From positions 114,871 through 178,870 of the forward strand of contig CAMYJO010000003.1 in the NCBI GenBank assembly GCA_947258755.1: a DNA stretch of 64,000 nucleotides, read 5' to 3'. The notes beneath the pieces are model-generated. The model made no database searches. It was not told the DNA's origin and worked only from the letters and a program-made list of their open reading frames with translations. The first letter of the stretch is position 1. Every line of letters begins with the position of its first letter. This document shows, in pieces, positions 1-64,000 of the stretch. A program made the translations under genes and the position numbers. Origin of the DNA: an uncultured Gammaproteobacteria bacterium. Its GTDB lineage: Bacteria; Pseudomonadota; Gammaproteobacteria; JAADHQ01.

Positions 1-532
1 TTTCAGGTGACAGGCCGCGGGCCATAGCCATATCGTCATATCTGCCCTTCTCTGCTGCAGCTAATATTGCCGGTGAGATATCGGTCGCTACGAGCTGCAC
101 ATCTGAATTCAACATCCCTGGATTACTTGCCTGGAATTCATTGACCGTCATGCTAATCGAATAAGGCTCCTGACCTGAAGAACAGGCGGCAGACCAGATA
201 CGTATCGGTGCACGTCTGTTTTTTGCCAGCTCCGGAAAAATTCTGTCTTTTAATGTATTAAAAGGATGGATATCACGAAACCATGAGGTCTCATTTGTAG
301 TCATCGCTTCAACCACTTTATTAGTTAACTCACGATTCCTGTCTTTATTCAGCTTTTCAAGCAGTTCTCCCAATGACGCTAGCTTATGCTCATGCAGCAT
401 TTTATTCAGACGGCTATCGACCAAATACTGCTTGTTATCACCCAGAACTATACCGCACATATTTTCGAGATACTTTTGAAAATCATGATAGTCTTTCGAC
501 TTTAATGTACTTTTTGTTGCTTTCTGCATCAT
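1..532 (-). CDS. cheR: CheR chemotaxis protein methyltransferase (3' part lies outside the window)
   Basis: CheR transfers methyl groups from S-adenosylmethionine to glutamates on chemoreceptors during adaptation. About 177 N-terminal residues are visible, reading out of the window at position 1. The N-terminal all-alpha domain is recognisable (residues about 12-75), followed by the family motif TTNETSWFRD and the SAM-binding core with SAACSSGQEPYS and LVATDIS. Two adjacent ATG codons at 532 and 529 are possible starts. The gene follows cheV on the same strand with a 73-bp gap, so the two are probably co-transcribed. The assignment comes from recalled motifs. The C-terminus, with the rest of the methyltransferase fold, cannot be checked here. 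Confidence 0.93.
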   Translation of the reverse strand, partial: MMQKATKSTLKSKDYHDFQKYLENMCGIVLGDNKQYLVDSRLNKMLHEHKLASLGELLEKLNKDRNRELTNKVVEAMTTNETSWFRDIHPFNTLKDRIFPELAKNRRAPIRIWSAACSSGQEPYSISMTVNEFQASNPGMLNSDVQLVATDISPAILAAAEKGRYDDMAMARGLSPE

Positions 533-605
533 TCTCTATGGCCTATATGAAACACTGGGGTGGAATCCGTTTTATTCTACTAATGTTGACTCTGGTATGA
601 GCTCA

Positions 606-1532
606 TTAATTCTGTAAATCATTGATAGCCTGCATGACACTGGTCGCCAACTCATCGGCGTCAAATTTGGCTATAAACCTGTTAGCACCGACCTTTTCCA
701 CCATCGCATTATTAAATACCCCACTTAGTGAAGTATGCAGCATAATATATAGATCTTTTAGATCAGGGTCCTTACGTAATTCGGTCGTCAAGGTATAACC
801 ATCCATTTCAGGCATTTCAATATCAGAAATTACCAGGGCCAGTTGCTCATTAATAGGTCCTTGTGCCGCCATTGCTTGCATCTGTTCGAGCGCATCTTTG
901 CCGCTTTTGGCCAACACGGCTTCGTAGCCTATCTGTTCCAATGTGCGTTTGACCTGATTCCGAGCAACAACAGAATCATCTGCCACCATAATTCTCTTGA
1001 CACCTTCAGCAGCACTGGGTGCTTCCTCGACGACAGACTCCGAGACTTCAACCGCAGATCCGGTCACTTCAGACATGACCTGCTCGACATCAATGATCTC
1101 AACCAACTCATCATCGATTTTAGTGACCGCCGTTAAATAACTCCCGCGGCCTGTCGCCTTAGGTGGCGCCATGATATCGTCCCAATTCATATTGATAATG
1201 CGGTCAACAGAGCTAACCAGGAAACCTTGGGTAGTTCGATTATATTCAGCAATAACGATAAAGGCATCTTTTACATCCTTGACAGGCCGCATACCAATGG
1301 CCTGAGCCAGATCCATGACACTAATAGTTTTGCCGCGCATATTAGCAACACCACGAATAACACTATCTGCATTTGGCATTTTAGTCAGCGGCGGACATTG
1401 GATAACTTCCTGTACTTTGAATACATTAATCCCAAATTGTTGACGACCACCTAATCGAAACAACAATAACTCCAGGCGGTTGTGCCCAGCAAGTTGGGTT
1501 CGCATATCCACACTGTCTAATAGTCCAGCCAT
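606..1532 (-). CDS. cheV: CheV chemotaxis coupling protein (CheW domain plus response receiver)
   Basis: CheV couples chemoreceptors to the CheA kinase and is itself phosphorylated, which contributes to adaptation. The 308-residue length is normal. A CheW-like domain covers about residues 15-165 (INVFKVQEVI, RGKTISVMDL). A receiver domain covers about 180-305, with the acidic pair DD185-186, the phospho-acceptor Asp237 in ISDIEMPEMDG and the conserved Lys289 (FIAKFDADEL). The start is preceded by a purine-rich AGAGAAGG ribosome-binding site. cheR follows downstream on the same strand, and flgA is divergent. A sigma-28-like promoter lies about 50 bp upstream. The family assignment is firm. Confidence 0.95.
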   Translation of the reverse strand: MAGLLDSVDMRTQLAGHNRLELLLFRLGGRQQFGINVFKVQEVIQCPPLTKMPNADSVIRGVANMRGKTISVMDLAQAIGMRPVKDVKDAFIVIAEYNRTTQGFLVSSVDRIINMNWDDIMAPPKATGRGSYLTAVTKIDDELVEIIDVEQVMSEVTGSAVEVSESVVEEAPSAAEGVKRIMVADDSVVARNQVKRTLEQIGYEAVLAKSGKDALEQMQAMAAQGPINEQLALVISDIEMPEMDGYTLTTELRKDPDLKDLYIMLHTSLSGVFNNAMVEKVGANRFIAKFDADELATSVMQAINDLQN

Positions 1533-1578
1533 TCCTTCTCTCCTGACAACCTATTTATCATTAATCTGTACCTTTCTT

Positions 1579-1606
1579 ATAACGGCGCTGCCTCCGTTAA
1601 ACTTGA
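1579..1606 (-). promoter_or_regulatory. Candidate sigma-28 (FliA) promoter for cheV-cheR
   Basis: Read on the minus strand, TCAAGTTT is followed after 12 bases by GCCGTTAT. The enterobacterial FliA consensus is TAAAGTTT, 11 bases, GCCGATAA, so the elements match at 7/8 and 6/8 with a spacer one base long. The position is about 47 bp upstream of the cheV start and suits a late flagellar/chemotaxis class gene. It is inferred by eye only. Confidence 0.5.
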
Positions 1607-1730
1607 GCAAGGAAGAGCGGCATAGCTCTTGCATAGATACTAGTAGACGGACATGTGGGGCAAGTTGTGACATAGTTTTGACGCCTAAGCCCCTTATAAA
1701 ACTTAAGCTATTGTTTTTAGGTGATTTATA

Positions 1731-2444
1731 ATGAAAACCGATGTGCGAATATTATTCATCAGTATGCTGGCTGGCATTTTTCTGTCGCCGACACTGGTAC
1801 AGGCGGCTGCCCGTTATACCGATCACGCAGACATCAGAAAACACGCCAGTCAATATTTGCAGGACAAGGCCACTGCAATGGGTTTAAGCAATACCAAGAT
1901 TGAGTTAGGAAGCATCGACAACCGTCTGAAACTGGCACATTGTGGCTCCGGAATTGAAGTCACGAGCAATAACAGCCGCTTACCCGGCCATGTCTCATTG
2001 GCCGTGCGTTGTAATGCGGACAAACCATGGAAAATATACCTACAGGCTACTGTACATGCCTATCAACAGATTTATACGGCACGCGCGCAAATAAAGCGCG
2101 GCGAAACATTGAAGGCAACAGACCTGGTCAAGAAAAAACACGATATCACCAAATTAAATGGTAATTACATTACTGATATAAAGGACTTGCAAGGTCACGT
2201 AGCCAGGCGGCATATCCGCAAGGGCGAAATCATTAACCCCTTTGCGATCGTTAAATCAAAATTAATAAAACGCGGCGAACAGGTCACGATTATAGCAGAG
2301 ACCTCCGGTATCAAGGTACGCATGACTGGTAAGGCCATGAATGATGCATCCGCTGGAGAACAGGTGCGGGTAAAGAGCAAAAATTCCAAACGCATAGTCG
2401 AGGGAATTGCAGTAAACCGCGGAATTGTAAAGATTAATATGTAG
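1731..2444 (+). CDS. flgA: FlgA, flagellar P-ring assembly periplasmic chaperone
   Basis: FlgA is exported to the periplasm and helps FlgI polymerise into the flagellar P ring. The 237-residue protein starts with a signal peptide (hydrophobic stretch about residues 6-22, cleavage likely after VQA). The C-terminal half carries the SAF/FlgA-type beta-clip region (about 110-235), with ARAQIKRGETLKATDL, HIRKGEIINPFAIV and the terminal EGIAVNRGIVKI. It is transcribed away from cheV and followed 78 bp later by flgM, the usual flgA-flgM-flgN order. I looked for a sigma-54 promoter in the 198-bp divergent region and saw no convincing match. Confidence 0.94.
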   Translation: MKTDVRILFISMLAGIFLSPTLVQAAARYTDHADIRKHASQYLQDKATAMGLSNTKIELGSIDNRLKLAHCGSGIEVTSNNSRLPGHVSLAVRCNADKPWKIYLQATVHAYQQIYTARAQIKRGETLKATDLVKKKHDITKLNGNYITDIKDLQGHVARRHIRKGEIINPFAIVKSKLIKRGEQVTIIAETSGIKVRMTGKAMNDASAGEQVRVKSKNSKRIVEGIAVNRGIVKINM

Positions 2445-2522
2445 GCAATATGACTAAAGGATCCGTCTATATTGACGTTAAATATAACGGTGTAGTACAC
2501 CTTTAACTCAGGAGTATCCTCA

Positions 2523-2834
2523 ATGACGATTTCGATCAGTGATATTAACAAGCCGCAGGTAAATACCAGCGCCAATACGACATCTATCAACAAAGATAAT
2601 AATCGCCCCACTAATACCAATAGTACTGGTCAAGCTAATGACAGTATCACACTCACTGAATCAGCGAAATTAATACAGCAACTGGAAAAACAATTAGGCT
2701 CTGTACCGGTAGTTGACTCGGATAAAGTTGCCGAGGTCCGTGAAAATCTGAATAGTGGCAACTATTCGATTTCTACAGAGCGTGTTGCAGAAAAATTCGT
2801 TCGCTATGAATCCTTTCTTTTACAGGCAAGCTAA
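2523..2834 (+). CDS. flgM: FlgM, anti-sigma-28 factor
   Basis: FlgM binds FliA (sigma-28) and keeps late flagellar genes off until the hook is complete, when it is secreted. The protein has 103 residues, the normal size. The N-terminal 50 residues are Asn/Thr/Ser-rich and probably disordered, as in known FlgM proteins. The C-terminal sigma-binding half contains ITLTESAKLIQQLEKQL, VDSDKVAEVRENLNSGNYSI and ERVAEKFVRYE. It lies between flgA and flgN, 11 bp before flgN. An AGGAG ribosome-binding site precedes the ATG. Confidence 0.93.
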   Translation: MTISISDINKPQVNTSANTTSINKDNNRPTNTNSTGQANDSITLTESAKLIQQLEKQLGSVPVVDSDKVAEVRENLNSGNYSISTERVAEKFVRYESFLLQAS

Positions 2835-2845
2835 GGGCAATCGGC

Positions 2846-3325
2846 ATGAATAAAAAAGAATGTTACCTTGAACTTGAAATAATGCTTGATGCAGAGTTGG
2901 CACACGCCAATGCATTGATAGATTTACTCAAAAATGAAGGTGAAACCTTGCCCAAGGAAGCCGACACACTGATTGAAATAAGCACGCAGAAAAACTGCCT
3001 TATGAAAAAGCTGGAACAGTATCACACCCACCGTACCGCCCTGATAAAAACACTTGGGTTTAATACCGACCTTCAAGGCTTCAAGGATTGTATAGCATGG
3101 TGTGATCGTAATAATAATTTGCAATCAAAATTCAATCGTTACACAGAACAAGTCAAAACATGCAAAACTCTAAACCAGTTAAATGGTAGCGTTATGGATT
3201 CTAGCCTCCGTGTCGTTAAGCAGGCCCTGTCGATTCTTTATGGACAGCAGATTAATGAAGACACCTATAATGCCACAGGACAAGCAGAGTCAGGCAATAG
3301 AGGACGAAGTATCGCCAAGGCCTGA
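2846..3325 (+). CDS. flgN: FlgN-type flagellar export chaperone
   Basis: FlgN proteins escort the hook-associated proteins FlgK and FlgL to the flagellar export apparatus. This 159-residue protein is predicted to be mostly helical and starts with a heptad-like pattern (LELEIMLDAELAHANALIDLLKNE is the region, residues about 8-31). The C-terminal tail is hydrophilic. Sequence conservation in this family is low, so the call rests on size, helical character and the position directly after flgM. The stop codon is followed 7 bp later by the preferred start of the PilZ gene, so translation of the two may be coupled. Confidence 0.85.
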   Translation: MNKKECYLELEIMLDAELAHANALIDLLKNEGETLPKEADTLIEISTQKNCLMKKLEQYHTHRTALIKTLGFNTDLQGFKDCIAWCDRNNNLQSKFNRYTEQVKTCKTLNQLNGSVMDSSLRVVKQALSILYGQQINEDTYNATGQAESGNRGRSIAKA

Positions 3326-3332
3326 ATTCGCT

Positions 3333-4085
3333 ATGTATCATGACCACTCTGGAACTACAATTAAAAAAGAAACTACTTTGAACGGCGAAACAATCACAAA
3401 TCCGATAGAATCCGCCCGTCTACTAAATAAAGTTCGGGACAAACATTCATTGATTCAAATATCCATGCCGGGTGTACCGGAGATATTTTTTAGCGCCATT
3501 CTTTCGATTAACCCTGATAGTGAGTACATTCTGCTGGATGAAATCAACACCAAACATGGACACGAATTATTACTCATCCATAAAAAAATGCATGTTGTCA
3601 CCAAGATAAATGGCATAGAGATACGGTTCTCTGCCAACTTGATAGACATAAATAACCAGCACGGAAGCGCTGTCTATAAAATTGCATATCCTGAAAGTAT
3701 CCAATACCTGCAAAAGCGACAGAATTACCGCATCAATATTGGCCTTGGCATCAAAATCCCGATCAAATTAAAACGCGAAGATGGCATACCAGTTTATGGC
3801 CATATGATAAACCTCTCCGAGACCGGCGCCGGCATCGAGCTTGATAGTCCCTGCCCGGTGCAAAAAGCTGAAATCCTGCCGTACTGTGAATTAAGGATCC
3901 ATGAGGACGATATTATTAAATGCCAGTTAGAAATCAGGTATATAAATGACAATAACAGCAAGCATATTCAACGGATAGGCGGGCAATTTATTGGTTTGGA
4001 TGGTACACAACAACGTATACTGAGCAAATTAGTCATTGAATTACAACGCGACCTGATGAAAAGACTTCCTAAAGACGCCTTTTGA
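3333..4085 (+). CDS. YcgR-like flagellar brake protein (PilZ domain, c-di-GMP binding)
   Basis: YcgR-type proteins bind c-di-GMP through PilZ and slow or bias the flagellar motor. The protein has about 250 residues: an N-terminal YcgR-type beta domain (about 25-130) and a C-terminal PilZ domain (about 130-240). The c-di-GMP signature is present as RQNYR, preceded by QK, and later NLSETGAGIEL, matching the RxxxR and (D/N)xSxxG motifs. I prefer ATG 3333, just after the flgN stop with AAGG upstream. An in-frame ATG at 3270 would extend the N-terminus by 21 residues and overlap flgN by 56 bp. Location in a flagellar operon supports the brake role. Confidence 0.87.
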   Translation: MYHDHSGTTIKKETTLNGETITNPIESARLLNKVRDKHSLIQISMPGVPEIFFSAILSINPDSEYILLDEINTKHGHELLLIHKKMHVVTKINGIEIRFSANLIDINNQHGSAVYKIAYPESIQYLQKRQNYRINIGLGIKIPIKLKREDGIPVYGHMINLSETGAGIELDSPCPVQKAEILPYCELRIHEDDIIKCQLEIRYINDNNSKHIQRIGGQFIGLDGTQQRILSKLVIELQRDLMKRLPKDAF

Positions 4086-4088
4086 GCA

Positions 4089-4715
4089 TCAGCAAGGGCG
4101 CAAGTAATTAATGTAATCAGATTTATTATCGATGTCTGGAAGACTTGTTAACAAACTATAGACAAGGCCCCTTCTCCTAGCTCGTGATATAGTCTGCTGC
4201 AGTACCTTCTCAGTGCTCCATTTCATATTACGAAATAAGGCAGGACATGGACCTGTCAATGCGATCAGCCCATAACCCCCATCCTCCGTCGGTAAAAAAA
4301 CCACATCGCGTCTGTTCTTAAGCAAGGTAACAGATTGCCTGACCATAACGCTGTTGATTCCAGGTATATCCGAACCCGTCAATACACAAAAATCGAACGA
4401 AAGGTTCGCCTTAAAAGCATGCAACATCCTGGCACCCAGGTCATCACCTGTCTGGCGTTTTAATACGATGCCTAAGTCACGCGCACATTTGTGAAAAAAG
4501 GGATGATGGCTATCAGGATAACACCATAGCTGCACTGTTACATTGTCAGTTAAAACCATAGCCTGTAGGAAATTATATAGTATGTCCTGGTATATACGTG
4601 CTGCGTTTCGCATGCCCAGTTTTCTCCCGAGGCGGGTCTTTACTTTGCCGGGGATTGGTGCCTTGGCAAATACCATTAACACGGCTTTTCCGCTATTCTT
4701 GTTATTTTTATTCAT
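4089..4715 (-). CDS. TIGR04282-type glycosyltransferase (rSAM/selenodomain-associated transferase 1, DUF2064)
   Basis: Members of this family are nucleotidyl/glycosyl transferase-like proteins associated with arsenosugar or selenium-related radical-SAM loci. Their exact reaction is not settled for most genomes. The N-terminal motif VFAKAPIPGKVKTRLG is diagnostic. LTGSDIPGI and LPTEDGGYGLIALTGP follow, giving a GT-A-like fold. The likely ATG at 4715 overlaps the end of the upstream transferase gene by 8 bp; an upstream TTG at 4751 is less likely. No arsenosugar radical-SAM gene is present within the window, so the pathway cannot be confirmed. It is convergent with the PilZ gene, 3 bp apart. 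Confidence 0.86.
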   Translation of the reverse strand: MNKNNKNSGKAVLMVFAKAPIPGKVKTRLGRKLGMRNAARIYQDILYNFLQAMVLTDNVTVQLWCYPDSHHPFFHKCARDLGIVLKRQTGDDLGARMLHAFKANLSFDFCVLTGSDIPGINSVMVRQSVTLLKNRRDVVFLPTEDGGYGLIALTGPCPALFRNMKWSTEKVLQQTISRARRRGLVYSLLTSLPDIDNKSDYINYLRPC

Positions 4716-5382
4716 ATAGTCTTGACAACTTGTCAGTATCAACACCGACAAAATAGAGAAAACGCATTTTCCACATCAACAGAATTGTTTTGAATACGCC
4801 GCGCTTTTCCCAGCGTCGGCTTGATGTTAACAACGGCGTGGTCACGTTTATAGGCGCTGACTTTTTCTTCAATCTTTTGCAGATTTCAATATCCTCCATA
4901 ATCCTTATATCCGCATAACCGCCTATGCTGTTGAACAATCCCTTGTGTACAAACAAAGCCTGGTCTCCAGTGCTAATCCCGGTGATACGTGAGCGGAAAT
5001 TCATCATAGCCTCAATAATACGAAATATAAGCAAAGTTCCGCTCAGCCTGACATCAAACCGCCCCCATTGAGTATCCTTTAACTGCAACATGGATTGCAG
5101 ATAGTGATCAATAGAATCGATAAAGTCGCTATCGGCATGCACAAACCAGAGCACATCCCCAGAGGCGATCCGTGCCCCCGCATTCATTTGCGACGAACGC
5201 CCCTTGTCTGCATCAATAACTCTTACATCAGTAGCACATAGGTCGTCGCAAGTCCCATCCGTACTACCACCATCAACCACAATAATTTCATGCCCAGCAT
5301 CGAGCATTAATTGCAGTTTATCCAGCAACCCAGTCAAACTGTTTTTTTCATTATAGACAGGAATAATAACGGATATTTTCAT
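4708..5382 (-). CDS. TIGR04283-type family 2 glycosyltransferase (rSAM/selenodomain-associated transferase 2)
   Basis: This 224-residue protein has a GT2 fold: IPVYNEKNSL at residues 7-16, VVDGGSTDGT near 37 and the DxD-like VHADSD near 80. These mark a nucleotide-sugar-dependent transferase. GDQALFVHKGLFNSIGGYADIRIMED is the acceptor-side region typical of the TIGR04283 group, at about residues 142-166. It overlaps the TIGR04282 gene, and the two almost always travel together, so they are taken as one two-gene operon. The acceptor sugar or lipid is unknown. Confidence 0.88.
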   Translation of the reverse strand: MKISVIIPVYNEKNSLTGLLDKLQLMLDAGHEIIVVDGGSTDGTCDDLCATDVRVIDADKGRSSQMNAGARIASGDVLWFVHADSDFIDSIDHYLQSMLQLKDTQWGRFDVRLSGTLLIFRIIEAMMNFRSRITGISTGDQALFVHKGLFNSIGGYADIRIMEDIEICKRLKKKSAPINVTTPLLTSSRRWEKRGVFKTILLMWKMRFLYFVGVDTDKLSRLYE

Positions 5383-5449
5383 CGTCTGCTGGCGGCCTGT
5401 AGCCCCTTTAAGTATTAAAAATGACTATGCTGACAGCATAAAATTGTCA

Positions 5450-5467
5450 TATAATAGCCGCCATCAT
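5450..5467 (+). promoter_or_regulatory. -10 element and GC-rich discriminator of the tRNA-Arg gene
   Basis: TATAAT at 5450-5455 lies 12 bp before the mature tRNA. The seven bases after it are AGCCGCC, a GC-rich discriminator of the kind found at stable-RNA promoters under stringent control. No clear -35 is seen; CTGACA at 5430 is spaced too closely (14 bp). Stringent control is inferred from the discriminator only. Confidence 0.6.
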
Positions 5468-5544
5468 GCCCCGGTAGCTCAGCAGGATAGAGCAATCGCC
5501 TCCTAAGCGATAGGTCGGACGTTCGAATCGTCTCCGGGGCGCCA
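5468..5544 (+). tRNA. tRNA-Arg, anticodon CCU
   Basis: A complete 77-nt cloverleaf is visible. The acceptor stem pairs GCCCCGG with CCGGGGC, followed by discriminator G and an encoded CCA. The anticodon stem ATCGC/GCGAT encloses the loop CTCCTAA, giving anticodon CCT, which reads AGG. The T arm is GGACG-TTCGAAT-CGTCT with one G-U pair. The D arm contains GCTCAGCAGGATAGAGC. It is transcribed on the plus strand, and its last 18 bases are re-used as the start of the tandem repeats that follow. Confidence 0.97.
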
Positions 5545-5791
5545 ATTTAAAACAAAAGAGTCCACCATTAAAACTCTCCCATACAGCACATTCGAGCCAG
5601 ATTCGAACGTCCAGTATATAGCCGTTGGCTGAGAGCCGCGCTCGAACCATCGTCTCCGGGGCGCCAATTTAAAACAAAAGAGTCCACCATTAAAACTCTC
5701 CCATACAGCACATTCGAGCCAGATTCGAACGTCCAGTATATAGCCGCTGGCTGAGAGCCGCGCTCGAACCATCGTTTCCGGGGCGCCAATT
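5527..5791 (+). repeat. 2.2 tandem copies of a 122-bp unit beginning with the tRNA-Arg 3' end
   Basis: The 18 bases ATCGTCTCCGGGGCGCCA (3' end of the tRNA including CCA, at 5527) recur at 5649 and, with one change, at 5771, giving an exact period of 122 bp. Two full units and 21 bp of a third are present. Units 1 and 2 differ at only two positions: GCCGTTGGC versus GCCGCTGGC, and GTCTCC versus GTTTCC. Each unit also holds GATTCGAACGTCC, the reverse complement of the tRNA T-arm segment. Short apparent reading frames here on the minus strand are artefacts of the repeat. The array fills the gap between the tRNA and the relA stop; no terminator is visible in it. Confidence 0.95.
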
Positions 5792-5850
5792 CAGCTACAT
5801 CAACATAAAACATCGAAACGAATCACTTACGTTTATAGCGCCCATCTCTG

Positions 5851-8052
5851 TCAACTACTCCGTTTCACATCCAGTACATTCGGTAGTTGTGACATTTTAG
5901 CCAGTAAACGGCTGAGTGTTTGTATACTACTTACTTCCACGGTCAGTTTCATTTTCGCCTTATGGTCCTTGATATCGGTCATGGTATTCATACTCAGGAC
6001 ATTGATCTTTTCATCAGTCATCAGCGTGGTGATATCACGTAATAACCCCTGGCGGTCATAGGCCAGTACGGAAATATCAACAGGGTAAGTGGTTTCCTGA
6101 TGTTTGCTCCACGAGACTTCAATCAAGCGTTCATGACCCTGCCTAAGAATATTGGCACAATCAGCGCGGTGTATTGTAATACCCCTACCCTTGGTGATAT
6201 AGCCGATAATCGGATCACCAGGAGCCGGCTTACAACATCTTGCCATGGTAGTGAGCAGATTGCCGACACCATAAATTTTTACATCACCCTGAACCTCTCT
6301 GGCTTCAGTTAATATTGTCTGTTGCAGTGCTTCAGTATCAGGGTTTCGAGGTGTAGACAAATCCTGTGCTGCACCAGCAATTTGTGCAAAGCTGATATCA
6401 CCCTTACCGATCGATGCCGACAGATCTTGCGCATTCTTAAAACCCAGCTTGGTGGCTAAGGTTTCCTGGTTTAATTTACTCAGTCCAAGCCGAGCTAACT
6501 CTTTATCCAGGGCACTTTTGCCCTCGCGAATGTTCTTTTCGAGATCTTGATGGGTGAACCAGGCACGCACTTTGGCGCGAGCACGCGATGTTTTCAAATA
6601 CCCCAGGTGTGTATTCAGCCAATCTCTGCTTGGGGTACCTGCCTTGGTACTCATGATTTCTATCTGATCACCCGTCTTCAACGTATAGGTCAGTGGCACA
6701 ATAGAGCCATTGACCTTCGCACCACGACATCCATGCCCGACTTCGGTGTGTATGTGGTAAGCAAAATCCAGCGGGGAAGATCCCAAGGGAAGATCAACAA
6801 CATTACCCTTGGGCGTTAATACGTATACCCTGTCTTCAAATACCTCGGATTTAAAACGGTCTACAAATCCGTTAGCATCTGACTCCTCGTCTTTCCATTC
6901 AAGCAACTGTCTCAACCAGGTAATCTTTTGCTCATAACCCGGATCGTAACGTGAGCCTTCTTTATAGCGCCAATGTGAAGCAACGCCTAATTCTGAACGC
7001 TCATGCATTTCATGTGTCCTTATCTGGACCTCAAGTGTCTTGCCTCCCGGGCCAATGACTGCTGTATGCAAGGACTGATAGTTGTTGCCTTTAGGTGTGG
7101 CTATATAATCATCAAATTCGTTGGGAATATGCGGCCACAAGGAATGCACGATACCCAATACGGCATAACAATCAGCTACTGTATCTACCAAGACCCTGGC
7201 AGCGCTAACATCAAAAATATCATGGAAGTCGATCCCCTTCCTTTCCATCTTTTTCCAAATACTATAGATATGCTTTGGGCGACCGGTCAATTCTGCACTT
7301 ATATTTGCCTTAAGAAATTCTTTTTCCAGTATCGTGACAACCTTACTGATGAAATTTTCACGATCAAGCCGCCTTTCATCCAATAATTTTGCGATACGGG
7401 TATATTGTTCTGGCTCCAGGTATCGAAAAGACAGGTCTTCAAGCTCCCATTTGATCTGCCAGATACCCATTCGATTGGCTAACGGCGCAAATATATCCAT
7501 CGTTTCAGCAGCAATTCGTTTTCGTTTTTCAACTGTCAAGTGTGCCAAGGTGCGCATATTGTGTAAGCGGTCCGCCAATTTGATCATGATAACCCTGACA
7601 TCCTCTACCATGGCCAGCAACATCTTTCGCAAACTTTCTGAGTTATCCCATTTGTTTTTGGACTTATCCTGACTATCAGGTCTACCCCTGACTAACTCCA
7701 TCTTGGTGACGCCATCAACGAGCGTGCTGACAGAACGGCTAAATATAGATTCAATCTGTTCCAGGGTGACCGATGTGTCCTCAACAACATCATGTAAGAG
7801 CGCAGCTATGATTGACTCATAGTCCAGGTGTTGACCAATCAAAATATCCGCAACTTCAAAAACATGTATCGCGTAGGGGTCGCCAGATGCACGTTTCTGA
7901 TGTTTGTGCGCGACCAGCGCCATCGTCGCCGCCTCCCTAATCTTCTCTTGCTGATCTTGCGGGTAAAACGAATCCAGACCCTGCATCCAGTGGTCAAGCG
8001 AAAAAGCTTCTTGGTCGACTTTGCGGCCGTTTTTCTTGCTGGTACTAACCAT
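5851..8052 (-). CDS. relA: RelA-type (p)ppGpp synthetase with intact HD hydrolase motifs
   Basis: The enzyme makes (p)ppGpp from ATP and GDP/GTP during amino-acid starvation. About 733 residues carry, in order, an HD domain (about 35-190), a synthetase domain (about 235-350), a TGS domain (about 410-475), a helical/zinc-finger region and a C-terminal ACT domain (about 655-733). The synthetase has GRPKHIYSIWKKM and EFDDY (residues about 312-315), the acidic motif of RelA rather than the RxKD of bifunctional enzymes. TGS and later regions also look RelA-like (GDQIEI, SRDWLN). The HD domain nevertheless keeps HDVVED (about 87-92) and LADRLHNMRT. I chose ATG 8052; an upstream in-frame extension to 8097 looks unlike the family. 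Confidence 0.92.
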   Translation of the reverse strand: MVSTSKKNGRKVDQEAFSLDHWMQGLDSFYPQDQQEKIREAATMALVAHKHQKRASGDPYAIHVFEVADILIGQHLDYESIIAALLHDVVEDTSVTLEQIESIFSRSVSTLVDGVTKMELVRGRPDSQDKSKNKWDNSESLRKMLLAMVEDVRVIMIKLADRLHNMRTLAHLTVEKRKRIAAETMDIFAPLANRMGIWQIKWELEDLSFRYLEPEQYTRIAKLLDERRLDRENFISKVVTILEKEFLKANISAELTGRPKHIYSIWKKMERKGIDFHDIFDVSAARVLVDTVADCYAVLGIVHSLWPHIPNEFDDYIATPKGNNYQSLHTAVIGPGGKTLEVQIRTHEMHERSELGVASHWRYKEGSRYDPGYEQKITWLRQLLEWKDEESDANGFVDRFKSEVFEDRVYVLTPKGNVVDLPLGSSPLDFAYHIHTEVGHGCRGAKVNGSIVPLTYTLKTGDQIEIMSTKAGTPSRDWLNTHLGYLKTSRARAKVRAWFTHQDLEKNIREGKSALDKELARLGLSKLNQETLATKLGFKNAQDLSASIGKGDISFAQIAGAAQDLSTPRNPDTEALQQTILTEAREVQGDVKIYGVGNLLTTMARCCKPAPGDPIIGYITKGRGITIHRADCANILRQGHERLIEVSWSKHQETTYPVDISVLAYDRQGLLRDITTLMTDEKINVLSMNTMTDIKDHKAKMKLTVEVSSIQTLSRLLAKMSQLPNVLDVKRSS

Positions 8053-8259
8053 CACATTTCCAGAGGCTTCGTAAGAACAAAGCCAAAATCGACACAAAGA
8101 TTGGATTATATAAATTCATAGACTTCATATTAGTCAACTAAATGACATAAGTAAAATAACAACGGCATATACCGTAACGTTATAAACATAAGGCTCGACC
8201 GTACTAGAGCTGCACTCTAACAGCCTGCAATGATCGTCAGACTGGATTTACAAAAAACC

Positions 8260-9279
8260 CTAGTGCCTATTGTTCCATTCGGCAAGGCTCTTGTATTTAT
8301 TATACGCGCCACTGGTTATATAGTTAAAAATATTATTTAAGCGATTGAAATGAGCGACGGATGCGAGCCGCAGGACTTCATTACCGAACTCATCATAAAA
8401 CACCAGGGTTGGCGTATAAAATATTCCGAGCGATTCTGCCCAGCTAAGGGACGTAGTCTTTTTTCCGCTGACATCCAATACTGGTTCCTGGCTCCACATA
8501 TCCAGTTGAACAATGTCAAAATTATGCATTCTACTGGCAAGTGCGGCTGACGAAAATGCATCAGCATGCAGTACATCGCATGCATGACAATTTGCCTGTT
8601 CGAATAAAACCATCAGCGGCCTCTGCGCCTTGATTTTATTTCGAGCCAGAATATAAGGTTTAGTCATTGCATACGGCATGTAATCAAGACTGTCTTTATC
8701 TGTCCTGTCCAGCTTATCGGCTCGAGCAAAATAACTTCTGAATGTCTCTTTTAAATAATGCTGGTCGGCAACAAACTCAAGCGCAGCACTAACGGTATAT
8801 GGAGTATAATAACCAACCATGCGATGGACTTCTTTACCATCAAGATTATAGAAGATCAGTGTTGGAGTAAAATTTGCTTTGCGCTGAACGGAGAATTGCT
8901 TCTCTGTCATTGCTTCACCAGAAACAAGGGTTACACTTCGATTTCCGCGGACATCGATTGCAACCACATTAAAATTTTCCTGGGTATAATTAACGATATC
9001 AGGTTTGGTAAAATTCACTTCTAGCAGTGCTTTGCAGTAAGGACACTTTTCCATACCAAAATAGAGTATCAGGCCTTTTTTCCCCTCCATCTTGGCTTCA
9101 TCTAGATCTTCTTTGATGTCGAGAAAACTTAATTTGAACCAGTCAGGCTTCTTAATCGGCTCATCGAGAATAGTATCATCAAAACCGGTCTCTCCTATTT
9201 CAATTTCTGCCGCTAGAAGCGTTTGCGATAAAAACAACGGCAGCAGTAAATAGATAGCATGCTTGAAAAATATATTCAT
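8260..9279 (-). CDS. Exported protein with two thioredoxin-like domains (CPYC and CHAC)
   Basis: A signal peptide (about residues 1-24, ending LLAAE) is followed by two thioredoxin-like folds. The first (about 45-165) has the redox motif CPYC and the cis-Pro region FTPTLIFY. The second (about 205-320) has CHAC and YTPTLVFY. The N-terminal domain resembles SoxW/YyaL-like periplasmic thioredoxins. This suggests a periplasmic thiol-disulfide reductase, but substrate and partner are unknown. A GTG at 9300 with an AGGG element upstream is an alternative start adding seven residues. The gene stands alone: relA lies 207 bp downstream and the PilZ-like gene ends 85 bp upstream of the start region. 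Confidence 0.8.
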   Translation of the reverse strand: MNIFFKHAIYLLLPLFLSQTLLAAEIEIGETGFDDTILDEPIKKPDWFKLSFLDIKEDLDEAKMEGKKGLILYFGMEKCPYCKALLEVNFTKPDIVNYTQENFNVVAIDVRGNRSVTLVSGEAMTEKQFSVQRKANFTPTLIFYNLDGKEVHRMVGYYTPYTVSAALEFVADQHYLKETFRSYFARADKLDRTDKDSLDYMPYAMTKPYILARNKIKAQRPLMVLFEQANCHACDVLHADAFSSAALASRMHNFDIVQLDMWSQEPVLDVSGKKTTSLSWAESLGIFYTPTLVFYDEFGNEVLRLASVAHFNRLNNIFNYITSGAYNKYKSLAEWNNRH

Positions 9280-9384
9280 AACTTTAAGGTAATACAACAC
9301 AATTTCACCCTGATAATCTCTAAATCTATAGCCCAGGACAAACTCACTTAAACAACCCGTGTAGGCAACAAGGAATTCAGGCCA

Positions 9385-11127
9385 TTATTTCAAAACTGGC
9401 GAACGCACCTCAAACGTAATAAATCCGTTCTTCGTTTCGATTGACTCTCCTAATCTAACCGGTAGATTATCTGACTTTCGCTTGATAATAACGGGCGATC
9501 CTTGTACAAAACTTACACCACGTGGCAGGATAATTTGCCAAATTTGATTCAGGTCCTGTATCAGTATCCCTGATAACTGATCTTTAATGCTGTGACCATG
9601 GCCCGGCTCCAAAATTCCTACCGCTTCAGCCAAGACAGACATCTTCACTAGCGCAACATCCAGCTGACCATCAGCGCTTCGGTCGAGACGCGTGATATAA
9701 CCGATTTGTAAATCAGCTTGAGTAGAGTCCTCATGGTTTCGAAGAGCAACGACCTCTCCTACTTCAATAGCATGCATATACCTGGTTTCATTTGTTCGCA
9801 TCAGAATACCAGTTTCACTTTCATTCACAATAAGCCATTGGCATTCCAACTCATCAGTAGGATTATCAACGAGCAATGATGAGTGTCTTGCGGCTGCATC
9901 ATGAAATCCAGAATCTGCTCCGTTAGTACCTCTGTCAAATTCCATTTCGAATAACAATCGATAACATTCCGAAAATCCCGAATACAAGTCAACCGACCTA
10001 CTACCGTATAAGGTCTGCCGTTCGCAACCGCGCTTAGATTCGGATAGCATTTTTCTTAATAAGCTCAACAGGCCTTGATTATCGCTGAGCTCTGCTACCT
10101 TCGTTTGTGGTTGCATACGCTTTTTCTCTTCGTCACCGATAAACAACTTCTTATGAATCTCTTCTATGTCCTGCTCAATCTGAGCGTCTAAACGGGTAAG
10201 GTTAATATAGCAACATCTTTCATTATTCAATTCTGAGAAAACCGGTGCCTGGTCCAAATCAGCGTAACTAATGATGAATTTCTGAAATGCTTCCTCCGGT
10301 TCACCGATACTAATATCAATCAATCCTTCGTATTTATGCAGGTACTGCTCCACCGTCTGATTGGAATTTGATGGCCAACTGGTAATATCCAATGAGCCAA
10401 AAATCTGCACCGAAACAAAAAGTGAAAACACACTACGACTGGAATTCGCCTCACTCAATATTCCTGATGCTGTGAACAAGGCCAGTTCGGGCGTTAAGGC
10501 GATATGCTTGGATGCGTCAAAAGTCGCTTCATAAATGAAAAATAGCGCATTAAAATCTTTCCATTCCTGAGCCGACAATTTCTGAAAGCGCAACGCCAAC
10601 AAGCGCTGTAACCAAAGTGTTAATTCCATGATGCGCACAGCACAATGATCCACTCTAGCTATTTGCGCAGTAAGTTTACGCACCGGTAATCCTGCATCTG
10701 CAGCTAGACAGGTCTTGTATGACTGCATCAGGTTACGAAGTAATGATATAGTTGCCGTTAATGCAGTCTTGCGTTCATTGCTTTCCGGTAGACTGGTTCC
10801 ATTGCTAAGATATTTTCGGTAAAGGTTGGCTATTGATTCCGAGGTTGTGTTCAGTACTAAATCGGTAAGGTCCAGGCGCAGTTGCGTTTTTATTTCATAC
10901 CTATTCAACTGGTCCAGGTAATTCCCACCCTCCTGCACTTGCCGGCTGTTATCGATAACGAGGTCATCCAGTTGTTCCTGCAATCGTGTAGTGCTTATAT
11001 CAAAGCCCTTGGGCTTGGCGGCTAGCCGGGGTAACTTGAAGTCGATATATTCTTCGCTCAACTCACAAAGCAATCGCACATCATCCTTGCGAGCAGATAA
11101 CTTTATATTGGAAAGAAAATGCTTCAT
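9385..11127 (-). CDS. Large cytoplasmic protein with C-terminal PilZ-like region, function unknown
   Basis: I do not recognise this 580-residue protein with certainty. The first 400 residues are predicted to be mainly helical, with no signal peptide and no membrane segment. The C-terminal part (about 425-575) is beta-rich. It includes CQWLIVNESETGILMR and VGEVVALRN, which resemble the second half of a degenerate PilZ barrel; the clear RxxxR motif is missing. Proteins of this size with a PilZ-like tail occur in environmental gamma- and betaproteobacteria without known function. c-di-GMP binding is therefore only a possibility. The coding frame is strong, since it is long and free of stops. Confidence 0.6.
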   Translation of the reverse strand: MKHFLSNIKLSARKDDVRLLCELSEEYIDFKLPRLAAKPKGFDISTTRLQEQLDDLVIDNSRQVQEGGNYLDQLNRYEIKTQLRLDLTDLVLNTTSESIANLYRKYLSNGTSLPESNERKTALTATISLLRNLMQSYKTCLAADAGLPVRKLTAQIARVDHCAVRIMELTLWLQRLLALRFQKLSAQEWKDFNALFFIYEATFDASKHIALTPELALFTASGILSEANSSRSVFSLFVSVQIFGSLDITSWPSNSNQTVEQYLHKYEGLIDISIGEPEEAFQKFIISYADLDQAPVFSELNNERCCYINLTRLDAQIEQDIEEIHKKLFIGDEEKKRMQPQTKVAELSDNQGLLSLLRKMLSESKRGCERQTLYGSRSVDLYSGFSECYRLLFEMEFDRGTNGADSGFHDAAARHSSLLVDNPTDELECQWLIVNESETGILMRTNETRYMHAIEVGEVVALRNHEDSTQADLQIGYITRLDRSADGQLDVALVKMSVLAEAVGILEPGHGHSIKDQLSGILIQDLNQIWQIILPRGVSFVQGSPVIIKRKSDNLPVRLGESIETKNGFITFEVRSPVLK

Positions 11128-11271
11128 ATCTCTTTTTACAATTAATTCAACAGGTTAACAATACTACACTCAGAATAATCTATTTATTGAAAAACTGCTA
11201 TCAATTTCTCCACACCAAGAGAAACCTTTATCTGTTTGTTTTTTATGGTTATTTTTGCTATTAGAAATGTT

Positions 11272-11505
11272 TCAGACTACTTTGACCAGGGAAATTAGTT
11301 TATTCTCTGCGTTAAACACCAGTTGAAAACGACCATGCACACCGTTTTCACTGACAAAGCGCTGAATAAATTGTGCTGGAAACTGGATCCTTTGATTATC
11401 TTCTGTCGTGACCATTATCTGGCGAACATAACCCTTATAATACAATAAACATTCTGCATGACTTAGATTTAGGGTAAAAAATAATGTTCTCGTTTGTCTG
11501 TTCAT
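11272..11505 (-). CDS. DUF2835 family small protein
   Basis: The 77-residue protein fits the DUF2835 pattern: an N-terminal TLFFTLNLSHAECLLYYKG, then VTTEDNQRIQFPAQFIQRFV and GRFQLVFNAENKLISL. Function is unknown. I chose ATG 11505 because it starts right at the conserved region; an extension to 11565 would run through the divergent neighbour. The start is 15 bp from the start of the plus-strand gene at 11521, so the two genes are divergent and share a very short control region. Confidence 0.82.
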   Translation of the reverse strand: MNRQTRTLFFTLNLSHAECLLYYKGYVRQIMVTTEDNQRIQFPAQFIQRFVSENGVHGRFQLVFNAENKLISLVKVV

Positions 11506-11520
11506 TGCTGGATTATTATT

Positions 11521-11865
11521 ATGTCTGAACTCGAATATTTTCTGGAACAAGATTCTACTGAGCAAGAAGCAGTCTTTTCATTTAAAGGTCACTTTCAACA
11601 TGCACCTGTCACCTGGCATGTTCATTTAATGACGTGTCAGAGCGAGGTAGCACAAACACCCCCTCATCAGCAATCCAACCAACAGTTTATCGACATTGAG
11701 AAAGATCGGCAAGAAGGTCATTACCAGGCAAAAATATGCCTGAACATAGCCAAGGTCAATGATGCTGCAATATTAAAAACCATGATCATGCTCCGTCAGT
11801 ATAAAAACCTGTCCGAGGGACGTCATGAATATAGTGCTACAATTCAAGCTCCCTTGGATAAATAA
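11521..11865 (+). CDS. Hypothetical protein of 114 residues
   Basis: I do not recognise this gene. The protein begins MSELEYFLEQDSTEQEAVFSF and has an alternating pattern that suggests a small mixed alpha/beta fold. It has no signal peptide, membrane segment or cysteine motif. The central part is Gln/His-rich (PPHQQSNQQ). The start at 11521 is divergent from DUF2835, and the stop overlaps the end of the NERD gene by 22 bp in convergent orientation. Coding status is supported by its clean fit between neighbours, but not by homology I can name. Confidence 0.55.
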   Translation: MSELEYFLEQDSTEQEAVFSFKGHFQHAPVTWHVHLMTCQSEVAQTPPHQQSNQQFIDIEKDRQEGHYQAKICLNIAKVNDAAILKTMIMLRQYKNLSEGRHEYSATIQAPLDK

Positions 11866-12413
11866 GTCTGCAATTGCAGCCACATAATCATTCCTGCTTC
11901 AGAAATATCCGAAGCTTTCGTTTTGCTGAAAATGTTCTTTAATTCTTTTAGAAGCAAAACATTCTGCGGCCGACCCTTGGGGAAATCCGCCTTATCCGTA
12001 AACAGGATAACGGTATCTATCTTTTCATTACCAATGACCTGGCGTAACAGTTCAACTTTTCGCTCAAGCTCAAAAAAAGGATTGGCGAATTTGTAGCTTT
12101 TACTTCCAATCACCTGGGTCCATTCGTTGATTTGTTCAGAAGCGTATATATGTCCAGCGTAATCCTTAAATTCAAGCACCAAAATACCATCCTTACGTAG
12201 CAGTATATAGTCAAAATAGGCGTATTGGTCCTCACCCATATCCAACGGAACTTCCTGCAGATGGGCGCCTGATATTTTATTGACAATACGTTTAGTACTT
12301 CTTTTTTGACTGTTATTTATAAAGCTCCGGGACATAAAATAAATACCCACCAACAATAACAGGCATAAAAGCGATAATGCAGCCATCTCATACATGTTTA
12401 ATACATCCAGCAT
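11844..12413 (-). CDS. Membrane-anchored NERD-domain (nuclease-related) protein
   Basis: The 189-residue protein has one N-terminal membrane helix (about residues 9-28), then a NERD domain (about 38-150). Typical elements are YAYFDYILLRKDGILVLEFKDYAGHIYA, containing the Asp and ExK-type residues of the restriction-endonuclease-like fold, and WTQVIGSKSYKFANPF. NERD domains are predicted nucleases linked to DNA processing. The gene lies 61 bp downstream of the addA-like gene on the same strand, so it could be the third gene of that operon. Confidence 0.8.
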   Translation of the reverse strand: MLDVLNMYEMAALSLLCLLLLVGIYFMSRSFINNSQKRSTKRIVNKISGAHLQEVPLDMGEDQYAYFDYILLRKDGILVLEFKDYAGHIYASEQINEWTQVIGSKSYKFANPFFELERKVELLRQVIGNEKIDTVILFTDKADFPKGRPQNVLLLKELKNIFSKTKASDISEAGMIMWLQLQTYLSKGA

Positions 12414-12474
12414 TCACAGCTTCCCATAACTTAAATCGATACTCATTACTAAAAAAAACCGTATTCTACTGCAT

Positions 12475-15400
12475 TTATCCATCATATGACCACTCCCTCC
12501 ATGCCTGTAACAATGGGAAATACAGGCCAAGCCGTATTGGCCTGGCATCCATAAGGCGGACTATCTGTGCATAGGTTTCCAGCTGCTGACGATAACGTTC
12601 TTTTTCCCTATCCAGGAATTCATTGACACCAGTACCCGAGTGACCGCCTGTCTTGTAATCTATAATCCAGCGCACACCTTCTTTATCAATAAAGGTACGG
12701 TCGATAACGATATGCTTCAATCCGTCGTCCAAGCGCCCTGTCAATGCATACTCTGAGCGCGCGTCTTGTTGAGAAAGGTCCATAATCCATTGCCCCCTTG
12801 AATCATCGATAATATTCTTTATTGCGGTTATCACTTTGGCGGTCGCGGTCTTAACATCTGCATGACCCACACCTAATTGCAATAATAGATTTTCACATCG
12901 AGGCAGGAAGGCTTCAGCATTACACCTACCAGGATCATCTGCAGGCAGAGTGCTAATTTGATTTAATACTTCATGCACGACCGTACCGACATGCCGGGCG
13001 GTCTCACTGGCCCAGTCAAATTCAAGTAATTCCTCCTCGGCTACGACCAATCCAGAAGATTGTTGCCAAGAGTCTGGCGCCTCCGGCAATATCCATTCTA
13101 GCGGTAATCGTCGAAATGATTGCGCATAAACCTGGTGTTTATTCCTTGTGTCCGTTTCTGAGACAGTCTCCAGACTGTCGACATAACGCGCAAACACTTC
13201 CTCATACTCCTTACGAACACTAGGCCAGAGAGCGGACAACAGCGAAGCGGATGCCGGACTACGTAACTCAGCCACATCGTCATTTATAACATAGTTGACA
13301 TGCCCCATTAGGTGTAATCGTTGCCGCGCACGGGTTGAGGCAACATATAATAAACGACCATTTTCAAATAAGGATTTCTGTTTTTCGAAGTCAGCCAGCA
13401 ACTGATATTTACGATTTAAGCCTGCACCCGCTTGCCTGATCGGTGCCATCAACAAATCATTAGCGTCAGGTTTACGTGGTCTCTCAAACCATTTCATCAG
13501 ATCATTGTCATTGTTGGCAGGCCGATAGCCTAGCCCCGGCATAATAACGGTATCAAATTCCAGCCCCTTGGACTTATGCATCGTCATAATCTGCAGGGAC
13601 TCATCGGCCTTGACATCCGGTAAGGCAAACAGTTTTTCAATCGACCTGAATAGCTCCCTACTTCTGTCAGATAAAGGAGCTGACTCTATTTTCTCAAGCA
13701 ATTGAAAAAAGACTTCTGCATCTTCGAGGTCATTATCATTGGCCAGACTGGCCGGCCCTCCTAACATACACCAACTGCCTTCTATCCAGTCGCGCAGACT
13801 CCTGCGCTGACTATTATCCATAGCCTGCTGAAGTATGCCTGCAAGCCGATTTAGAAGCTTCTGACCCGTAGCGCTCAGCGATTCTACAACTGTAGTGTCT
13901 GACATTAATTCCACAACAGTACGCGGATCTTCGACTGCACATAAAGCATGTAAATCTGCCAGATCCAGGCCACACCAGGGCGCACGCAAAATTCCAAGCC
14001 AGGCAAGCCTATCCGCAGGCTGGGTCAAGGCCCCAAATAATGCCAACAAATCCTGGATAACGGCTCGCTGCGACAAGGCTTCTATTTCAACGGCTCGGTA
14101 GCTCAGAGATGCTTCCTTTAAAGTCCTGACAATCTCCAGCAAGTGAGTTCGCCCACGCACCAGGATTGCTATACTACCCTGCGGATTCTGCTGTCGGGCT
14201 TGCTCAATGATTTCACAGATCTGTTCTGCTTCTGCCGTCTCCTGTTTGCCGAAATAGGGATATAATTGGCAGGCGGGCCCTGGTAACGCTTGATGAAAGG
14301 CGGTTGAGTCGACATAGCGCACAGCACCTATTTCCATGTCGTCATGAGCAGGCATAATGCAACTGAAATGACTGTTGACCCAATCGATTATGCCTGCCTG
14401 TGAACGGAAGTTGACTTGCAAATTCACCGCCTGCAAACTGAGTTCGCCTATGCCGCTCTGCCATGTCTCAAGGAACAGGCCAACTTCGGCTTCGCGAAAG
14501 AGATAAATTGACTGCATTGGATCGCCTACCAGAAAAAGGCTCCTGCCATCGCCATCCTGCCAACCCACCGTTAAGCTTTTCAATAATTCAAACTGTGATT
14601 GCGATGTATCCTGAAATTCATCAACCAGGATATGACTGATTCGATAATCAAGGGCCAGCGCCAGGTCGGTCGGAGATTCCTCATCCCCAAGGGCCTGTAT
14701 CGCCGCACGGGACATCGCGGTAAAATCAACGCTACCGGTCTCGCTGAATACCAGTTCCAGCTGTGCCGCAGACAGCCGCAGCAGCTCAAACAGGGCCTGC
14801 AAGGTTTGCCACTCGTCATCACTGTATTGTGGATCAGGTAAATGCCGTATTGTCTGTAATTTTTCAACAGCTTCAGGATAATCTTGCATTATTTGCAGTA
14901 ATGCTTGCATGCGCGCCTTCATTTCGACAAATAATGCCTGCTCCGGCTCTGATGTTGCGGCCGTTTTGGCTGGAAAGCCCTGGCGTTTATTAACGGTCTT
15001 ACGCACACGTCCTTCAGCAGTCAGGAGCATATTGGCAAGGGTCCTCCAGATAGGCAAAGCAGCGAGCTGGTCGTCTGCAAAATCCTCGCCCATAGTCATG
15101 GCCACCACCAAGCTTGGCGATTCACCCCCATCCTGATGTGCTAAGGAGAATCGTAAGATTTCCAACAACTCGCTATTGTGCTCACTGGGCCAAACTGACT
15201 GCAAATCATTCAGCATGGTCTCTATCAATCGACCCAGGGCCGCCTCCAGACTATGCCGGTCTATATCAGGGTGCTCGGGGTCAGCTACGTGCCGCAACCA
15301 TTGCTCACGCTTGGACAGCATTTTACAAATCAAGCGCTGCAGATACTCCATACGGTTGTCAAGGTGTGACAACAAATGAGCGATAGACTCAGACCAGGCA

Positions 15401-15894
15401 GTATTAGACTCCAGTTCATCGATAGTATTTTTCGCAGCCCGACGATACAAGTCGTCAGCATCATCAGTGACAGCGGGTATAGCACCAAAATGAGACAACA
15501 GCGGCATCTGGCTAACGAGGCTGGCACAGGTCGCATCAATGGTTTGTATGCGCAATCTTGCCGGATTTGACAGCAACTGCCAGTCGCGTCGTTCATTCTG
15601 ATCAAGCGCCTGCCGTGCTAACTGCCAGGTGCTTCGCAAATACTCATCTTCAGGCTCACCGTGAAGGGCACCTCTTAAGGCCTGCACAATCCTTTCCCGC
15701 ATTTCACTGGCTGCTTTACGGGTAAAGGTGATGGCAAGTACTTCTTCAGGCTCATCAACACGGGCCAGGAGCGCGAGAATACGCTGTATCAACAGTCCGG
15801 TCTTACCTGAACCTGCCGGTGCCTGAACAATAAATGAAGCATCGGGATTGATGGCCTGTTCTCTTTGCGCGTGATCTACAACTGAAAATTTCAT
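12475..15894 (-). CDS. addA: AddA-like UvrD-family helicase/exonuclease subunit
   Basis: The protein combines a superfamily 1A helicase with a C-terminal PD-(D/E)XK nuclease and would process double-strand breaks for recombination. The 1139 residues include Walker A APAGSGKT (25-32), the Walker B/DExx region ILVDEFQDTSQSQFE (near 425), an NFRSQ motif and motif VI LYVASTRARQRLHL (near 830). The C-terminal nuclease shows GTVVHEVL and GRLDDGLKHIVIDRTF, then WIIDYKTG. The ATG at 15894 overlaps the last base of the addB-like stop (TGATG), so translation is coupled. An alternative TTG lies three bases upstream. The pair functionally replaces RecBCD in many bacteria; no recB, recC or recD is in the window. 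Confidence 0.9.
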   Translation of the reverse strand: MKFSVVDHAQREQAINPDASFIVQAPAGSGKTGLLIQRILALLARVDEPEEVLAITFTRKAASEMRERIVQALRGALHGEPEDEYLRSTWQLARQALDQNERRDWQLLSNPARLRIQTIDATCASLVSQMPLLSHFGAIPAVTDDADDLYRRAAKNTIDELESNTAWSESIAHLLSHLDNRMEYLQRLICKMLSKREQWLRHVADPEHPDIDRHSLEAALGRLIETMLNDLQSVWPSEHNSELLEILRFSLAHQDGGESPSLVVAMTMGEDFADDQLAALPIWRTLANMLLTAEGRVRKTVNKRQGFPAKTAATSEPEQALFVEMKARMQALLQIMQDYPEAVEKLQTIRHLPDPQYSDDEWQTLQALFELLRLSAAQLELVFSETGSVDFTAMSRAAIQALGDEESPTDLALALDYRISHILVDEFQDTSQSQFELLKSLTVGWQDGDGRSLFLVGDPMQSIYLFREAEVGLFLETWQSGIGELSLQAVNLQVNFRSQAGIIDWVNSHFSCIMPAHDDMEIGAVRYVDSTAFHQALPGPACQLYPYFGKQETAEAEQICEIIEQARQQNPQGSIAILVRGRTHLLEIVRTLKEASLSYRAVEIEALSQRAVIQDLLALFGALTQPADRLAWLGILRAPWCGLDLADLHALCAVEDPRTVVELMSDTTVVESLSATGQKLLNRLAGILQQAMDNSQRRSLRDWIEGSWCMLGGPASLANDNDLEDAEVFFQLLEKIESAPLSDRSRELFRSIEKLFALPDVKADESLQIMTMHKSKGLEFDTVIMPGLGYRPANNDNDLMKWFERPRKPDANDLLMAPIRQAGAGLNRKYQLLADFEKQKSLFENGRLLYVASTRARQRLHLMGHVNYVINDDVAELRSPASASLLSALWPSVRKEYEEVFARYVDSLETVSETDTRNKHQVYAQSFRRLPLEWILPEAPDSWQQSSGLVVAEEELLEFDWASETARHVGTVVHEVLNQISTLPADDPGRCNAEAFLPRCENLLLQLGVGHADVKTATAKVITAIKNIIDDSRGQWIMDLSQQDARSEYALTGRLDDGLKHIVIDRTFIDKEGVRWIIDYKTGGHSGTGVNEFLDREKERYRQQLETYAQIVRLMDARPIRLGLYFPLLQAWREWSYDG

Positions 15895-18611
15895 CAATCA
15901 CCTTCGACCTGTAAACCGTCAGCTGCAGTCAGCTCGGATATGCGACATACCTGGTGCAGACGACAAAACTGGCAACTTCCTGGGTAATTCAGCGGATCAA
16001 CAGCTGCATGCCCTTGTTTGTATCCCTCGGCCAATGACTCAATCGTGGATTTCCAGCTCACTAATAGCTCATCCCAATCACCGACCTCTTTCGCCTGCCG
16101 TAGTTGCTGACAGGATTTTACACCGGCAATCACGTCTTGCTCACGCGTGACCCCCCTAAAGCCAGTTTCGCCTGATTTTATCTGTGCAAACAACAAGCCA
16201 GATAACTGTTCAGGCTGCACCAAACTATAGAGTGGCAATTGCGGTTCTTCCGGTCTTTCCCCAAACCATTGTGCCGGTGTCACAGTGCCGGTTTTATAAT
16301 CTATTAACAGACGCTCGCCATTCTCCAGTTCATCAATACGGTCTATTTTTAGCTTTATCTGCATACCTTTTATATATGCGCTGACTGTCTGCTCGGTTGC
16401 ATATACGGAAAATGCCTGGCGTTGTTTTTCGATCTGCAACCAATCGTAAATAAGTTTCTCAAGTCTGGTTTTCTCCAGTCGTTTGAAACGCTCGTTGAAT
16501 GTCTGCTGTGTGCTGCTCTCAAGCTTATCAACGGCGCGACTGACACATTCGGCGATCAATTCCTGTGATTGCTGCTCAGATAAATTCAGTAGATTTTTCT
16601 GATTCATGACCCGACGCCAAAAATATTCCATGACTTGATGCAACAGACTTCCCCGTTCAGCCGCATCGAGACCCATGCCGGGTTCGGCCATCGGCCTTGC
16701 ACCTAGACGTAATTCAGCGAACGCCCTAAATGGACACATAGCCTGAAGTTTAAAAACCTGGCTACCTCCCCTGACATTATTAACATCGGCCAGTGGCACA
16801 CTGCTATCACTCCAATTTTCTGTTCGTGCGCTATTAAAGATCAGGGTTTGCCACATGTCCTGCCGCCATTGTGGCAACTGCTCGTGATCAGACTGAGAAA
16901 ATGCCTGTAATAAAGGACTGGGCCTTAGCACGTCATCATGCTTCCGCGTTGGATAACTAAATATAACCTCAATGGCATTGCCGGCTAATCTGGCGGTTAT
17001 ATGCCTGGCAACCTGCAACTGTCGTTGAGGGCTGGAATGCGGCATCATTTTCTGGCGTTGCAATGCTGCCGGTATAAAGGGGTTAGGCCTTGGCGCCGGC
17101 GGCCAAATACCGTCATGCATGCCCATGATCCATACATAATCAAACTCCAGGCCGGTCGCTTCCATTACCCCAAGCACCTGCACCGCCACATCATCTGACC
17201 TTGGTTGAAATATTCTTTCACTGGCCGTTTGCAATAGAATTCTAAAGGCCTGTTGAAAATTTAAACTACCGCCGAGCTTGTCCAATTTGACCAGATCGTA
17301 CAATACAGTATTCCAGGCCTCGATCGTTTGGTATTCATCACTCGATAGTGTCCTGCCTTTGCTAAATTCAAAGGCTGCCAACAAGGCACTGAAATGCTGG
17401 CTCCAGTCAGTCGTATGACATCGTGACGGCAATTTAGCTAGTAATGAGCGATAACTTAGCAACATGGCATGCAACAATGGGCAGTGATAAACCTCACCCA
17501 CCCTTCCGGCACAGCCCATCAACAGCCCCAGAGAAATATCAGTCGTGCCATATTCACGTAACTGGCGATCAAGTTGCGCTCGAGCAAAACGTTCATGCTC
17601 CCAACCGCCGAGAAAGGGCGACTGAACAATCAACGATACTTCTTCGATGCTGATACTATTTTGCTGTAGGCGCAACAGTTGCATAGCTGTCTGTACTAAA
17701 GGGTACTGAATTAGCGGCTCGCCGAGTGAAATATTATAGGGACGTTGAGCTTCAGTCACTCCTGGATGCAACGAGGATGGGACAAATATGCGATCAAATA
17801 TCGTTTGCAGGGTAGTCTTCAATTCATTTAATTCTGGTGCGACTATTGCCACTTTGGAAGCCGGATTCGATTGCATGATATGGCGTGCCCAACGTGCAGC
17901 AGACTCGATTTCCTCCCGAGCATGGGTAAAACTTAAGGTGCTGACATTGGCTTTACAGGCACTTTTTTCCAGCCACTCGACCTCGCAGCCTTGTTGCCCT
18001 ATTGCCTCCAATAATTGCTGCTGCTGCGGAGACAACTCATCAAATCCGGTCATGATGATCTTCTCTGGCAATGGTAACCCAGCGGAATTACTCTGAGCAC
18101 ACAATAACTCAGGCAATTGCGCAGGGCTTAGCCATGATGCAGCCTGACATCTGTTGACAAAGGCAGTACGCCAACGGAGAAATGCTCGACTATCTTCATT
18201 ATGGAAATACTTAAAATCAGACTCATCTAATTGCCAGGCCTGCATTAAAGCCCAGGCACTGCCACACTGACGCGCGGTTGCAGGTATCTGCAATAACCCA
18301 TGATCTCCGACCTTGTCTTCGATAGTCTGTTCCCATAATAAGCGTTCCTGCGTTTCGGATAGCAACAACGGAGGCTCAGCGTGCAGCTTAGAATTATTTA
18401 TCGAATTTAAACAACGGCGCAACCAGGCATCCCACGGCAAAATATCTGGGGTTTCCCACACCTTGTTGGCAGTGCCCATGAAATAATGATCAAAACGCTT
18501 GTGCAGGGCACGAGCAAGACGCATGTTCCCTGTAATCACAGTCACACCCGCTCCAATCCTGTTAACAATCTCTTCTTGTTCTAAGTATTCAGGTCTAGAT
18601 AAGTCTGTCAT
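15894..18611 (-). CDS. AddB-like PD-(D/E)XK nuclease subunit with putative Fe-S cluster (TIGR03623 type)
   Basis: This 905-residue protein belongs with the AddB-type partner of AddA-like helicases. The N-terminus is helicase-like but lacks a proper Walker A (VITGNMRLARAL). The C-terminal RecB-type nuclease region starts around residue 620 with the cysteine in QAMCPFRAFAELRLG. It continues with GSLLHQVMEYFW and RIDELENGERLLIDYKTG, and ends with the triple SCQFCRLHQVC. One upstream cysteine plus three clustered C-terminal ones is the arrangement of the AddB-type 4Fe-4S nuclease domain. It is the first gene of the pair. The 255 bp upstream separate it from an FHA gene on the same strand. Confidence 0.88.
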   Translation of the reverse strand: MTDLSRPEYLEQEEIVNRIGAGVTVITGNMRLARALHKRFDHYFMGTANKVWETPDILPWDAWLRRCLNSINNSKLHAEPPLLLSETQERLLWEQTIEDKVGDHGLLQIPATARQCGSAWALMQAWQLDESDFKYFHNEDSRAFLRWRTAFVNRCQAASWLSPAQLPELLCAQSNSAGLPLPEKIIMTGFDELSPQQQQLLEAIGQQGCEVEWLEKSACKANVSTLSFTHAREEIESAARWARHIMQSNPASKVAIVAPELNELKTTLQTIFDRIFVPSSLHPGVTEAQRPYNISLGEPLIQYPLVQTAMQLLRLQQNSISIEEVSLIVQSPFLGGWEHERFARAQLDRQLREYGTTDISLGLLMGCAGRVGEVYHCPLLHAMLLSYRSLLAKLPSRCHTTDWSQHFSALLAAFEFSKGRTLSSDEYQTIEAWNTVLYDLVKLDKLGGSLNFQQAFRILLQTASERIFQPRSDDVAVQVLGVMEATGLEFDYVWIMGMHDGIWPPAPRPNPFIPAALQRQKMMPHSSPQRQLQVARHITARLAGNAIEVIFSYPTRKHDDVLRPSPLLQAFSQSDHEQLPQWRQDMWQTLIFNSARTENWSDSSVPLADVNNVRGGSQVFKLQAMCPFRAFAELRLGARPMAEPGMGLDAAERGSLLHQVMEYFWRRVMNQKNLLNLSEQQSQELIAECVSRAVDKLESSTQQTFNERFKRLEKTRLEKLIYDWLQIEKQRQAFSVYATEQTVSAYIKGMQIKLKIDRIDELENGERLLIDYKTGTVTPAQWFGERPEEPQLPLYSLVQPEQLSGLLFAQIKSGETGFRGVTREQDVIAGVKSCQQLRQAKEVGDWDELLVSWKSTIESLAEGYKQGHAAVDPLNYPGSCQFCRLHQVCRISELTAADGLQVEGD

Positions 18612-18791
18612 AGATGTATTGTCAGGTATGCGTAACAGCGAATTAAGGTATAGGAGTTATCAAAGCTAAGCACCATAACTCCCTGCCCACCTGCAAATAT
18701 CCATATAGGCGGCGCAAGGATTCTGCAGAAATATTAACACTATTCGTAATAATGGGCGGGCTTATTTAATTGTGCAAAAGATATTTAACAA

Positions 18792-18816
18792 GATAAGCGT
18801 CCTTAAAGGTCTTATC
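18792..18816 (-). terminator. Weak hairpin downstream of the FHA gene
   Basis: GATAAG (18792-18797) pairs with CTTATC (18811-18816), and inside it CCTT pairs with AAGG, giving an imperfect hairpin about 50 bp after the FHA stop on the minus strand. No strong T-run follows, so termination is only a possibility. The rest of 18612-18866 must hold the addB promoter; I could not place it. Confidence 0.35.
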
Positions 18817-18866
18817 TAAATTCATGACCTATCTTCGTCCGGCGACGGGTCTATGCAAAAACAGAA

Positions 18867-19556
18867 CTAAAGACTGATCAAGATGGCAATCAGTGCGATA
18901 ACAACAACCACCGTTACTGCAACGGTAATATACAATGATCGCATTTTGCTATTGCGCCTTTCACTGGCCTCGAGTGCGCCCTGTATTTCACTCATTTCCG
19001 CATATCTGTTTTGATTGTTTTGCTTGTTGCGACGGGCATCATGCGCACTGGAGTCTGTATCCATGTCAGTCTGCATGTCTGTTTCATCATCCATGACAAG
19101 AACCGTATCGCCTGACAGGGATTCGCGTTCCTCTAGGTCATAGTCAGGCTTAACTTGCGTCTGCTGTTCTGCGTCAGAGGCAGAGGCAGAGGCAGAGGCA
19201 GCAATCATTGCCTCTATTCTGTTATTACTCATCATTTCTGTTTTTTCGGGGGCTTTTTTGGGTGCACCTTGATCAGAATAAAACACAATCTGGTAACCGC
19301 CGGTTGTAATGATGTCCCCAGAATGCAGCGTATGCTTAATAACTCTCTTACCATTAACAAAGGTGCCATTAGTGCTGCCCAGGTCCTCGACGTGACTGGC
19401 AGTAAATACCGTTACTATTTTCGCATGATGGGCACTAACCGTATCATCATCCATTTGCACATCATTGTCAGTAGTTCGTCCAAGGGTAATGACACCATGC
19501 TCCAGAATGCGCTCATCAACCTGAAAAGTACCATGGTTTATAGTTATTTTGTTCAT
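18867..19556 (-). CDS. FHA-domain protein with C-terminal membrane anchor
   Basis: An FHA domain (about residues 10-90) contains the phosphothreonine-binding signature: LGR near 26, SAHHAKI near 42-48 and LGSTNGTFVNG near 58-68. A linker of about 100 residues follows; it is rich in Ser/Ala, Glu and Asp. The protein ends with one membrane helix (about 205-228) and no further domain, so it is probably a tail-anchored scaffold facing the cytoplasm that binds phosphorylated partners. No kinase gene is near. Its FHA domain closely resembles that of the small protein at 25694, including the shared SAHHAKI and DLGSTNGT stretches. Confidence 0.88.
   Translation of the reverse strand: MNKITINHGTFQVDERILEHGVITLGRTTDNDVQMDDDTVSAHHAKIVTVFTASHVEDLGSTNGTFVNGKRVIKHTLHSGDIITTGGYQIVFYSDQGAPKKAPEKTEMMSNNRIEAMIAASASASASDAEQQTQVKPDYDLEERESLSGDTVLVMDDETDMQTDMDTDSSAHDARRNKQNNQNRYAEMSEIQGALEASERRNSKMRSLYITVAVTVVVVIALIAILISL
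19176..19200 (-). repeat. Hexanucleotide repeat inside the FHA gene
   Basis: The unit AGAGGC is repeated four times on the plus strand. It encodes the Ser-Ala run SASASAS in the FHA linker. Because the unit is six bases, copy-number changes keep the frame and alter only linker length. Confidence 0.85.
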
Positions 19557-19840
19557 ACACCGACTACCCTCTATAACATGATTTACCTACACCCATGCAT
19601 TATGCCCTCCTTCAGCAATAACTCGTCCTGCCTTATCATTATAGTATGTATAAATGATAGGAATGCTGATGTTAATACCTGGCCATGCATTATATTATGA
19701 TTATCTATTCTGGCAAACATAAGATCATCATTTGCAGCTATAATCACATGCTGCAAACTCCCAAATAGAAAATACTGTCTTTCTTGTAGATTTAGATTAA
19801 GAGACTATCCTAAAATGACTAGCCAGGCCAGCAAATAACT

Positions 19841-20182
19841 ATGTTTTTTCTTTGTAATTACGGGGACTTACTAAAAAGGTCGGTGCAAATCTGTAGTCCC
19901 GCCACAGGCAACAAAGAAGATAAAGACTCAATTATCTTATTGATAAAGGACCACGAAATACGCGCCTACCTTAATAAATGCCCGCATGCATGGGTAAGCC
20001 TGAATGCCTGTGAACAACAGATTATTAGTGGCTGCGGCCAATACCTGCAGTGTTCAAGCCATTTTGCCCAGTTTCGTATGCAAGATGGCTATTGTGTTCA
20101 CGGCCCATGCCAGGGGCAGTCATTATTCCCCGTGGAGGTCATTAAAAAGGATGACAAAGTATTCCTACTACAGGCGCTATAA
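19841..20182 (+). CDS. Small Rieske-type [2Fe-2S] protein
   Basis: The 113-residue protein is a stand-alone Rieske ferredoxin-like domain that would carry electrons. Cluster ligands are visible as CPH near residue 47 and CSSH near 77, separated as in Rieske domains that lack a transmembrane anchor. The following DGYCVHGPCQGQSL is typical of the soluble oxygenase-ferredoxin-like group. The partner reductase or oxygenase is not in the window. A GST-like gene starts 14 bp after the stop in the same direction, so the two probably form an operon. The 284 bp upstream show no site I can name. Confidence 0.87.
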   Translation: MFFLCNYGDLLKRSVQICSPATGNKEDKDSIILLIKDHEIRAYLNKCPHAWVSLNACEQQIISGCGQYLQCSSHFAQFRMQDGYCVHGPCQGQSLFPVEVIKKDDKVFLLQAL

Positions 20183-20195
20183 GCCATGAGACACT

Positions 20196-20855
20196 ATGCA
20201 CAATCCTGAACAGCCACTGCCCATACTCTACTCTTTTCGTCGCTGCCCATATGCAATACGCGCACGCATGGCTTTAAAATATAGCCAGACAAACGTAGTG
20301 TTACGCGAGGTTAAACTATCCAGCAAACCTGAAAACATGCTCGCCATCTCGCCCAAAGGGACTGTCCCGGTGCTGCAACTCCCGGATAACATCATCCTTG
20401 AAGAGAGCATGGATATTATCCATTGGGCATTGTCCCACCAGGATCCAGAAGACTGGTTATTGCGTCAGAATGATGGCTTGCGATCGAAGGCGTTGACACT
20501 GATATCTGATAATGACCAGCACTTTAAGAAGCAACTCGATCTGTATAAGTATGCCGACCGTCACCCTGAAAGGCCGGCAACATATTACCGACAAACGGCA
20601 ATGGCATTTTTACAGCAACTAGAGGGATATCTACTACAAAATAATTACCTGATCAACAAACATATCAGTATTGCTGATATTGCTATATTCCCTTTCATCA
20701 GGCAATTCGCTTTCGTCGACAAAGACTGGTTTGATCAGAGCAAACTACCTGGATTACAAACCTGGCTGCAACAATTCATCGATTCAGAACTATTTGCCAG
20801 CTGTATGGAAAAGCATCCTCCTTGGACTAGCGAACAGCCCGCTGTCATCTTTTGA
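20196..20855 (+). CDS. Glutathione S-transferase family protein
   Basis: The N-terminal thioredoxin-like domain (about residues 8-80) begins LYSFRRCPYAIRARMAL, where CPYA is the active-site cysteine motif of omega/beta-like GSTs. SPKGTVPVLQL supplies the cis-Pro, and EESMDIIHWAL the Glu-Ser glutathione-binding pair. The C-terminal helical domain follows (about 90-215). The 219-residue length is normal. It likely acts in glutathione-dependent thiol transfer or detoxification; the substrate is unknown. It is immediately downstream of the Rieske gene. Confidence 0.86.
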   Translation: MHNPEQPLPILYSFRRCPYAIRARMALKYSQTNVVLREVKLSSKPENMLAISPKGTVPVLQLPDNIILEESMDIIHWALSHQDPEDWLLRQNDGLRSKALTLISDNDQHFKKQLDLYKYADRHPERPATYYRQTAMAFLQQLEGYLLQNNYLINKHISIADIAIFPFIRQFAFVDKDWFDQSKLPGLQTWLQQFIDSELFASCMEKHPPWTSEQPAVIF

Positions 20856-20992
20856 CTAGCAAGCTGCTGACTTCGGCGATGACCAGAGCCTGTTATTCCG
20901 GGGTAAATACTGGCGTACAGATTTCACAGCGGACATACTCAACATAAAATGCTAGGCTGAGATATCATAATTAAGTTTATGGAATATTGCGC

Positions 20993-21415
20993 ATGTGTGG
21001 CGGTGTTGAATATACAAATCAGGACAAAACCTACACGGTCTACTTTCCGAACCCTGAAGCACGCCTGCCTGTACGCACAAAATCAGGTGAACTGGCATTG
21101 CTCAAATGGGGACGGCGTCGATCACAAGCAGGTCAATACCCACAAGGTGGTTGGGCACGCCTGGAATCCATACATAAGGGTACCTGGGATAAATATTTTC
21201 CGACCCCGGTAAAAATTATCGTCGACAGGTTTATGGAAAAAGACCATGACGGCACCAGCCATTGGTTTGATCTAAATAAAGGCGAATTTATCCAGGGACT
21301 ACTGGTGGGTAAGGACAACGATCAGCGCATATACGTCGTTACCATCGAACCCGATCAAAAGAATGCGATCCATGACCGCTGGCCAAGAATTATTAGCGCC
21401 CACACCCCGGATTAA
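20993..21415 (+). CDS. Miniature SRAP-like protein (YedK/HMCES fold)
   Basis: SRAP proteins use the N-terminal cysteine exposed after Met removal to crosslink to abasic sites in single-stranded DNA. The 140-residue protein begins MCGGVEY, putting Cys at position 2 as required. It keeps a C-terminal VTIEP...AIHDRWPRII element that matches the conserved IHxRxP region, with His127 as the catalytic histidine candidate. Full-length SRAP proteins are about 220 residues, so the middle is shortened. The ATG at 20993 is chosen because the family demands Met-Cys; a TTG six bases upstream would hide the cysteine. It is convergent with the GGDEF/EAL gene, 9 bp away. Confidence 0.75.
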   Translation: MCGGVEYTNQDKTYTVYFPNPEARLPVRTKSGELALLKWGRRRSQAGQYPQGGWARLESIHKGTWDKYFPTPVKIIVDRFMEKDHDGTSHWFDLNKGEFIQGLLVGKDNDQRIYVVTIEPDQKNAIHDRWPRIISAHTPD

Positions 21416-21424
21416 ATCAGGCAA

Positions 21425-24229
21425 CTAATCGTCTTTAAATTCCAGAACCTTAAGACGTTTAGATTCGAACAGACCCGGCATACCAATGCCATAACCCTGC
21501 ACATAATCAATCGAAATGCGTTGAAGCTGCGTCAGTATTTCCTTGTCCTCGACATATTCGGCAATCGACTTCATATCCATGACATGTGACACATAATTGA
21601 TCGCATGCACCATGGCCTGACTAACCTTGTTGGTGGCGACATCCCTGATCAATGATCCATCCAGCTTGACATAATCCACCGGCAGGTTCTTGAGGTAATC
21701 AAATGAACTCAACCCCGAACCAAAGTCATCGAGGGCAAAGCTGCAACCGATATCCTTGAGTTTCAGGATAAACTGTCGTGCATACTCTAGATTGGATATC
21801 ACCGCGCTTTCAGTTATTTCAAAACACAATTTCTTCGGTGATACGCCGGTTTCTCGAATCTGCTCAATAATATAATCCACCAGCTCCATATCGCTCATGG
21901 ACTGCCCGGAAAGGTTGATCGAGCATAGTTCCAATTGAACACCTGCGGTTTCATTCTTACTAATACAAAGCAATGAATTTTTGATCACCCACTTATCTAT
22001 TTGCGGCATCAGATGGAAACGTTCTGCGGTCGGGATAAAGGCTGACGGCATAATCAACTGCGCATCCTCTTCTGTGGAAACCATGCGTAACAAGATTTCA
22101 CCATGCAAGCCTCGAGTAGGATCCTTACCACTTGTCTCAATAATCGGCTGAAAGTGCAATTCGAACAGGTCATTATCGAGTGCATGCTGGATACGCTGCA
22201 TCCACTGCATCTTGTCTCTGTGTTGAGCAACCTCGACATCCTTCGGTTTGAACACATGCACATAATTGCGTCCGCGTTCCTTGGCAACATAGCAAGCAGA
22301 GTCTGCAGACTGTAATAACTCAGTTAGCCCACTAGTGGTTTCCCCCATGGGTACTACACCGATACTGAGGCCAACCCGGAATACATCACCCTCCCAGACA
22401 AACCGGTATTCCTCGACGCTCGCACGTAATTTCTCTGCTATCTGCTCGGCCATAAACAACGGGCAGCCGGGCAGCAATACGCCAAATTCATCGCCACCGA
22501 GTCTGGCCAGGGTATCTGATCGACGCAACAGGTCCTGCATGAGATTGGACAATTGCTGCAGCAGCTTATCGCCGGCATGGTGACCGGCGGTATCATTAAC
22601 CGCCTTGAATTGATCCAGGTCGATATAAAAGATTGCATGTTTTTTCTTGCCGCTTTGCGCTGTGCGCAAGGACTGCTCAACACGGTTTTCAAATTCCACG
22701 CGGTTCGGTAATCCAGTCAATGCATCGTGGGTGGCCTGGTATACCAGCTGTTTCGTCAGGCTACGTATTTTGGTTACATCACGAAACACCAACACAGCAC
22801 CTGCGACCGTACCGTTAATATCGTTTATTACTGAGGCGGTCAGCTCGATTGATACCTGCCTGTTGTTGTCCCTATGGATCAACATAGCCGGCTCGATGCC
22901 CTCAATCTTTTTACCGCTTTCCATCCAATCCACTACGGACAATTCTATATGCTCACCCTTGTCTTCATCCGCCAGGTTCATAATCGCCATCAGCGGATTG
23001 CCTTCGGCACTCTGCAGGTCCCAACCCGTCAATTCCTCGGCCTTCGGATTCAGGTAGTCGACCAGGCCATCCAGGCCGGTCGTGATTACGCCATCACCTA
23101 TCGATGCCAACGTGACTCGCAATCTCTCCTTCTGTTTAAATACCGCTTCTTCCGCCTTACGTTTGTCGGTTATATCCCTGGCCGTGCCTTCAAATCCGGC
23201 AATGGCTTCATCCTGATAGTAATAATGCGTATTCGCGGAAACCCATACATCTGAGCCATCCCGATGGCGTAAACACATTTCATAGTTATTCAAGCGCCCT
23301 AGACTATCATCCAGTGCGTTTCTGAAATTACCCTGATCCATTGCATTGACGAATAACATTGTCCATTCCTGATCGATTAACTCATCTGGAAGGTAGCCAG
23401 TTAAATGCTCGATAGAAGGAGAAATCCGCCAAATCACGCCATCTACACCGACACGAAAGTAGGTATCCTGCAGGTCATTGAGTATATCGCTCAACTCATT
23501 TTCAGAGGCACGTATTTGGGCCTCAGCACGCTTGCGCTCTTCGACCTGGTGTAATAACTCTTCGTTTGATTTTTCGGCAAGCCGTTTGCTTTGCAAGGCC
23601 TGGTCGCGGGTATCGGTCAGGTTTTGCATCAGCTGGGTGTTCTGACGTGTCACCGAACGTACACGAGTGAGTAAAAATCCATGCTTGTTTGCCACGATTG
23701 CCAGGATAATTGAAGCCAGCAACAGCAGGATCCAGATGGCCAATGCCTTGACATCCATTTCCTGACTGGCCAGATAAAGCGGCGCCCCCAATACCGGCAG
23801 AAAAAAGAAAACGAACGGCCATGGTCGCAGGTTGGCACCGATAAAACTTGCTATGGTGACCACCACCAGCACTGCCAGCAGTGTCTCTGCCGGCAATTGC
23901 GTAACACCCAATAACAAGCCGGGGAAGACAACCATCCCTCCCCAGATTATGCCCGTAGCTAAACTCATCAATACCTGCACCAGACCATGACCCAGGTTAG
24001 TGCCGGCAGTTGGTTTTAAAATTAACAGCGCGAGAATACGGAGGATGGCAACTGCCACTAATGGACCAATAAACAAGTAAGGAATCTTGATCGAGGACGT
24101 CGATATCAAACTACTGATCAGTGTAAAAGCTGCGATACCCTGTAACCCCAGCTCAACAAGAAGCAATTGTATTCTCAGGCGCAGATCACCCGTTAACGAG
24201 CTGTCATCTGTCTGTACAGGCTTATTCAT
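21425..24229 (-). CDS. Membrane GGDEF/EAL protein with two PAS domains
   Basis: This 934-residue protein probably makes and/or degrades c-di-GMP. The N-terminus has about six membrane helices (residues about 18-190). A coiled linker (about 195-240), two PAS/PAC units (about 240-365 and 365-490), a GGDEF domain and an EAL domain follow. The GGDEF motif is intact (RLGGDEFG) and has an upstream RRSD inhibitory site. The EAL motif reads EIL (GEILLRM), but the other catalytic residues are present: NLSGQ, FEITES, LDDFGSG, VKLDG and VQGYGIG. Both activities are possible. It is read towards the SRAP gene. Confidence 0.92.
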   Translation of the reverse strand: MNKPVQTDDSSLTGDLRLRIQLLLVELGLQGIAAFTLISSLISTSSIKIPYLFIGPLVAVAILRILALLILKPTAGTNLGHGLVQVLMSLATGIIWGGMVVFPGLLLGVTQLPAETLLAVLVVVTIASFIGANLRPWPFVFFFLPVLGAPLYLASQEMDVKALAIWILLLLASIILAIVANKHGFLLTRVRSVTRQNTQLMQNLTDTRDQALQSKRLAEKSNEELLHQVEERKRAEAQIRASENELSDILNDLQDTYFRVGVDGVIWRISPSIEHLTGYLPDELIDQEWTMLFVNAMDQGNFRNALDDSLGRLNNYEMCLRHRDGSDVWVSANTHYYYQDEAIAGFEGTARDITDKRKAEEAVFKQKERLRVTLASIGDGVITTGLDGLVDYLNPKAEELTGWDLQSAEGNPLMAIMNLADEDKGEHIELSVVDWMESGKKIEGIEPAMLIHRDNNRQVSIELTASVINDINGTVAGAVLVFRDVTKIRSLTKQLVYQATHDALTGLPNRVEFENRVEQSLRTAQSGKKKHAIFYIDLDQFKAVNDTAGHHAGDKLLQQLSNLMQDLLRRSDTLARLGGDEFGVLLPGCPLFMAEQIAEKLRASVEEYRFVWEGDVFRVGLSIGVVPMGETTSGLTELLQSADSACYVAKERGRNYVHVFKPKDVEVAQHRDKMQWMQRIQHALDNDLFELHFQPIIETSGKDPTRGLHGEILLRMVSTEEDAQLIMPSAFIPTAERFHLMPQIDKWVIKNSLLCISKNETAGVQLELCSINLSGQSMSDMELVDYIIEQIRETGVSPKKLCFEITESAVISNLEYARQFILKLKDIGCSFALDDFGSGLSSFDYLKNLPVDYVKLDGSLIRDVATNKVSQAMVHAINYVSHVMDMKSIAEYVEDKEILTQLQRISIDYVQGYGIGMPGLFESKRLKVLEFKDD

Positions 24230-24470
24230 GCAAGTGCATATCCAGTTGATCGGCTATGATCATAAGTTATTATGTAGTTGAAATTTCTATAGTATAGTGC
24301 ACATAATCACTTGAATAATCAAGTTTGTTACAATAATACATATAGACAGATGGTCGTATAGTTTCCGACAATTATTACTGATGAGAGCGGCAAGATATAA
24401 ACAAAAATACTATCATCAAAATATAAATAAACATGATTACTTTTGATGTTTTGAAAGAACACTTGATAAT

Positions 24471-25346
24471 ATGAGAAAACACATAACTCGGCTGGGTTTA
24501 GTGATCGCCAACCCCATAGAATTCATCCTGCGAGTTGCGTCAGCATTCAGGAAGAACCAGGGCCTCCTGTTATCCGGTGCCATAGCCTACTATACCCTGC
24601 TTTCAGTCATACCCATGTTCGCACTGTTTCTAGTTGTCCTCTCTCATGTCATAGATACCCAGCAATTACTCAATACCACAGCCAATTACCTGGAACTGAT
24701 CGCTCCGGGCCAATCCACTGCCATCATTGAACAAATATCTGCGTTTCTACAAAACTGGAGAGTAGTTGGTGTCGTCGGTTTTCTGATATTACTTTTTTTC
24801 AGCTCTCTTGCCTTCACTTCGCTAGAAAATGCAATGTCAGTCATTTTCCATCACCGCGTGTCTATCCATCGACGACATTTTCTGATCTCAGCCATTATGC
24901 CTTATTTATATATATTGATACTGGCCATAGGTCTGTTAACTGTCAGCGCCATTAGCGCAGCCCTGTATGCCGCCAGTGATCAATCAGTCACGCTATTCAA
25001 TTATACCTTCACATTACACGGCACAACCGCAACCGTGATCTATCTACTCGGGTTAATGGGTGAGATCCTGTTGTTGACTTCACTTTATATTGTGATGCCG
25101 GTGGGTCGCCTGTCATTCCGACATGCTTTGATCGGCGGCCTCACAGCGACACTATTATGGGAGTTAACGCGGCATTTTCTGGTCTGGTACTTTTCCACAC
25201 TCTCCATGGTCAATCTCATTTATGGCTCCTTCACATCCACCATCATTATACTTCTGAGTTGTGAAGCCGCCGCAGTGATTCTGTTGCTTGGGGCCCAGGT
25301 TATCGCCAGCTATGAAAGCATCGACGTACAAAATAACCATACTTAA
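24471..25346 (+). CDS. YihY/BrkB family inner-membrane protein
   Basis: The 291-residue protein belongs to the YihY/BrkB family (formerly mis-annotated as RNase BN); its molecular role is not established. It has six predicted membrane helices, with the family marks LLSGAIAYYTLLSVIPMFAL near residue 33, LEN and GGLTATLLWELTRHFLVWYF near the C-terminus. The gene is divergent from the GGDEF/EAL gene with 241 bp between them. That gap is AT-rich and contains the short palindrome ACTTGA-ATAA-TCAAGT, which I could not assign to a regulator. The stop is followed by a 347-bp AT-rich gap. Confidence 0.87.
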   Translation: MRKHITRLGLVIANPIEFILRVASAFRKNQGLLLSGAIAYYTLLSVIPMFALFLVVLSHVIDTQQLLNTTANYLELIAPGQSTAIIEQISAFLQNWRVVGVVGFLILLFFSSLAFTSLENAMSVIFHHRVSIHRRHFLISAIMPYLYILILAIGLLTVSAISAALYAASDQSVTLFNYTFTLHGTTATVIYLLGLMGEILLLTSLYIVMPVGRLSFRHALIGGLTATLLWELTRHFLVWYFSTLSMVNLIYGSFTSTIIILLSCEAAAVILLLGAQVIASYESIDVQNNHT

Positions 25347-25643
25347 AAAATCTAACTCAGAAGCCGATACCCTCATTGTTTAATTCTTTCTAACATTCAT
25401 GGATTTCTATACGGAAAGTTGCTCTACCGGGATAACTCACCACTATTAATGATGATTATTCTATTGTAAGACCCTTTTTATGCGATAAAGATTATACCTA
25501 TTATTTTACTATCTATATGTTTTTATTATATATAATATCTATTTAGACACACTTTTTTACAACTTAGCGATGATCTCAATAAAAAGCAAATAAAGAGTGA
25601 AAAAAGACAAATTACTATTGAAAAGTGGGGTTTCTATTGCTAA
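25347..25643. other. AT-rich intergenic stretch before the small FHA gene
   Basis: Nothing coding is visible in these 297 bp. The sequence is very AT-rich, with runs such as TATATATAATATC near 25530. I see no repeat element, hairpin terminator or RNA gene. The promoter of the downstream FHA gene lies at its right edge. Confidence 0.6.
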
Positions 25644-25664
25644 TATAATGTGAACGTTATCACA
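25644..25664 (+). promoter_or_regulatory. Promoter -10 with overlapping CRP-type box for the small FHA gene
   Basis: TATAAT at 25644-25649 is followed and overlapped by TGTGA-ACGTTA-TCACA (25649-25664), a perfect match to the CRP half-site consensus. The FHA start codon is 30 bp further on. Because the box lies over the expected start of transcription, binding would repress. No ideal -35 is seen; TTGAAA at 25618 is spaced 20 bp. The regulator could be CRP or a CRP/FNR-family relative. Confidence 0.55.
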
Positions 25665-25693
25665 AAAACACTTAACACTATGAGGTAGGGGAA

Positions 25694-25999
25694 ATGAGCG
25701 GGCAGGCAGATATAGCGCAAGACAGCATGGTTCAAGAAGTCACAATCACACCCGGAGAGCTAACCTTGGGTCGTGGAGAAGATAATAGCGTGACGTTCGC
25801 AAACACCTCTGTTAGTGCCCATCACGCTAAAATTACCACGCTCTTCAATGCCACTTATATCGAAGACCTTGGCAGTACCAACGGCACCATTATTAATGGT
25901 AAAAAAATCATCAAGCACACACTGCATGATGGCGATACGGTATTTTTAGGCGAACAACCTATCAAGATCGTGAAACCCAATTTGATGTCGGTCGTTTAA
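25694..25999 (+). CDS. Small single-domain FHA protein
   Basis: The 101-residue protein is a single FHA domain that would bind phosphothreonine peptides. Signature residues are present: LGRGEDNSV near residue 26, SAHHAKI near 41-47 and DLGSTNGTIINGK near 57-69. It has no membrane anchor, unlike its paralogue at 18867, with which it shares SAHHAKI, EDLGSTNGT and IKHTLH. It stands alone, is convergent with the SIMPL gene and has an AGGTAGGGG ribosome-binding site. Partner unknown. Confidence 0.87.
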   Translation: MSGQADIAQDSMVQEVTITPGELTLGRGEDNSVTFANTSVSAHHAKITTLFNATYIEDLGSTNGTIINGKKIIKHTLHDGDTVFLGEQPIKIVKPNLMSVV

Positions 26000-26026
26000 G
26001 CACGAAAATTGCAAGACCAATTAACA

Positions 26027-26060
26027 CTGACCAGGTAATACATCACTATTGCCTGGTCAG
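26027..26060. terminator. Bidirectional hairpin between the FHA and SIMPL genes
   Basis: CTGACCAGGTAATA (26027-26040) pairs with TATTGCCTGGTCAG (26047-26060) over 14 bp with one G-U pair and a six-base loop. It serves two convergent genes. Its right arm is coding: it covers the last four SIMPL codons and the TAG stop. T-runs are short on both sides, so efficiency is uncertain. Confidence 0.75.
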
Positions 26061-26735
26061 GTAATAAACCACACTCACCGACTCAGTAAACTCAATCACT
26101 CCAGGCTCGAAGGCTGATTCAGCAGTATCTTGTGCGGCATAGGCCATGCGGGATTTTTGCATGAGTTGGCCTGCTGAATGGTGATTGATTGAGTACACGG
26201 CACCCAGATTCTCGCTGATATTGGAGACCAGTAACTCCGCTTTCAGACGGGCATCTTCGACGGCTAGCTGTAGTGCCTTTTTCCTGATCTCCTTTTCCTT
26301 CGTGGACTTAAGATAACTGTTATTGATCCGACCTACGCGAATATCCAGCAGTGTCTTCAGGAATTCATTATAATTAGCAAGCTCGCGCAATATAATTTCC
26401 ACCTGACGTGAGACCTCAGTGCCCGCATAGACCTGCTCTTTGTTGCGCCAATTATAATGTGGTGTGATCCGCAGCTGCGAAGAAGTGATATCCTTTTTAT
26501 CTATTCCCAGTGCTTTCAAGCTTGAGATCAATTTTGCAGAACGCGACTCTACCAGACGGGTAACCTTGGCTACATCTTTTCCAGTCTCGATAATACTAAG
26601 CGACATATGCAAAGTATCGGGTACGACTTTCATTTTATAATTGCCAGTCACAACGATATGTGGCGCTGACGGTAATGCCTCCGCAAAAGCCGTAACAGAA
26701 AATAAGAATAGGATCGTAAAAATAATGCTTCTCAT
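26046..26735 (-). CDS. Periplasmic SIMPL-domain (DUF541) protein
   Basis: A signal peptide (residues about 1-19, ending AFAEA) is followed by a SIMPL/DUF541 domain (about 25-225). Family features are VTGNYKMKVVPDTLHMSLSI, the central KALGIDKKDITSSQLRITPHYNW and RKKALQLAVEDARLKAELL. Proteins of this family are periplasmic or outer-membrane-associated and linked to oxidative stress or envelope functions; the activity is unknown. ATG 26735 is preferred over a GTG at 26747. It follows the ydbL gene on the same strand after 84 bp and may be the end of that operon. Confidence 0.85.
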   Translation of the reverse strand: MRSIIFTILFLFSVTAFAEALPSAPHIVVTGNYKMKVVPDTLHMSLSIIETGKDVAKVTRLVESRSAKLISSLKALGIDKKDITSSQLRITPHYNWRNKEQVYAGTEVSRQVEIILRELANYNEFLKTLLDIRVGRINNSYLKSTKEKEIRKKALQLAVEDARLKAELLVSNISENLGAVYSINHHSAGQLMQKSRMAYAAQDTAESAFEPGVIEFTESVSVVYYLTRQ

Positions 26736-26819
26736 TGTATCAGTCACTCTATAGCCGCTTTCAGGTCCCAGCTTATCGAGGCCTTTATGCTAATGACAGC
26801 GAAATAAATCAATTGGCTT

Positions 26820-27182
26820 TTATTTTCTTACCCAACTACCGGGCGGCAATTGCACAAACTGTCCAGACGGTGTTTTATCGATGGCCTTTTTACCGGCGAG
26901 CTTCTCAACGATATCAACTGAAGTCCCATTGCGTTTGGCGACATCTTCGTAATATTGTCTACGTGCCTTATTAATCCTTGCAACCAAGGCCTGCACCTCA
27001 GGAGAAGACTTGATCACTCCAAGGTAACCATCCGCCTTTTCTCCCACCAGACCCTGGGACTTGGCGTCCGGCAATTCAAGTGCCATTGACGCCGTTGGCC
27101 AGGCCAATAAACTTGTCGCTGAAACCAACAATATCGCCAGGAATGTCCTCTGCATCATTTCTTTCATATCAATAACCATCAT
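26820..27182 (-). CDS. ydbL: YdbL family (DUF1318) periplasmic protein
   Basis: YdbL is a small periplasmic protein that works with YdbH and YnbE in outer-membrane lipid homeostasis. It has a signal peptide (hydrophobic about residues 13-28, ending SMALE) and the DUF1318 core: AKSQGLVGEKADGYLG, VQALVARINKARRQYYEDVAKRNGTSVD and the C-terminal PPGSWVRK. The gene begins 2 bp after the ynbE stop. Several ATGs cluster at the start (27182, 27179, 27167). The order ydbH-ynbE-ydbL matches E. coli. Confidence 0.9.
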   Translation of the reverse strand: MMVIDMKEMMQRTFLAILLVSATSLLAWPTASMALELPDAKSQGLVGEKADGYLGVIKSSPEVQALVARINKARRQYYEDVAKRNGTSVDIVEKLAGKKAIDKTPSGQFVQLPPGSWVRK

Positions 27183-27184
27183 CT

Positions 27185-27382
27185 CTAGAATAAACCACTG
27201 TCTTTACTGAACATCGCATCGAGATCCTTATCGACCTTAACCTTGATTTCATGTTCTATTTTAACATTGAGGTTGATTGTAATGGGCTTTTCGGGTGCTT
27301 CAAGCTGTACTCGCGGAGTACAGCCAGAGAGTATGCCCATCACCACCAGTAAGCTACATAGTTTGCTGCAAGATGTTTTCAT
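27185..27382 (-). CDS. ynbE: YnbE family outer-membrane lipoprotein
   Basis: The 65-residue protein has a lipoprotein signal ending LSGC (Cys about residue 21). The family core INLNVKIEHEIKVKVDKDL follows. In E. coli, YnbE multimerises in the outer membrane and contacts YdbH to complete the intermembrane bridge. It sits between ydbH (71 bp upstream) and ydbL (2 bp downstream). Confidence 0.9.
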   Translation of the reverse strand: MKTSCSKLCSLLVVMGILSGCTPRVQLEAPEKPITINLNVKIEHEIKVKVDKDLDAMFSKDSGLF

Positions 27383-27453
27383 CCCTTCTCTCTAAATAAT
27401 GTTAATACCAATTACAGAATAGCATCAGATGTGCACGACATCCAGCATGGACA

Positions 27454-30207
27454 TCAATCTTTTTGCTGTCGTTTAAGAACACGTTCACCGATTTTTTCGC
27501 TAATCACATCACCCAATTGCAGACTGCGAATAAGCTGCAATACATTCTCTTCGACATTTACATTCAAATGCACAGCACGCCCCTGCTGGAATTCAGGATT
27601 CGATCCTTTCAAGCGCACCTTTAACTTCAACTTACCATCCGCATCATAATCGGCATCAGCAATTAATTCATTATAGCTAAAGTCCGTCAAGGCTTGCAGT
27701 AACATAGCAATATTGGCATTGGATTTAGCCAGATTTTTAACGCGGTCATTGGCCTGGTAGTGTAATTTTCCACCGGGTGCACGCGCCTTCAAATTGCCAT
27801 TTCTAATAAATACACCCTTGCGGTTGAAATCAAATGGCAGGCTGCCATCGATATAACCACTACCAGTGATTCCCTGATTTTGCTCCAGCTCTAGAATACG
27901 CGCAAGATCCAGATGCTTGACCTTCAAGGTCATTGGATTATGCTCTCGATTCAAATCAACGACGCCGCCATCTGTAGATATTTCTCCGCCCAGGAGCTTT
28001 GCACTGAGACTCTTAACAGTAAATTCCTGTTTAGCTTCAGGCGCGTAATCCATATTCGCAACAAGCTTGATCATTTTGACAGGGACACCAGGATTTAGTT
28101 CAGCGACATTAAGTATGGCAGGCTGCGCTAGCCTGATACGTTTCCAGCCATTAATCTGTATGTCTGTACTCAGGTCTTTAAAGAAAGTCTTGTTATAATA
28201 CCCGGCCAGTTTTTCAAGCGTAATATGCGAACGCTGATCAATCGTAAATGCATCGCTGCCTTTGCCTGTCTTCCAGGTCATTCGCCCTGTAGCGTGTATA
28301 CTTCCTTCGTGCAATTGCAATGGGTAGGAGACACGCTTAAATAAGAGATCGGTCAATGAACTGCTCTTGCTTATCTTAATCGGCACTAAGTTATAATTTA
28401 TTCTTCCTTGTTTGGATGATAAGCGGTGCTTCATATCAAAGCTTGTTTCGAAAGCACCATTGGCAGCGACTAAGCGTGCTTGCGCGTCGAAGGATTTTGG
28501 ACCTAATGCGCCATTGATGTTAATCCTGTCCACATGCAATGCTTGTTTGCCAATAGTCAGGTCAATATCACGCAGCTCTGTTCTTGAGTGAAGCTTCGCG
28601 ATTGAACCCTTTAAGCTCAGCGCTTCAATATGGACAGCGCCATGTTTAAATTTAATAGAATTCTCTTTTAACGTGACAGCGGAACTGCTGACAGCCATAT
28701 CAAAGGCCCCACACCTCCAGATAGTCGCCTGCTGTTTATATTGACAGTTTGCTATCGACTTCAGATTAAACAACGCCGAGTCGAAAGCAATACCATCATA
28801 GGTAAATTGTCGCATTGACAGCTTAGTGCTTGGTTGAATATCGAGATCGAGTACTCCATCATGATAACGAACTGCGGCCTCACCTTGTGCATGCAGCTTC
28901 TTTGCATGAATCAACGCAACATTATTAATGTCAGTAGAAAATGAAAGCCTGGAATTAATCTGAAATGTAGGAGACAGACTGAGTTGCGGGGAAATAAGCC
29001 TGGCATTAATGCCAAGTACACTGCTTCGATTGCCGTACTGAAGATGGATCACCTGACCTGTATTTAGTCCAGCTTGCTCGATAGTCCTATTCACAGACAT
29101 TTCACCACGCAGACCTTTCGGCATTCTCACAGTGAGTCGTTGTTTTCCTTGTTTTCTTGCGATCTCAACAAGCTTTGGGTCATTCGCAACAAGGTCTTTG
29201 ATAACTGGCACAAAGGACAATTGTGTTTTTTTATCAACATCCCATTTTATGATGCCATCAGTAACGTCCAATTGTAATGCCAAACGCGCATCAATCGCCT
29301 GTGCGACACCTCGCCAGGTCTCTGCTTCAAGCTCGGATGTCACCTTGGCCTGCATTCGTAGACGTTGCAACCATTGTGATAGTGTCGATTTACCCCAGGC
29401 AGGAAGCTCACCCTGCCCCTGGATATTGAGCGAACCCTTCATGTTTTCGACAGGAAGCGTAATTCCCCATGCAAGCAACTTTTTAGACATTTCATGCAGG
29501 TTAATATTGGCGGTCACGGCGGTCTCACCTGCTTGCGTATCAGTGGACTGCTTGCCAATATTCGCTGTCAGCAGGCTAATATCATGCACCGGATCATAGG
29601 CCTTTAATCGCAGCTTATTGGCAGCGGCCAGCTCTAAGTTGAGCGCCACCCTGTCTTTACCGGAGCGGGAAAAATTTAATTGCGCCCCAAGCTGGCCATT
29701 GTCTACAGCGGCCTTGCCCTCGAGGTTAAACAGATACACCTTACTCTGTTGCTGAATCTTATAGAAGTTGATGTTATTAATATTAAGCCGCTGAAAAGGG
29801 AGATCGATATGAGCTGGTAAGCTAATGGTCTCATCTTCGGCGGCAGGTGTGACCGTGGCTGCTGTCATTGTCTCTGGTTTGCTTGCCTGAATAATGATGT
29901 CTGCTTCAGAGACATTTATATCATCGACCTGTCCAGAAAATAGACTCGACAGACTATAGTCAATCCGCACCTTGCCGAAGTCAAAGTCTATACGCTGTTG
30001 CGAACCGCTATGATAGAAACTGAGCTCGCCAATAGCGGTCCCCTGCATTCCTATTTCGTCAACACTCACCACGGGATCGCGCAGACCGGCTTGCTGCAGT
30101 TGATATTTCAGCACTCCAGCTAAAATCTGCGGCAACATAAAATACAGTATCAGGGTGAAAGCAAGACTGATAAACACCCAAAGTAGCATGCGCTGGCGTC
30201 GAATCAA
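27454..30207 (-). CDS. ydbH: YdbH family AsmA-like intermembrane phospholipid transport protein
   Basis: YdbH, like TamB and YhdP, is an AsmA-like protein anchored in the inner membrane that spans the periplasm as a lipid-carrying beta groove. The 917-residue protein starts with one membrane helix (about residues 8-28). The rest is periplasmic with repeated beta segments (KVRIDYSLSSLFSGQVDDINV near 85 and LRDIDLTIGKQALHVDRININGALG near 560) and a conserved C-terminal domain around GGEISTDGGVVDL, GSGYIDGSLPF and FSYNELIADADYDADGKL. Length is close to E. coli YdbH (about 880). ynbE and ydbL follow. Confidence 0.92.
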   Translation of the reverse strand: MIRRQRMLLWVFISLAFTLILYFMLPQILAGVLKYQLQQAGLRDPVVSVDEIGMQGTAIGELSFYHSGSQQRIDFDFGKVRIDYSLSSLFSGQVDDINVSEADIIIQASKPETMTAATVTPAAEDETISLPAHIDLPFQRLNINNINFYKIQQQSKVYLFNLEGKAAVDNGQLGAQLNFSRSGKDRVALNLELAAANKLRLKAYDPVHDISLLTANIGKQSTDTQAGETAVTANINLHEMSKKLLAWGITLPVENMKGSLNIQGQGELPAWGKSTLSQWLQRLRMQAKVTSELEAETWRGVAQAIDARLALQLDVTDGIIKWDVDKKTQLSFVPVIKDLVANDPKLVEIARKQGKQRLTVRMPKGLRGEMSVNRTIEQAGLNTGQVIHLQYGNRSSVLGINARLISPQLSLSPTFQINSRLSFSTDINNVALIHAKKLHAQGEAAVRYHDGVLDLDIQPSTKLSMRQFTYDGIAFDSALFNLKSIANCQYKQQATIWRCGAFDMAVSSSAVTLKENSIKFKHGAVHIEALSLKGSIAKLHSRTELRDIDLTIGKQALHVDRININGALGPKSFDAQARLVAANGAFETSFDMKHRLSSKQGRINYNLVPIKISKSSSLTDLLFKRVSYPLQLHEGSIHATGRMTWKTGKGSDAFTIDQRSHITLEKLAGYYNKTFFKDLSTDIQINGWKRIRLAQPAILNVAELNPGVPVKMIKLVANMDYAPEAKQEFTVKSLSAKLLGGEISTDGGVVDLNREHNPMTLKVKHLDLARILELEQNQGITGSGYIDGSLPFDFNRKGVFIRNGNLKARAPGGKLHYQANDRVKNLAKSNANIAMLLQALTDFSYNELIADADYDADGKLKLKVRLKGSNPEFQQGRAVHLNVNVEENVLQLIRSLQLGDVISEKIGERVLKRQQKD

Positions 30208-30288
30208 ACAAACAGGTCCTTAATGGTTATGTATCTTAAGTGTGCCAGTATGCCATCATTAGCGACATAATTCACAATAGCGAATACG

Positions 30289-31053
30289 CTAGCGCACCAA
30301 TATCAACATACAACTAAGCGCATCCAGCAATCGCCTTAGCTGTGGGCCTTGTTTAAGCAGACTGTTCTCTATGGGTAATATCATTAAACCGGGAGTTTGT
30401 ATTCTAGCCAGCTTAATAATGTCTTCAATGCTAAAGTCCTCTATTGATATGCATCTGACGTTAAAATGTTGTTCTGGTAATTCCTGTAGTACCTCCTCCT
30501 CAGCAGATTGACTGGTGGTCAATGCCAACACATGTTTAATGCTCGGGTCATTATTCATCGATTTAATGACAGCAATGGCGCGTTTAGACTGTACCGAGCC
30601 ATCATAGAAAATAACGACAGGATGACGCCTATCGGCGAGTGCAGCATGATGCCTCAAATTCGTCAGTCGTTTAGTCGGCATCATCAGGATTAATTGATAC
30701 TCCTCAGCCTCCTTGAAAACAGATTCCAGTCGTGGCCCTCTGACTGTTCGAAATGAAAAGCCAACATTGGACATTTCAGCCAGGGCCTGCAATGACTCAC
30801 GTACCTCGGCGGCCCGCGCCAGCAGATTGCGTTCTATTGAGCGGCTGCTCAGCTCACGTGAATGTGCTGTATGTAAGGTAATTTCGCGTGTAAATGGCAA
30901 ATTAGCCAATTGCAGTAATTCCGTGTCCTCGATAAACAAGCCACACAGGTTCGCCTGCAACCGCGATGCCAGCACCACCGCAGACTCCATACTCGATACG
31001 CTAATGCTACCTGAATCCACATTAATAATGATGCGCTTAATGCTTGTGTCCAT
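30289..31053 (-). CDS. Universal-stress-protein-like tandem domain protein
   Basis: The protein has two Rossmann-like halves of the UspA type: one beginning KRIIINVDSGS (residues about 5-125), the other RRHPVVIFYDGSVQSKRAIAVIKSM (about 140-250). The usual ATP-binding GxxG-x9-G(S/T) motif is not evident in either half, so ATP binding is doubtful. ATG 31053 lies just past the stop of the LonB gene; an in-frame ATG at 31062 overlaps that stop. The two genes are probably translationally coupled. Role unknown. Confidence 0.68.
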   Translation of the reverse strand: MDTSIKRIIINVDSGSISVSSMESAVVLASRLQANLCGLFIEDTELLQLANLPFTREITLHTAHSRELSSRSIERNLLARAAEVRESLQALAEMSNVGFSFRTVRGPRLESVFKEAEEYQLILMMPTKRLTNLRHHAALADRRHPVVIFYDGSVQSKRAIAVIKSMNNDPSIKHVLALTTSQSAEEEVLQELPEQHFNVRCISIEDFSIEDIIKLARIQTPGLMILPIENSLLKQGPQLRRLLDALSCMLILVR

Positions 31054-31054
31054 A

Positions 31055-33487
31055 TCAGCCATCTTCTGAGTCACGTGATTCCGCTTGCGCAGAAGCACTG
31101 TATTGCGCCCTTATTTTGGTTAACTCCTGCAGGCGTTTCTGCACCCTGCCATTCACCGTCGCTGCCGGGTATTCTCCTTGCGTATCGAGCTCTCCTGCCT
31201 CAATACCGGTCAAAATCTCCATGGCATCATCAATCGTGTCGATAGCATAGATTGCAAACCGTTGTTGCTCGACCGCCTCGGCAACGTCACTGCGTAACAT
31301 CAGGTGCGTGGCATTGGCAGCGGGTATTATCACACCTTGATCGCCTGTCAGCCCGCGTGCCTTGCATATATCAAAGAAGCCTTCCACTTTTTCATTGACG
31401 CCACCAATAGCCTGTATCTGTCCGTGTTGGTTGACAGAGCCGGTAATAGCCAATGACTGCGCCAGGGGTATGTCAGCCAGTGCCGATAACAATGCGCATA
31501 GCTCTGCTGCAGATGCACTGTCACCTTCAATCTGACCATAGGACTGCTCGAATACAAGACTGGCAGACAACGACAAAGGTTGGTCCTTTGCATAACGCCC
31601 GGCGAGATAAGACGATATGATCAACACACCCTTGGAATGCAAGGCACCGCCCAGCTTGACCTCGCGTTCGATATCGATGACCTTGCCAGCACCTAACCTG
31701 GCAGTAGCCGTTACCCTGGATGGCCTACCAAAGGCATAATCACCCATCTGAATAACAGACAAGGCATTGATTTGCGCGACCTTACTACCCGTTGTTTCAA
31801 GCAGGTAAATATCACGCAATATCTGCTCATGCATGCGTTCACGAATTTGGTCGAGGCGCTGAATGCGTGTATTAATGGCCTGCTGCACGTCTTCACAACC
31901 CACCAATGCATGCCCGTTCTCGGAGGCCCAGTAGTCTGATTCACGCAATAGATCGAGCAGGTTGCCCATATGCAATGATAATTTTTCACTGTCTTCCGCC
32001 TTACGCGCACAGGCTTCAATGATACGCCCGACACCGCTGGCATCGATCGGCTTTAACTGGTGTTCACGCTGCAGACTTGCTATCCATTTGGCATACAGTT
32101 GTGTGCTCTCGGGGCTACGGTCAAAGTCTTCAGCAAAATCCGCAGCCACCTTGAAAAGCTGATTAAATTCCGGGTCATACTCCTTGAGCAAGTAGTACAG
32201 CATACGATCACCCGTCAATACCACTTTGACATCGATGGGTATCGGCTCAGGCTCAAGGGAAATCGTACTGGCAATACTGATCATTTGCTCCAGCGATTCC
32301 ATACGTATCTCGTGCGCCAACAAGGCCCTTTTCAGTCCTTCCCAGGCAAAGGGAGACAACAGAATCTTTCTGGCATCCATCACCAGGTAGCCACCATTGG
32401 CACGATGCAGGGCACCTGGCTTGATCAGAGTGAAGTTAGTCAACAAGGTTCCTAATTGCGCCTGGTGCTCAATTCGCCCCATCAGATTATTGTAACTTGG
32501 GTTACCTTCATAGATGACTGGCGCGCCTTTAACGTTACTGTTATCGACCAGTACATTGACCTGATACTGGGTGATAAGACCGGCCAATGAGGGATTTTCC
32601 TCGACAGGCAATTCAGCACTTCCATGTTTTCTGAATTCCTCAACATTATTGACAATATCTTCATTGACCGCATCAAGAAATGCCAGGACTTGAGGGTACT
32701 CGTGATACTTGTTTTGCAGATCGGCAATAAACTGATCCACGGTAATTTGCGATATTTCTCGGTTAAGCTCCTTTATCTTGCCTCTGCTCTCCTTGGCCCA
32801 CACCGGAATCTGGCGGATCGCTTTCTTTATTTCATCTTCAATCTCAGATGTTTCCGCGCGGATTTTTGCTTGCTCACGCTCGGGCAGTTTATCAAACTCC
32901 TCCGGCGATAATATTTTATCTTTTTTCTTTGGCCCGATTGTGTAGCCGGTCGGCGTGCGCATTAACACAATGTTCTTGGTAGCCGCCACCTCGCTAATTT
33001 GAGCAAAAACACCTTCCTCTTTCTCAGCCAATTCATCATTGATTTCCTGTACACGCGTCCTGTATTCATCACCTTCAAATACAGATGGGATCGCCGCCAA
33101 CAGGTCATCAATCAATTGATCCATATCATGGCTGAGCATATTGGCATAGCCCGCCGGCAGCTCCATCGCGATGGGCTTGTGGTAATGCTCGAAATTATTG
33201 ACATAACACCAGTCCGCGGGTACCGGCGAATCAATGACCTTGGTATCAAGCAGACGCTTGACCATGGTGTGTTTTCCCAGGCCGGTGGAACCTGCTACAT
33301 AGAGATTATAGCCTTCATGCTGGATACCGATGCCGAACTTCAATGCCTCCAAAGCACGTGGCTGACCGATACTCTCGACCATGTCACCAAGTTCATCGGT
33401 TGTTTTAAACCCTAATGTAGAAGTATCACACGCATGATAAAGCTCTGATTTTGGTAATGCATATTGTTGCTTATCTACTGTTGCCAT
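31055..33487 (-). CDS. LonB/YcbZ-type ATP-dependent protease (S16 peptidase)
   Basis: This Lon-related protease degrades unfolded or regulatory proteins using ATP. The 810 residues carry a Walker A GSTGLGKHT (about 67-75), an unusual coiled/helical insertion (about 120-310), the AAA+ remainder with the NGGYLVMDARK Walker B region (near 363), and a C-terminal S16 protease domain. The catalytic dyad is Ser in EGDSASAAELCALL (near 660) and Lys in GGVNEKVEGFF (near 703). The N-terminal LAN/substrate domain of classical Lon is missing, which places it in the LonB-like group (E. coli YcbZ). It precedes the Usp-like gene. Confidence 0.92.
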   Translation of the reverse strand: MATVDKQQYALPKSELYHACDTSTLGFKTTDELGDMVESIGQPRALEALKFGIGIQHEGYNLYVAGSTGLGKHTMVKRLLDTKVIDSPVPADWCYVNNFEHYHKPIAMELPAGYANMLSHDMDQLIDDLLAAIPSVFEGDEYRTRVQEINDELAEKEEGVFAQISEVAATKNIVLMRTPTGYTIGPKKKDKILSPEEFDKLPEREQAKIRAETSEIEDEIKKAIRQIPVWAKESRGKIKELNREISQITVDQFIADLQNKYHEYPQVLAFLDAVNEDIVNNVEEFRKHGSAELPVEENPSLAGLITQYQVNVLVDNSNVKGAPVIYEGNPSYNNLMGRIEHQAQLGTLLTNFTLIKPGALHRANGGYLVMDARKILLSPFAWEGLKRALLAHEIRMESLEQMISIASTISLEPEPIPIDVKVVLTGDRMLYYLLKEYDPEFNQLFKVAADFAEDFDRSPESTQLYAKWIASLQREHQLKPIDASGVGRIIEACARKAEDSEKLSLHMGNLLDLLRESDYWASENGHALVGCEDVQQAINTRIQRLDQIRERMHEQILRDIYLLETTGSKVAQINALSVIQMGDYAFGRPSRVTATARLGAGKVIDIEREVKLGGALHSKGVLIISSYLAGRYAKDQPLSLSASLVFEQSYGQIEGDSASAAELCALLSALADIPLAQSLAITGSVNQHGQIQAIGGVNEKVEGFFDICKARGLTGDQGVIIPAANATHLMLRSDVAEAVEQQRFAIYAIDTIDDAMEILTGIEAGELDTQGEYPAATVNGRVQKRLQELTKIRAQYSASAQAESRDSEDG

Positions 33488-33544
33488 ATTCTCTCTTTTT
33501 CATAGTTTATTTTATTTGTTATACAAAAAAAGCAGCGCTACCGA

Positions 33545-34303
33545 TTATGTGTCCTGCTTAGCTTTATCTATCAGTGTACTGATAATATCCATCGGCAATG
33601 GAAAAACGATGGTATTACTGTGTTCACCAGCTATCTCTGTCAGCGTTTGCAGATAACGTAGCTGTAATGCCTGTGATTGTTGAGAAAGAATCTTGGCTGC
33701 TTCCAGCAACTTAACCGAGGCCTGCATTTCTCCCTCTGCATGAATGACCTTGGCACGCCGTGTACGCTCAGCCTCTGCCTGCTTGGCGATTGCCCTGATC
33801 ATACTTTCATCCAGATCAACATGTTTTATTTCGACGTTACTGACCTTGATACCCCAGGCATCGGTCTGTTTATCAAGAATGTTCTGCACATCAGCGTTCA
33901 GACGCTCGCGCTCAGATAACATTTCATCCAGTTCATGCTGACCCAACACCGAACGCAATGTCGTCTGCGCAAGCTGGCTGGTCGCCATATAATAGTTTTC
34001 CACCTGAATGATCGCCTTTTCGGGGTCTATCACACGGAAATACACCACTGCATTGACCTTGACGGAAACATTATCCTGGGAAATAACATCCTGACTGGGC
34101 ACATCCATGACGATGGTGCGCAAATCAACCCTGACCATCTGCTGAATAAACGGAATAATGATAATGAAGCCCGGTCCCTTAACTTTCCAAAAGCGGCCCA
34201 GCAGAAACACCACCCCACGCTCATATTCCCGCAGGATCTTGATGGCACTGAAAAGAAACAGCGCAACAAACGTTATTACAATATAGAGTGTATACAGTGT
34301 CAT
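33545..34303 (-). CDS. Slipin family SPFH/band 7 membrane protein
   Basis: The 252-residue protein resembles stomatin/slipin. A short N-terminal membrane helix (residues about 2-20) is followed by an SPFH domain (about 22-185) with [43 protein letters not shown] and ALRSVLGQ-type residues ([16 protein letters not shown]). A helical oligomerisation tail contains [20 protein letters not shown] 34303 comes 5 bp after the nfeD stop, with AGGAG inside the nfeD end, so translation is coupled. Slipin and NfeD form membrane microdomains together in many bacteria. Confidence 0.93.
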
Positions 34304-34307
34304 GATC

Positions 34308-35684
34308 TTACTCCTGTGACGATGTGCTGACGGGTTTAACGTGTAGGATGAGTCCCTTGATACTGACAACCTCCACCGCTTGATCCTTTTGTAAAGGCAA
34401 GTCACTGGCCGCACGCCAGGTTTCGCCATGGATGGCCACCCGCCCTTCATGTTCGAAATCCTGTAATACGACAGCCTCACCACCCAGCAGTTCTTCAGCG
34501 CCGCTTACGACCGGCCTGCGTCTGGCCTTGATTGCCATGCCGACCACAAAGATAAACAACAACGCGCTACTAAGGGTGAAGGTAATAATTACAGAAAGAT
34601 CGATCCCCAGGCCCGGCACATCGGTGTCCATCAGAATGATGGAGCCAATGACAAATGCGACGGTGCCACCTATGCCGAGAATTCCAAAGCTCGGTTGAAA
34701 TGCCTCTCCTAACATCAACGCCACACCCAATAGAATCAGACCCATACCCGCATAATTGATCGGTAACAACTGAAATGAATACATCGCCAGCAACAAGGCG
34801 ATGGCGCCGACCGTACCCGGAACAATCGCACCGGGGTTGGAAAATTCCAATATCAGCCCATAGATGCCAAGCAACATCAGGATATAGGCGACATTCGGAT
34901 TGGTAATGACACTGAGCAAGCGACTACGCCAGTCCGGATTGATCTCACGCATCGTTAAGCCGGTCGTATCCAAGATGCGTTCACGCCCCTGAACATTGAC
35001 CTTGCGACCATTGATCTGCACCAGCAAATCAGCCATGCCGGTCGCAACAATATCAATGACATTCAGTTTCAGCGCTTCACTGGCCTGCAGACTGGCGGCC
35101 TCGCGCACCGCCTTTTCCGCCCACTCCTGGTTGCGTCCGCGCATTTCAGCCAGGCCACGAATATAGGCCACGGCGTCATTGATAATCTTGCTCTGCATAG
35201 GATCCTTCTTTGCAGTCTTCTCTGTTTTATCTTTATCAGCTTTTTTGTCCTTGTCAGTGACATCCGGCGGTGACAGACCACCAATCTTAACCGGTGTGGC
35301 TGCACCTAGATTGGTACCTGGCGCCATCGCCGCGATATGACTGGCATACAGAATATAGGTCCCTGCACTGGCGGCGCGTGAGCCGCTAGGGGCTACATAG
35401 GTGACGACCGGTACAGATGAATTGGTTATATGCTTGATGATCCCGCGCATGGCCGTATCCAGACCACCTGGTGTATCCATACGAATCACCACCAGCTCCG
35501 CCTGTTGTTGCGCGGCCTGATCCATTGCGCGCACAATATAGTCCTCCGTTGCCGGACCAATAGCATCGTCGATCAGCAGACGATACGCCACTCGATCTCC
35601 ATTCGCCGCGATCACCACTTGAGACAACAGTGCGGATACAAGCAACAACGCTGTAAAGGCTAATAATTTTATCGTATTGAACAT
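34308..35684 (-). CDS. NfeD family membrane serine protease (long form)
   Basis: Long NfeD proteins contain a ClpP-like serine protease and cleave stomatin/slipin C-termini. The 458 residues begin with a signal/anchor helix. The protease domain (about 30-250) holds [11 protein letters not shown] and [14 protein letters not shown], with the catalytic Ser in ASAGTY (near residue 105). Four or five membrane helices (about 255-385) and a C-terminal OB-fold (about 395-455, [12 protein letters not shown]) complete the long form. A lysine-rich insertion ([16 protein letters not shown]) separates protease segments. The slipin gene follows with coupled translation. Confidence 0.92.
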
Positions 35685-35774
35685 ATCGAGATTCCTTAAC
35701 CACCTTGGTAAGCATAGTCAATGTACAGAATGCATGCGAGACCCTATCTACACAATTAGACCCTGCCTTCCTTA

Positions 35775-35816
35775 TTTATACGGGATACTGGCGCTATAAT
35801 TGATGATATAAATCAA
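35775..35816 (-). promoter_or_regulatory. Candidate FNR-type box and -10 for nfeD
   Basis: ATGAT-ATAA-ATCAA at 35803-35816 matches the FNR consensus TTGAT-N4-ATCAA at 9 of 10 positions. On the minus strand a TATAAA lies at 35780-35775, 29.5 bp from the box centre, which is the spacing of a class II FNR-activated promoter. Transcription would begin near 35768, about 84 bp before nfeD. The remaining 35685-36021 gap shows nothing else I can support. Confidence 0.55.
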
Positions 35817-36021
35817 TACTCTTTACTATTCTTTATAGGTATTTTGATAATAGTCCGGCTGGCGGAATGCTCTACCCGCAGCGACGGGAATATGACTTAT
35901 TTGCAGGTGATTAAGAAAACCCCGTTTACACAGCCAAAAGTGGTTAGATAGGCGTATGCCATAGTGTCGAGAATATGACAACTAATCAATAATCGACATC
36001 AGCAATGGTAAGTTTCAGGCA

Positions 36022-36507
36022 TTAATCCACTTTCACGTTTTTACGCTTGGCCTTTTCAATTTTGGGCAAGGTAAGATTCAGGATACCGTCCTTGAACTGC
36101 GCCTTGGCCTTATCCTCATCGACGTCTGCCGGCAGGGCCAGCGTTCTTGAATAGGAACCACGCGACATTTCACAGCGATAGTAGTCGCCCTTCTCTTCTT
36201 TCTCTTCATGGCTGGTACTACCCTTGATCGTAACCGAATTTTTGCTCACTGAAATATCCAGGTCTTTCTTGTCAACACCCGGCAATTCTGCCTTGACCAC
36301 AATTTCATTATCACGATCAATAATATCCACTGATGGTGACTTTCCTGCAAACGGCGCAGTTTTCTCGCCCCAGCTGGGCCACTCCAATTGAAAAGGACGC
36401 ATCCAGCCACGTGGGAAACGACTCTCAAACAACCGCTCCATTTCATCGAATGGACTCAGATAATGTGACTCTTTCCTTTTTTTGACTGCCTTCTTTTCTT
36501 TAGCCAT
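36022..36507 (-). CDS. Hsp20/alpha-crystallin family small heat-shock protein
   Basis: The 161-residue chaperone binds unfolding proteins without ATP. The alpha-crystallin domain spans about residues 55-150, with VDIIDRDNEIVVKAELPGVDKKDLDISV as its start (roughly 59-86). KDGILNLTLPK is the conserved terminal strand motif, followed by the basic tail KAKRKNVKV. The N-terminus is short and starts with a Lys-rich patch (AKEKKAVKKRK). A GGAGG ribosome-binding site precedes the ATG. I saw no clear sigma-32 promoter. The pcm gene ends 120 bp upstream on the same strand. Confidence 0.93.
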   Translation of the reverse strand: MAKEKKAVKKRKESHYLSPFDEMERLFESRFPRGWMRPFQLEWPSWGEKTAPFAGKSPSVDIIDRDNEIVVKAELPGVDKKDLDISVSKNSVTIKGSTSHEEKEEKGDYYRCEMSRGSYSRTLALPADVDEDKAKAQFKDGILNLTLPKIEKAKRKNVKVD

Positions 36508-36627
36508 GACTATTCCTCCTGTGTTGCTGTTAACCTATTTATGGCATTCTTGATCACAAATAAGGAAACATCGTAAAATCTTTCCCTTCATTAGTGCCGC
36601 TAATGCCAATCAAGTAATTCCTTAAAA

Positions 36628-37293
36628 CTACTTATCCTCAGTCACTAACGGTACAAAGGCCACGCCAAGAATGGAATCTGTTGATCTATGACCTTGTTGA
36701 TCTTTAGTAACCAGCATCAGTTCCTGATGCATATACGGCAAGCCAACTGGGACCACCATACGCCCGCCCGGTTTTAGCTGGCTGACCAGTGCTTGCGGGA
36801 TATGCGCTGCCGCCGCGGTAACGGTGATCGCATCAAATGGCGCCTTATCTTCCCAGCCATAATAGCCATTGGCACACATTGTCTCGACATTGTTATAACC
36901 CAAGGCCTGTAGCCTTGCCTTGGCTGACTCACAGAGCTCGGGAATCCTTTCAATACTGTAGACCTTCTTCGCCAATCTGGACAGGATCGCTGCCTGGTAT
37001 CCAGAGCCAGTACCGATCTCAAGCACGGTGCTTTCAGGTGTTAGATCCAGCAGGTCCGTCATTAGGGCAACGATATAGGGTTGCGAGATCGTTTGTCCGT
37101 AGCCGATTGGCAGGGGGCCGTTGTCATAGGCAAAGTCCTCTTCGATATCGCCGACAAATTTTTCCCGCACTACATCACCCATGGCCTGCATAACCCGCTC
37201 TGAAAAACGTTCCCTGCCGGTATACGAAGCAGTAAACTTCGCTTCATTCTCGATGTCCGTGAGCATACGCTTTATATTGGTTTTCCTGGCCAT
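36628..37293 (-). CDS. pcm: Protein-L-isoaspartate O-methyltransferase (cytoplasmic)
   Basis: Pcm repairs isoaspartyl residues in aged proteins by transferring a methyl group from SAM. The 221-residue protein has the family motifs: PLPIGYGQTISQPYIVALMTDLL (about residues 60-82), the SAM-binding VLEIGTGSGYQAAIL (about 91-105) and LKPGGRMVVPVG (about 175-186). There is no signal peptide. It begins 9 bp after the ahcY stop, so the SAH it produces could be removed by the co-expressed hydrolase. A second, exported homologue is at 47458. Confidence 0.95.
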   Translation of the reverse strand: MARKTNIKRMLTDIENEAKFTASYTGRERFSERVMQAMGDVVREKFVGDIEEDFAYDNGPLPIGYGQTISQPYIVALMTDLLDLTPESTVLEIGTGSGYQAAILSRLAKKVYSIERIPELCESAKARLQALGYNNVETMCANGYYGWEDKAPFDAITVTAAAAHIPQALVSQLKPGGRMVVPVGLPYMHQELMLVTKDQQGHRSTDSILGVAFVPLVTEDK

Positions 37294-37302
37294 AATCTAT
37301 TC

Positions 37303-38559
37303 CTAGGTCGTGCCCTCTTGCCATGAAGACAGGTAGTGTTGTTGCTCATCGGTCAGTTGATCGATATGGATATTCATCGCCGCCAGTTTCAGTTTAGCTA
37401 TTTCTTGATCGATACGGGCTGGCACGGTATGTACTTCATTGCTCAACTTGCCCTGCTGTTCAAGCAAGTAGATAGCCGATAACACCTGGTTGGCAAAGCT
37501 CATATCCATCACGGCTGACGGGTGACCCTCGGCGGCAGCCAGGTTGACTAGCCTACCTTCAGCTAGTAGACGTATTTTACGTCCATCTTGCATAACATAT
37601 TCATCAACAAATTCACGTGGCCGACTCTTTGCTGTACTCAGGGATTCCAATGCGGGTATGTTGATCTCGACATTAAAATGCCCGGCATTAGCCAGCACAC
37701 AGCCGTCCTTCATGACTTCCATATGCTGCTTGTCAATCGCATGTTTGTCGCCGGTGACCGTCAGTATGAAATCTGACTGTCTGGCCGCATCGAGTAAGGG
37801 CATGACTCGATAACCATCCATACTGGCCTCCAGTGCATGCAGTGGATCGACCTCGGCAACAATGACATCGGCGCCGTGACCCTTGGCACGTAGGGCCACG
37901 CCACGCCCGCACCAGCCGTAACCGACGACGGTAAAGGTCTTACCGGCTAGCAGGATATTGGTCGCGCGGATAATGCCATCCAGTGCGCTCTGACCGGTGC
38001 CGTAGCGGTTATCAAAAAAATGCTTGGTCATTGCGTCATTGACCGCAATGATCGGAAATTTGAGTGCCTTGTCGCGCGCCATCGCATGCAGGCGAATAAC
38101 GCCGGTTGTGGTTTCTTCGGTGCCACCGATCATCGCATCCAGTAGTTCGGTGCGGGTTTTGTGCATCTCACTGACCAGGTCGGCACCGTCATCCATCGTC
38201 ATAACGGGCCGATGATCGAGTGCGGCCTGGATATGCTGGTAATACACGTCATTGGACTCAGCACGAATGGCATAGACCGGGATCTTTTCATTTGCGACCA
38301 GGGCCGCAGCCACATCATCCTGTGTGCTTAATGGATTACTGGCGCATAACACCAGATCGGCACCTGCGGCCTTCAGGGCTCGAGCCAGGTTGGCGGTTTC
38401 TGTGGTGATATGTAAGCAGGCACTGATTCTGATACCGGCCAACGGTTGCTCGTCTGACAGACGTTGCATCAGACCCCTGATCACAGGCATCTCGGCTAGC
38501 GCCCATTCAATGCGCGATTGGCCACGTTGTGCCAGTGATGGATCCTTGATATCAGACAT
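37303..38559 (-). CDS. ahcY: Adenosylhomocysteinase (short-type)
   Basis: AhcY splits S-adenosylhomocysteine into homocysteine and adenosine and so relieves product inhibition of methyltransferases. The 418-residue protein has the substrate region [18 protein letters not shown] (near residue 42), [15 protein letters not shown] (near 130), [18 protein letters not shown] (near 165) and the NAD-binding [10 protein letters not shown] (near 198). Its C-terminus carries YLSSW. It lacks the roughly 40-residue insertion of the longer proteobacterial/eukaryotic form and thus resembles the short class known from archaea and Thermotoga. ATG 38559 is chosen; upstream codons to 38619 do not fit the family. 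pcm is co-transcribed. Confidence 0.94.
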
Positions 38560-38675
38560 TGAAGCACCTTGGAATGACAATGTTAAATTTGTATATAAAT
38601 TATAACGTTTGCACAACAAGTTAATATTGATCTACAGCAACTAAGCAAGCTTCCTTGAGCAACATAGTGATCTGA

Positions 38676-39482
38676 CTACGGCATATGCTTATCTATGAAT
38701 GCACGTATTGACTGCTGATAAGCAGGCTGACTTAACAAAAAGCCATTATTATGATCGCCTTTCATTTTGACCAATTGTTTCGGTTCAACGGCGGCATTAA
38801 ACAGTTTTTCGCCGATATGGAACGGAATAATCTCATCCTCCGGGCTATGCAAGAGCAACAATGGACAATCTATTTTCTTGATCCTGTCCATTGAATTAAA
38901 GCGGTAACGGAAGATAAATAGCCGGTATATGATTGGAAAAAGAGTTTTCGCCATGTCACGTGCAGAGCTGAAGGTCGATTCCAGTATCAATGCAGCCGGT
39001 TGAACATCAGCGGCCAGCCGGGTTGCGACCGACCCGCCGAGCGAACGTCCAAATATAATAATGTTGTTTTTATCGACCCCTCTTTCCCCGGTCAGGTAAT
39101 GCCAGGCGGCATCGGCATCCCGATATAGCCCTGCTTCATCGGGATCGCCCTGACTCTTGCCGTAACCCCGGTAATCGATAATCAAAACATTCAGGCCCAG
39201 ACGATGAAAGATAGCGATCGATGCGCCACGGTGAGAAATATTGCCGGCGTTGCCATGGAAAAATAGCAATACCTTGTTCGAGTCTTTACGTGGAATATAC
39301 CAGCCATGTAATTGTATGTTATCAGACGTGGTCAGATTGACGTCCTGATAATCCAGTCCCCAGTCCTCAGGTGTTTGCTCCAATTGGGCATAAGGAAAAA
39401 AGATCATTGACGATTGCTGTATAAACATAAAGCCATTAAATACCAACAAGGCAACGAGGGTCGTTGAAATGAGGGTCGTCAT
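38676..39482 (-). CDS. Alpha/beta hydrolase with N-terminal membrane anchor (ABHD13/17-like)
   Basis: After one N-terminal helix (residues about 3-24), the protein has the alpha/beta hydrolase fold. The oxyanion region is LLFFHGNAGNISHR (near 75) and the nucleophile elbow GRSLGGSVA (Ser near 143). The acid lies in HSPEDEIIPF and the catalytic His in KGDHNNGF. It resembles the ABHD13/17-like serine hydrolases; substrate is unknown. Start choice is uncertain between ATG 39482 and GTG 39494. The start overlaps or abuts the stop of the kinase fusion gene upstream, so they are an operon. Confidence 0.83.
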   Translation of the reverse strand: MTTLISTTLVALLVFNGFMFIQQSSMIFFPYAQLEQTPEDWGLDYQDVNLTTSDNIQLHGWYIPRKDSNKVLLFFHGNAGNISHRGASIAIFHRLGLNVLIIDYRGYGKSQGDPDEAGLYRDADAAWHYLTGERGVDKNNIIIFGRSLGGSVATRLAADVQPAALILESTFSSARDMAKTLFPIIYRLFIFRYRFNSMDRIKKIDCPLLLLHSPEDEIIPFHIGEKLFNAAVEPKQLVKMKGDHNNGFLLSQPAYQQSIRAFIDKHMP

Positions 39483-39487
39483 TTTTT

Positions 39488-41083
39488 TCAGCACGGCGGG
39501 CTTGTCGCCGTCTGCGCATACGCAGTCGACCTGATCCTGCTTATCAATGCGTTAACGTCATAGGGCTGCTCGGTATCAATGTTGATGGCAAAGCCCTGTT
39601 CATCTTCATGCAGTGCTTGCCAGTGCAGCAACTGCTGTTCAAGGATCTCCAGATTGGCATCGGATGCATCGTGCTTGCGCTCCATAATACGTCTGCGCAG
39701 GGTCTCAGGCTTTGCGCTGAATTCGAGAATAATATAAGACACCTGCTTCTGTTCCGCTAACTGCTGGAATATTGAGCGTTGTTGATACTTCAGGTTGGCG
39801 GCATCGACGATGACCGTATAGCCTGCATCGAGGATAGTCGCGGCCTGCTCCAGCAATCTCGCATAGGTCTGTTGTGTCGCTTCAGCAGTGTATATCCCCT
39901 CACCGCTTTTAGCCGTCGCACTCTGATCCGCACTGAGACCGAACAGTCGCTTACGTTCCACATCCGATCGAATGCGAATCGCGCCCAGCATTTCCAGCAA
40001 GGGTTGGGTCTCGGTCGTCTTGCCCGATGCCGATAGGCCCCGGGTAATGATCAGCTGTGGCATCGACGGGCGGATATAACTTTTAGCCAAATGCAGATAG
40101 CCGTCAAAATCCTGTACTGCCTCATCGGCCTGCTGCTGACTGATACCTTCCTGCGCAGCGCGAATAGCATCGACCTTGGCGCGCACCATGGCACGATAAA
40201 CCAGATAAAACCTCAATACAGCAATGCCGGCATAATCGCCGGTGTGTTGTAGATAGGCATTGAGGAAGCGTTGTGCCAGTTGCGCCTGTTGACGATCCTG
40301 TAGGTCCATAACCAGAAAGGCCACCTCACTGATGACATCGATCCAGCGCAGGTTCGGATTAAATTCAAGACAATCGAATGCAAGTGGTTGGCCTTGATAC
40401 CAGGCCAGGTTACGCAGATGCATGTCGCCATGACATTCACGAATATAGCCGTCGGCCTTACGTTGTAATAAAACCGGTTTCAGACTCGAATACATCGATT
40501 CACTCCAGCTTTGCAGTTCGTCCAGAATCTCAAGGTCAGCACGCCCCTCGATGCGTTCCCGGATCTGCGCAAAGTTTTCCAACACTGGCTGTAAAACCTG
40601 CTCAGGATCTCCATAGGCCATGTCCCTACCGGCGACGGCGATCGAAGCGTGAAAAGTGGCGACCATCCGTGCTATGGCATCTATCTTGTTAAACTGCAGG
40701 TCGCCGCGCGCCAATGCGCGATCCAGCTGTGCCTCCTGTGGAAACTGGCGCATCTTGACCGCATATTCGATGACATCACCGCCAGCCTGTAGCGAGGGAT
40801 CGGCCTCTGTGCCATATATGGGTACCACATCCAGATAAATACCGGGCGCCAGGCGTGCATTCAGGCGTAATTCCTCATCACAATAAAAATGTCTTTTTTC
40901 GAGGGTGGAGAAATCAAGAAAACCCAGATCTACCGGTTTTTTGATCTTGTAGGCATACTCACCGGTCAGGATGATCCAGGAAATATGGGTCTCCAGCAGC
41001 TGGCATTGTATGACTTCATGGTCATACACAGCCGGGTCCATCAGGGACTCAATCAGTAGCGCTTGTGACGTAGACTGTTTCAT
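39488..41083 (-). CDS. Fusion of aminoglycoside-phosphotransferase-like domain and P-loop kinase
   Basis: The 531-residue protein joins two kinase-type domains. The N-terminal half (about 20-330) is APH/choline-kinase-like, with ECHGDMHLRNLAWYQGQPLAFDCLEFN as the catalytic HxD and metal-binding region, at roughly 213-239. The C-terminal half (about 345-515) is a zeta-toxin/AAA33-type P-loop kinase with RGLSASGKTT. This architecture is widespread in environmental bacteria, where the substrate is unknown. It is not evidence of antibiotic resistance. The start is divergent from the host-attachment gene, 302 bp apart. Confidence 0.87.
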   Translation of the reverse strand: MKQSTSQALLIESLMDPAVYDHEVIQCQLLETHISWIILTGEYAYKIKKPVDLGFLDFSTLEKRHFYCDEELRLNARLAPGIYLDVVPIYGTEADPSLQAGGDVIEYAVKMRQFPQEAQLDRALARGDLQFNKIDAIARMVATFHASIAVAGRDMAYGDPEQVLQPVLENFAQIRERIEGRADLEILDELQSWSESMYSSLKPVLLQRKADGYIRECHGDMHLRNLAWYQGQPLAFDCLEFNPNLRWIDVISEVAFLVMDLQDRQQAQLAQRFLNAYLQHTGDYAGIAVLRFYLVYRAMVRAKVDAIRAAQEGISQQQADEAVQDFDGYLHLAKSYIRPSMPQLIITRGLSASGKTTETQPLLEMLGAIRIRSDVERKRLFGLSADQSATAKSGEGIYTAEATQQTYARLLEQAATILDAGYTVIVDAANLKYQQRSIFQQLAEQKQVSYIILEFSAKPETLRRRIMERKHDASDANLEILEQQLLHWQALHEDEQGFAINIDTEQPYDVNALISRIRSTAYAQTATSPPC

Positions 41084-41304
41084 TATTCAGGTGCTTATGG
41101 CTCCCCCACTACAAGCATAGCCTTTTAATCGAACCTGACTGCTATCATTTCAGTTTAGTCATTTCCAGACTAAGCACTGCTCCTAATAAATGATCTGCGC
41201 GTTTAATATTCTTTAACAAACAATGCCTAATGAACAACACTGAGCAGATCGGGCTATATCAGTATAAGCATTGACTACAATGAGGCTAGCTGAACTGAAT
41301 ATCA

Positions 41305-41345
41305 TTGATTTGTATCAATACAGCGTATTATATATTCGATATATT
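41305..41345 (+). promoter_or_regulatory. Perfect FNR-type box and -10 for the attachment-protein gene
   Basis: TTGAT-TTGT-ATCAA at 41305-41318 matches the FNR consensus at all ten conserved positions. TATATT at 41340-41345 lies 28.5 bp from the box centre, close to a class II FNR promoter geometry. Transcription would begin near 41353, about 33 bp before the ATG at 41386, which has a GGAGA ribosome-binding site. The rest of the 41084-41304 gap must hold the promoter of the divergent kinase gene; none was identified. Confidence 0.68.
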
Positions 41346-41385
41346 TATTACTAATACTTAACGATATTATCGCTGGAGAATAATA

Positions 41386-41832
41386 ATGGAAAACATTTGG
41401 GTCCTGGTTGCCGATAGCAGTCGCGCTCGACTTTTCGTTGCGGCTTCGCGTACATCACCACTAACTGAATTTGAAGCCCTGTCGCATGCGCAAGGAAAAC
41501 AACATGAACAAAAAATGACATCCGACATGCCGGGTAGCCAGTCCGGCTCCGATGGTAGACATCATTCCGTTGGTAGCGAGACTGACCCGAAGAAATATGA
41601 ATCCATCCAGTTTGCCAAGCAGATTTCTAAACACCTGGAAGATGCGCGCAACAAACATATCTTTACCCAACTGGTCATGGTAGCAGCGCCGGCATTTCTT
41701 GGCGTGTTACGCGAGCAACTGACGCCGAATGTATCAAAGTTGGTTACATTGGAGCTAGACAAGAATCTTAGCCAGAACAACGCAGAAGACATCCGCAAGC
41801 ATCTACCGGATCGTTTACCTGGCAAAAGCTAA
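41386..41832 (+). CDS. Host-attachment-protein family (baeRF-like)
   Basis: The family was named for an Agrobacterium protein required for attachment to plant cells, but most members have no known function and resemble archaeal-eukaryotic release-factor-like folds. The 148-residue protein begins WVLVADSSRARLFVA, typical of the family. QGKQHEQKMTSDMPGSQSGSDGRH follows at about residues 36-59. The C-terminal half contains FTQLVMVAAPAFLGVLREQL and the terminal EDIRKHLP. Expression appears to be tied to the FNR-type promoter upstream. No partner gene is adjacent. Confidence 0.86.
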   Translation: MENIWVLVADSSRARLFVAASRTSPLTEFEALSHAQGKQHEQKMTSDMPGSQSGSDGRHHSVGSETDPKKYESIQFAKQISKHLEDARNKHIFTQLVMVAAPAFLGVLREQLTPNVSKLVTLELDKNLSQNNAEDIRKHLPDRLPGKS

Positions 41833-41888
41833 AACCGACTAATCTGTCTTTGTGCTCGATCTAATTCTAAAGAGTCTCTGATTATTTA

Positions 41889-42054
41889 GTCATTGCGAGC
41901 TTTTGCCAGGACGACCTTATGTCGCGCGGACCACGGAAGGCCGTGAGCGACGCAGCGCGGCAATCCAAAGGGCCATTCGTGAAGTGAAATATATAATCGG
42001 CCTGTAACTACATGATTCTACTTAACAGGTTGCCACGCTATCGCTCGCAATGAC
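41889..42054. mobile_element. MITE-like palindromic element with GTCATTGCGAGC ends
   Basis: The element is 166 bp long with perfect 12-bp terminal inverted repeats: GTCATTGCGAGC at 41889-41900 and GCTCGCAATGAC at 42043-42054. Internally, GAGCGACGCAGCGCGGCAATCC-like sequence (two pieces, about 41942-41966) is related to the right arm GGTTGCCACGCTATCGC. The motif TTGCGAGC...GGCAATCC is familiar from dispersed repeats in many proteobacteria. No coding capacity is present. Only one copy is seen in the window. Flanking target duplications are not obvious. Confidence 0.72.
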
Positions 42055-42201
42055 ATGTAATTTTAAATTAACCAAGGGCTACCTAATTAATAATCATAGT
42101 GCATGGCTGGAATTTCGATCATGCTTAACTTAATATAAGTTAGATAGCTCAGATTGTTTCAATCGCCAATGACATAGTTTCTACGGGTGGAGGTTAGCAA
42201 T

Positions 42202-43545
42202 ATGAAGTTGGACAAAATGGATTTAATTACCCAACCTGACTCGTCGGAAAATGACGCACAGAAAATTAATAGCGCGCGTAATAAATCCAATTCAACACAT
42301 GTATTCACGATAGAAAAGTGGCTATTCAAAAAAATATTGACCGCCCTGGGTAGGCCGCGCATATTTGCATGCTTACCTGATGGCTCTAACGTCTCTGTCT
42401 GTGATATCAAACCCACCACCGGTATGTCCATCCTGGATCGCGGCGCCATGTGGCGTTTTATCACCAACCCTGGCCTGCACTTTGGAGAAGATTACAGCTC
42501 AGGCCGCATCGAGGTTGATGGCGACCTGGTAGATTTTTTACAGACGATCATTAAGACCCGACCAAAACTGCATGATCAAAATCGCCTGGGGCGCTACCTG
42601 CTACAGGGATTTAAACGCCGCCAAAAAAACACCAGGGCACGCGCACAGGATAATATCCACCACCATTACGATATCGGCAATGACTTTTATAAACTCTGGC
42701 TGGACAAGGAACTGGTCTATACCTGTGCCTACTTTCCTGCAGTTGAGGCGACACTGGAACAGGCTCAATTTGCCAAGATGGACTATGTCTGCCAGAAGCT
42801 AAGATTAAAGCCAGGCGAAACAGTGGTAGAAGCCGGTTGTGGCTGGGGAAGCCTGGCCAGACACATGGCAAAACACTATGGCGTCAAGGTCAAATCCTAT
42901 AACATATCGCACCAACAAATTATTGAGGCCAGAGAGCGCTGCAGACAACAAGGGCTGGATGGGCAAATAGAATATATTGAAGACGATTATCGTAATATTA
43001 AAGGAACTTACGATGTCTTTGTATCAATAGGTATGCTGGAACATGTAGGCACGACACATTACTATGATTTATGCGCTACCATCGACAAATGCCTCGCACC
43101 ACACGGGCGTGGCCTGATCCACAGTATCGCACAAAATGAAGCCATGCCCATGAATCCCTGGCTGGTCAAACATATTTTTCCCGGCGGTTACACACCGACA
43201 TTGAGAGAAATGATGCAGACACTGGAGCCACGCGGGTTTAGCGTTCTAGATGTTGAAAATCTACGCCTGCATTACGCCAGGACCCTGCAACACTGGCTGC
43301 AAGGTTTTGATCAGCATGAAACCGAGATCCGCAATATGTTCGATCAGGCATTTATTCGTGCCTGGAGACTATATCTCGCGGGCTCCATCGCCAATTTCAC
43401 CTGTGGCGACCTGAATTTGTTCCAGGTACTGTTCACACGCCCGGCAAATAACGATATCCCACTGACGCGCGGTTACTTATACAATGATGACGACAATACA
43501 CAAACGGATGTAAAGTCATGGAAACATGTGACGTCCTCATCATAG
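42202..43545 (+). CDS. cfa: Cyclopropane-fatty-acyl-phospholipid synthase family protein
   Basis: The enzyme transfers a methylene group from SAM across the double bond of unsaturated acyl chains. The 447-residue protein has an N-terminal domain (about residues 20-130), then HHHYDIGNDFYKLWLDKELVYTCAYF (about 148-173), the SAM motif EAGCGWGSLARHMA and the active-site region SIGMLEHVG. ATG 42202 follows a GGAGG ribosome-binding site; a GTG 15 bases upstream is not needed. Its last 28 bp overlap a flavoprotein gene. Other acyl methylations are catalysed by the same superfamily, so a product other than a cyclopropane is possible. Confidence 0.9.
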   Translation: MKLDKMDLITQPDSSENDAQKINSARNKSNSTHVFTIEKWLFKKILTALGRPRIFACLPDGSNVSVCDIKPTTGMSILDRGAMWRFITNPGLHFGEDYSSGRIEVDGDLVDFLQTIIKTRPKLHDQNRLGRYLLQGFKRRQKNTRARAQDNIHHHYDIGNDFYKLWLDKELVYTCAYFPAVEATLEQAQFAKMDYVCQKLRLKPGETVVEAGCGWGSLARHMAKHYGVKVKSYNISHQQIIEARERCRQQGLDGQIEYIEDDYRNIKGTYDVFVSIGMLEHVGTTHYYDLCATIDKCLAPHGRGLIHSIAQNEAMPMNPWLVKHIFPGGYTPTLREMMQTLEPRGFSVLDVENLRLHYARTLQHWLQGFDQHETEIRNMFDQAFIRAWRLYLAGSIANFTCGDLNLFQVLFTRPANNDIPLTRGYLYNDDDNTQTDVKSWKHVTSSS

Positions 43546-44633
43546 GCGGCGGTCCGGCAGGCTCTAGCTGCGCACGAGAACTGATTAAAGCGGGTCTCGA
43601 TGTGATCGTCATGGACAAGGCCAGCTTTCCCCGCGACAAAGTGTGTGCTGGCTGGATAACACCCGCCGTAGTGGAAGAACTGGAGCTTGACCTCGACCAC
43701 TATCGTCAGGGACGTATCTGTCAGGATATCCTTGGCTTCAAGACTGCAACAATGGGCGGTGCAGAAGTCTACAATGACTACAGCCATACAGTCAGTTTTG
43801 GCATTCGTCGGTATGAGTTTGATCACTATCTGTTGTCTCGTTGCGGCGCCAGGCTGGTCTTGAATACAGCGGTTAGCGACATAGCAAGACAGCACGATCA
43901 CTGGCTGGTGAATGGCAACATCCGCGCCAGCATGTTGATCGGAGCCGGCGGCCATTTCTGCCCGGTTGCCCGCTACTTGGGCGCAAAGGTTGGCAAAACC
44001 GAGCAATCCGTTTGCGCACAGGAAATCGAGTTCAAAATGACAACGCAACAGCTCGCCCAGTGTAATATAGATGCCGAAACTCCCGAACTGTATTTTTATC
44101 CCGACATGTCAGGCTACGGCTGGATTTTCCGTAAAGATCAATACATTAATATCGGCGTCGGTCGTGAAGATACCGGCAAGATAGCCAACGCTGCCCTACA
44201 GTTCATGGAATTATTGCAACAACAGGGGAAAATACCTGCCGATATAAACGCGCATTTTAAAGGGCATGCCTATCTGTTATATGACCATGCCCAGCGTAAG
44301 ATAGTCGATGATTCAGTATTATTGATAGGGGATGCGGCGGGACTGGCCTACACTGAAAGCGGTGAAGGTATCAGACCAGCGATTGAATCCGCCCTGCTGG
44401 CTGCAAATGTCATAAAAGACTCACAAGATGATTATCAGCTGCAGAAACTTCAGCCATACAATGACCTGATAGTCAGGCGCTTTGGTAAAAAACATTTTAA
44501 ACAGAAAAGCTGGATACCCGATAAAATCAGGCTTGCGCTAGCCAATAAGATTATTACTAATCGTTTTCTGAGTCGTCACATTCTGCTTAATCGATTTTTT
44601 TTGCGCAGCGAGGTGGATACGCTATATAGGTAG
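43518..44633 (+). CDS. Geranylgeranyl-reductase-like FAD-dependent oxidoreductase
   Basis: The 371-residue flavoprotein has an N-terminal dinucleotide-binding motif (VLIIGGGPAGSSCAREL, residues 6-22), DKVCAGW as in the geranylgeranyl reductase/FixC group, and GDAAGLAYTESGEGI as the second FAD motif. It probably reduces double bonds in lipid chains or quinone-like substrates. Overlap with the cyclopropane synthase gene (28 bp) suggests coupled translation and a joint lipid substrate. The basic C-terminus may associate with membrane. It ends inside the convergent DUF2784 gene. Confidence 0.86.
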   Translation: METCDVLIIGGGPAGSSCARELIKAGLDVIVMDKASFPRDKVCAGWITPAVVEELELDLDHYRQGRICQDILGFKTATMGGAEVYNDYSHTVSFGIRRYEFDHYLLSRCGARLVLNTAVSDIARQHDHWLVNGNIRASMLIGAGGHFCPVARYLGAKVGKTEQSVCAQEIEFKMTTQQLAQCNIDAETPELYFYPDMSGYGWIFRKDQYINIGVGREDTGKIANAALQFMELLQQQGKIPADINAHFKGHAYLLYDHAQRKIVDDSVLLIGDAAGLAYTESGEGIRPAIESALLAANVIKDSQDDYQLQKLQPYNDLIVRRFGKKHFKQKSWIPDKIRLALANKIITNRFLSRHILLNRFFLRSEVDTLYR

Positions 44634-44982
44634 CGGCAACAATAGTAAAGAAGACCGTATATGACAGCGTAAACACCCACGCAGGTGCGTCATAATATAT
44701 CAACCAGCCCACCCAGTGACTGATAAAACTGGATGAGTACACAGCTTCACCTGCCAGTGTGCGCAAATAATTTTCCAGCAAGGTTAATGGGCAATAAAGC
44801 TCACCCCATACTTCTATCACGACGAGGCCAATGGCCGCGATGTGAAGCATGCGAAAAAGACATTGACGTGTCCAGCCCCACCCTCTTGACCAGCCAAGCA
44901 GGATCACGGCCTGCCCAAGCACGACAAACAGGATATAGGCCAAATGCACTATTGCGGTTAAATCTGCCAGAATCGCGAACAT
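44587..44982 (-). CDS. DUF2784 family small membrane protein
   Basis: The 131-residue protein has four predicted membrane helices (about residues 5-28, 42-62, 85-98, 100-120). The conserved core includes LADLTAIVHLAYILFVVLGQ, WGELYCPLT and ENYLR. Function is unknown. It overlaps the end of the flavoprotein gene by 47 bp in convergent orientation, and no terminator is visible there. Confidence 0.85.
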   Translation of the reverse strand: MFAILADLTAIVHLAYILFVVLGQAVILLGWSRGWGWTRQCLFRMLHIAAIGLVVIEVWGELYCPLTLLENYLRTLAGEAVYSSSFISHWVGWLIYYDAPAWVFTLSYTVFFTIVAATYIAYPPRCAKKID

Positions 44983-45009
44983 AGCTGCAAGTATTTCATA
45001 GTGTTGAAA

Positions 45010-47442
45010 TCATGTATGCACCCTCACTTTTACAGGGAACAGAAACAATATAGCAATATATAATATGACTGCCAGCACGATGACCGTTGTAAACCCAAAA
45101 TGCAAAGCGAGTAAACTGGCCAACACCGCACTGATCACCGACGCACAGCCGTTGATACCCCATGCCCAGGCGATAAAACGTCTGTCGTATTTATCCAGAC
45201 TGGACAATGCACTCGGAAAAGGCATGCCCATAAAAAAGGCTAACGGTGCAATCAGCATGATCGTCAGAATAGTCCGAGTAGTGGCCGATGTCGTCGAAAA
45301 GCTGTTGAATATCGAGCCCAGGATCATCAGGTATAGCAAACTCAACACGGCGATAGCAACAACAGCAATGATGGCAACCTGATGATGCGAGAATTGCTGC
45401 GCCAGTCTTGTTGACCAGTGACTGCCGATACCGGCAAACACCAGAAATGCGGCCAGTGATGCCGAAATAGCATAGACAGGATGATGCAAAAACAAAATAA
45501 ATTTTTGCATAAATGCGATCTCGATAAACAAAAATGCCAATCCGACCAGAAAAAAATACAACACAATATGGCTACGTTTAAGCCTGTCGGCTGTCTTTAT
45601 ATGCTCACGCGGCAGGAACAATAATGGCAACAGAATTAATAGTATGCTGACCAAAACTGCAACCACCAATGTCACAATCAGGATTATATAGCCCCATTCC
45701 ACCAGCGGCATGCCGCCTTGCCCGCGCAGTTGAATGATTTCCTTCAGCGTCTTCCATTTAAAAAAATGATTGAAATAAGGACGGTCATCTGTCGCTGGCT
45801 CAAGATTGAATTTGTACTGATCTAGAAACTGCGCAGGCTCGTCCCCCAGTAGCGCAAGCGCGCCCTTGTAGAAATAAGGCTGCCGCAGCACATTATAGCG
45901 ATTGACCTGCCCCTCTGATATCTCGGGCGCATAGGCAATATCAAATGAACGTTGATCACAGAAGGCGGTAATTGCCTGAATATCCGCCGGGTTCAACTCA
46001 CCGTTCTTGATCAGTAATGTACTGGTTTGCCAACTACGGATCAGTACAAGTCGCTTGGCCGGTGATTGCACACCGGTATTTTTCAGCGCTGCTATAGCGG
46101 TCGCAAATAGTTTCAATGTATCCCGCGGCGGTACTTTTATCCATCGGGTAATGGCCACGTAGCCATCGACATTGAGACGTTCCAGGTACATCTGTAGGGC
46201 CTCGGTGGTATAAAGATAGTTTTCATTCAAGGCATACAAACCGGAAGCAGAAGCATTAAATGCATCCAGCAAGGCCAGCTGAATAAGGTCATACCGTTGC
46301 CCGCCCGTACGCATAAAATCACGTGCATCACCCATATGGATATTTACATTTTCTTTTTCATAGAGCCCATTGGAAAACACCCGGAATCGATCACTAACGA
46401 GACTGAGCATTTGTGGATTCAGCTCAATCGCATCAATCGTCGGCACATGATGTAGTCCGGCCTGTAAAATATCCGACCCACCTCCTGCCCCGACAATTAA
46501 TACACGTCCCTGCTGAGCCAGATGATAGGGTAATGCAGAAGTCATTTTATCAAGATAAGACAAGGGCTGATTATCGCCACTGGATCGGGTTATCACTGTC
46601 ATATTGTCAGCATCGGTGAACACACCCAACTGCTCAGGGGGTTCCTGACTTGCATTCAAGCTCAGTCCCGGCGCATGCCGAAGTGGAATCTGTGTACTTT
46701 CGATGACACTCAATAAACCCAGTGGGCTTGAACGCTGTTCGACAAGATTCGTCCCTGCTATTCTCAGGCTTTGCTGCAATCCCTTATAGGGAGAGATATG
46801 TAACTGAAAATACGGTGCAATTACGAGTAATATACTGATAGTGGCCATTACTATCAGGACAACCGGCATGCGTTTTTGCAATTGTAGCTCCGCTACACCC
46901 ACCAGCACGGCAATCAAGCCGATGATACTGATAGCAATCAAAGCCGTTTGTGGAAATAACAGGAAAAGCAGGTAAATGACCCCAAGGCTGCCGATACCGG
47001 CGCCTATCAGATCAACTGCATACACACGCGAAATCCAGTTGCTGTACCTGATAAATGTCAGACAGATCGCACTGGCGGCAAAGAAAAACGGTATTGCCAA
47101 TAATATAAATATCACCAGCAGAAAAATAGACTGGCGCCAGTCCCAGAGTATCTCTTCGGCATTAAATGGAATAAATTGTGCAATCAGGAAACAAACGACT
47201 GCAGATATTGAAAACAAAAACAAGCTAACGCTATAGACCAAACTATAACGAGACAATAGTGATTTTTGAAAAATGGCGACTACACTACCACTGATGCCGT
47301 AACCCAGCAGTGCCAGACCAATAATCATGTATGCAAAGTGATGCCATTGTATAATGGAAAACAAACGCATCAACAGGATTTCATAGGCGAGTGCACTCGC
47401 AGACAACAACGTAATGGACAGGTAAGGTGGGCGGTCTTGCAC
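45010..47442 (-). CDS. Membrane-embedded spermidine-synthase-like fusion protein
   Basis: The 810-residue protein has about seven N-terminal membrane helices (residues about 7-225), a central soluble aminopropyltransferase-like Rossmann domain (about 240-545), and about six C-terminal helices (about 575-800). The central domain contains VLIVGAGGGSDILQA, AIELNPQML, MGDARDFMR and LLDAFNASASGLYALNENYLYT. The SAM/dcSAM-binding core is thus present, but the aminopropyl-acceptor residues cannot be confirmed. The GTG start is 15 bp after the exported pcm stop. Function is unknown; fused membrane SpeE-like proteins are common in environmental bacteria. Confidence 0.84.
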   Translation of the reverse strand: MQDRPPYLSITLLSASALAYEILLMRLFSIIQWHHFAYMIIGLALLGYGISGSVVAIFQKSLLSRYSLVYSVSLFLFSISAVVCFLIAQFIPFNAEEILWDWRQSIFLLVIFILLAIPFFFAASAICLTFIRYSNWISRVYAVDLIGAGIGSLGVIYLLFLLFPQTALIAISIIGLIAVLVGVAELQLQKRMPVVLIVMATISILLVIAPYFQLHISPYKGLQQSLRIAGTNLVEQRSSPLGLLSVIESTQIPLRHAPGLSLNASQEPPEQLGVFTDADNMTVITRSSGDNQPLSYLDKMTSALPYHLAQQGRVLIVGAGGGSDILQAGLHHVPTIDAIELNPQMLSLVSDRFRVFSNGLYEKENVNIHMGDARDFMRTGGQRYDLIQLALLDAFNASASGLYALNENYLYTTEALQMYLERLNVDGYVAITRWIKVPPRDTLKLFATAIAALKNTGVQSPAKRLVLIRSWQTSTLLIKNGELNPADIQAITAFCDQRSFDIAYAPEISEGQVNRYNVLRQPYFYKGALALLGDEPAQFLDQYKFNLEPATDDRPYFNHFFKWKTLKEIIQLRGQGGMPLVEWGYIILIVTLVVAVLVSILLILLPLLFLPREHIKTADRLKRSHIVLYFFLVGLAFLFIEIAFMQKFILFLHHPVYAISASLAAFLVFAGIGSHWSTRLAQQFSHHQVAIIAVVAIAVLSLLYLMILGSIFNSFSTTSATTRTILTIMLIAPLAFFMGMPFPSALSSLDKYDRRFIAWAWGINGCASVISAVLASLLALHFGFTTVIVLAVILYIAILFLFPVKVRVHT

Positions 47443-47457
47443 TCTGGATATGGCCTT

Positions 47458-48198
47458 CTAGTGTTCTCCCGTCAGCGGTACAAACATCACAGGTATGATC
47501 TGTCGGGTAATCAACTTACCATCTTGCTGTTTGCTGATCAGCAGCAATTCCTGGGTCATGAAACGGCTACCGACTGGAATCACCATCCGCCCTCCCGGCT
47601 TGAGCTGCTTGATCAATGGCGGAGGAACATGACTGGCCGCTGCGGTCACGATAATGACATCAAAAGGCATCTGCTCCGTCCAACCATAATAACCATCACC
47701 CGTCCTGACATGAACATTGTTATAGGCGAGACGACGCAGACGTTCGCGTGCCTGCTCAGCCAGTGGATTGATGATCTCTATCGTATACACACTGTCGACC
47801 AACCCTGACAGTATCGCCGCTTGATAACCAGAGCCGGTACCGACTTCCAGCACCTTACTGTCCGCTTTGACCTTCAGCAAGTCTGTCATCAAGGCCACAA
47901 TATAGGGCTGCGAGATGGTTTGCCCGTGGCCGATAGGTAAAGGGCGGTTCTGATAGGCGAAACGTTTTTGCGAGGCCGGAACAAATTCATGCCGCGGTAC
48001 CTGGCCCATTACCTTCATAACATTGGGGTTTAGTGCTTCTTTATCGAGGTAAAGACTGGTTTCCTTTACGTGTTCCTCGATCGATTTGAGCATGGCCTGG
48101 CGCGCGCCAGCATATTCATCCCTGGCGACGGTAGGCAGGGACAACAGCAACGACATCAATATCAAACTAAGACCGAAATAGCGTGTCATAACCAGCAT
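47458..48198 (-). CDS. Exported protein-L-isoaspartate O-methyltransferase homologue
   Basis: The core is a full PCMT: PLPIGHGQTISQPYIVALMTDLL, VLEVGTGSGYQAAIL, GDGYYGWTEQMPFDVIIVTAAASHVP and LKPGGRMVIPVG. It is preceded by a signal-peptide-like segment (residues about 5-25, RYFGLSLILMSLLLSLPTVA, then RDE). The mature part would act in the periplasm or be membrane-tethered. It resembles the cytoplasmic Pcm at 36628 in all motifs. SAM is not known to occur in the periplasm, so the activity is puzzling. The gene leads an operon with the spermidine-synthase-like membrane protein and has an FNR-like promoter upstream. Confidence 0.88.
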   Translation of the reverse strand: MLVMTRYFGLSLILMSLLLSLPTVARDEYAGARQAMLKSIEEHVKETSLYLDKEALNPNVMKVMGQVPRHEFVPASQKRFAYQNRPLPIGHGQTISQPYIVALMTDLLKVKADSKVLEVGTGSGYQAAILSGLVDSVYTIEIINPLAEQARERLRRLAYNNVHVRTGDGYYGWTEQMPFDVIIVTAAASHVPPPLIKQLKPGGRMVIPVGSRFMTQELLLISKQQDGKLITRQIIPVMFVPLTGEH

Positions 48199-48238
48199 GG
48201 TTTCTCTTTGTCATATTTTTACAATAAATAACATTATC

Positions 48239-48280
48239 AATATAGATCTAATATATAGAAAAAGTACTGATTATGATCAA
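48239..48280 (-). promoter_or_regulatory. FNR-like box between the exported pcm and slp genes
   Basis: CTGAT-TATG-ATCAA at 48267-48280 matches the FNR consensus at nine of ten positions. On the minus strand TATATT at 48244-48239 is 29.5 bp from the box centre, giving a transcription start near 48232 for the exported pcm. A TAAAAT at 48303-48308 on the plus strand is equally spaced towards slp, so the box may serve either gene or both. Confidence 0.5.
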
Positions 48281-48421
48281 ATAGTGACGGAAAATTCGTA
48301 ATTAAAATCATTGTAACTACATTGTTCGATTTTTTTATTTCAACTATTATCAAAAGATAAGGTTTAGAAACGGAAAACATTGCTGCAGACGAATCTTAAT
48401 ATTGAGGACAGGACCTTAAGC

Positions 48422-48964
48422 TTGCGTATTAATAACACAATCTCGAAATTTGCCTGGACACTCGCGACTGCCCTTGTCCTGTCTGGTTGCGCAAGCAATA
48501 TACCCGAACAGATCAAACAACCGGCGACCAGCAATGTCACGCCGGCAGAGGCCCGTCAACAATCTGAAACTTTTTTAGGCCAAAGCATCCGTTGGGGTGG
48601 CGAAATTATCGCTATTGAAAACAAGCCGGATCACACGCAGATTATCGTGCTATCGAAACCGCTCGACAAGGATGGTGAACCACAAAGTACGCAGAAACAT
48701 CATGGACGTTTTATCGCACAGGTAAAATATTTCCTGGAACCTTCACGCTATACCGCCGGCAGAGAAATCACTGTAGTCGGCAAATACACGCATACTATTG
48801 AAAGGATGATTGGTGAATATCCATACCGCTACCCGGTGGTGATGGCTGAGCACCTACACCTCTGGCCGGAGCCGGTAAAGCACGATCCAGACTATTGGTA
48901 TGACCCCTGGTATGACCCCTGGTATCCATGGGGACCCTGGCATCACTATCCTTACTATTATTAA
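48422..48964 (+). CDS. Slp family outer-membrane lipoprotein with Trp/Tyr-rich tail
   Basis: Slp lipoproteins are outer-membrane proteins induced by starvation or acid in E. coli; their role is not well defined. The lipobox is LSGC (Cys about residue 22). The Slp core spans about 25-155, with VTPAEARQQSETFLGQSIRWGG and TVVGKYTH. The C-terminus ends in an unusual aromatic run with repeats WYDPWYDPWYPWGPW. I chose a TTG start at 48422, eight bases after an AGGA; the open frame extends upstream to 48380. It precedes a second slp-like gene by 25 bp. Confidence 0.85.
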   Translation: MRINNTISKFAWTLATALVLSGCASNIPEQIKQPATSNVTPAEARQQSETFLGQSIRWGGEIIAIENKPDHTQIIVLSKPLDKDGEPQSTQKHHGRFIAQVKYFLEPSRYTAGREITVVGKYTHTIERMIGEYPYRYPVVMAEHLHLWPEPVKHDPDYWYDPWYDPWYPWGPWHHYPYYY

Positions 48965-48989
48965 TTGTTAAACACGGAAAACCGACATC

Positions 48990-49475
48990 ATGATACGATA
49001 TACAATTATTTTATTGCTGGTCATGCTCTCCGCATGCGCAACCAGCCCGGGTTTCAAGCTTGATCAGATCGATTATAACCTGACGCCCAACAATGCATTG
49101 CAAGTCGATGATCAAGCTAAGGGCCGCCAGGTACTCTGGGGTGGCACAATCTTGTCCAGCAAGAACTTTTCGGATCACACCCGCCTTGAAGTGCTTGCCT
49201 ACCCGCTAGACAAGGAAGGTCGTATCGATACAGATGCCGAACCACTGGGACGTTTTTATGCATTGCATGACGGTTACCTGGAAACAGCAGAGTACCGCAA
49301 GAGCCGCTGGCTTAGCCTGACCGGCACCTATATGGGCCTGGAACCGGGTAAGGTGGGTAGCGCCGACTATACATTCCCGGTTGTCAATGTTAAGCAGACT
49401 CATCTGTGGACGGAGGATTCCATGTCCAACGGCTCATCCAATGTGCATTTTGGTATTGGCGTGTTATTTCACTAG
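48990..49475 (+). CDS. Second Slp family lipoprotein
   Basis: The 161-residue protein has a lipobox LSAC (Cys about residue 16) and the Slp core: VLWGGTILSSKNFSDHTRLEVLAYPLDKEG, LGRFYALHDGYLETAEYRKSRWLSLTGTY and the terminal TFPVVNVKQTHLW. It is clearly paralogous to the gene before it, sharing the WGG and PLDK elements. It lacks the aromatic tail. The two Slp genes and the following DUF4197 gene run in the same direction and may form one envelope operon. Confidence 0.86.
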   Translation: MIRYTIILLLVMLSACATSPGFKLDQIDYNLTPNNALQVDDQAKGRQVLWGGTILSSKNFSDHTRLEVLAYPLDKEGRIDTDAEPLGRFYALHDGYLETAEYRKSRWLSLTGTYMGLEPGKVGSADYTFPVVNVKQTHLWTEDSMSNGSSNVHFGIGVLFH

Positions 49476-49533
49476 TCAATACCTGTAGAACATGTAAAAA
49501 TCCAGCTTTGCCAATCGACACAGGAGAGACAGC

Positions 49534-50295
49534 ATGAAAACAAGACAAATAATAATAACCGGATTATGCTGCAGCCTGATCCTGGCAACCCAGGCAAGCT
49601 CTGCAGGCTGGCGTGATTGGCTCCAGCTCGGCAGTGAAGAAGACAAAGCCCCGGCAAGCAGCACACAAAGCGATGCCGGCAGCAGTCTATCAAATACCGA
49701 TGTCATCGGCGGTCTCAAGGAAGCACTGCAAAATGCTACCCAATATGCCGTCAGTAACCTCGGCGCAGAAAATGGATTTCTGAACAATCCTCGCGTCAAA
49801 ATCCCAATGCCCGGTGCGCTGGGCAAGGTAGAAAAAACACTCAGGTCCCTGGGCGCATCCCGCTATGCCGATGAGTTTGTCGAGACAATGAACCATGCCG
49901 CCGAAAAAGCGGTGGTCAAAGCCACGCCCCTTTTTACCAAGGCGGTTTCAGAAATGACCATTGAAGACGGCATGAAAATACTCAAAGGCGGCGACAATGC
50001 CGCTACTGAATATTTCCGCAGCAAGACGGCAACCGACCTCACTCAGAGTATGCTGCCGATCACGCAGGAAATGACCAATAACTCTGGCGTCACCTCTTCT
50101 TATAAAAAAATGATCGACAAGCTTGGTTTTGCCCGTGGCCTGGTCGGTGACAAGGATATCGACCTCGATCAATACGTGACCGACAAAGCCGTCGATGGCC
50201 TATTCGTGATGGTAGCAGAACAGGAAAAGAAAATTCGCAAGGACCCGGTTGCACAAACAACCAGCCTGTTAAAGAAAGTATTCGGTTCGCTATAG
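49534..50295 (+). CDS. DUF4197 family exported protein
   Basis: The 253-residue protein has a signal peptide (about residues 1-24, ending SSAG) and the DUF4197 core: GLKEALQNATQYAVSNLG, NNPRVKIPMPGALGKVE, YADEFVETMNHAAEKAV and the late FARGLVGDKDIDLDQYVTDKAVDGLF, at about residues 199-224. The family is periplasmic and its function is unknown. A good GGAGAG ribosome-binding site precedes the ATG. It follows the two slp genes by 58 bp and ends near a convergent hairpin. Confidence 0.88.
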   Translation: MKTRQIIITGLCCSLILATQASSAGWRDWLQLGSEEDKAPASSTQSDAGSSLSNTDVIGGLKEALQNATQYAVSNLGAENGFLNNPRVKIPMPGALGKVEKTLRSLGASRYADEFVETMNHAAEKAVVKATPLFTKAVSEMTIEDGMKILKGGDNAATEYFRSKTATDLTQSMLPITQEMTNNSGVTSSYKKMIDKLGFARGLVGDKDIDLDQYVTDKAVDGLFVMVAEQEKKIRKDPVAQTTSLLKKVFGSL

Positions 50296-50312
50296 TGACT
50301 GACTGATGAGTA

Positions 50313-50350
50313 TTGGCGAAGGTCATGCCAACAAACAGGATCTTCGCCAA
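50313..50350. terminator. Hairpin between the DUF4197 gene and rnd
   Basis: TTGGCGAAG (50313-50321) is a perfect inverted repeat of CTTCGCCAA (50342-50350), with a 20-base loop. It lies in the 64-bp gap between convergent genes. It lacks flanking T-runs, so Rho-independent termination is uncertain. Confidence 0.5.
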
Positions 50351-50359
50351 CACCCCTGA

Positions 50360-51508
50360 TTACTTATCTGAAATAACCAACTCGCCATCACTGACCCCAA
50401 GGTAACGCTCGCCGGCCAACACGGCCTGCAGTTCATCACCTATCAACTGCCGACGCCAGCCTTGCAGGATCCGTATCTCTTTTTCACCTAACACCAGGCG
50501 TTGCAGATCCTTATGCGATGCCAGTTGTGCCGGGTTCAATTGCTGTTGTGCGGCACGCAAGTGGACCACAGCGTTGAGTAGATCAACAATCGCCTCCTGC
50601 TCTACCGTCGGCTTTGCTGATTTCACATAATCAGGCATGGCTTGTGGCTTAGAATTCCCATGCTGTTTGATGATCTGCAATATACTGTCACCACGCTGTT
50701 TTACCGTGCGTTCATGCAGGCCACGAATTCGCCCAAGCTCTGCCATATTGGCTGGCCCCTGCCTGGCGATATCGGCCAATACATCATCCTTGATCAGCCA
50801 GCCCCTGGGGATATCTTCCTGCTGTACCAGTTGTTCACGCCATTCCGCCAAGGCTTGCAAGATGGCCAGTGGTGCTGCACGTAATTTTCTGGCAGCTTTC
50901 ACGCGTTTCCAGGCCTGCGCTGGCGGGTTTTGATAACGGTCGGCGTCAGTCAAGCTATCGAAGTCATCCCGTAACCACTCAAGCCTGCCGCGCTCATCCA
51001 GTTTCTGCCTCAAATGGGCATACAGGCGACACAGGTAAATCACATCATCAGCCGCATACTCTATTTGCGCAGGCGATAGTGGCCGATGCGACCAGTCTGC
51101 GCGCGTATGCGTTTTTTTCAGATGAACACTGAGAATATCCTCAACCAATCTTGCATAGGCGGCTTGTTCAGGATGCCCCAGTAAAGGCGCTGCGATCTGG
51201 GTATCGAATATTGGCTTGGGCACATCACCGCGAAGATGATAGAAAATTTCCATATCCTGTCCACCGGCATGCATGACCTTGGTAATGGCAGGATCATAGA
51301 TCAGATCCAGTAATGGCCCGAGATCGGGCAAGGCCAGCGGATCAATACAGGCCGTCAGATCCGGGGTACCCACTTGCAACAGACAAAGCTTCGGATAATA
51401 GGTCTTTTCCCGCATGAACTCGGTATCCAGGGCCAGCCATTCACTGCCTTGCAGTTGCGCACACAAATCATGCAGCTTCTCAATCGTATCAATATATAAA
51501 GTATTCAT
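50360..51508 (-). CDS. rnd: Ribonuclease D
   Basis: RNase D trims tRNA and other small RNA 3' ends from the 3' side. The 382-residue protein has the DEDD exonuclease domain (about 1-190) with LALDTEFMREKTYYPKLCLLQ (catalytic Asp and Glu), VMHAGGQDMEIFYHL and YAADDVIYLCRLY. An HRDC domain (about 210-295) follows, and a C-terminal helical part. Length matches E. coli Rnd. It is a single minus-strand gene between the DUF4197 gene and the ClpP-like gene. Confidence 0.95.
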   Translation of the reverse strand: MNTLYIDTIEKLHDLCAQLQGSEWLALDTEFMREKTYYPKLCLLQVGTPDLTACIDPLALPDLGPLLDLIYDPAITKVMHAGGQDMEIFYHLRGDVPKPIFDTQIAAPLLGHPEQAAYARLVEDILSVHLKKTHTRADWSHRPLSPAQIEYAADDVIYLCRLYAHLRQKLDERGRLEWLRDDFDSLTDADRYQNPPAQAWKRVKAARKLRAAPLAILQALAEWREQLVQQEDIPRGWLIKDDVLADIARQGPANMAELGRIRGLHERTVKQRGDSILQIIKQHGNSKPQAMPDYVKSAKPTVEQEAIVDLLNAVVHLRAAQQQLNPAQLASHKDLQRLVLGEKEIRILQGWRRQLIGDELQAVLAGERYLGVSDGELVISDK

Positions 51509-51593
51509 AACCTGTCAGGATACCTTATGCGCCTACAATATATAAGTATCCCGGCGGGCTTATATAGGCTATAACACAAAATACATCAATTTA

Positions 51594-52307
51594 TTATTTG
51601 TTACGATCGGACAATCGGATAAACATAACACTCATGTCCAGATGACTTAAATCAGTATCCGCATAATCATCGGCATGATGCACATTATCGATACCGAAAA
51701 CCGCCATGTCCTTGGCAGACATAAAATAATAATCGGGTGCATTGAAGGGCGGCTGCTTGCCAACCCAGCACAAATACTCATTGACACCGATATGTTGAAA
51801 AAATGCCTTTTCAATCTCAACCAGTCGCTTAAGCTGAGCGCTAACATTGTGACTGGCCTGTGCCCTGCTTTCATTTTTACGTTGCATCCTTACGCTTATA
51901 TCATCGCGCCACAAACCCGTTTGCTGCAAATGATGATAATTTCCATGCCAGGCGACAACTGACTGCGGCTTGATGGTCTTGTGCCGTCCGGCAGTGAACA
52001 CATAATTGGCGCAGGATGACAGGCAATACTTTTCGACAACGACATCTATCTGGTTTTCATATACCCAACGCCCCAAGTCCACACCCGCGTCAACCTCACC
52101 ACCACTGGAAGTAATGTGCAGACGTTTTATTTTTCTATCGGCAATAACCTGAAAGAATTCTCGATTGTGTTGCGCGCTTATCGGCCCCTGATAGTAAGCG
52201 CTGTGGCCGGCATTTGCGCCTGCAAGGGGCGAGCAGAAAAACAATGCATACAAGACCAGCATCACTGCCGCCTGCAATACATCTCCATTGTTTCCGAAGT
52301 TCGTCAT
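51594..52307 (-). CDS. Exported ClpP/crotonase-fold-like protein (COG3904 type)
   Basis: The 237-residue protein has a signal peptide (residues about 12-33, ending GANAG) and a ClpP-like core. The core reads IKRLHITSSGGEVDAGVDLGRWVYE and EKYCLSSCANYVFTAG, with the Ser/Cys at the place of the ClpP catalytic serine, and WHGNYHHLQQ further on. This resembles periplasmic COG3904 proteins. Protease activity is only inferred from fold resemblance. Three Cys residues may form disulfides. The bactofilin gene is divergent. Confidence 0.72.
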   Translation of the reverse strand: MTNFGNNGDVLQAAVMLVLYALFFCSPLAGANAGHSAYYQGPISAQHNREFFQVIADRKIKRLHITSSGGEVDAGVDLGRWVYENQIDVVVEKYCLSSCANYVFTAGRHKTIKPQSVVAWHGNYHHLQQTGLWRDDISVRMQRKNESRAQASHNVSAQLKRLVEIEKAFFQHIGVNEYLCWVGKQPPFNAPDYYFMSAKDMAVFGIDNVHHADDYADTDLSHLDMSVMFIRLSDRNK

Positions 52308-52472
52308 GAGTTATTTAACAATGAAAATCCGCACTATCAAGATAGACATCACCCATTTTACACATTATGCTTGTTGTGAAACAGTTAATACTATTTATAC
52401 AGAAGCGCCCTATAATAACTATTCACATTTCTACATATTTAGCACAATAAAAATATCCAACGGAGGTAGCCC

Positions 52473-52964
52473 ATGATCGATATGAAACAAATCCGGGAGA
52501 ATGTATCCAGCAAAATGAAAACCAACCAACAAAACGATACGCAGTTATTGAACGAAACCAGACAGGCCTCTAAACAAGGCGGAACTTCGGCCATTGGCAG
52601 CAGCATTCATATCACGGGCACCGTCAGTGGTGACGAAGACTTGATCATTGATGGACATGTTGAAGGCAATGTTGACCTCAAAGGCCATAATGTCATTGTT
52701 GGTAAACACGGTCAGGTACAGGCCAATATAGAGGCAAACAATATTGTCGTAGAAGGCAATCTCAATGGTGACTTGATTGGTGAAGAGAAGGTGATTATTC
52801 GTGAGACCGGCAACGTCCATGGTAACATCGTATCACCACGCGTAACCCTTGAAGATGGCGCCCTGTTCAAGGGAAGTATCGAAATGGAACCGCGACAAAT
52901 GAATGTCGTAAAAAAGAACACATCATCAGGTGAAGCCGCTGATACAAAAAAGCAGTCCGCATAA
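52473..52964 (+). CDS. Bactofilin (polymer-forming cytoskeletal protein)
   Basis: Bactofilins are beta-helical proteins that polymerise into filaments and influence cell shape and envelope growth. The 163-residue protein has a disordered start, then the beta-helix core (about 45-140): SIHITGTVSGDEDLIIDGHVEGNVDL, VIVGKHGQVQANIEANNIVVEGNLNGDL, IIRETGNVHGNI, DGALFKGSIEM. The tail is short and basic. GGAGG precedes the ATG. No M23 peptidase gene, a frequent partner, is adjacent; a methyltransferase-like gene follows. Confidence 0.93.
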   Translation: MIDMKQIRENVSSKMKTNQQNDTQLLNETRQASKQGGTSAIGSSIHITGTVSGDEDLIIDGHVEGNVDLKGHNVIVGKHGQVQANIEANNIVVEGNLNGDLIGEEKVIIRETGNVHGNIVSPRVTLEDGALFKGSIEMEPRQMNVVKKNTSSGEAADTKKQSA

Positions 52965-52969
52965 TAAAA

Positions 52970-53023
52970 ATGCATGACTCCGGCACGAGGCTGGCAGACC
53001 AGATTCGACGGCGGCTCGAATAA
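52970..53023 (+). other. Possible 17-codon leader reading frame before the methyltransferase-like gene
   Basis: ATG at 52970 opens a 17-residue frame, MHDSGTRLADQIRRRLE, whose TAA stop overlaps the next gene's ATG (TAATG). Such an arrangement allows translational coupling. It might instead be a frameshifted N-terminus of the neighbour. I see no ribosome-binding site of good quality for it. Confidence 0.3.
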
Positions 53024-53649
53024 TGCCCTTCCTTGCCAGGTCGCCAGCCAAAACAAAGGTTCAGGACAGCAGGCTCAGTAGTAAAAGCCCCCTGCTATTC
53101 AGCCTGCTCGACAAACTCGACCCGGAAAAGCGTTACGAGATACTCGATTGCGGGCCAGCGAGTGCAGGCAGCATCGACACCCTGTCCAATTACCACTGCA
53201 AATTATATATTACCGACTCTCGCAGCGAATTATGTGCAATGGATACAAAAGAACTCGACAGTGCACACAAACTGAATCGCGCATTTGTAAAATCATTACA
53301 ATTTTACAAGAGTCACAAGGCCAGTCTTGACCTGATATTACTATGGGATCTGCCCAATTACCTGCAGGCTGATATACTGTCGGCTCTGGTGACTTACCTG
53401 TTACCACATACCAACAAAGATGCCTACCTGCACTGCTACATTCATACCGCCAGCATGATGCCGGCTACCCCTGGCAAATATTCGATTATGGAGGACAGTC
53501 AGGTGCGGGTGGAGTATAATTCGGATGACAAGCGTCCCTGCCCCGCCTACTACCAGGAAGCCCTGCACAAATTAATGTATCCTTTCAAGGTCAAGCGCTC
53601 TATCCTGCATACCAATGGCATTCAGGAATACCTACTCAGCCAAAAATAA
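53023..53649 (+). CDS. Methyltransferase-fold-like protein of unknown function
   Basis: The 208-residue protein has a Rossmann-like alternation: YEILDCGPASAGSIDTLSNYHCKLYITDSRSEL near residues 40-72, then LDLILLWDLPNYLQADILSALVTYLLPH near 105-132. The glycine-rich SAM loop is degenerate (DCGPASAGS). It looks like a divergent class I SAM methyltransferase without obvious catalytic residues. It follows the bactofilin gene by 58 bp, a pairing I have seen described in gammaproteobacteria, and may act with it. Function is unknown. Confidence 0.6.
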   Translation: MPFLARSPAKTKVQDSRLSSKSPLLFSLLDKLDPEKRYEILDCGPASAGSIDTLSNYHCKLYITDSRSELCAMDTKELDSAHKLNRAFVKSLQFYKSHKASLDLILLWDLPNYLQADILSALVTYLLPHTNKDAYLHCYIHTASMMPATPGKYSIMEDSQVRVEYNSDDKRPCPAYYQEALHKLMYPFKVKRSILHTNGIQEYLLSQK

Positions 53650-53791
53650 AACTTACTGATTTAAGCACAGCCATCAGGAAAATTTATCAGCTTAGGCTTT
53701 ACACCAAGTCAATTTAATGTCTCGTTCTATCAATTTGCATCTATAGTTTAATTATTAATGTAATATTTATAATTCATAAGGGGGTATTGAC

Positions 53792-54262
53792 ATGGCCATC
53801 GCAATTACACTACACGAATATCTTGATAACCGCTGTATCGGTTATGATGTAATCGAACACCCCTATACCAAAGCCAGCATGGAAACTGCACAAGTGGCCC
53901 ATATACCGGGTAGATTACTTGCCAAGAGCGTCTTACTGGAAGACGACCAGGGTTTATTGATGGCCGTCATTCCATCGACAAGCCATGTGGATCTGGGCTT
54001 GATACACCGTCATTTTAATCGCCATCTTGGATTATCGACCGAGGATAATGTGTCCCGCGTTTTCCCGGACTGTGAGCTCGGCGCAATCCCGCCGATTGGC
54101 GAGGCCTATGGCATTGATGTCATTGTTGACGATGCACTGGATCATTGTCCTGATGTATATTTTGAAGCCGGTGACCATACCCATCTGATACATGTTAATG
54201 GTAAGGACTTCATGCAGGTCGTTGAACATATCGAGCATGGACAGTTCAGCCGAGAAATCTGA
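53792..54262 (+). CDS. YbaK/EbsC family aminoacyl-tRNA deacylase-like protein
   Basis: YbaK/ProX proteins hydrolyse mischarged aminoacyl-tRNAs. The 156-residue protein has the family pattern: YDVIEHPYTKASMETAQVAHIPGRLLAKSVLLED, where the Lys in LAKSV is the conserved active-site residue, and GAIPPIGEAYGIDVIVDD. ITLHEYLDNR at the start is typical. It stands alone with an AGGGGG ribosome-binding site and ends near a strong terminator. Confidence 0.85.
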   Translation: MAIAITLHEYLDNRCIGYDVIEHPYTKASMETAQVAHIPGRLLAKSVLLEDDQGLLMAVIPSTSHVDLGLIHRHFNRHLGLSTEDNVSRVFPDCELGAIPPIGEAYGIDVIVDDALDHCPDVYFEAGDHTHLIHVNGKDFMQVVEHIEHGQFSREI

Positions 54263-54315
54263 ACTCATTTGATGTTGCAAAGACAATCAGCCCCATAATG
54301 AAATCGCTAACAAAA

Positions 54316-54341
54316 AAAGGCGTACCGTCTGGTACGCCTTT
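54316..54341. terminator. Strong bidirectional terminator after ybaK
   Basis: AAAGGCGTACC (54316-54326) pairs perfectly with GGTACGCCTTT (54331-54341) around a GTCT loop. An A-run on the left and T-rich sequence on the right suit termination from both strands. It lies between the YbaK-like gene and the convergent gene at 54370. Confidence 0.92.
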
Positions 54342-54369
54342 CCTTTCAAGCCCAACAAGTCTGAAGCAT

Positions 54370-54819
54370 TTACGCCGCTACAAACTGCTCTTTGGCTTCG
54401 CGGGCAGCCTTGGCCTGTTCGGCGTCATAAGCAGCACCAGACCACATCATGTCATAGGCAATTTCTTCATTACCGTTTTCACATAGCTCCAGTACTTTCT
54501 CAAACAGGGGCTGGAAGGTCTCAGATTTATGTGAATCCTCATGCTCCTCGAATGTTTTCCAGAAAGTGATGATCAGTGCTTCCTTGTCTTTCATCGGGCT
54601 ATCCACGGCCTGACCGATAGTAGAACCTTCGTTAGAAATATGGCCACTATTCAATGCCACGAATCCACCCACAAAACCGGTCTCTGAATGATAAGTTTTG
54701 ACATTCTCACACAGGAAAGCAACACGTTCCTGCAGGTCATCCATTGTATATTCAGGCTTCAGAATGACTCGATTAATAGTAACGACGCCATCATTAGGAA
54801 AATCTTTGATTAAAGACAT
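54370..54819 (-). CDS. Dimeric alpha/beta-barrel (ABM-like) protein
   Basis: The 149-residue protein has a pattern like antibiotic-biosynthesis-monooxygenase dimeric barrels: VVTINRVILKPEYTMDDLQERVAFLCENVKTYHSET near residues 12-47, GGFVALNSGHISNEGSTIGQAVDSPMKDKEALIITFWKTFEEHEDSH near 51-97. The C-terminus extends with a helix containing ENGNEEIAYDMMWSGAAYD. No catalytic function is assigned; barrels of this type also bind haem or act in stress responses. An AGGAG site precedes the ATG. It is divergent from the TetR gene. Confidence 0.6.
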   Translation of the reverse strand: MSLIKDFPNDGVVTINRVILKPEYTMDDLQERVAFLCENVKTYHSETGFVGGFVALNSGHISNEGSTIGQAVDSPMKDKEALIITFWKTFEEHEDSHKSETFQPLFEKVLELCENGNEEIAYDMMWSGAAYDAEQAKAAREAKEQFVAA

Positions 54820-55066
54820 AATACTGCTCCTTTCACTGTTTGATACAAATAGTTTAGTAATTTTGTATATTATTGTTATCTAATATAATAGCTGTCATTA
54901 GTATTGTCAAGCTAGGCATATACTTTTTTTATCAAGATAAGTCCGGCAGATTATAGCTATTACTACATTGTTTTTATTGAATATTTTTGGTTTTTCCTGG
55001 TGCACCGCGGTGAAATTATTGCCGTCTACGTCGCTAGTGCAGACAAAATTGATCTATAATTAGTGA

Positions 55067-55094
55067 TTGACTTGACCGACCGGTCTACTATAAT
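55067..55094 (+). promoter_or_regulatory. tetR promoter with overlapping TTGACC-N4-GGTCTA operator
   Basis: -35 TTGACT (55067-55072) and -10 TATAAT (55089-55094) are spaced 16 bp. Between them, TTGACC-GACC-GGTCTA (55072-55087) is an inverted repeat with a four-base spacer. It resembles the operator layout of NemR-like TetR regulators. The ATG of the regulator at 55102 lies only 8 bp after the -10, so the transcript is likely to begin at or next to the start codon. Confidence 0.8.
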
Positions 55095-55101
55095 TGATGT
55101 C

Positions 55102-55698
55102 ATGAATCGACCTAGTGACACCCAGGAACGCATCCTCAATTCAGCCCGTGAGCTTATCTATGCGAGCAGTTACGCCGATGTTGGCGTGGCCAGTATTTGT
55201 GAACATGCCGGGGTAAAAAAAGGCAGCTTCTACCATTTCTTTCCGAGCAAAAGTGATTTGACCAGAGCCGTACTGGAAACCTACTTTATCGACATTAAGG
55301 AAAGAATTATTGGCCAGGCCCTGATGGATGACCTACCCCCACTTCAGCAGTTACAGAATATTACCCAGATCGTCTATGAATTTCAGAAACAAACCAAAGA
55401 GCAGACAGGTCAGATCCTGGGCTGCCCCCTGGGTAATCTGGCGACTGAACTGTCTACCACCGATGAACCGATTCGTAACAAAATTGCGAATATATTCCAG
55501 CGCTTGCAAGAATCTTTTCAACTGCTACTGGAAAAGGCTCATGAACGCGGTGACATCACTGACATCAACACGGAAGCAACTGCGGCCGCCATGCTGGCCT
55601 ATTTCGAAGGTGTCATCATGATGGCCAAGACGCGTAACGACGCTGAGGTGGTTAAGCAATTACTGCCTGCCATGGTAAACATTCGTATCACGCAATAA
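55102..55698 (+). CDS. TetR/AcrR family transcriptional regulator
   Basis: The 198-residue protein has an N-terminal helix-turn-helix (about residues 8-55): RILNSARELIYASSYADVGVASICEHAGVKKGSFYHFFPSKSDLTRAVLE spans its two halves. The C-terminal ligand domain contains LGCPLGNLATELS, with a Cys in the position used as redox or electrophile sensor in NemR-type proteins. ATG 55102 fits the domain boundary and the promoter; an upstream TTG frame to 55063 would pass through the operator. The same operator motif precedes the AhpD-like gene, so it probably represses both genes. Confidence 0.9.
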   Translation: MNRPSDTQERILNSARELIYASSYADVGVASICEHAGVKKGSFYHFFPSKSDLTRAVLETYFIDIKERIIGQALMDDLPPLQQLQNITQIVYEFQKQTKEQTGQILGCPLGNLATELSTTDEPIRNKIANIFQRLQESFQLLLEKAHERGDITDINTEATAAAMLAYFEGVIMMAKTRNDAEVVKQLLPAMVNIRITQ

Positions 55699-55753
55699 TT
55701 GTTACAGACATCAGGAGGGACGATGACATAAGGAACCTTAATTGCATTATTAT

Positions 55754-55769
55754 TTGACTGACCGGTCTA
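55754..55769 (+). promoter_or_regulatory. Second copy of the TetR operator, before the AhpD-like gene
   Basis: TTGACT-GACC-GGTCTA at 55754-55769 matches the tetR operator at 15 of 16 positions, and the identity extends to CTAT after it. It lies 35 bp before the AhpD-like start codon, which has an AGGAG site. A -35 TTGACT is inside the box; the -10 is not clear (TATTAA at 55771 is too close). Confidence 0.8.
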
Positions 55770-55803
55770 CTATTAAGAATAAAACTGCTATCAGGAGAAC
55801 AAC

Positions 55804-56370
55804 ATGAATCAAACTAGCACACCAACGGAACAAGCCTTAATCACACCTTATCCACCACAAGGCGAAGAAGAGCGGGTTGAAAATGTCCTCGGCGCCATTG
55901 GCGAACATATTGGCTTTATTCCCGACGGCCTTAAACTGTATTCCTTCAGCCCACCGTTATTGGAATCATTTGTCGGTAACATCAGTTACTTTAATGGCGG
56001 AACAAACATCCCGCCCTCTTTGACGGCATTGATACGCTACCTGGTTTCGGCAAAAGCGGACTGTCAGTATTGCATTGACCTGAACGAAGGCTTCCTCAGC
56101 AATATGGGAGTCGATTTGGACGCGGTACGCGCTGCCCGTAGTAATATTGAACTGGCCCCTGTCGACGATAAAGAGAAATCCTTGTTAAAGCTGGCGTTAA
56201 AGGCAGTCGATAGCCCACTGGACGTCAGTCATGATGACCTGCAATTGGTTAGAGAGCATGGTTGGAACGACCGAGACATTTTCGATGCCGTTGTCCAGGC
56301 CAATAATAACCGTGCCTTCAATAACATCTTGCGCACATTCAATATCGAACATCAGGGTGTATTCTCTTAA
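55804..56370 (+). CDS. AhpD/carboxymuconolactone-decarboxylase-like protein with CxxC
   Basis: The 188-residue protein resembles the AhpD-like alkylhydroperoxidase fold. The active motif is CQYC in LVSAKADCQYCIDLNEGFL (near residue 98), and LIRYLVSAKA precedes it. It lacks the exact EXXCXXCXXXH pattern: no His follows at the usual place. It may act on peroxides or reactive electrophiles. The TetR-type operator places it under the upstream regulator, suggesting induction by an electrophile. The C-terminal AFNNILRTFNIEHQG is family-like. Confidence 0.83.
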   Translation: MNQTSTPTEQALITPYPPQGEEERVENVLGAIGEHIGFIPDGLKLYSFSPPLLESFVGNISYFNGGTNIPPSLTALIRYLVSAKADCQYCIDLNEGFLSNMGVDLDAVRAARSNIELAPVDDKEKSLLKLALKAVDSPLDVSHDDLQLVREHGWNDRDIFDAVVQANNNRAFNNILRTFNIEHQGVFS

Positions 56371-56495
56371 CGCTTCGGATTGATTGCTAAACAGCCTATG
56401 GAATGAGTACGTTAAATATTCGGTATACTTTGTAGCGCAGCAAGCTCTATTAATCAAAATTGACAAGTGTTTGTTTGCGCTACAATCCATAGTTT

Positions 56496-56537
56496 TTGAT
56501 ATATATCAATACAACGCATTGCCACTACTGTGATAAT
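56496..56537 (+). promoter_or_regulatory. Perfect FNR-type box and extended -10 for the DUF1496 gene
   Basis: TTGAT-ATAT-ATCAA at 56496-56509 is a perfect FNR consensus. GATAAT at 56532-56537 lies 29.5 bp from the box centre, with a TG one base before it giving an extended -10. Transcription would begin near 56544, about 38 bp before the ATG at 56582. Confidence 0.75.
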
Positions 56538-56581
56538 TTAAAGTATAATTCGTCACTGTCCTTTGCGAGGTATATGTGCTT

Positions 56582-56827
56582 ATGAATACTACAGTCCATA
56601 CAGATGATGTCGGTGCGCCTGACCCGGAACAGAATACCTCCCCCATTGCTGAAGCAAGCGATGATGATATTGATACCCTGCGCCAGCAAGTGCCTGGCGA
56701 GCCGGTATGTTTCTTTAACAACAAAAGCTACCCGAATGGGGCCTATGTTAAAAGTGGAGCTAGCCTGCTACTTTGTGATTATGGTATCTGGATGCCTGGT
56801 GGACCTGCCGACCCTGAAAATCCTTAA
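56582..56827 (+). CDS. DUF1496-like small protein
   Basis: The 81-residue protein has a disordered acidic first half (APDPEQNTSPIAEASDDD), then a short domain CFFNNKSYPNGAYVKSGASLLLCDYGIWMP. This resembles the DUF1496 pattern with two cysteines. There is no signal peptide with ATG 56582, so location is unclear. The FNR-type promoter suggests anaerobic or microaerobic induction. Function unknown. A GTG six bases upstream is possible. Confidence 0.72.
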   Translation: MNTTVHTDDVGAPDPEQNTSPIAEASDDDIDTLRQQVPGEPVCFFNNKSYPNGAYVKSGASLLLCDYGIWMPGGPADPENP

Positions 56828-56952
56828 CGACTAACAGGCCTGAATAAAAACAATACTGCAAGCCTGGGTATGTCGCTATAACATGCCACTACTATTATGC
56901 TGATATACGAGCACATCGTGATCGATTGACATCCCCCCTCACCTGTTCCCCT

Positions 56953-57786
56953 TTATTGATCAAGTCCCAGTGTAGACAGTGTCTGCTTCCAGTTGGTTTG
57001 CCAGAATAATGTGTGATTATAATCTGGATATAGAATCACGGTGGCATTACGCTGCTTTTGTAAATAGGTTTGCGCGAGCTTGGGCGGAATATTAGTATCG
57101 CGCTCTCCCTGCAAATGCACCTGCCTGATAGTGTCAGGCAGTGCCGGCAGACGCGCTGGATTCAATGACGTCGACAACGGCGAATAGTAGTGATAACGGG
57201 TCCAGGCATCGGTATCCAGGTTACCGGCGATCGTGACGACGGTATGCACCTCTGGCAGGCGTGCGGCCAACAGCACCGCCAGTGTGCCGCCACCGCTATA
57301 GCCGAATAAAACAAGTTGCTTGTATTGGTGTTGGTCTATCAATAAACGTAATGCCGTACTCATGCTATCGACGATTTCCTCTGCGTAACGCGCAGAGGTC
57401 CAGTACTCTGGATTACAAGGAGATAGTCTCGCTAAACCCTGATAACAAGGACGGCCGAGAAAAATACTGGGCGACCTGTCCTGCGCCATCAATTGCAGCA
57501 CCATTGGGCTATAGGGGCCAGGATCTTCTGACTTATGAATTAAATGATGCCAGGGAACGCCATCTCCACCCAGGTAAACATGCAATTTTCCACCGGTGTT
57601 ATCCTGTTGCCTGCGGTAATACACTAATGGAAACCGACCGGCCCATAAGACATTCATGTCCAGTTGCTGTCGACTGACCTCACGATTAAATAATTCCGGC
57701 TTAGGTAATGAACAGCCTGTCATCAGCAGACAAAATAAGCCAATGACAGCACTGACAACCATTCTTGTTTTATAAATACTCACCAT
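56953..57786 (-). CDS. Alpha/beta-hydrolase-like lipoprotein
   Basis: The 277-residue protein has a lipoprotein signal ending MTGC (Cys about residue 25). The hydrolase fold carries YLGGDGVPW, the nucleophile elbow GYSGGGTLA (Ser near residue 170), LQGERDTNIPP for the acid and PDYNHTLFW for the catalytic His. A cutinase- or lipase-like activity in the periplasm is plausible; substrate unknown. The gene stands alone. It is convergent with the DUF1496 gene, with 125 bp between them. Confidence 0.8.
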   Translation of the reverse strand: MVSIYKTRMVVSAVIGLFCLLMTGCSLPKPELFNREVSRQQLDMNVLWAGRFPLVYYRRQQDNTGGKLHVYLGGDGVPWHHLIHKSEDPGPYSPMVLQLMAQDRSPSIFLGRPCYQGLARLSPCNPEYWTSARYAEEIVDSMSTALRLLIDQHQYKQLVLFGYSGGGTLAVLLAARLPEVHTVVTIAGNLDTDAWTRYHYYSPLSTSLNPARLPALPDTIRQVHLQGERDTNIPPKLAQTYLQKQRNATVILYPDYNHTLFWQTNWKQTLSTLGLDQ

Positions 57787-57901
57787 GACCTGAAATATCC
57801 GCTGCCTGGATAAATTACCCTGCTACCAACTAAATTACCATAAAAAACCGGCCTATAGTAAGATACAGTTTTTTCCTGGTCAGTAAATACTGACTGACGA
57901 T

Positions 57902-59419
57902 ATGAACATCATGCCCAAAATAATATTGACCAGCTTGAATGCCCGCTATATCCATTGCGCACTTGGATTACGCTACCTGCGCGCCAATATGGGTACATTA
58001 CTCGATGAAACAGTTATCCAGGAATATATCGTAAATTCCCGCCCGATCGATATTGCTGAGGACCTGCTGTCGACACAAGCAGATATTATCGGTTTTGGCG
58101 TCTATATCTGGAACCTGGAACAGACATGCCAGGTCATCAAGCTGATTAAAACCATCAGACCCGAGGTGACCATTATTATTGGCGGCCCCGAGGTCAGCTA
58201 CGAATTTGAATTAGAAGAAATCGTAAAACAGAGTGATTATTTGATCACCGGTCAGGCCGATCTTGTATTTGCCGATCTCTGCCAGCGCATCATTGCCGGG
58301 CATTTACCTAATGACAAAGTCATCCAGGCACCTGTCCCTACATTGAATGCTATCCAGTTACCGTATGCACAATATACTGATGAAGATATACGCAATCGCG
58401 TAATATACGTCGAGGCATCACGCGGCTGCCCATTCAAGTGTGAGTTCTGTCTGTCGGCACTGGATAAAACGGCATGGCCATTTGACATCGAACTGTTTCT
58501 GCAGGCAATGCAGGAGCTATATCTACGTGGGGCACGACATTTCAAGTTTGTTGACCGTACCTTTAACCTTAAAATCGATAGCAGCCTGCGCATCATGCAG
58601 TTTTTTCTCGACAAGATGGGAGAAAATAAGCTTTTTTTGCACTTTGAGTTGATACCCGACCATTTGCCAGAAAAACTCAAAGAAATGATCGCGCGCTTTC
58701 CCCCACAAAGTCTGCAATTTGAAATTGGCATACAAAGCATGGACCCGGAGGTTCAGAAACGGATTAGCCGCAAGCAAGATGCTGAGCGGACAATGAATAA
58801 TCTTTGCTGGTTACGAGACCATAGCCATGCCCACATTCACGCTGATTTAATTGTAGGACTCCCTGGCGAAGATATAAAAACCTTTGCCCGCGGCTTCAAC
58901 CAGCTGGCATCAATGCACGTGCATGAAATACAGGTTGGCATCCTTAAACGCCTAAAGGGTACACCGATCATTCGTCACACCGAAGCATATGGCCTGCGCT
59001 TCAACCCGGACCCACCCTATAACATCCTATGTAACGATCTTATTAATTTTGAAAATATGCAAAGAATGGTTCGCTTTGCACGTTATTGGGATATGATAGC
59101 CAACTCCGGCAGATTCAGCAGCAGTATAGAGCTGATACTTGGTACCACAGCATTTGAGAATTTCATGCGACTCAGTGATTGGCTCTATCAGCAGACAGCT
59201 CAGACGCACAAATTTTCACTGGAACGCCTGTTCGGATTAGTATACACAGCGATGACAGAGATACTATCTGTCGATAAGGAACTGGCAACACAATACATAT
59301 TGCGTGACTTTAATCGCTCTGGCATTAAGGGTGCGCCTAAATTTCTATACGGGAAACAGAATACTGTCGGCAAGCGTTCTGCTAATCCGGCACAGCGGCA
59401 ACAACAGCATACGCGTTAA
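57902..59419 (+). CDS. B12-binding-domain radical SAM protein (DUF4080)
   Basis: The 505-residue protein has an N-terminal B12-binding fold (about residues 5-135) with GFGVYIWNLEQT and IIIGGPEVSYEFE. The radical SAM core follows with the cluster motif CPFKCEFC (near residue 178) and FKFVDRTFNL. The C-terminal part is DUF4080-like (ILKRLKGTPIIRHTEAYGLRFNPDPPYNIL). Such proteins perform radical methylations or rearrangements of unknown substrates. It is the only radical-SAM gene in the window and is convergent with glgP. Confidence 0.88.
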   Translation: MNIMPKIILTSLNARYIHCALGLRYLRANMGTLLDETVIQEYIVNSRPIDIAEDLLSTQADIIGFGVYIWNLEQTCQVIKLIKTIRPEVTIIIGGPEVSYEFELEEIVKQSDYLITGQADLVFADLCQRIIAGHLPNDKVIQAPVPTLNAIQLPYAQYTDEDIRNRVIYVEASRGCPFKCEFCLSALDKTAWPFDIELFLQAMQELYLRGARHFKFVDRTFNLKIDSSLRIMQFFLDKMGENKLFLHFELIPDHLPEKLKEMIARFPPQSLQFEIGIQSMDPEVQKRISRKQDAERTMNNLCWLRDHSHAHIHADLIVGLPGEDIKTFARGFNQLASMHVHEIQVGILKRLKGTPIIRHTEAYGLRFNPDPPYNILCNDLINFENMQRMVRFARYWDMIANSGRFSSSIELILGTTAFENFMRLSDWLYQQTAQTHKFSLERLFGLVYTAMTEILSVDKELATQYILRDFNRSGIKGAPKFLYGKQNTVGKRSANPAQRQQQHTR

Positions 59420-59460
59420 AAAAATTACATTCTCCTACACAGCACCAGCTACATTTAGCA

Positions 59461-61959
59461 TTATTCGGGCGATGTCGGCTTCAATTTCCATATGTCAGCA
59501 TTATAATCGAGCATGGTGCGATCAGTAGAGAACTTACCACTATTAGCCGTATTTAAAATACTCATGCGCGTCCAGCGCTCCTTGTCCCTGTAAGCTTCTG
59601 CAACACGTTCCTGGGCATCAACGAAACTGCGGAAATCCGCAGCTGTTAACCATGGGTCGTGCTCATTGTAGATGCTGTCGATAATGGGATTAAACAATTC
59701 GGATTCAAATTGATTAAAGTGCCCGCTTTGCAGGAGTTGCATGACTGCCTTAAGGTCATCATCGCCATCAATAATTGCGGTCGGGTTATAATCTTTGCGC
59801 ATTTCCTTGACTTCTGCGGCATCAAGCCCAAACAGGAAGAAATTCTCATCACCCACTTCTTCCCGGATTTCGATATTGGCACCATCCAGTGTTCCTATAG
59901 TGACAGCACCATTCATCATAAACTTCATATTGCCAGTACCCGACGCTTCTTTGCCAGCTGTTGATATTTGCTCAGAAAGATCGGCGCCGGGGCAGATTAT
60001 TTCCATCGCGGAAACTCTGTAATTAGGGAAAAATACCAATTTAAGCTTATCACCCACTTCCTGATCATTATTGATAACCTTGGCAACATTATTGATTAAT
60101 TTTATTGTCATTTTTGCCATAGCGTATCCGGGTGCAGCCTTGCCACCTATCAATACACAACGCTTGGTCCAATTGTCACAATCGCCGCGCTTAACCCGAT
60201 TATAAAGATGTATGACATGCAGTACGTTCAGAATCTGTCGCTTGTATTCATGTATACGCTTGACCTGGATGTCGAACATTGCCTCGGTATTAAACCTGAC
60301 GGCACATTCTTCCTCAACCAGGTCCGCCAGCTTCTTTTTATTAGATTGCTTTACCTGTAGCCAGCCTTGTCGAAACTCAGGATTATCTACATGGGTCGAC
60401 AAAGTTCGCAACTGTTCCAGGTCTGTAACCCAGCGATCGCCAATATACTTACCCATTAACTTGCTTTGTAGCGGGTTACACATAAGTAACCAACGCCTTT
60501 GTGTTACTCCATTGGTCTTATTGTTGAATTTTTCCGGCCACAATTCATAAAAGTCATGAAACAGGTCTTCTACCAGCAAGCGCGAATGTAACTCGGCCAC
60601 ACCATTGACAGAGAAACTGCCTATAATCGCGAGATTGGCCATACGTACCATGGGTACTTCACCTTCCTCAATGATTGACATGCGACGTATCCTGTCAGCG
60701 TCTCCCGGCCAGTGATTACTGACCTCGGCAAGAAAGCGTGCGTTAATTTCGTAGATGATCTCCAGCAATCGCGGTAATAGTTTTTCAAACAACTGCACTG
60801 GCCATTTTTCCAGGGCTTCAGGTAACAATGTATGGTTAGTATAAGCCATGGATTTAGTCACGATACCCCAAGCCTTGTCCCAGCCGAGATCATAGTTATC
60901 GATTAAAATGCGCATCAATTCAGCGACGGCAATACTGGGATGGGTATCGTTTAACTGGAAACAAAGTTTGTCAGTAAATCCATCAAAATCTCTATCATGC
61001 ACTTCCTCCCATCGGCGCATAACATCCAGAAGGCTCGCTGAGGCAAGAAAATACTGTTGACGTAAACGTAATTCCTTACCATTCTCACTGGCATCATTCG
61101 GGTATAAAACCATGGTGATATGTTCGGCGTCATTCTTCGCCGCTACTGCCTCAGCATAATCACCGGCATTAAATTCTTCCAGGTTAAATTCATCCGTTGA
61201 CGTGGATTTCCACAAACGCAGGCTGTTGACCGTATCATTGCCATAACCTGGAACAGGAATATCATAAGGGATTGCCAGAACATCATCGCAGGAGTTCCAA
61301 TAAATCGTAACAGAGCCATCCTGCTCCCTATGCGTTTCGGTATGCCCGCCAAATTTTATAGTTTGAGTAAATTCAGGGCGCTCAAGCTCCCAAGGATTGC
61401 CGTCGCGTAGCCAGTTGTCAGGTTCCTCTACCTGGAACCCATCCCTGATCTCCTGCCGAAACATACCATAATCGTATCGTAGACCATAACCCATAACCGG
61501 CAACTGCAATGTCGCGCAGCTATCCAGGAAACAGGCCGCCAAACGACCCAGACCACCATTGCCCAGGCCCGCATCATGTTCGCTATCTGCCAATTCCTCT
61601 AGCTTGATACCAAAGTCGTATAGTGCATCTGTAACGGCATCTGTGATACCGAGATTAAGAACCGCATTACCCAATGCTCGCCCCATCAAAAACTCCAATG
61701 ACAAATAACAGGTTTGTCTGGCGTGGCTCTTTTCATAGGCATCACGGGTATTCTTCCACCGTTCCATCAGCCGATCACGTATCGTATACGCCAGTGCCTC
61801 ATAAAGGTAATGATAAGTACAGTGATGCTTATCTCTGCCAAGGGTACGGTTAAAATAGCGCCTGAAATCCTCCGAAATGGCCTTTTCATCCAGGGCAAGT
61901 GGCGGCAGTTCGTTTATCAGAGAAGTTGGGCACATCGTCGCGGGTTTATCTGATTGCAT
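59461..61959 (-). CDS. glgP: Glycogen/alpha-glucan phosphorylase
   Basis: The enzyme releases glucose-1-phosphate from glycogen or maltodextrins. The 832-residue protein has all family blocks: ACFLDSCATLQLPVMGYGLRYDYGMF near 145-170, CFQLNDTHPSIAVAELMRILID near 330, NKTNGVTQRRWLL near 485, VKRIHEYKRQ near 565 and the PLP-lysine region GTGNMKFMMNGAVTIGTLDGAN near 675. Length fits bacterial GlgP. AAAGGA precedes the ATG. No other glycogen gene lies within the window. Confidence 0.96.
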   Translation of the reverse strand: MQSDKPATMCPTSLINELPPLALDEKAISEDFRRYFNRTLGRDKHHCTYHYLYEALAYTIRDRLMERWKNTRDAYEKSHARQTCYLSLEFLMGRALGNAVLNLGITDAVTDALYDFGIKLEELADSEHDAGLGNGGLGRLAACFLDSCATLQLPVMGYGLRYDYGMFRQEIRDGFQVEEPDNWLRDGNPWELERPEFTQTIKFGGHTETHREQDGSVTIYWNSCDDVLAIPYDIPVPGYGNDTVNSLRLWKSTSTDEFNLEEFNAGDYAEAVAAKNDAEHITMVLYPNDASENGKELRLRQQYFLASASLLDVMRRWEEVHDRDFDGFTDKLCFQLNDTHPSIAVAELMRILIDNYDLGWDKAWGIVTKSMAYTNHTLLPEALEKWPVQLFEKLLPRLLEIIYEINARFLAEVSNHWPGDADRIRRMSIIEEGEVPMVRMANLAIIGSFSVNGVAELHSRLLVEDLFHDFYELWPEKFNNKTNGVTQRRWLLMCNPLQSKLMGKYIGDRWVTDLEQLRTLSTHVDNPEFRQGWLQVKQSNKKKLADLVEEECAVRFNTEAMFDIQVKRIHEYKRQILNVLHVIHLYNRVKRGDCDNWTKRCVLIGGKAAPGYAMAKMTIKLINNVAKVINNDQEVGDKLKLVFFPNYRVSAMEIICPGADLSEQISTAGKEASGTGNMKFMMNGAVTIGTLDGANIEIREEVGDENFFLFGLDAAEVKEMRKDYNPTAIIDGDDDLKAVMQLLQSGHFNQFESELFNPIIDSIYNEHDPWLTAADFRSFVDAQERVAEAYRDKERWTRMSILNTANSGKFSTDRTMLDYNADIWKLKPTSPE

Positions 61960-62263
61960 CGTTATCCTTTCACATAATTTAATACAGGTATCATAAAAGT
62001 ACTCATCTATAGCCTAGGCAACATACATGCCATTCAAAAACACATGTAAGTTATTGTTTTTATATATTAATACAGCTCTGTGTGCACTATAACAGCGCAT
62101 TTGTACTATACATGAGGTGCAGTCAATGAGTCAGCTGTACAGTCGCACCATAACTACAGTCTATCAGCACAGCGCAATTCTTCCATATTTCTTACTTATC
62201 CTAACAACTGCTAATATGCCTATATCGACAGTTTCAGTGCTGACTTAATTAAACGAATAGAAT
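61960..62263. other. Intergenic stretch between glgP and the sensor kinase gene
   Basis: This 304-bp region must hold the glgP promoter and the end of the histidine-kinase transcript. I see no RNA gene, repeat element, FNR/CRP box or strong terminator. A short inverted repeat GGTGC/GCACC near 62114-62146 has a loop of about 23 bases and is not convincing. Confidence 0.5.
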
Positions 62264-64000
62264 TTAACTGGCTTTTAACAACAATCGAAACTCGGCACCG
62301 TGCTCGTGGGTAACGACGTCAACACTACCGCGCATTGCCTCGATTAACTCTTTAACCAGCGCCAATCCGATTCCGGTACCAGAGGTCGTACGCGTAAGCT
62401 CGTTACCGGGACGATAAAATAAATGAAATATTTTATGCAAACTGTCTTTTTCTATTCCCGGTCCGTAATCACGAACATAAAACTGTAATAAATTATCTTT
62501 ACCAGGCCTACACCCTATATCTATTTGCTTTTTGTCATCTGCTGTAACAAATTTAATCGCATTATCAGTTAAGTTGATAAATATCTGGGTTAAATAATCT
62601 ATATCGACATCACAGCTTCTTTGCTCGGTATTTTCATCACGAATAATGTTTAACAGGAAGCCATTTCTATCGACGTTTGATTTAACTTTATCCTCAACGG
62701 TAGACAGTATATCCGCGATGGTGAGTTGCTTTAGGTCAGGCTTGATATCATTTCGTGTCATTCTGGCCAGCTGCAAGACATTATTAATTAAACGCGATAG
62801 GCGTTCGCTTTCTTCATAGATATAATCATAATAACCCTGCTTTTTCTGTTCACTAACCCAGCCTTCACGCAACATCTCCCCATACATCCTGATCGACGTC
62901 AGAGGAGTTTTAAGCTCATGACTAACAGCAGAAACAAAATCCTGCTGCTGACGAGTAAGATGAATCTGCTTTAAACCCAAGCGATAAATAAGTAGAAATC
63001 CACCACATAAAACCAACATGATGATTATAGAAAGCCAGTTAATAATTGCACCACCCGGACCGACAGGGAGCTTGCTTACACTGAATATTAGCTCCAATTG
63101 TTCCAGCCCGGATGACAGGCGTTCTTTTAATAACAAAGTGCCCTGTAGATCACCGCCACGAGTACTTTGATAAGCAGTGCCTACATTCGCATCCAGTACT
63201 GACAAGACATTCCCTTGATAGGCAACCAGGAGATTACTGTTGTTGGATACGATGCTACTACTATAGGTACTTCCGATGATACTGGCAAGAAATGGTCCCG
63301 ACTCGATCAAGATACCTTGTATATAACGTTGCCCACCACGCCAGACCTTACGAAATAGAACAAAGTGTCCACTATCAAGCATGCTGAACTCATGCGCATC
63401 TATCTCGCTTTCAAAAATATTGATACGAAAGCCAGTATCCTGCATGGTACTGTCTGCTGATAGCTCTGTCTCTTGCTTAAGACCAGGTAAAACATTACGC
63501 TCCTTTCGTAACACAGATCTTTTAGGAGCAACCCCCTGCCTCGCAACCTGTAGTTTCTTTTTATCCTGCTTATCCAAGCGCGAATAAGCTTCCTTTAATT
63601 TCAGGTTTTCTACTTTCCCGAGACTTCCGGAATAGGTTTTCTGCGATGCCTGCGGTGATCTTCGCTGTCTTTGCAGTTGGTCAAAACCTGCCTGGCTGTC
63701 AGCAATGTCACTTTGGCTTTCTGGTGCTGCTGTCATTTTCGCAGCAATGACAGCTTCACTGGATGGTAGAGGACTGGCTTCGACTTGTTGTCTCGACTGT
63801 TGAAGTAACTTATTTTCACTCAAGGTGGCCTGGATATTTTGTGAAAGCAATAGGCGTTGCTTGTAATCTTGTGGCGATAGCGTTTCATTACTACCGGGTC
63901 CATCGCTTGCCGGTAATAATGGCGAACTGAAATGGCCTGCACTATCTATTTGAAAATAACCTATAACACCGGGCATGTATGCCTTGGGTGGGAACGCTGA
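62264..64000 (-). CDS. Membrane sensor histidine kinase (N-terminus outside the window)
   Basis: The frame stays open past position 64000, so the protein is longer than the visible 578 codons. Visible parts are a long Gln/Ser/Lys-rich segment (about 30-190), an extracytoplasmic region (about 190-320), one membrane helix (about 325-345), HisKA with SAVSHELKTPLTSIRMYGEML, and a HATPase domain with NLTDNAIKF, RDYGPGIEKD and GTGIGLALVKELIEAM. It is an orthodox kinase without a receiver domain. The response-regulator gene is not in the window. Confidence 0.9.
   Translation of the reverse strand, partial: SAFPPKAYMPGVIGYFQIDSAGHFSSPLLPASDGPGSNETLSPQDYKQRLLLSQNIQATLSENKLLQQSRQQVEASPLPSSEAVIAAKMTAAPESQSDIADSQAGFDQLQRQRRSPQASQKTYSGSLGKVENLKLKEAYSRLDKQDKKKLQVARQGVAPKRSVLRKERNVLPGLKQETELSADSTMQDTGFRINIFESEIDAHEFSMLDSGHFVLFRKVWRGGQRYIQGILIESGPFLASIIGSTYSSSIVSNNSNLLVAYQGNVLSVLDANVGTAYQSTRGGDLQGTLLLKERLSSGLEQLELIFSVSKLPVGPGGAIINWLSIIIMLVLCGGFLLIYRLGLKQIHLTRQQQDFVSAVSHELKTPLTSIRMYGEMLREGWVSEQKKQGYYDYIYEESERLSRLINNVLQLARMTRNDIKPDLKQLTIADILSTVEDKVKSNVDRNGFLLNIIRDENTEQRSCDVDIDYLTQIFINLTDNAIKFVTADDKKQIDIGCRPGKDNLLQFYVRDYGPGIEKDSLHKIFHLFYRPGNELTRTTSGTGIGLALVKELIEAMRGSVDVVTHEHGAEFRLLLKAS

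Follow-up and report, generated by a model that had tools for sequence, protein, structure and literature searches.

The array behind tRNA-Arg(CCU)

The window, a stretch of DNA of 64,000 nucleotides on contig C3 of genome G000, carries a tRNA-Arg(CCU) gene followed by a short array of tandem repeats, located between the tRNA and the 3′ end of a convergent gene (Table 1). The last 18 nt of the tRNA, ATCGTCTCCGGGGCGCCA, are found again twice behind it, and the spacing of the copies is exactly 122 bp. Repeats of the tRNA 3′ end at this interval had been described in a sequence-only reading, with which both ARAGORN and a tail search agree. The recurrence of all 18 bases, also claimed there, holds for the copy at 5649, whereas the copy at 5771 bears one mismatch. 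Similarly, the two bases by which the full units were said to differ are obtained when counting from 5545, but only one base differs (99% identity) when the comparison starts at 5527. In the whole window just these three tail matches occur with up to three mismatches, compared with 0.04 in shuffled sequence. In the third copy the similarity reaches just 3 bases beyond the CCA. The core of unit 2 ends in CGAACC ahead of ATCG, where other units have CGAATA or CGAGTA. Each unit contains, upstream of its tail, the 13-mer GATTCGAACGTCC, antisense to the T arm of the tRNA; a match of 13 nt or more was obtained in 0 of 20,000 shuffles of the unit. A G+C-rich stretch lies 3′ of the candidate TATAAT, and a clear −35 element was not seen by eye.

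Table 1. Features at the tRNA-Arg(CCU) locus, numbered from the first nucleotide of the window
Feature	Position	Strand	Remarks
Candidate −10 element (TATAAT) of the tRNA promoter	5450-5455	+	Possible; from the letters alone
tRNA-Arg(CCU)	5468-5544	+	Intact, CCA encoded; ARAGORN; Rfam tRNA 65.5 bits
Tail copy 1	5527-5544	+	tRNA 3′ end, T-loop A59 to CCA, inside the tRNA
Unit 1	5545-5666	+	122 bp
Unit 1 spacer	5545-5593	+	
Unit 1 antisense arm	5594-5612	+	Degenerate
GATTCGAACGTCC, unit 1	5600-5612	+	Exactly antisense to T-arm nt 50-62 of the tRNA
Unit 1 core	5613-5648	+	Putative remnant
Tail copy 2	5649-5666	+	Exact
Unit 2	5667-5788	+	122 bp
Antisense T-arm 13-mer, unit 2	5722-5734	+	
Unit 2 core	5735-5770	+	36 nt (median elsewhere 75 nt); putative remnant
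Tail copy 3	5771-5788	+	One mismatch; end of the array
Convergent gene	5851-8097	−	Presumed RelA/SpoT-type (p)ppGpp gene

The same locus differs within the genus. In one sister species, G001 (L037), the tRNA-Arg(CCU) runs straight to the 3′ end of the neighbour gene and repeats are absent. A second sister species, G002 (L036), has an array at this tRNA, though made of a different 207-bp unit plus a second, degenerate one. One locus of one genus is empty in G001, occupied by an RtT array in G002 and apparently reduced in G000. An assembly artefact is unlikely, given that the units are not identical and that the tRNA-Arg(CCU) of a sister species is followed by an array of its own kind.

The convergent gene, named from reading its protein, is one that we take to be of the RelA/SpoT type. 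Such a neighbour is curious, as a link of rtT with the stringent response has been proposed, but its position beside the array is probably a coincidence, because G001 has the same neighbour without an array.

RtT units and their host-matched arms

The RNA known as rtT has chiefly been regarded as a peculiarity of one operon, that of tyrosine tRNA in E. coli. The parallel in layout with tyrT/rtT that had been noticed from the sequence is borne out, in that true RtT homologues stand behind other tRNAs of the window genome. When its tRNA loci were searched for copies of their own 3′ ends (up to two mismatches in the tail), these appeared behind Gln(UUG) (four), Gln(CUG) and Pro(UGG), and in degenerate form at Pro(GGG). 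The Rfam RtT model (RF00391) scores 51 bits at Gln(CUG), its gathering score being 45, and 34-38 bits, under that score, at the four Gln(UUG) units. The covariance model R1, built from 58 units with E. coli left out, gives 11 matches in this genome, at tRNAs Gln(TTG), Gln(CTG), Pro(TGG), Ser(GGA) and Ser(GCT), and assigns 66-73 bits to the rtT of E. coli, which was outside its training. The comparison strain was K-12, the tyrT of SK1144 being without annotated rtT.

Of 369 genomes sampled from the class, 81 have Rfam RtT matches and 154 have R1 matches. A sample of the phylum gave Rfam matches in 47 of 399 genomes, which belong to this class and to a single family outside it. Outside the genus, about 36 of 42 further R1 matches lie within 240 nt 3′ of a same-strand tRNA and 25 end in the tail of that tRNA, although this association was partly selected for by training R1 on units that all have both arms and by allowing no more than two mismatches in the tail search.

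A sample of 107 units behind 16 anticodons usually shows one order of parts, which E. coli tyrT has exactly: a spacer, an antisense arm, a core and a tail that repeats the host tRNA from position 59 in the T loop through the CCA. The spacer is often the terminator of the tRNA. The antisense arm is made of the host T-arm plus a variable acceptor part. The core begins 3′ of GTTCGA or GGTTCGA, has a median length of 75 nt, mostly ends in GAGTA or GAATA before ATCC, and contains several hairpins, one of them with CCCGNAGGG. A recognisable core start is absent in 16 of the 107 units, among them the two of the window, and reduced cores exist elsewhere too (for example 38 nt at L256).

The arms follow the tRNA behind which they stand. 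The antisense arm scores 15.1 against its own tRNA, 9.6 against other isotypes and 7.7 against shuffled sequence, and it matches its own tRNA better than other isotypes in 106 of 107 units. Covariation of the arm-tail pairing reaches 0.355, compared with 0.145 when shuffled and at most 0.094 when slid, and seven of nine arm pairs are changed on both sides. Since the arms are host-derived, copying as well as selection on an RNA may lie behind this covariation, and the compensatory changes in helix 4 of the core hairpins are better evidence of structure. A purpose of the arms in RNase P or CCA processing was considered and rejected, as many units pair over the T-stem alone and several have no CCA.

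RtT units are also found 5′ of tRNA genes on the same strand, in G124 (L434, L437 and L439), G017 (L443) and G018 (L432, L435 and L438), some of them ending in a partial copy of the 3′ end of that downstream tRNA. G124 further has an RtT core away from tRNAs, as part of a dispersed repeat (L444, L446, L447, L431 and L442) that measures about 326 bp and is bounded by perfect inverted ends of 23 bp, CTAGCCCGGATATTGCACCAAGG.

Cores within and between genomes

While the arms track the tRNA, the cores track the genome. Core similarity is 0.638 between units of the same genome behind different tRNAs, 0.538 between units of different genomes at the same anticodon and 0.539 between unrelated pairs, the within-genome excess having a permutation p of 0.0005. 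As cores are closer within a genome than at a shared anticodon, RtT elements seem to spread between tRNA genes, and this is the explanation we favour from the sequence comparison; gene conversion of cores could also produce the likeness within genomes. An example is G018, in which the cores behind Gln(UUG) and Val(GAC) are 94.5% alike and the arms fit Gln and Val, respectively. The tRNA-Val reads GTCC at a place where its unit reads ATCC, and this A is therefore probably derived from the element.

The direct repeat often continues beyond the CCA, the next 30 nt being 0.58 identical compared with a background of 0.28 (85 loci), an identity owed in part to tandem expansion. In about 10 simple cases it ends near the end of the terminator of the tRNA. 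The observed pattern of cores and arms could arise if elements insert and then copy the end of their host, and equally by gene conversion of cores. A mobilising enzyme for RtT elements was not identified in the analysis. In the wider family, the elements would pass among unrelated tRNA genes of one genome, with both arms fitting each new host, and RtT would then behave as a small non-autonomous element that targets the 3′ ends of tRNAs, and not as an accessory of tyrosine tRNA.

Origin of the window array and comparison with known systems

In formal terms the window array is not a member of RtT. The Rfam model gave no match in window positions 5300-5950 with E up to 10, the units thus lying below the RF00391 gathering cut-off, and R1 with filters off gave at most 1.8 bits, which is no match. 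The units fold no better than their shuffles (z of −0.35 and −0.59). With neither model matching and no fold beyond that of shuffles, a structured RNA from the window units is not supported, and judged by the folding a working one is unlikely. The multi-hairpin core with CCCGNAGGG is not in the window units, where 36 nt separate arm and tail. As for the P1 arm, the 13-nt antisense T-arm is there, but towards the acceptor the arm has degenerated, and folding does not predict that it pairs with the tail into P1. What has been kept is the layout, with same-strand tandem units 3′ of a tRNA that end in its 3′-terminal 18 nt, the tail boundary and the position in register of the antisense T-arm; most of the core has probably been lost.

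The sister species provides the connection. Both units of G002 at tRNA-Arg(CCU) match R1, at 29.6 and 29.9 bits and with an E value near 5e-4 per genome, and from these RtT-model matches at the same tRNA the window array looks like a reduced RtT. Outside the tail, the sole similarity between both arrays is GATTCGAACGTCC, at +55 after the CCA in the window and at +57 in G002, which counts against an RtT origin. On balance we consider it likely that the array belongs, in degenerate form, to the tRNA-linked repeats of RtT type. The sequence-only reading had suggested an independent case of such repeats; in view of the G002 scores, it probably is not.

We propose that an RtT element consisting of antisense arm and multi-hairpin core arrived 3′ of tRNA-Arg(CCU) in a forebear that only some members of the genus share. 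The core would from then on have been flanked on either side by the tRNA 3′ end, each copy running from T loop to CCA, and the tRNA would remain intact because the first copy completes it. The core may later have shrunk to about 36 nt, and recombination between identical tails would have duplicated the unit, giving the two near-identical units of 122 bp.

Three other origins were considered. In the first, the units are attL/attR-like scars of a tyrosine-integrase element that entered at the T loop of tRNA-Arg, amplified in tandem and unrelated to RtT. The array does repeat the 3′ part of the tRNA directly, and many tRNA-targeting islands copy that same segment, from T loop to 3′ end. Elsewhere in this genome, an integrase gene adjoins an 8.6-kb segment that lies between tail copies of tRNA-Arg(ACG). 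However, an island would need more than 122 bp, the integrase-family genes of the genome are on contigs C18, C20 and C41 and none is on C3, and the array gave no match to phages and two chance-level matches to plasmids. The internal antisense T-arm is moreover in the register of RtT units, and the sister array not only matches the RtT model but has RtT cores in its units. A scar is therefore unlikely. The segment at tRNA-Arg(ACG), beside a 392-aa tyrosine integrase ORF (L404, G000:C18), is itself an ordinary tRNA-linked island. Genes between tRNA-Arg tail copies beside RtT units were observed at L353 (G002:C21:63000-66700) and L411 (G311, 1788-3910), the cargo of one being an AbiEii-like nucleotidyltransferase gene (weak Pfam match) plus an ORF and that of the other a PD-(D/E)XK nuclease gene. 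These are possibly small islands with the tails as attachment sites; a cassette array was rejected, as there are two cases only and ordinary tRNA-targeted islands suffice.

In the second, the array is a functional rtT-like RNA gene, co-transcribed with tRNA-Arg and cut to CCA-ended RNAs of about 104-122 nt that act in trans. An rtT RNA has been reported in E. coli, the family structure is conserved by covariation, and the array is co-directional with the tRNA, its two units nearly identical. Against this, the window units have neither a fold beyond chance nor the conserved core, and in many family members the terminator of the tRNA itself stands between tRNA and RtT; such a gene is unlikely here. 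Finally, neutral tandem duplication that included the tRNA 3′ end by chance would suit two near-identical units, tandem duplications being common, but it would not yield a third partial copy ending just past the CCA, nor the same boundary at dozens of unrelated tRNA genes, and is very improbable.

Returning to a degenerate RtT, a joint reading may be offered tentatively, at somewhat less than even confidence. RtT units would be widespread, tiny non-autonomous mobile elements at tRNA genes of Gammaproteobacteria and one family of another class, re-deriving at each host both the antisense T-arm and the 3′ end, the latter copied in many cases together with the terminator. The window array would be a fossil, and the rtT of E. 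coli would be one copy that is resident or has been domesticated, and not a regulator by design.

The E. coli rtT RNA goes back to Bosl and Kersten (1991, as cited in PMC4986893 and PMC2965389). RtT-family RNAs beside tRNA-Asn and tRNA-Lys genes (PMC4986893), a link of rtT-like sequences to BIMEs (PMC2965389), a tandem G-A motif in RtT (PMC7657543) and, among Salmonella differences, a 175-bp variable-number tandem repeat in rtT RNA (PMC2658671) have been described. In the literature covered, which takes in a minority of subscription journals, no description of host-matched RtT arms was found. The present survey finds the RtT anatomy at no fewer than 16 anticodons, the arms going with the host tRNA and the cores with the genome. 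It makes an old question testable, namely whether RtT serves in regulation or is selfish and by what route a 75-nt core gains the end of whichever tRNA it follows; it also cautions that tandem repeats of a tRNA end are not necessarily integrase islands.

Among known systems, the closest is the RtT RNA (RF00391; rttR of E. coli tyrT/tyrV). In both, tandem units follow a tRNA on its own strand, contain an antisense T-arm and finish with the tRNA 3′ end from T loop to CCA, and the array stops just past a tail copy (L272). The window array differs from E. coli rtT in its unit of 122 instead of 178 bp, in following tRNA-Arg instead of tRNA-Tyr, in the absence of the hairpin core bearing CCCGNAGGG and in falling under every model score. 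Genomic islands and integrase att sites likewise leave direct repeats from T loop to 3′ end behind a tRNA, but the array has neither integrase nor cargo, and its units are short, in tandem and provided with an antisense arm. The dispersed repeat of G124 and the BIME link in PMC2965389 invite a comparison with small non-autonomous repeats. The RtT-type units of this survey resemble MITEs, REP/BIME, ERIC and Correia elements in being short, non-coding, repeated and rich in hairpins, and differ from all of them in being tied to tRNA genes, with arms that match the host.
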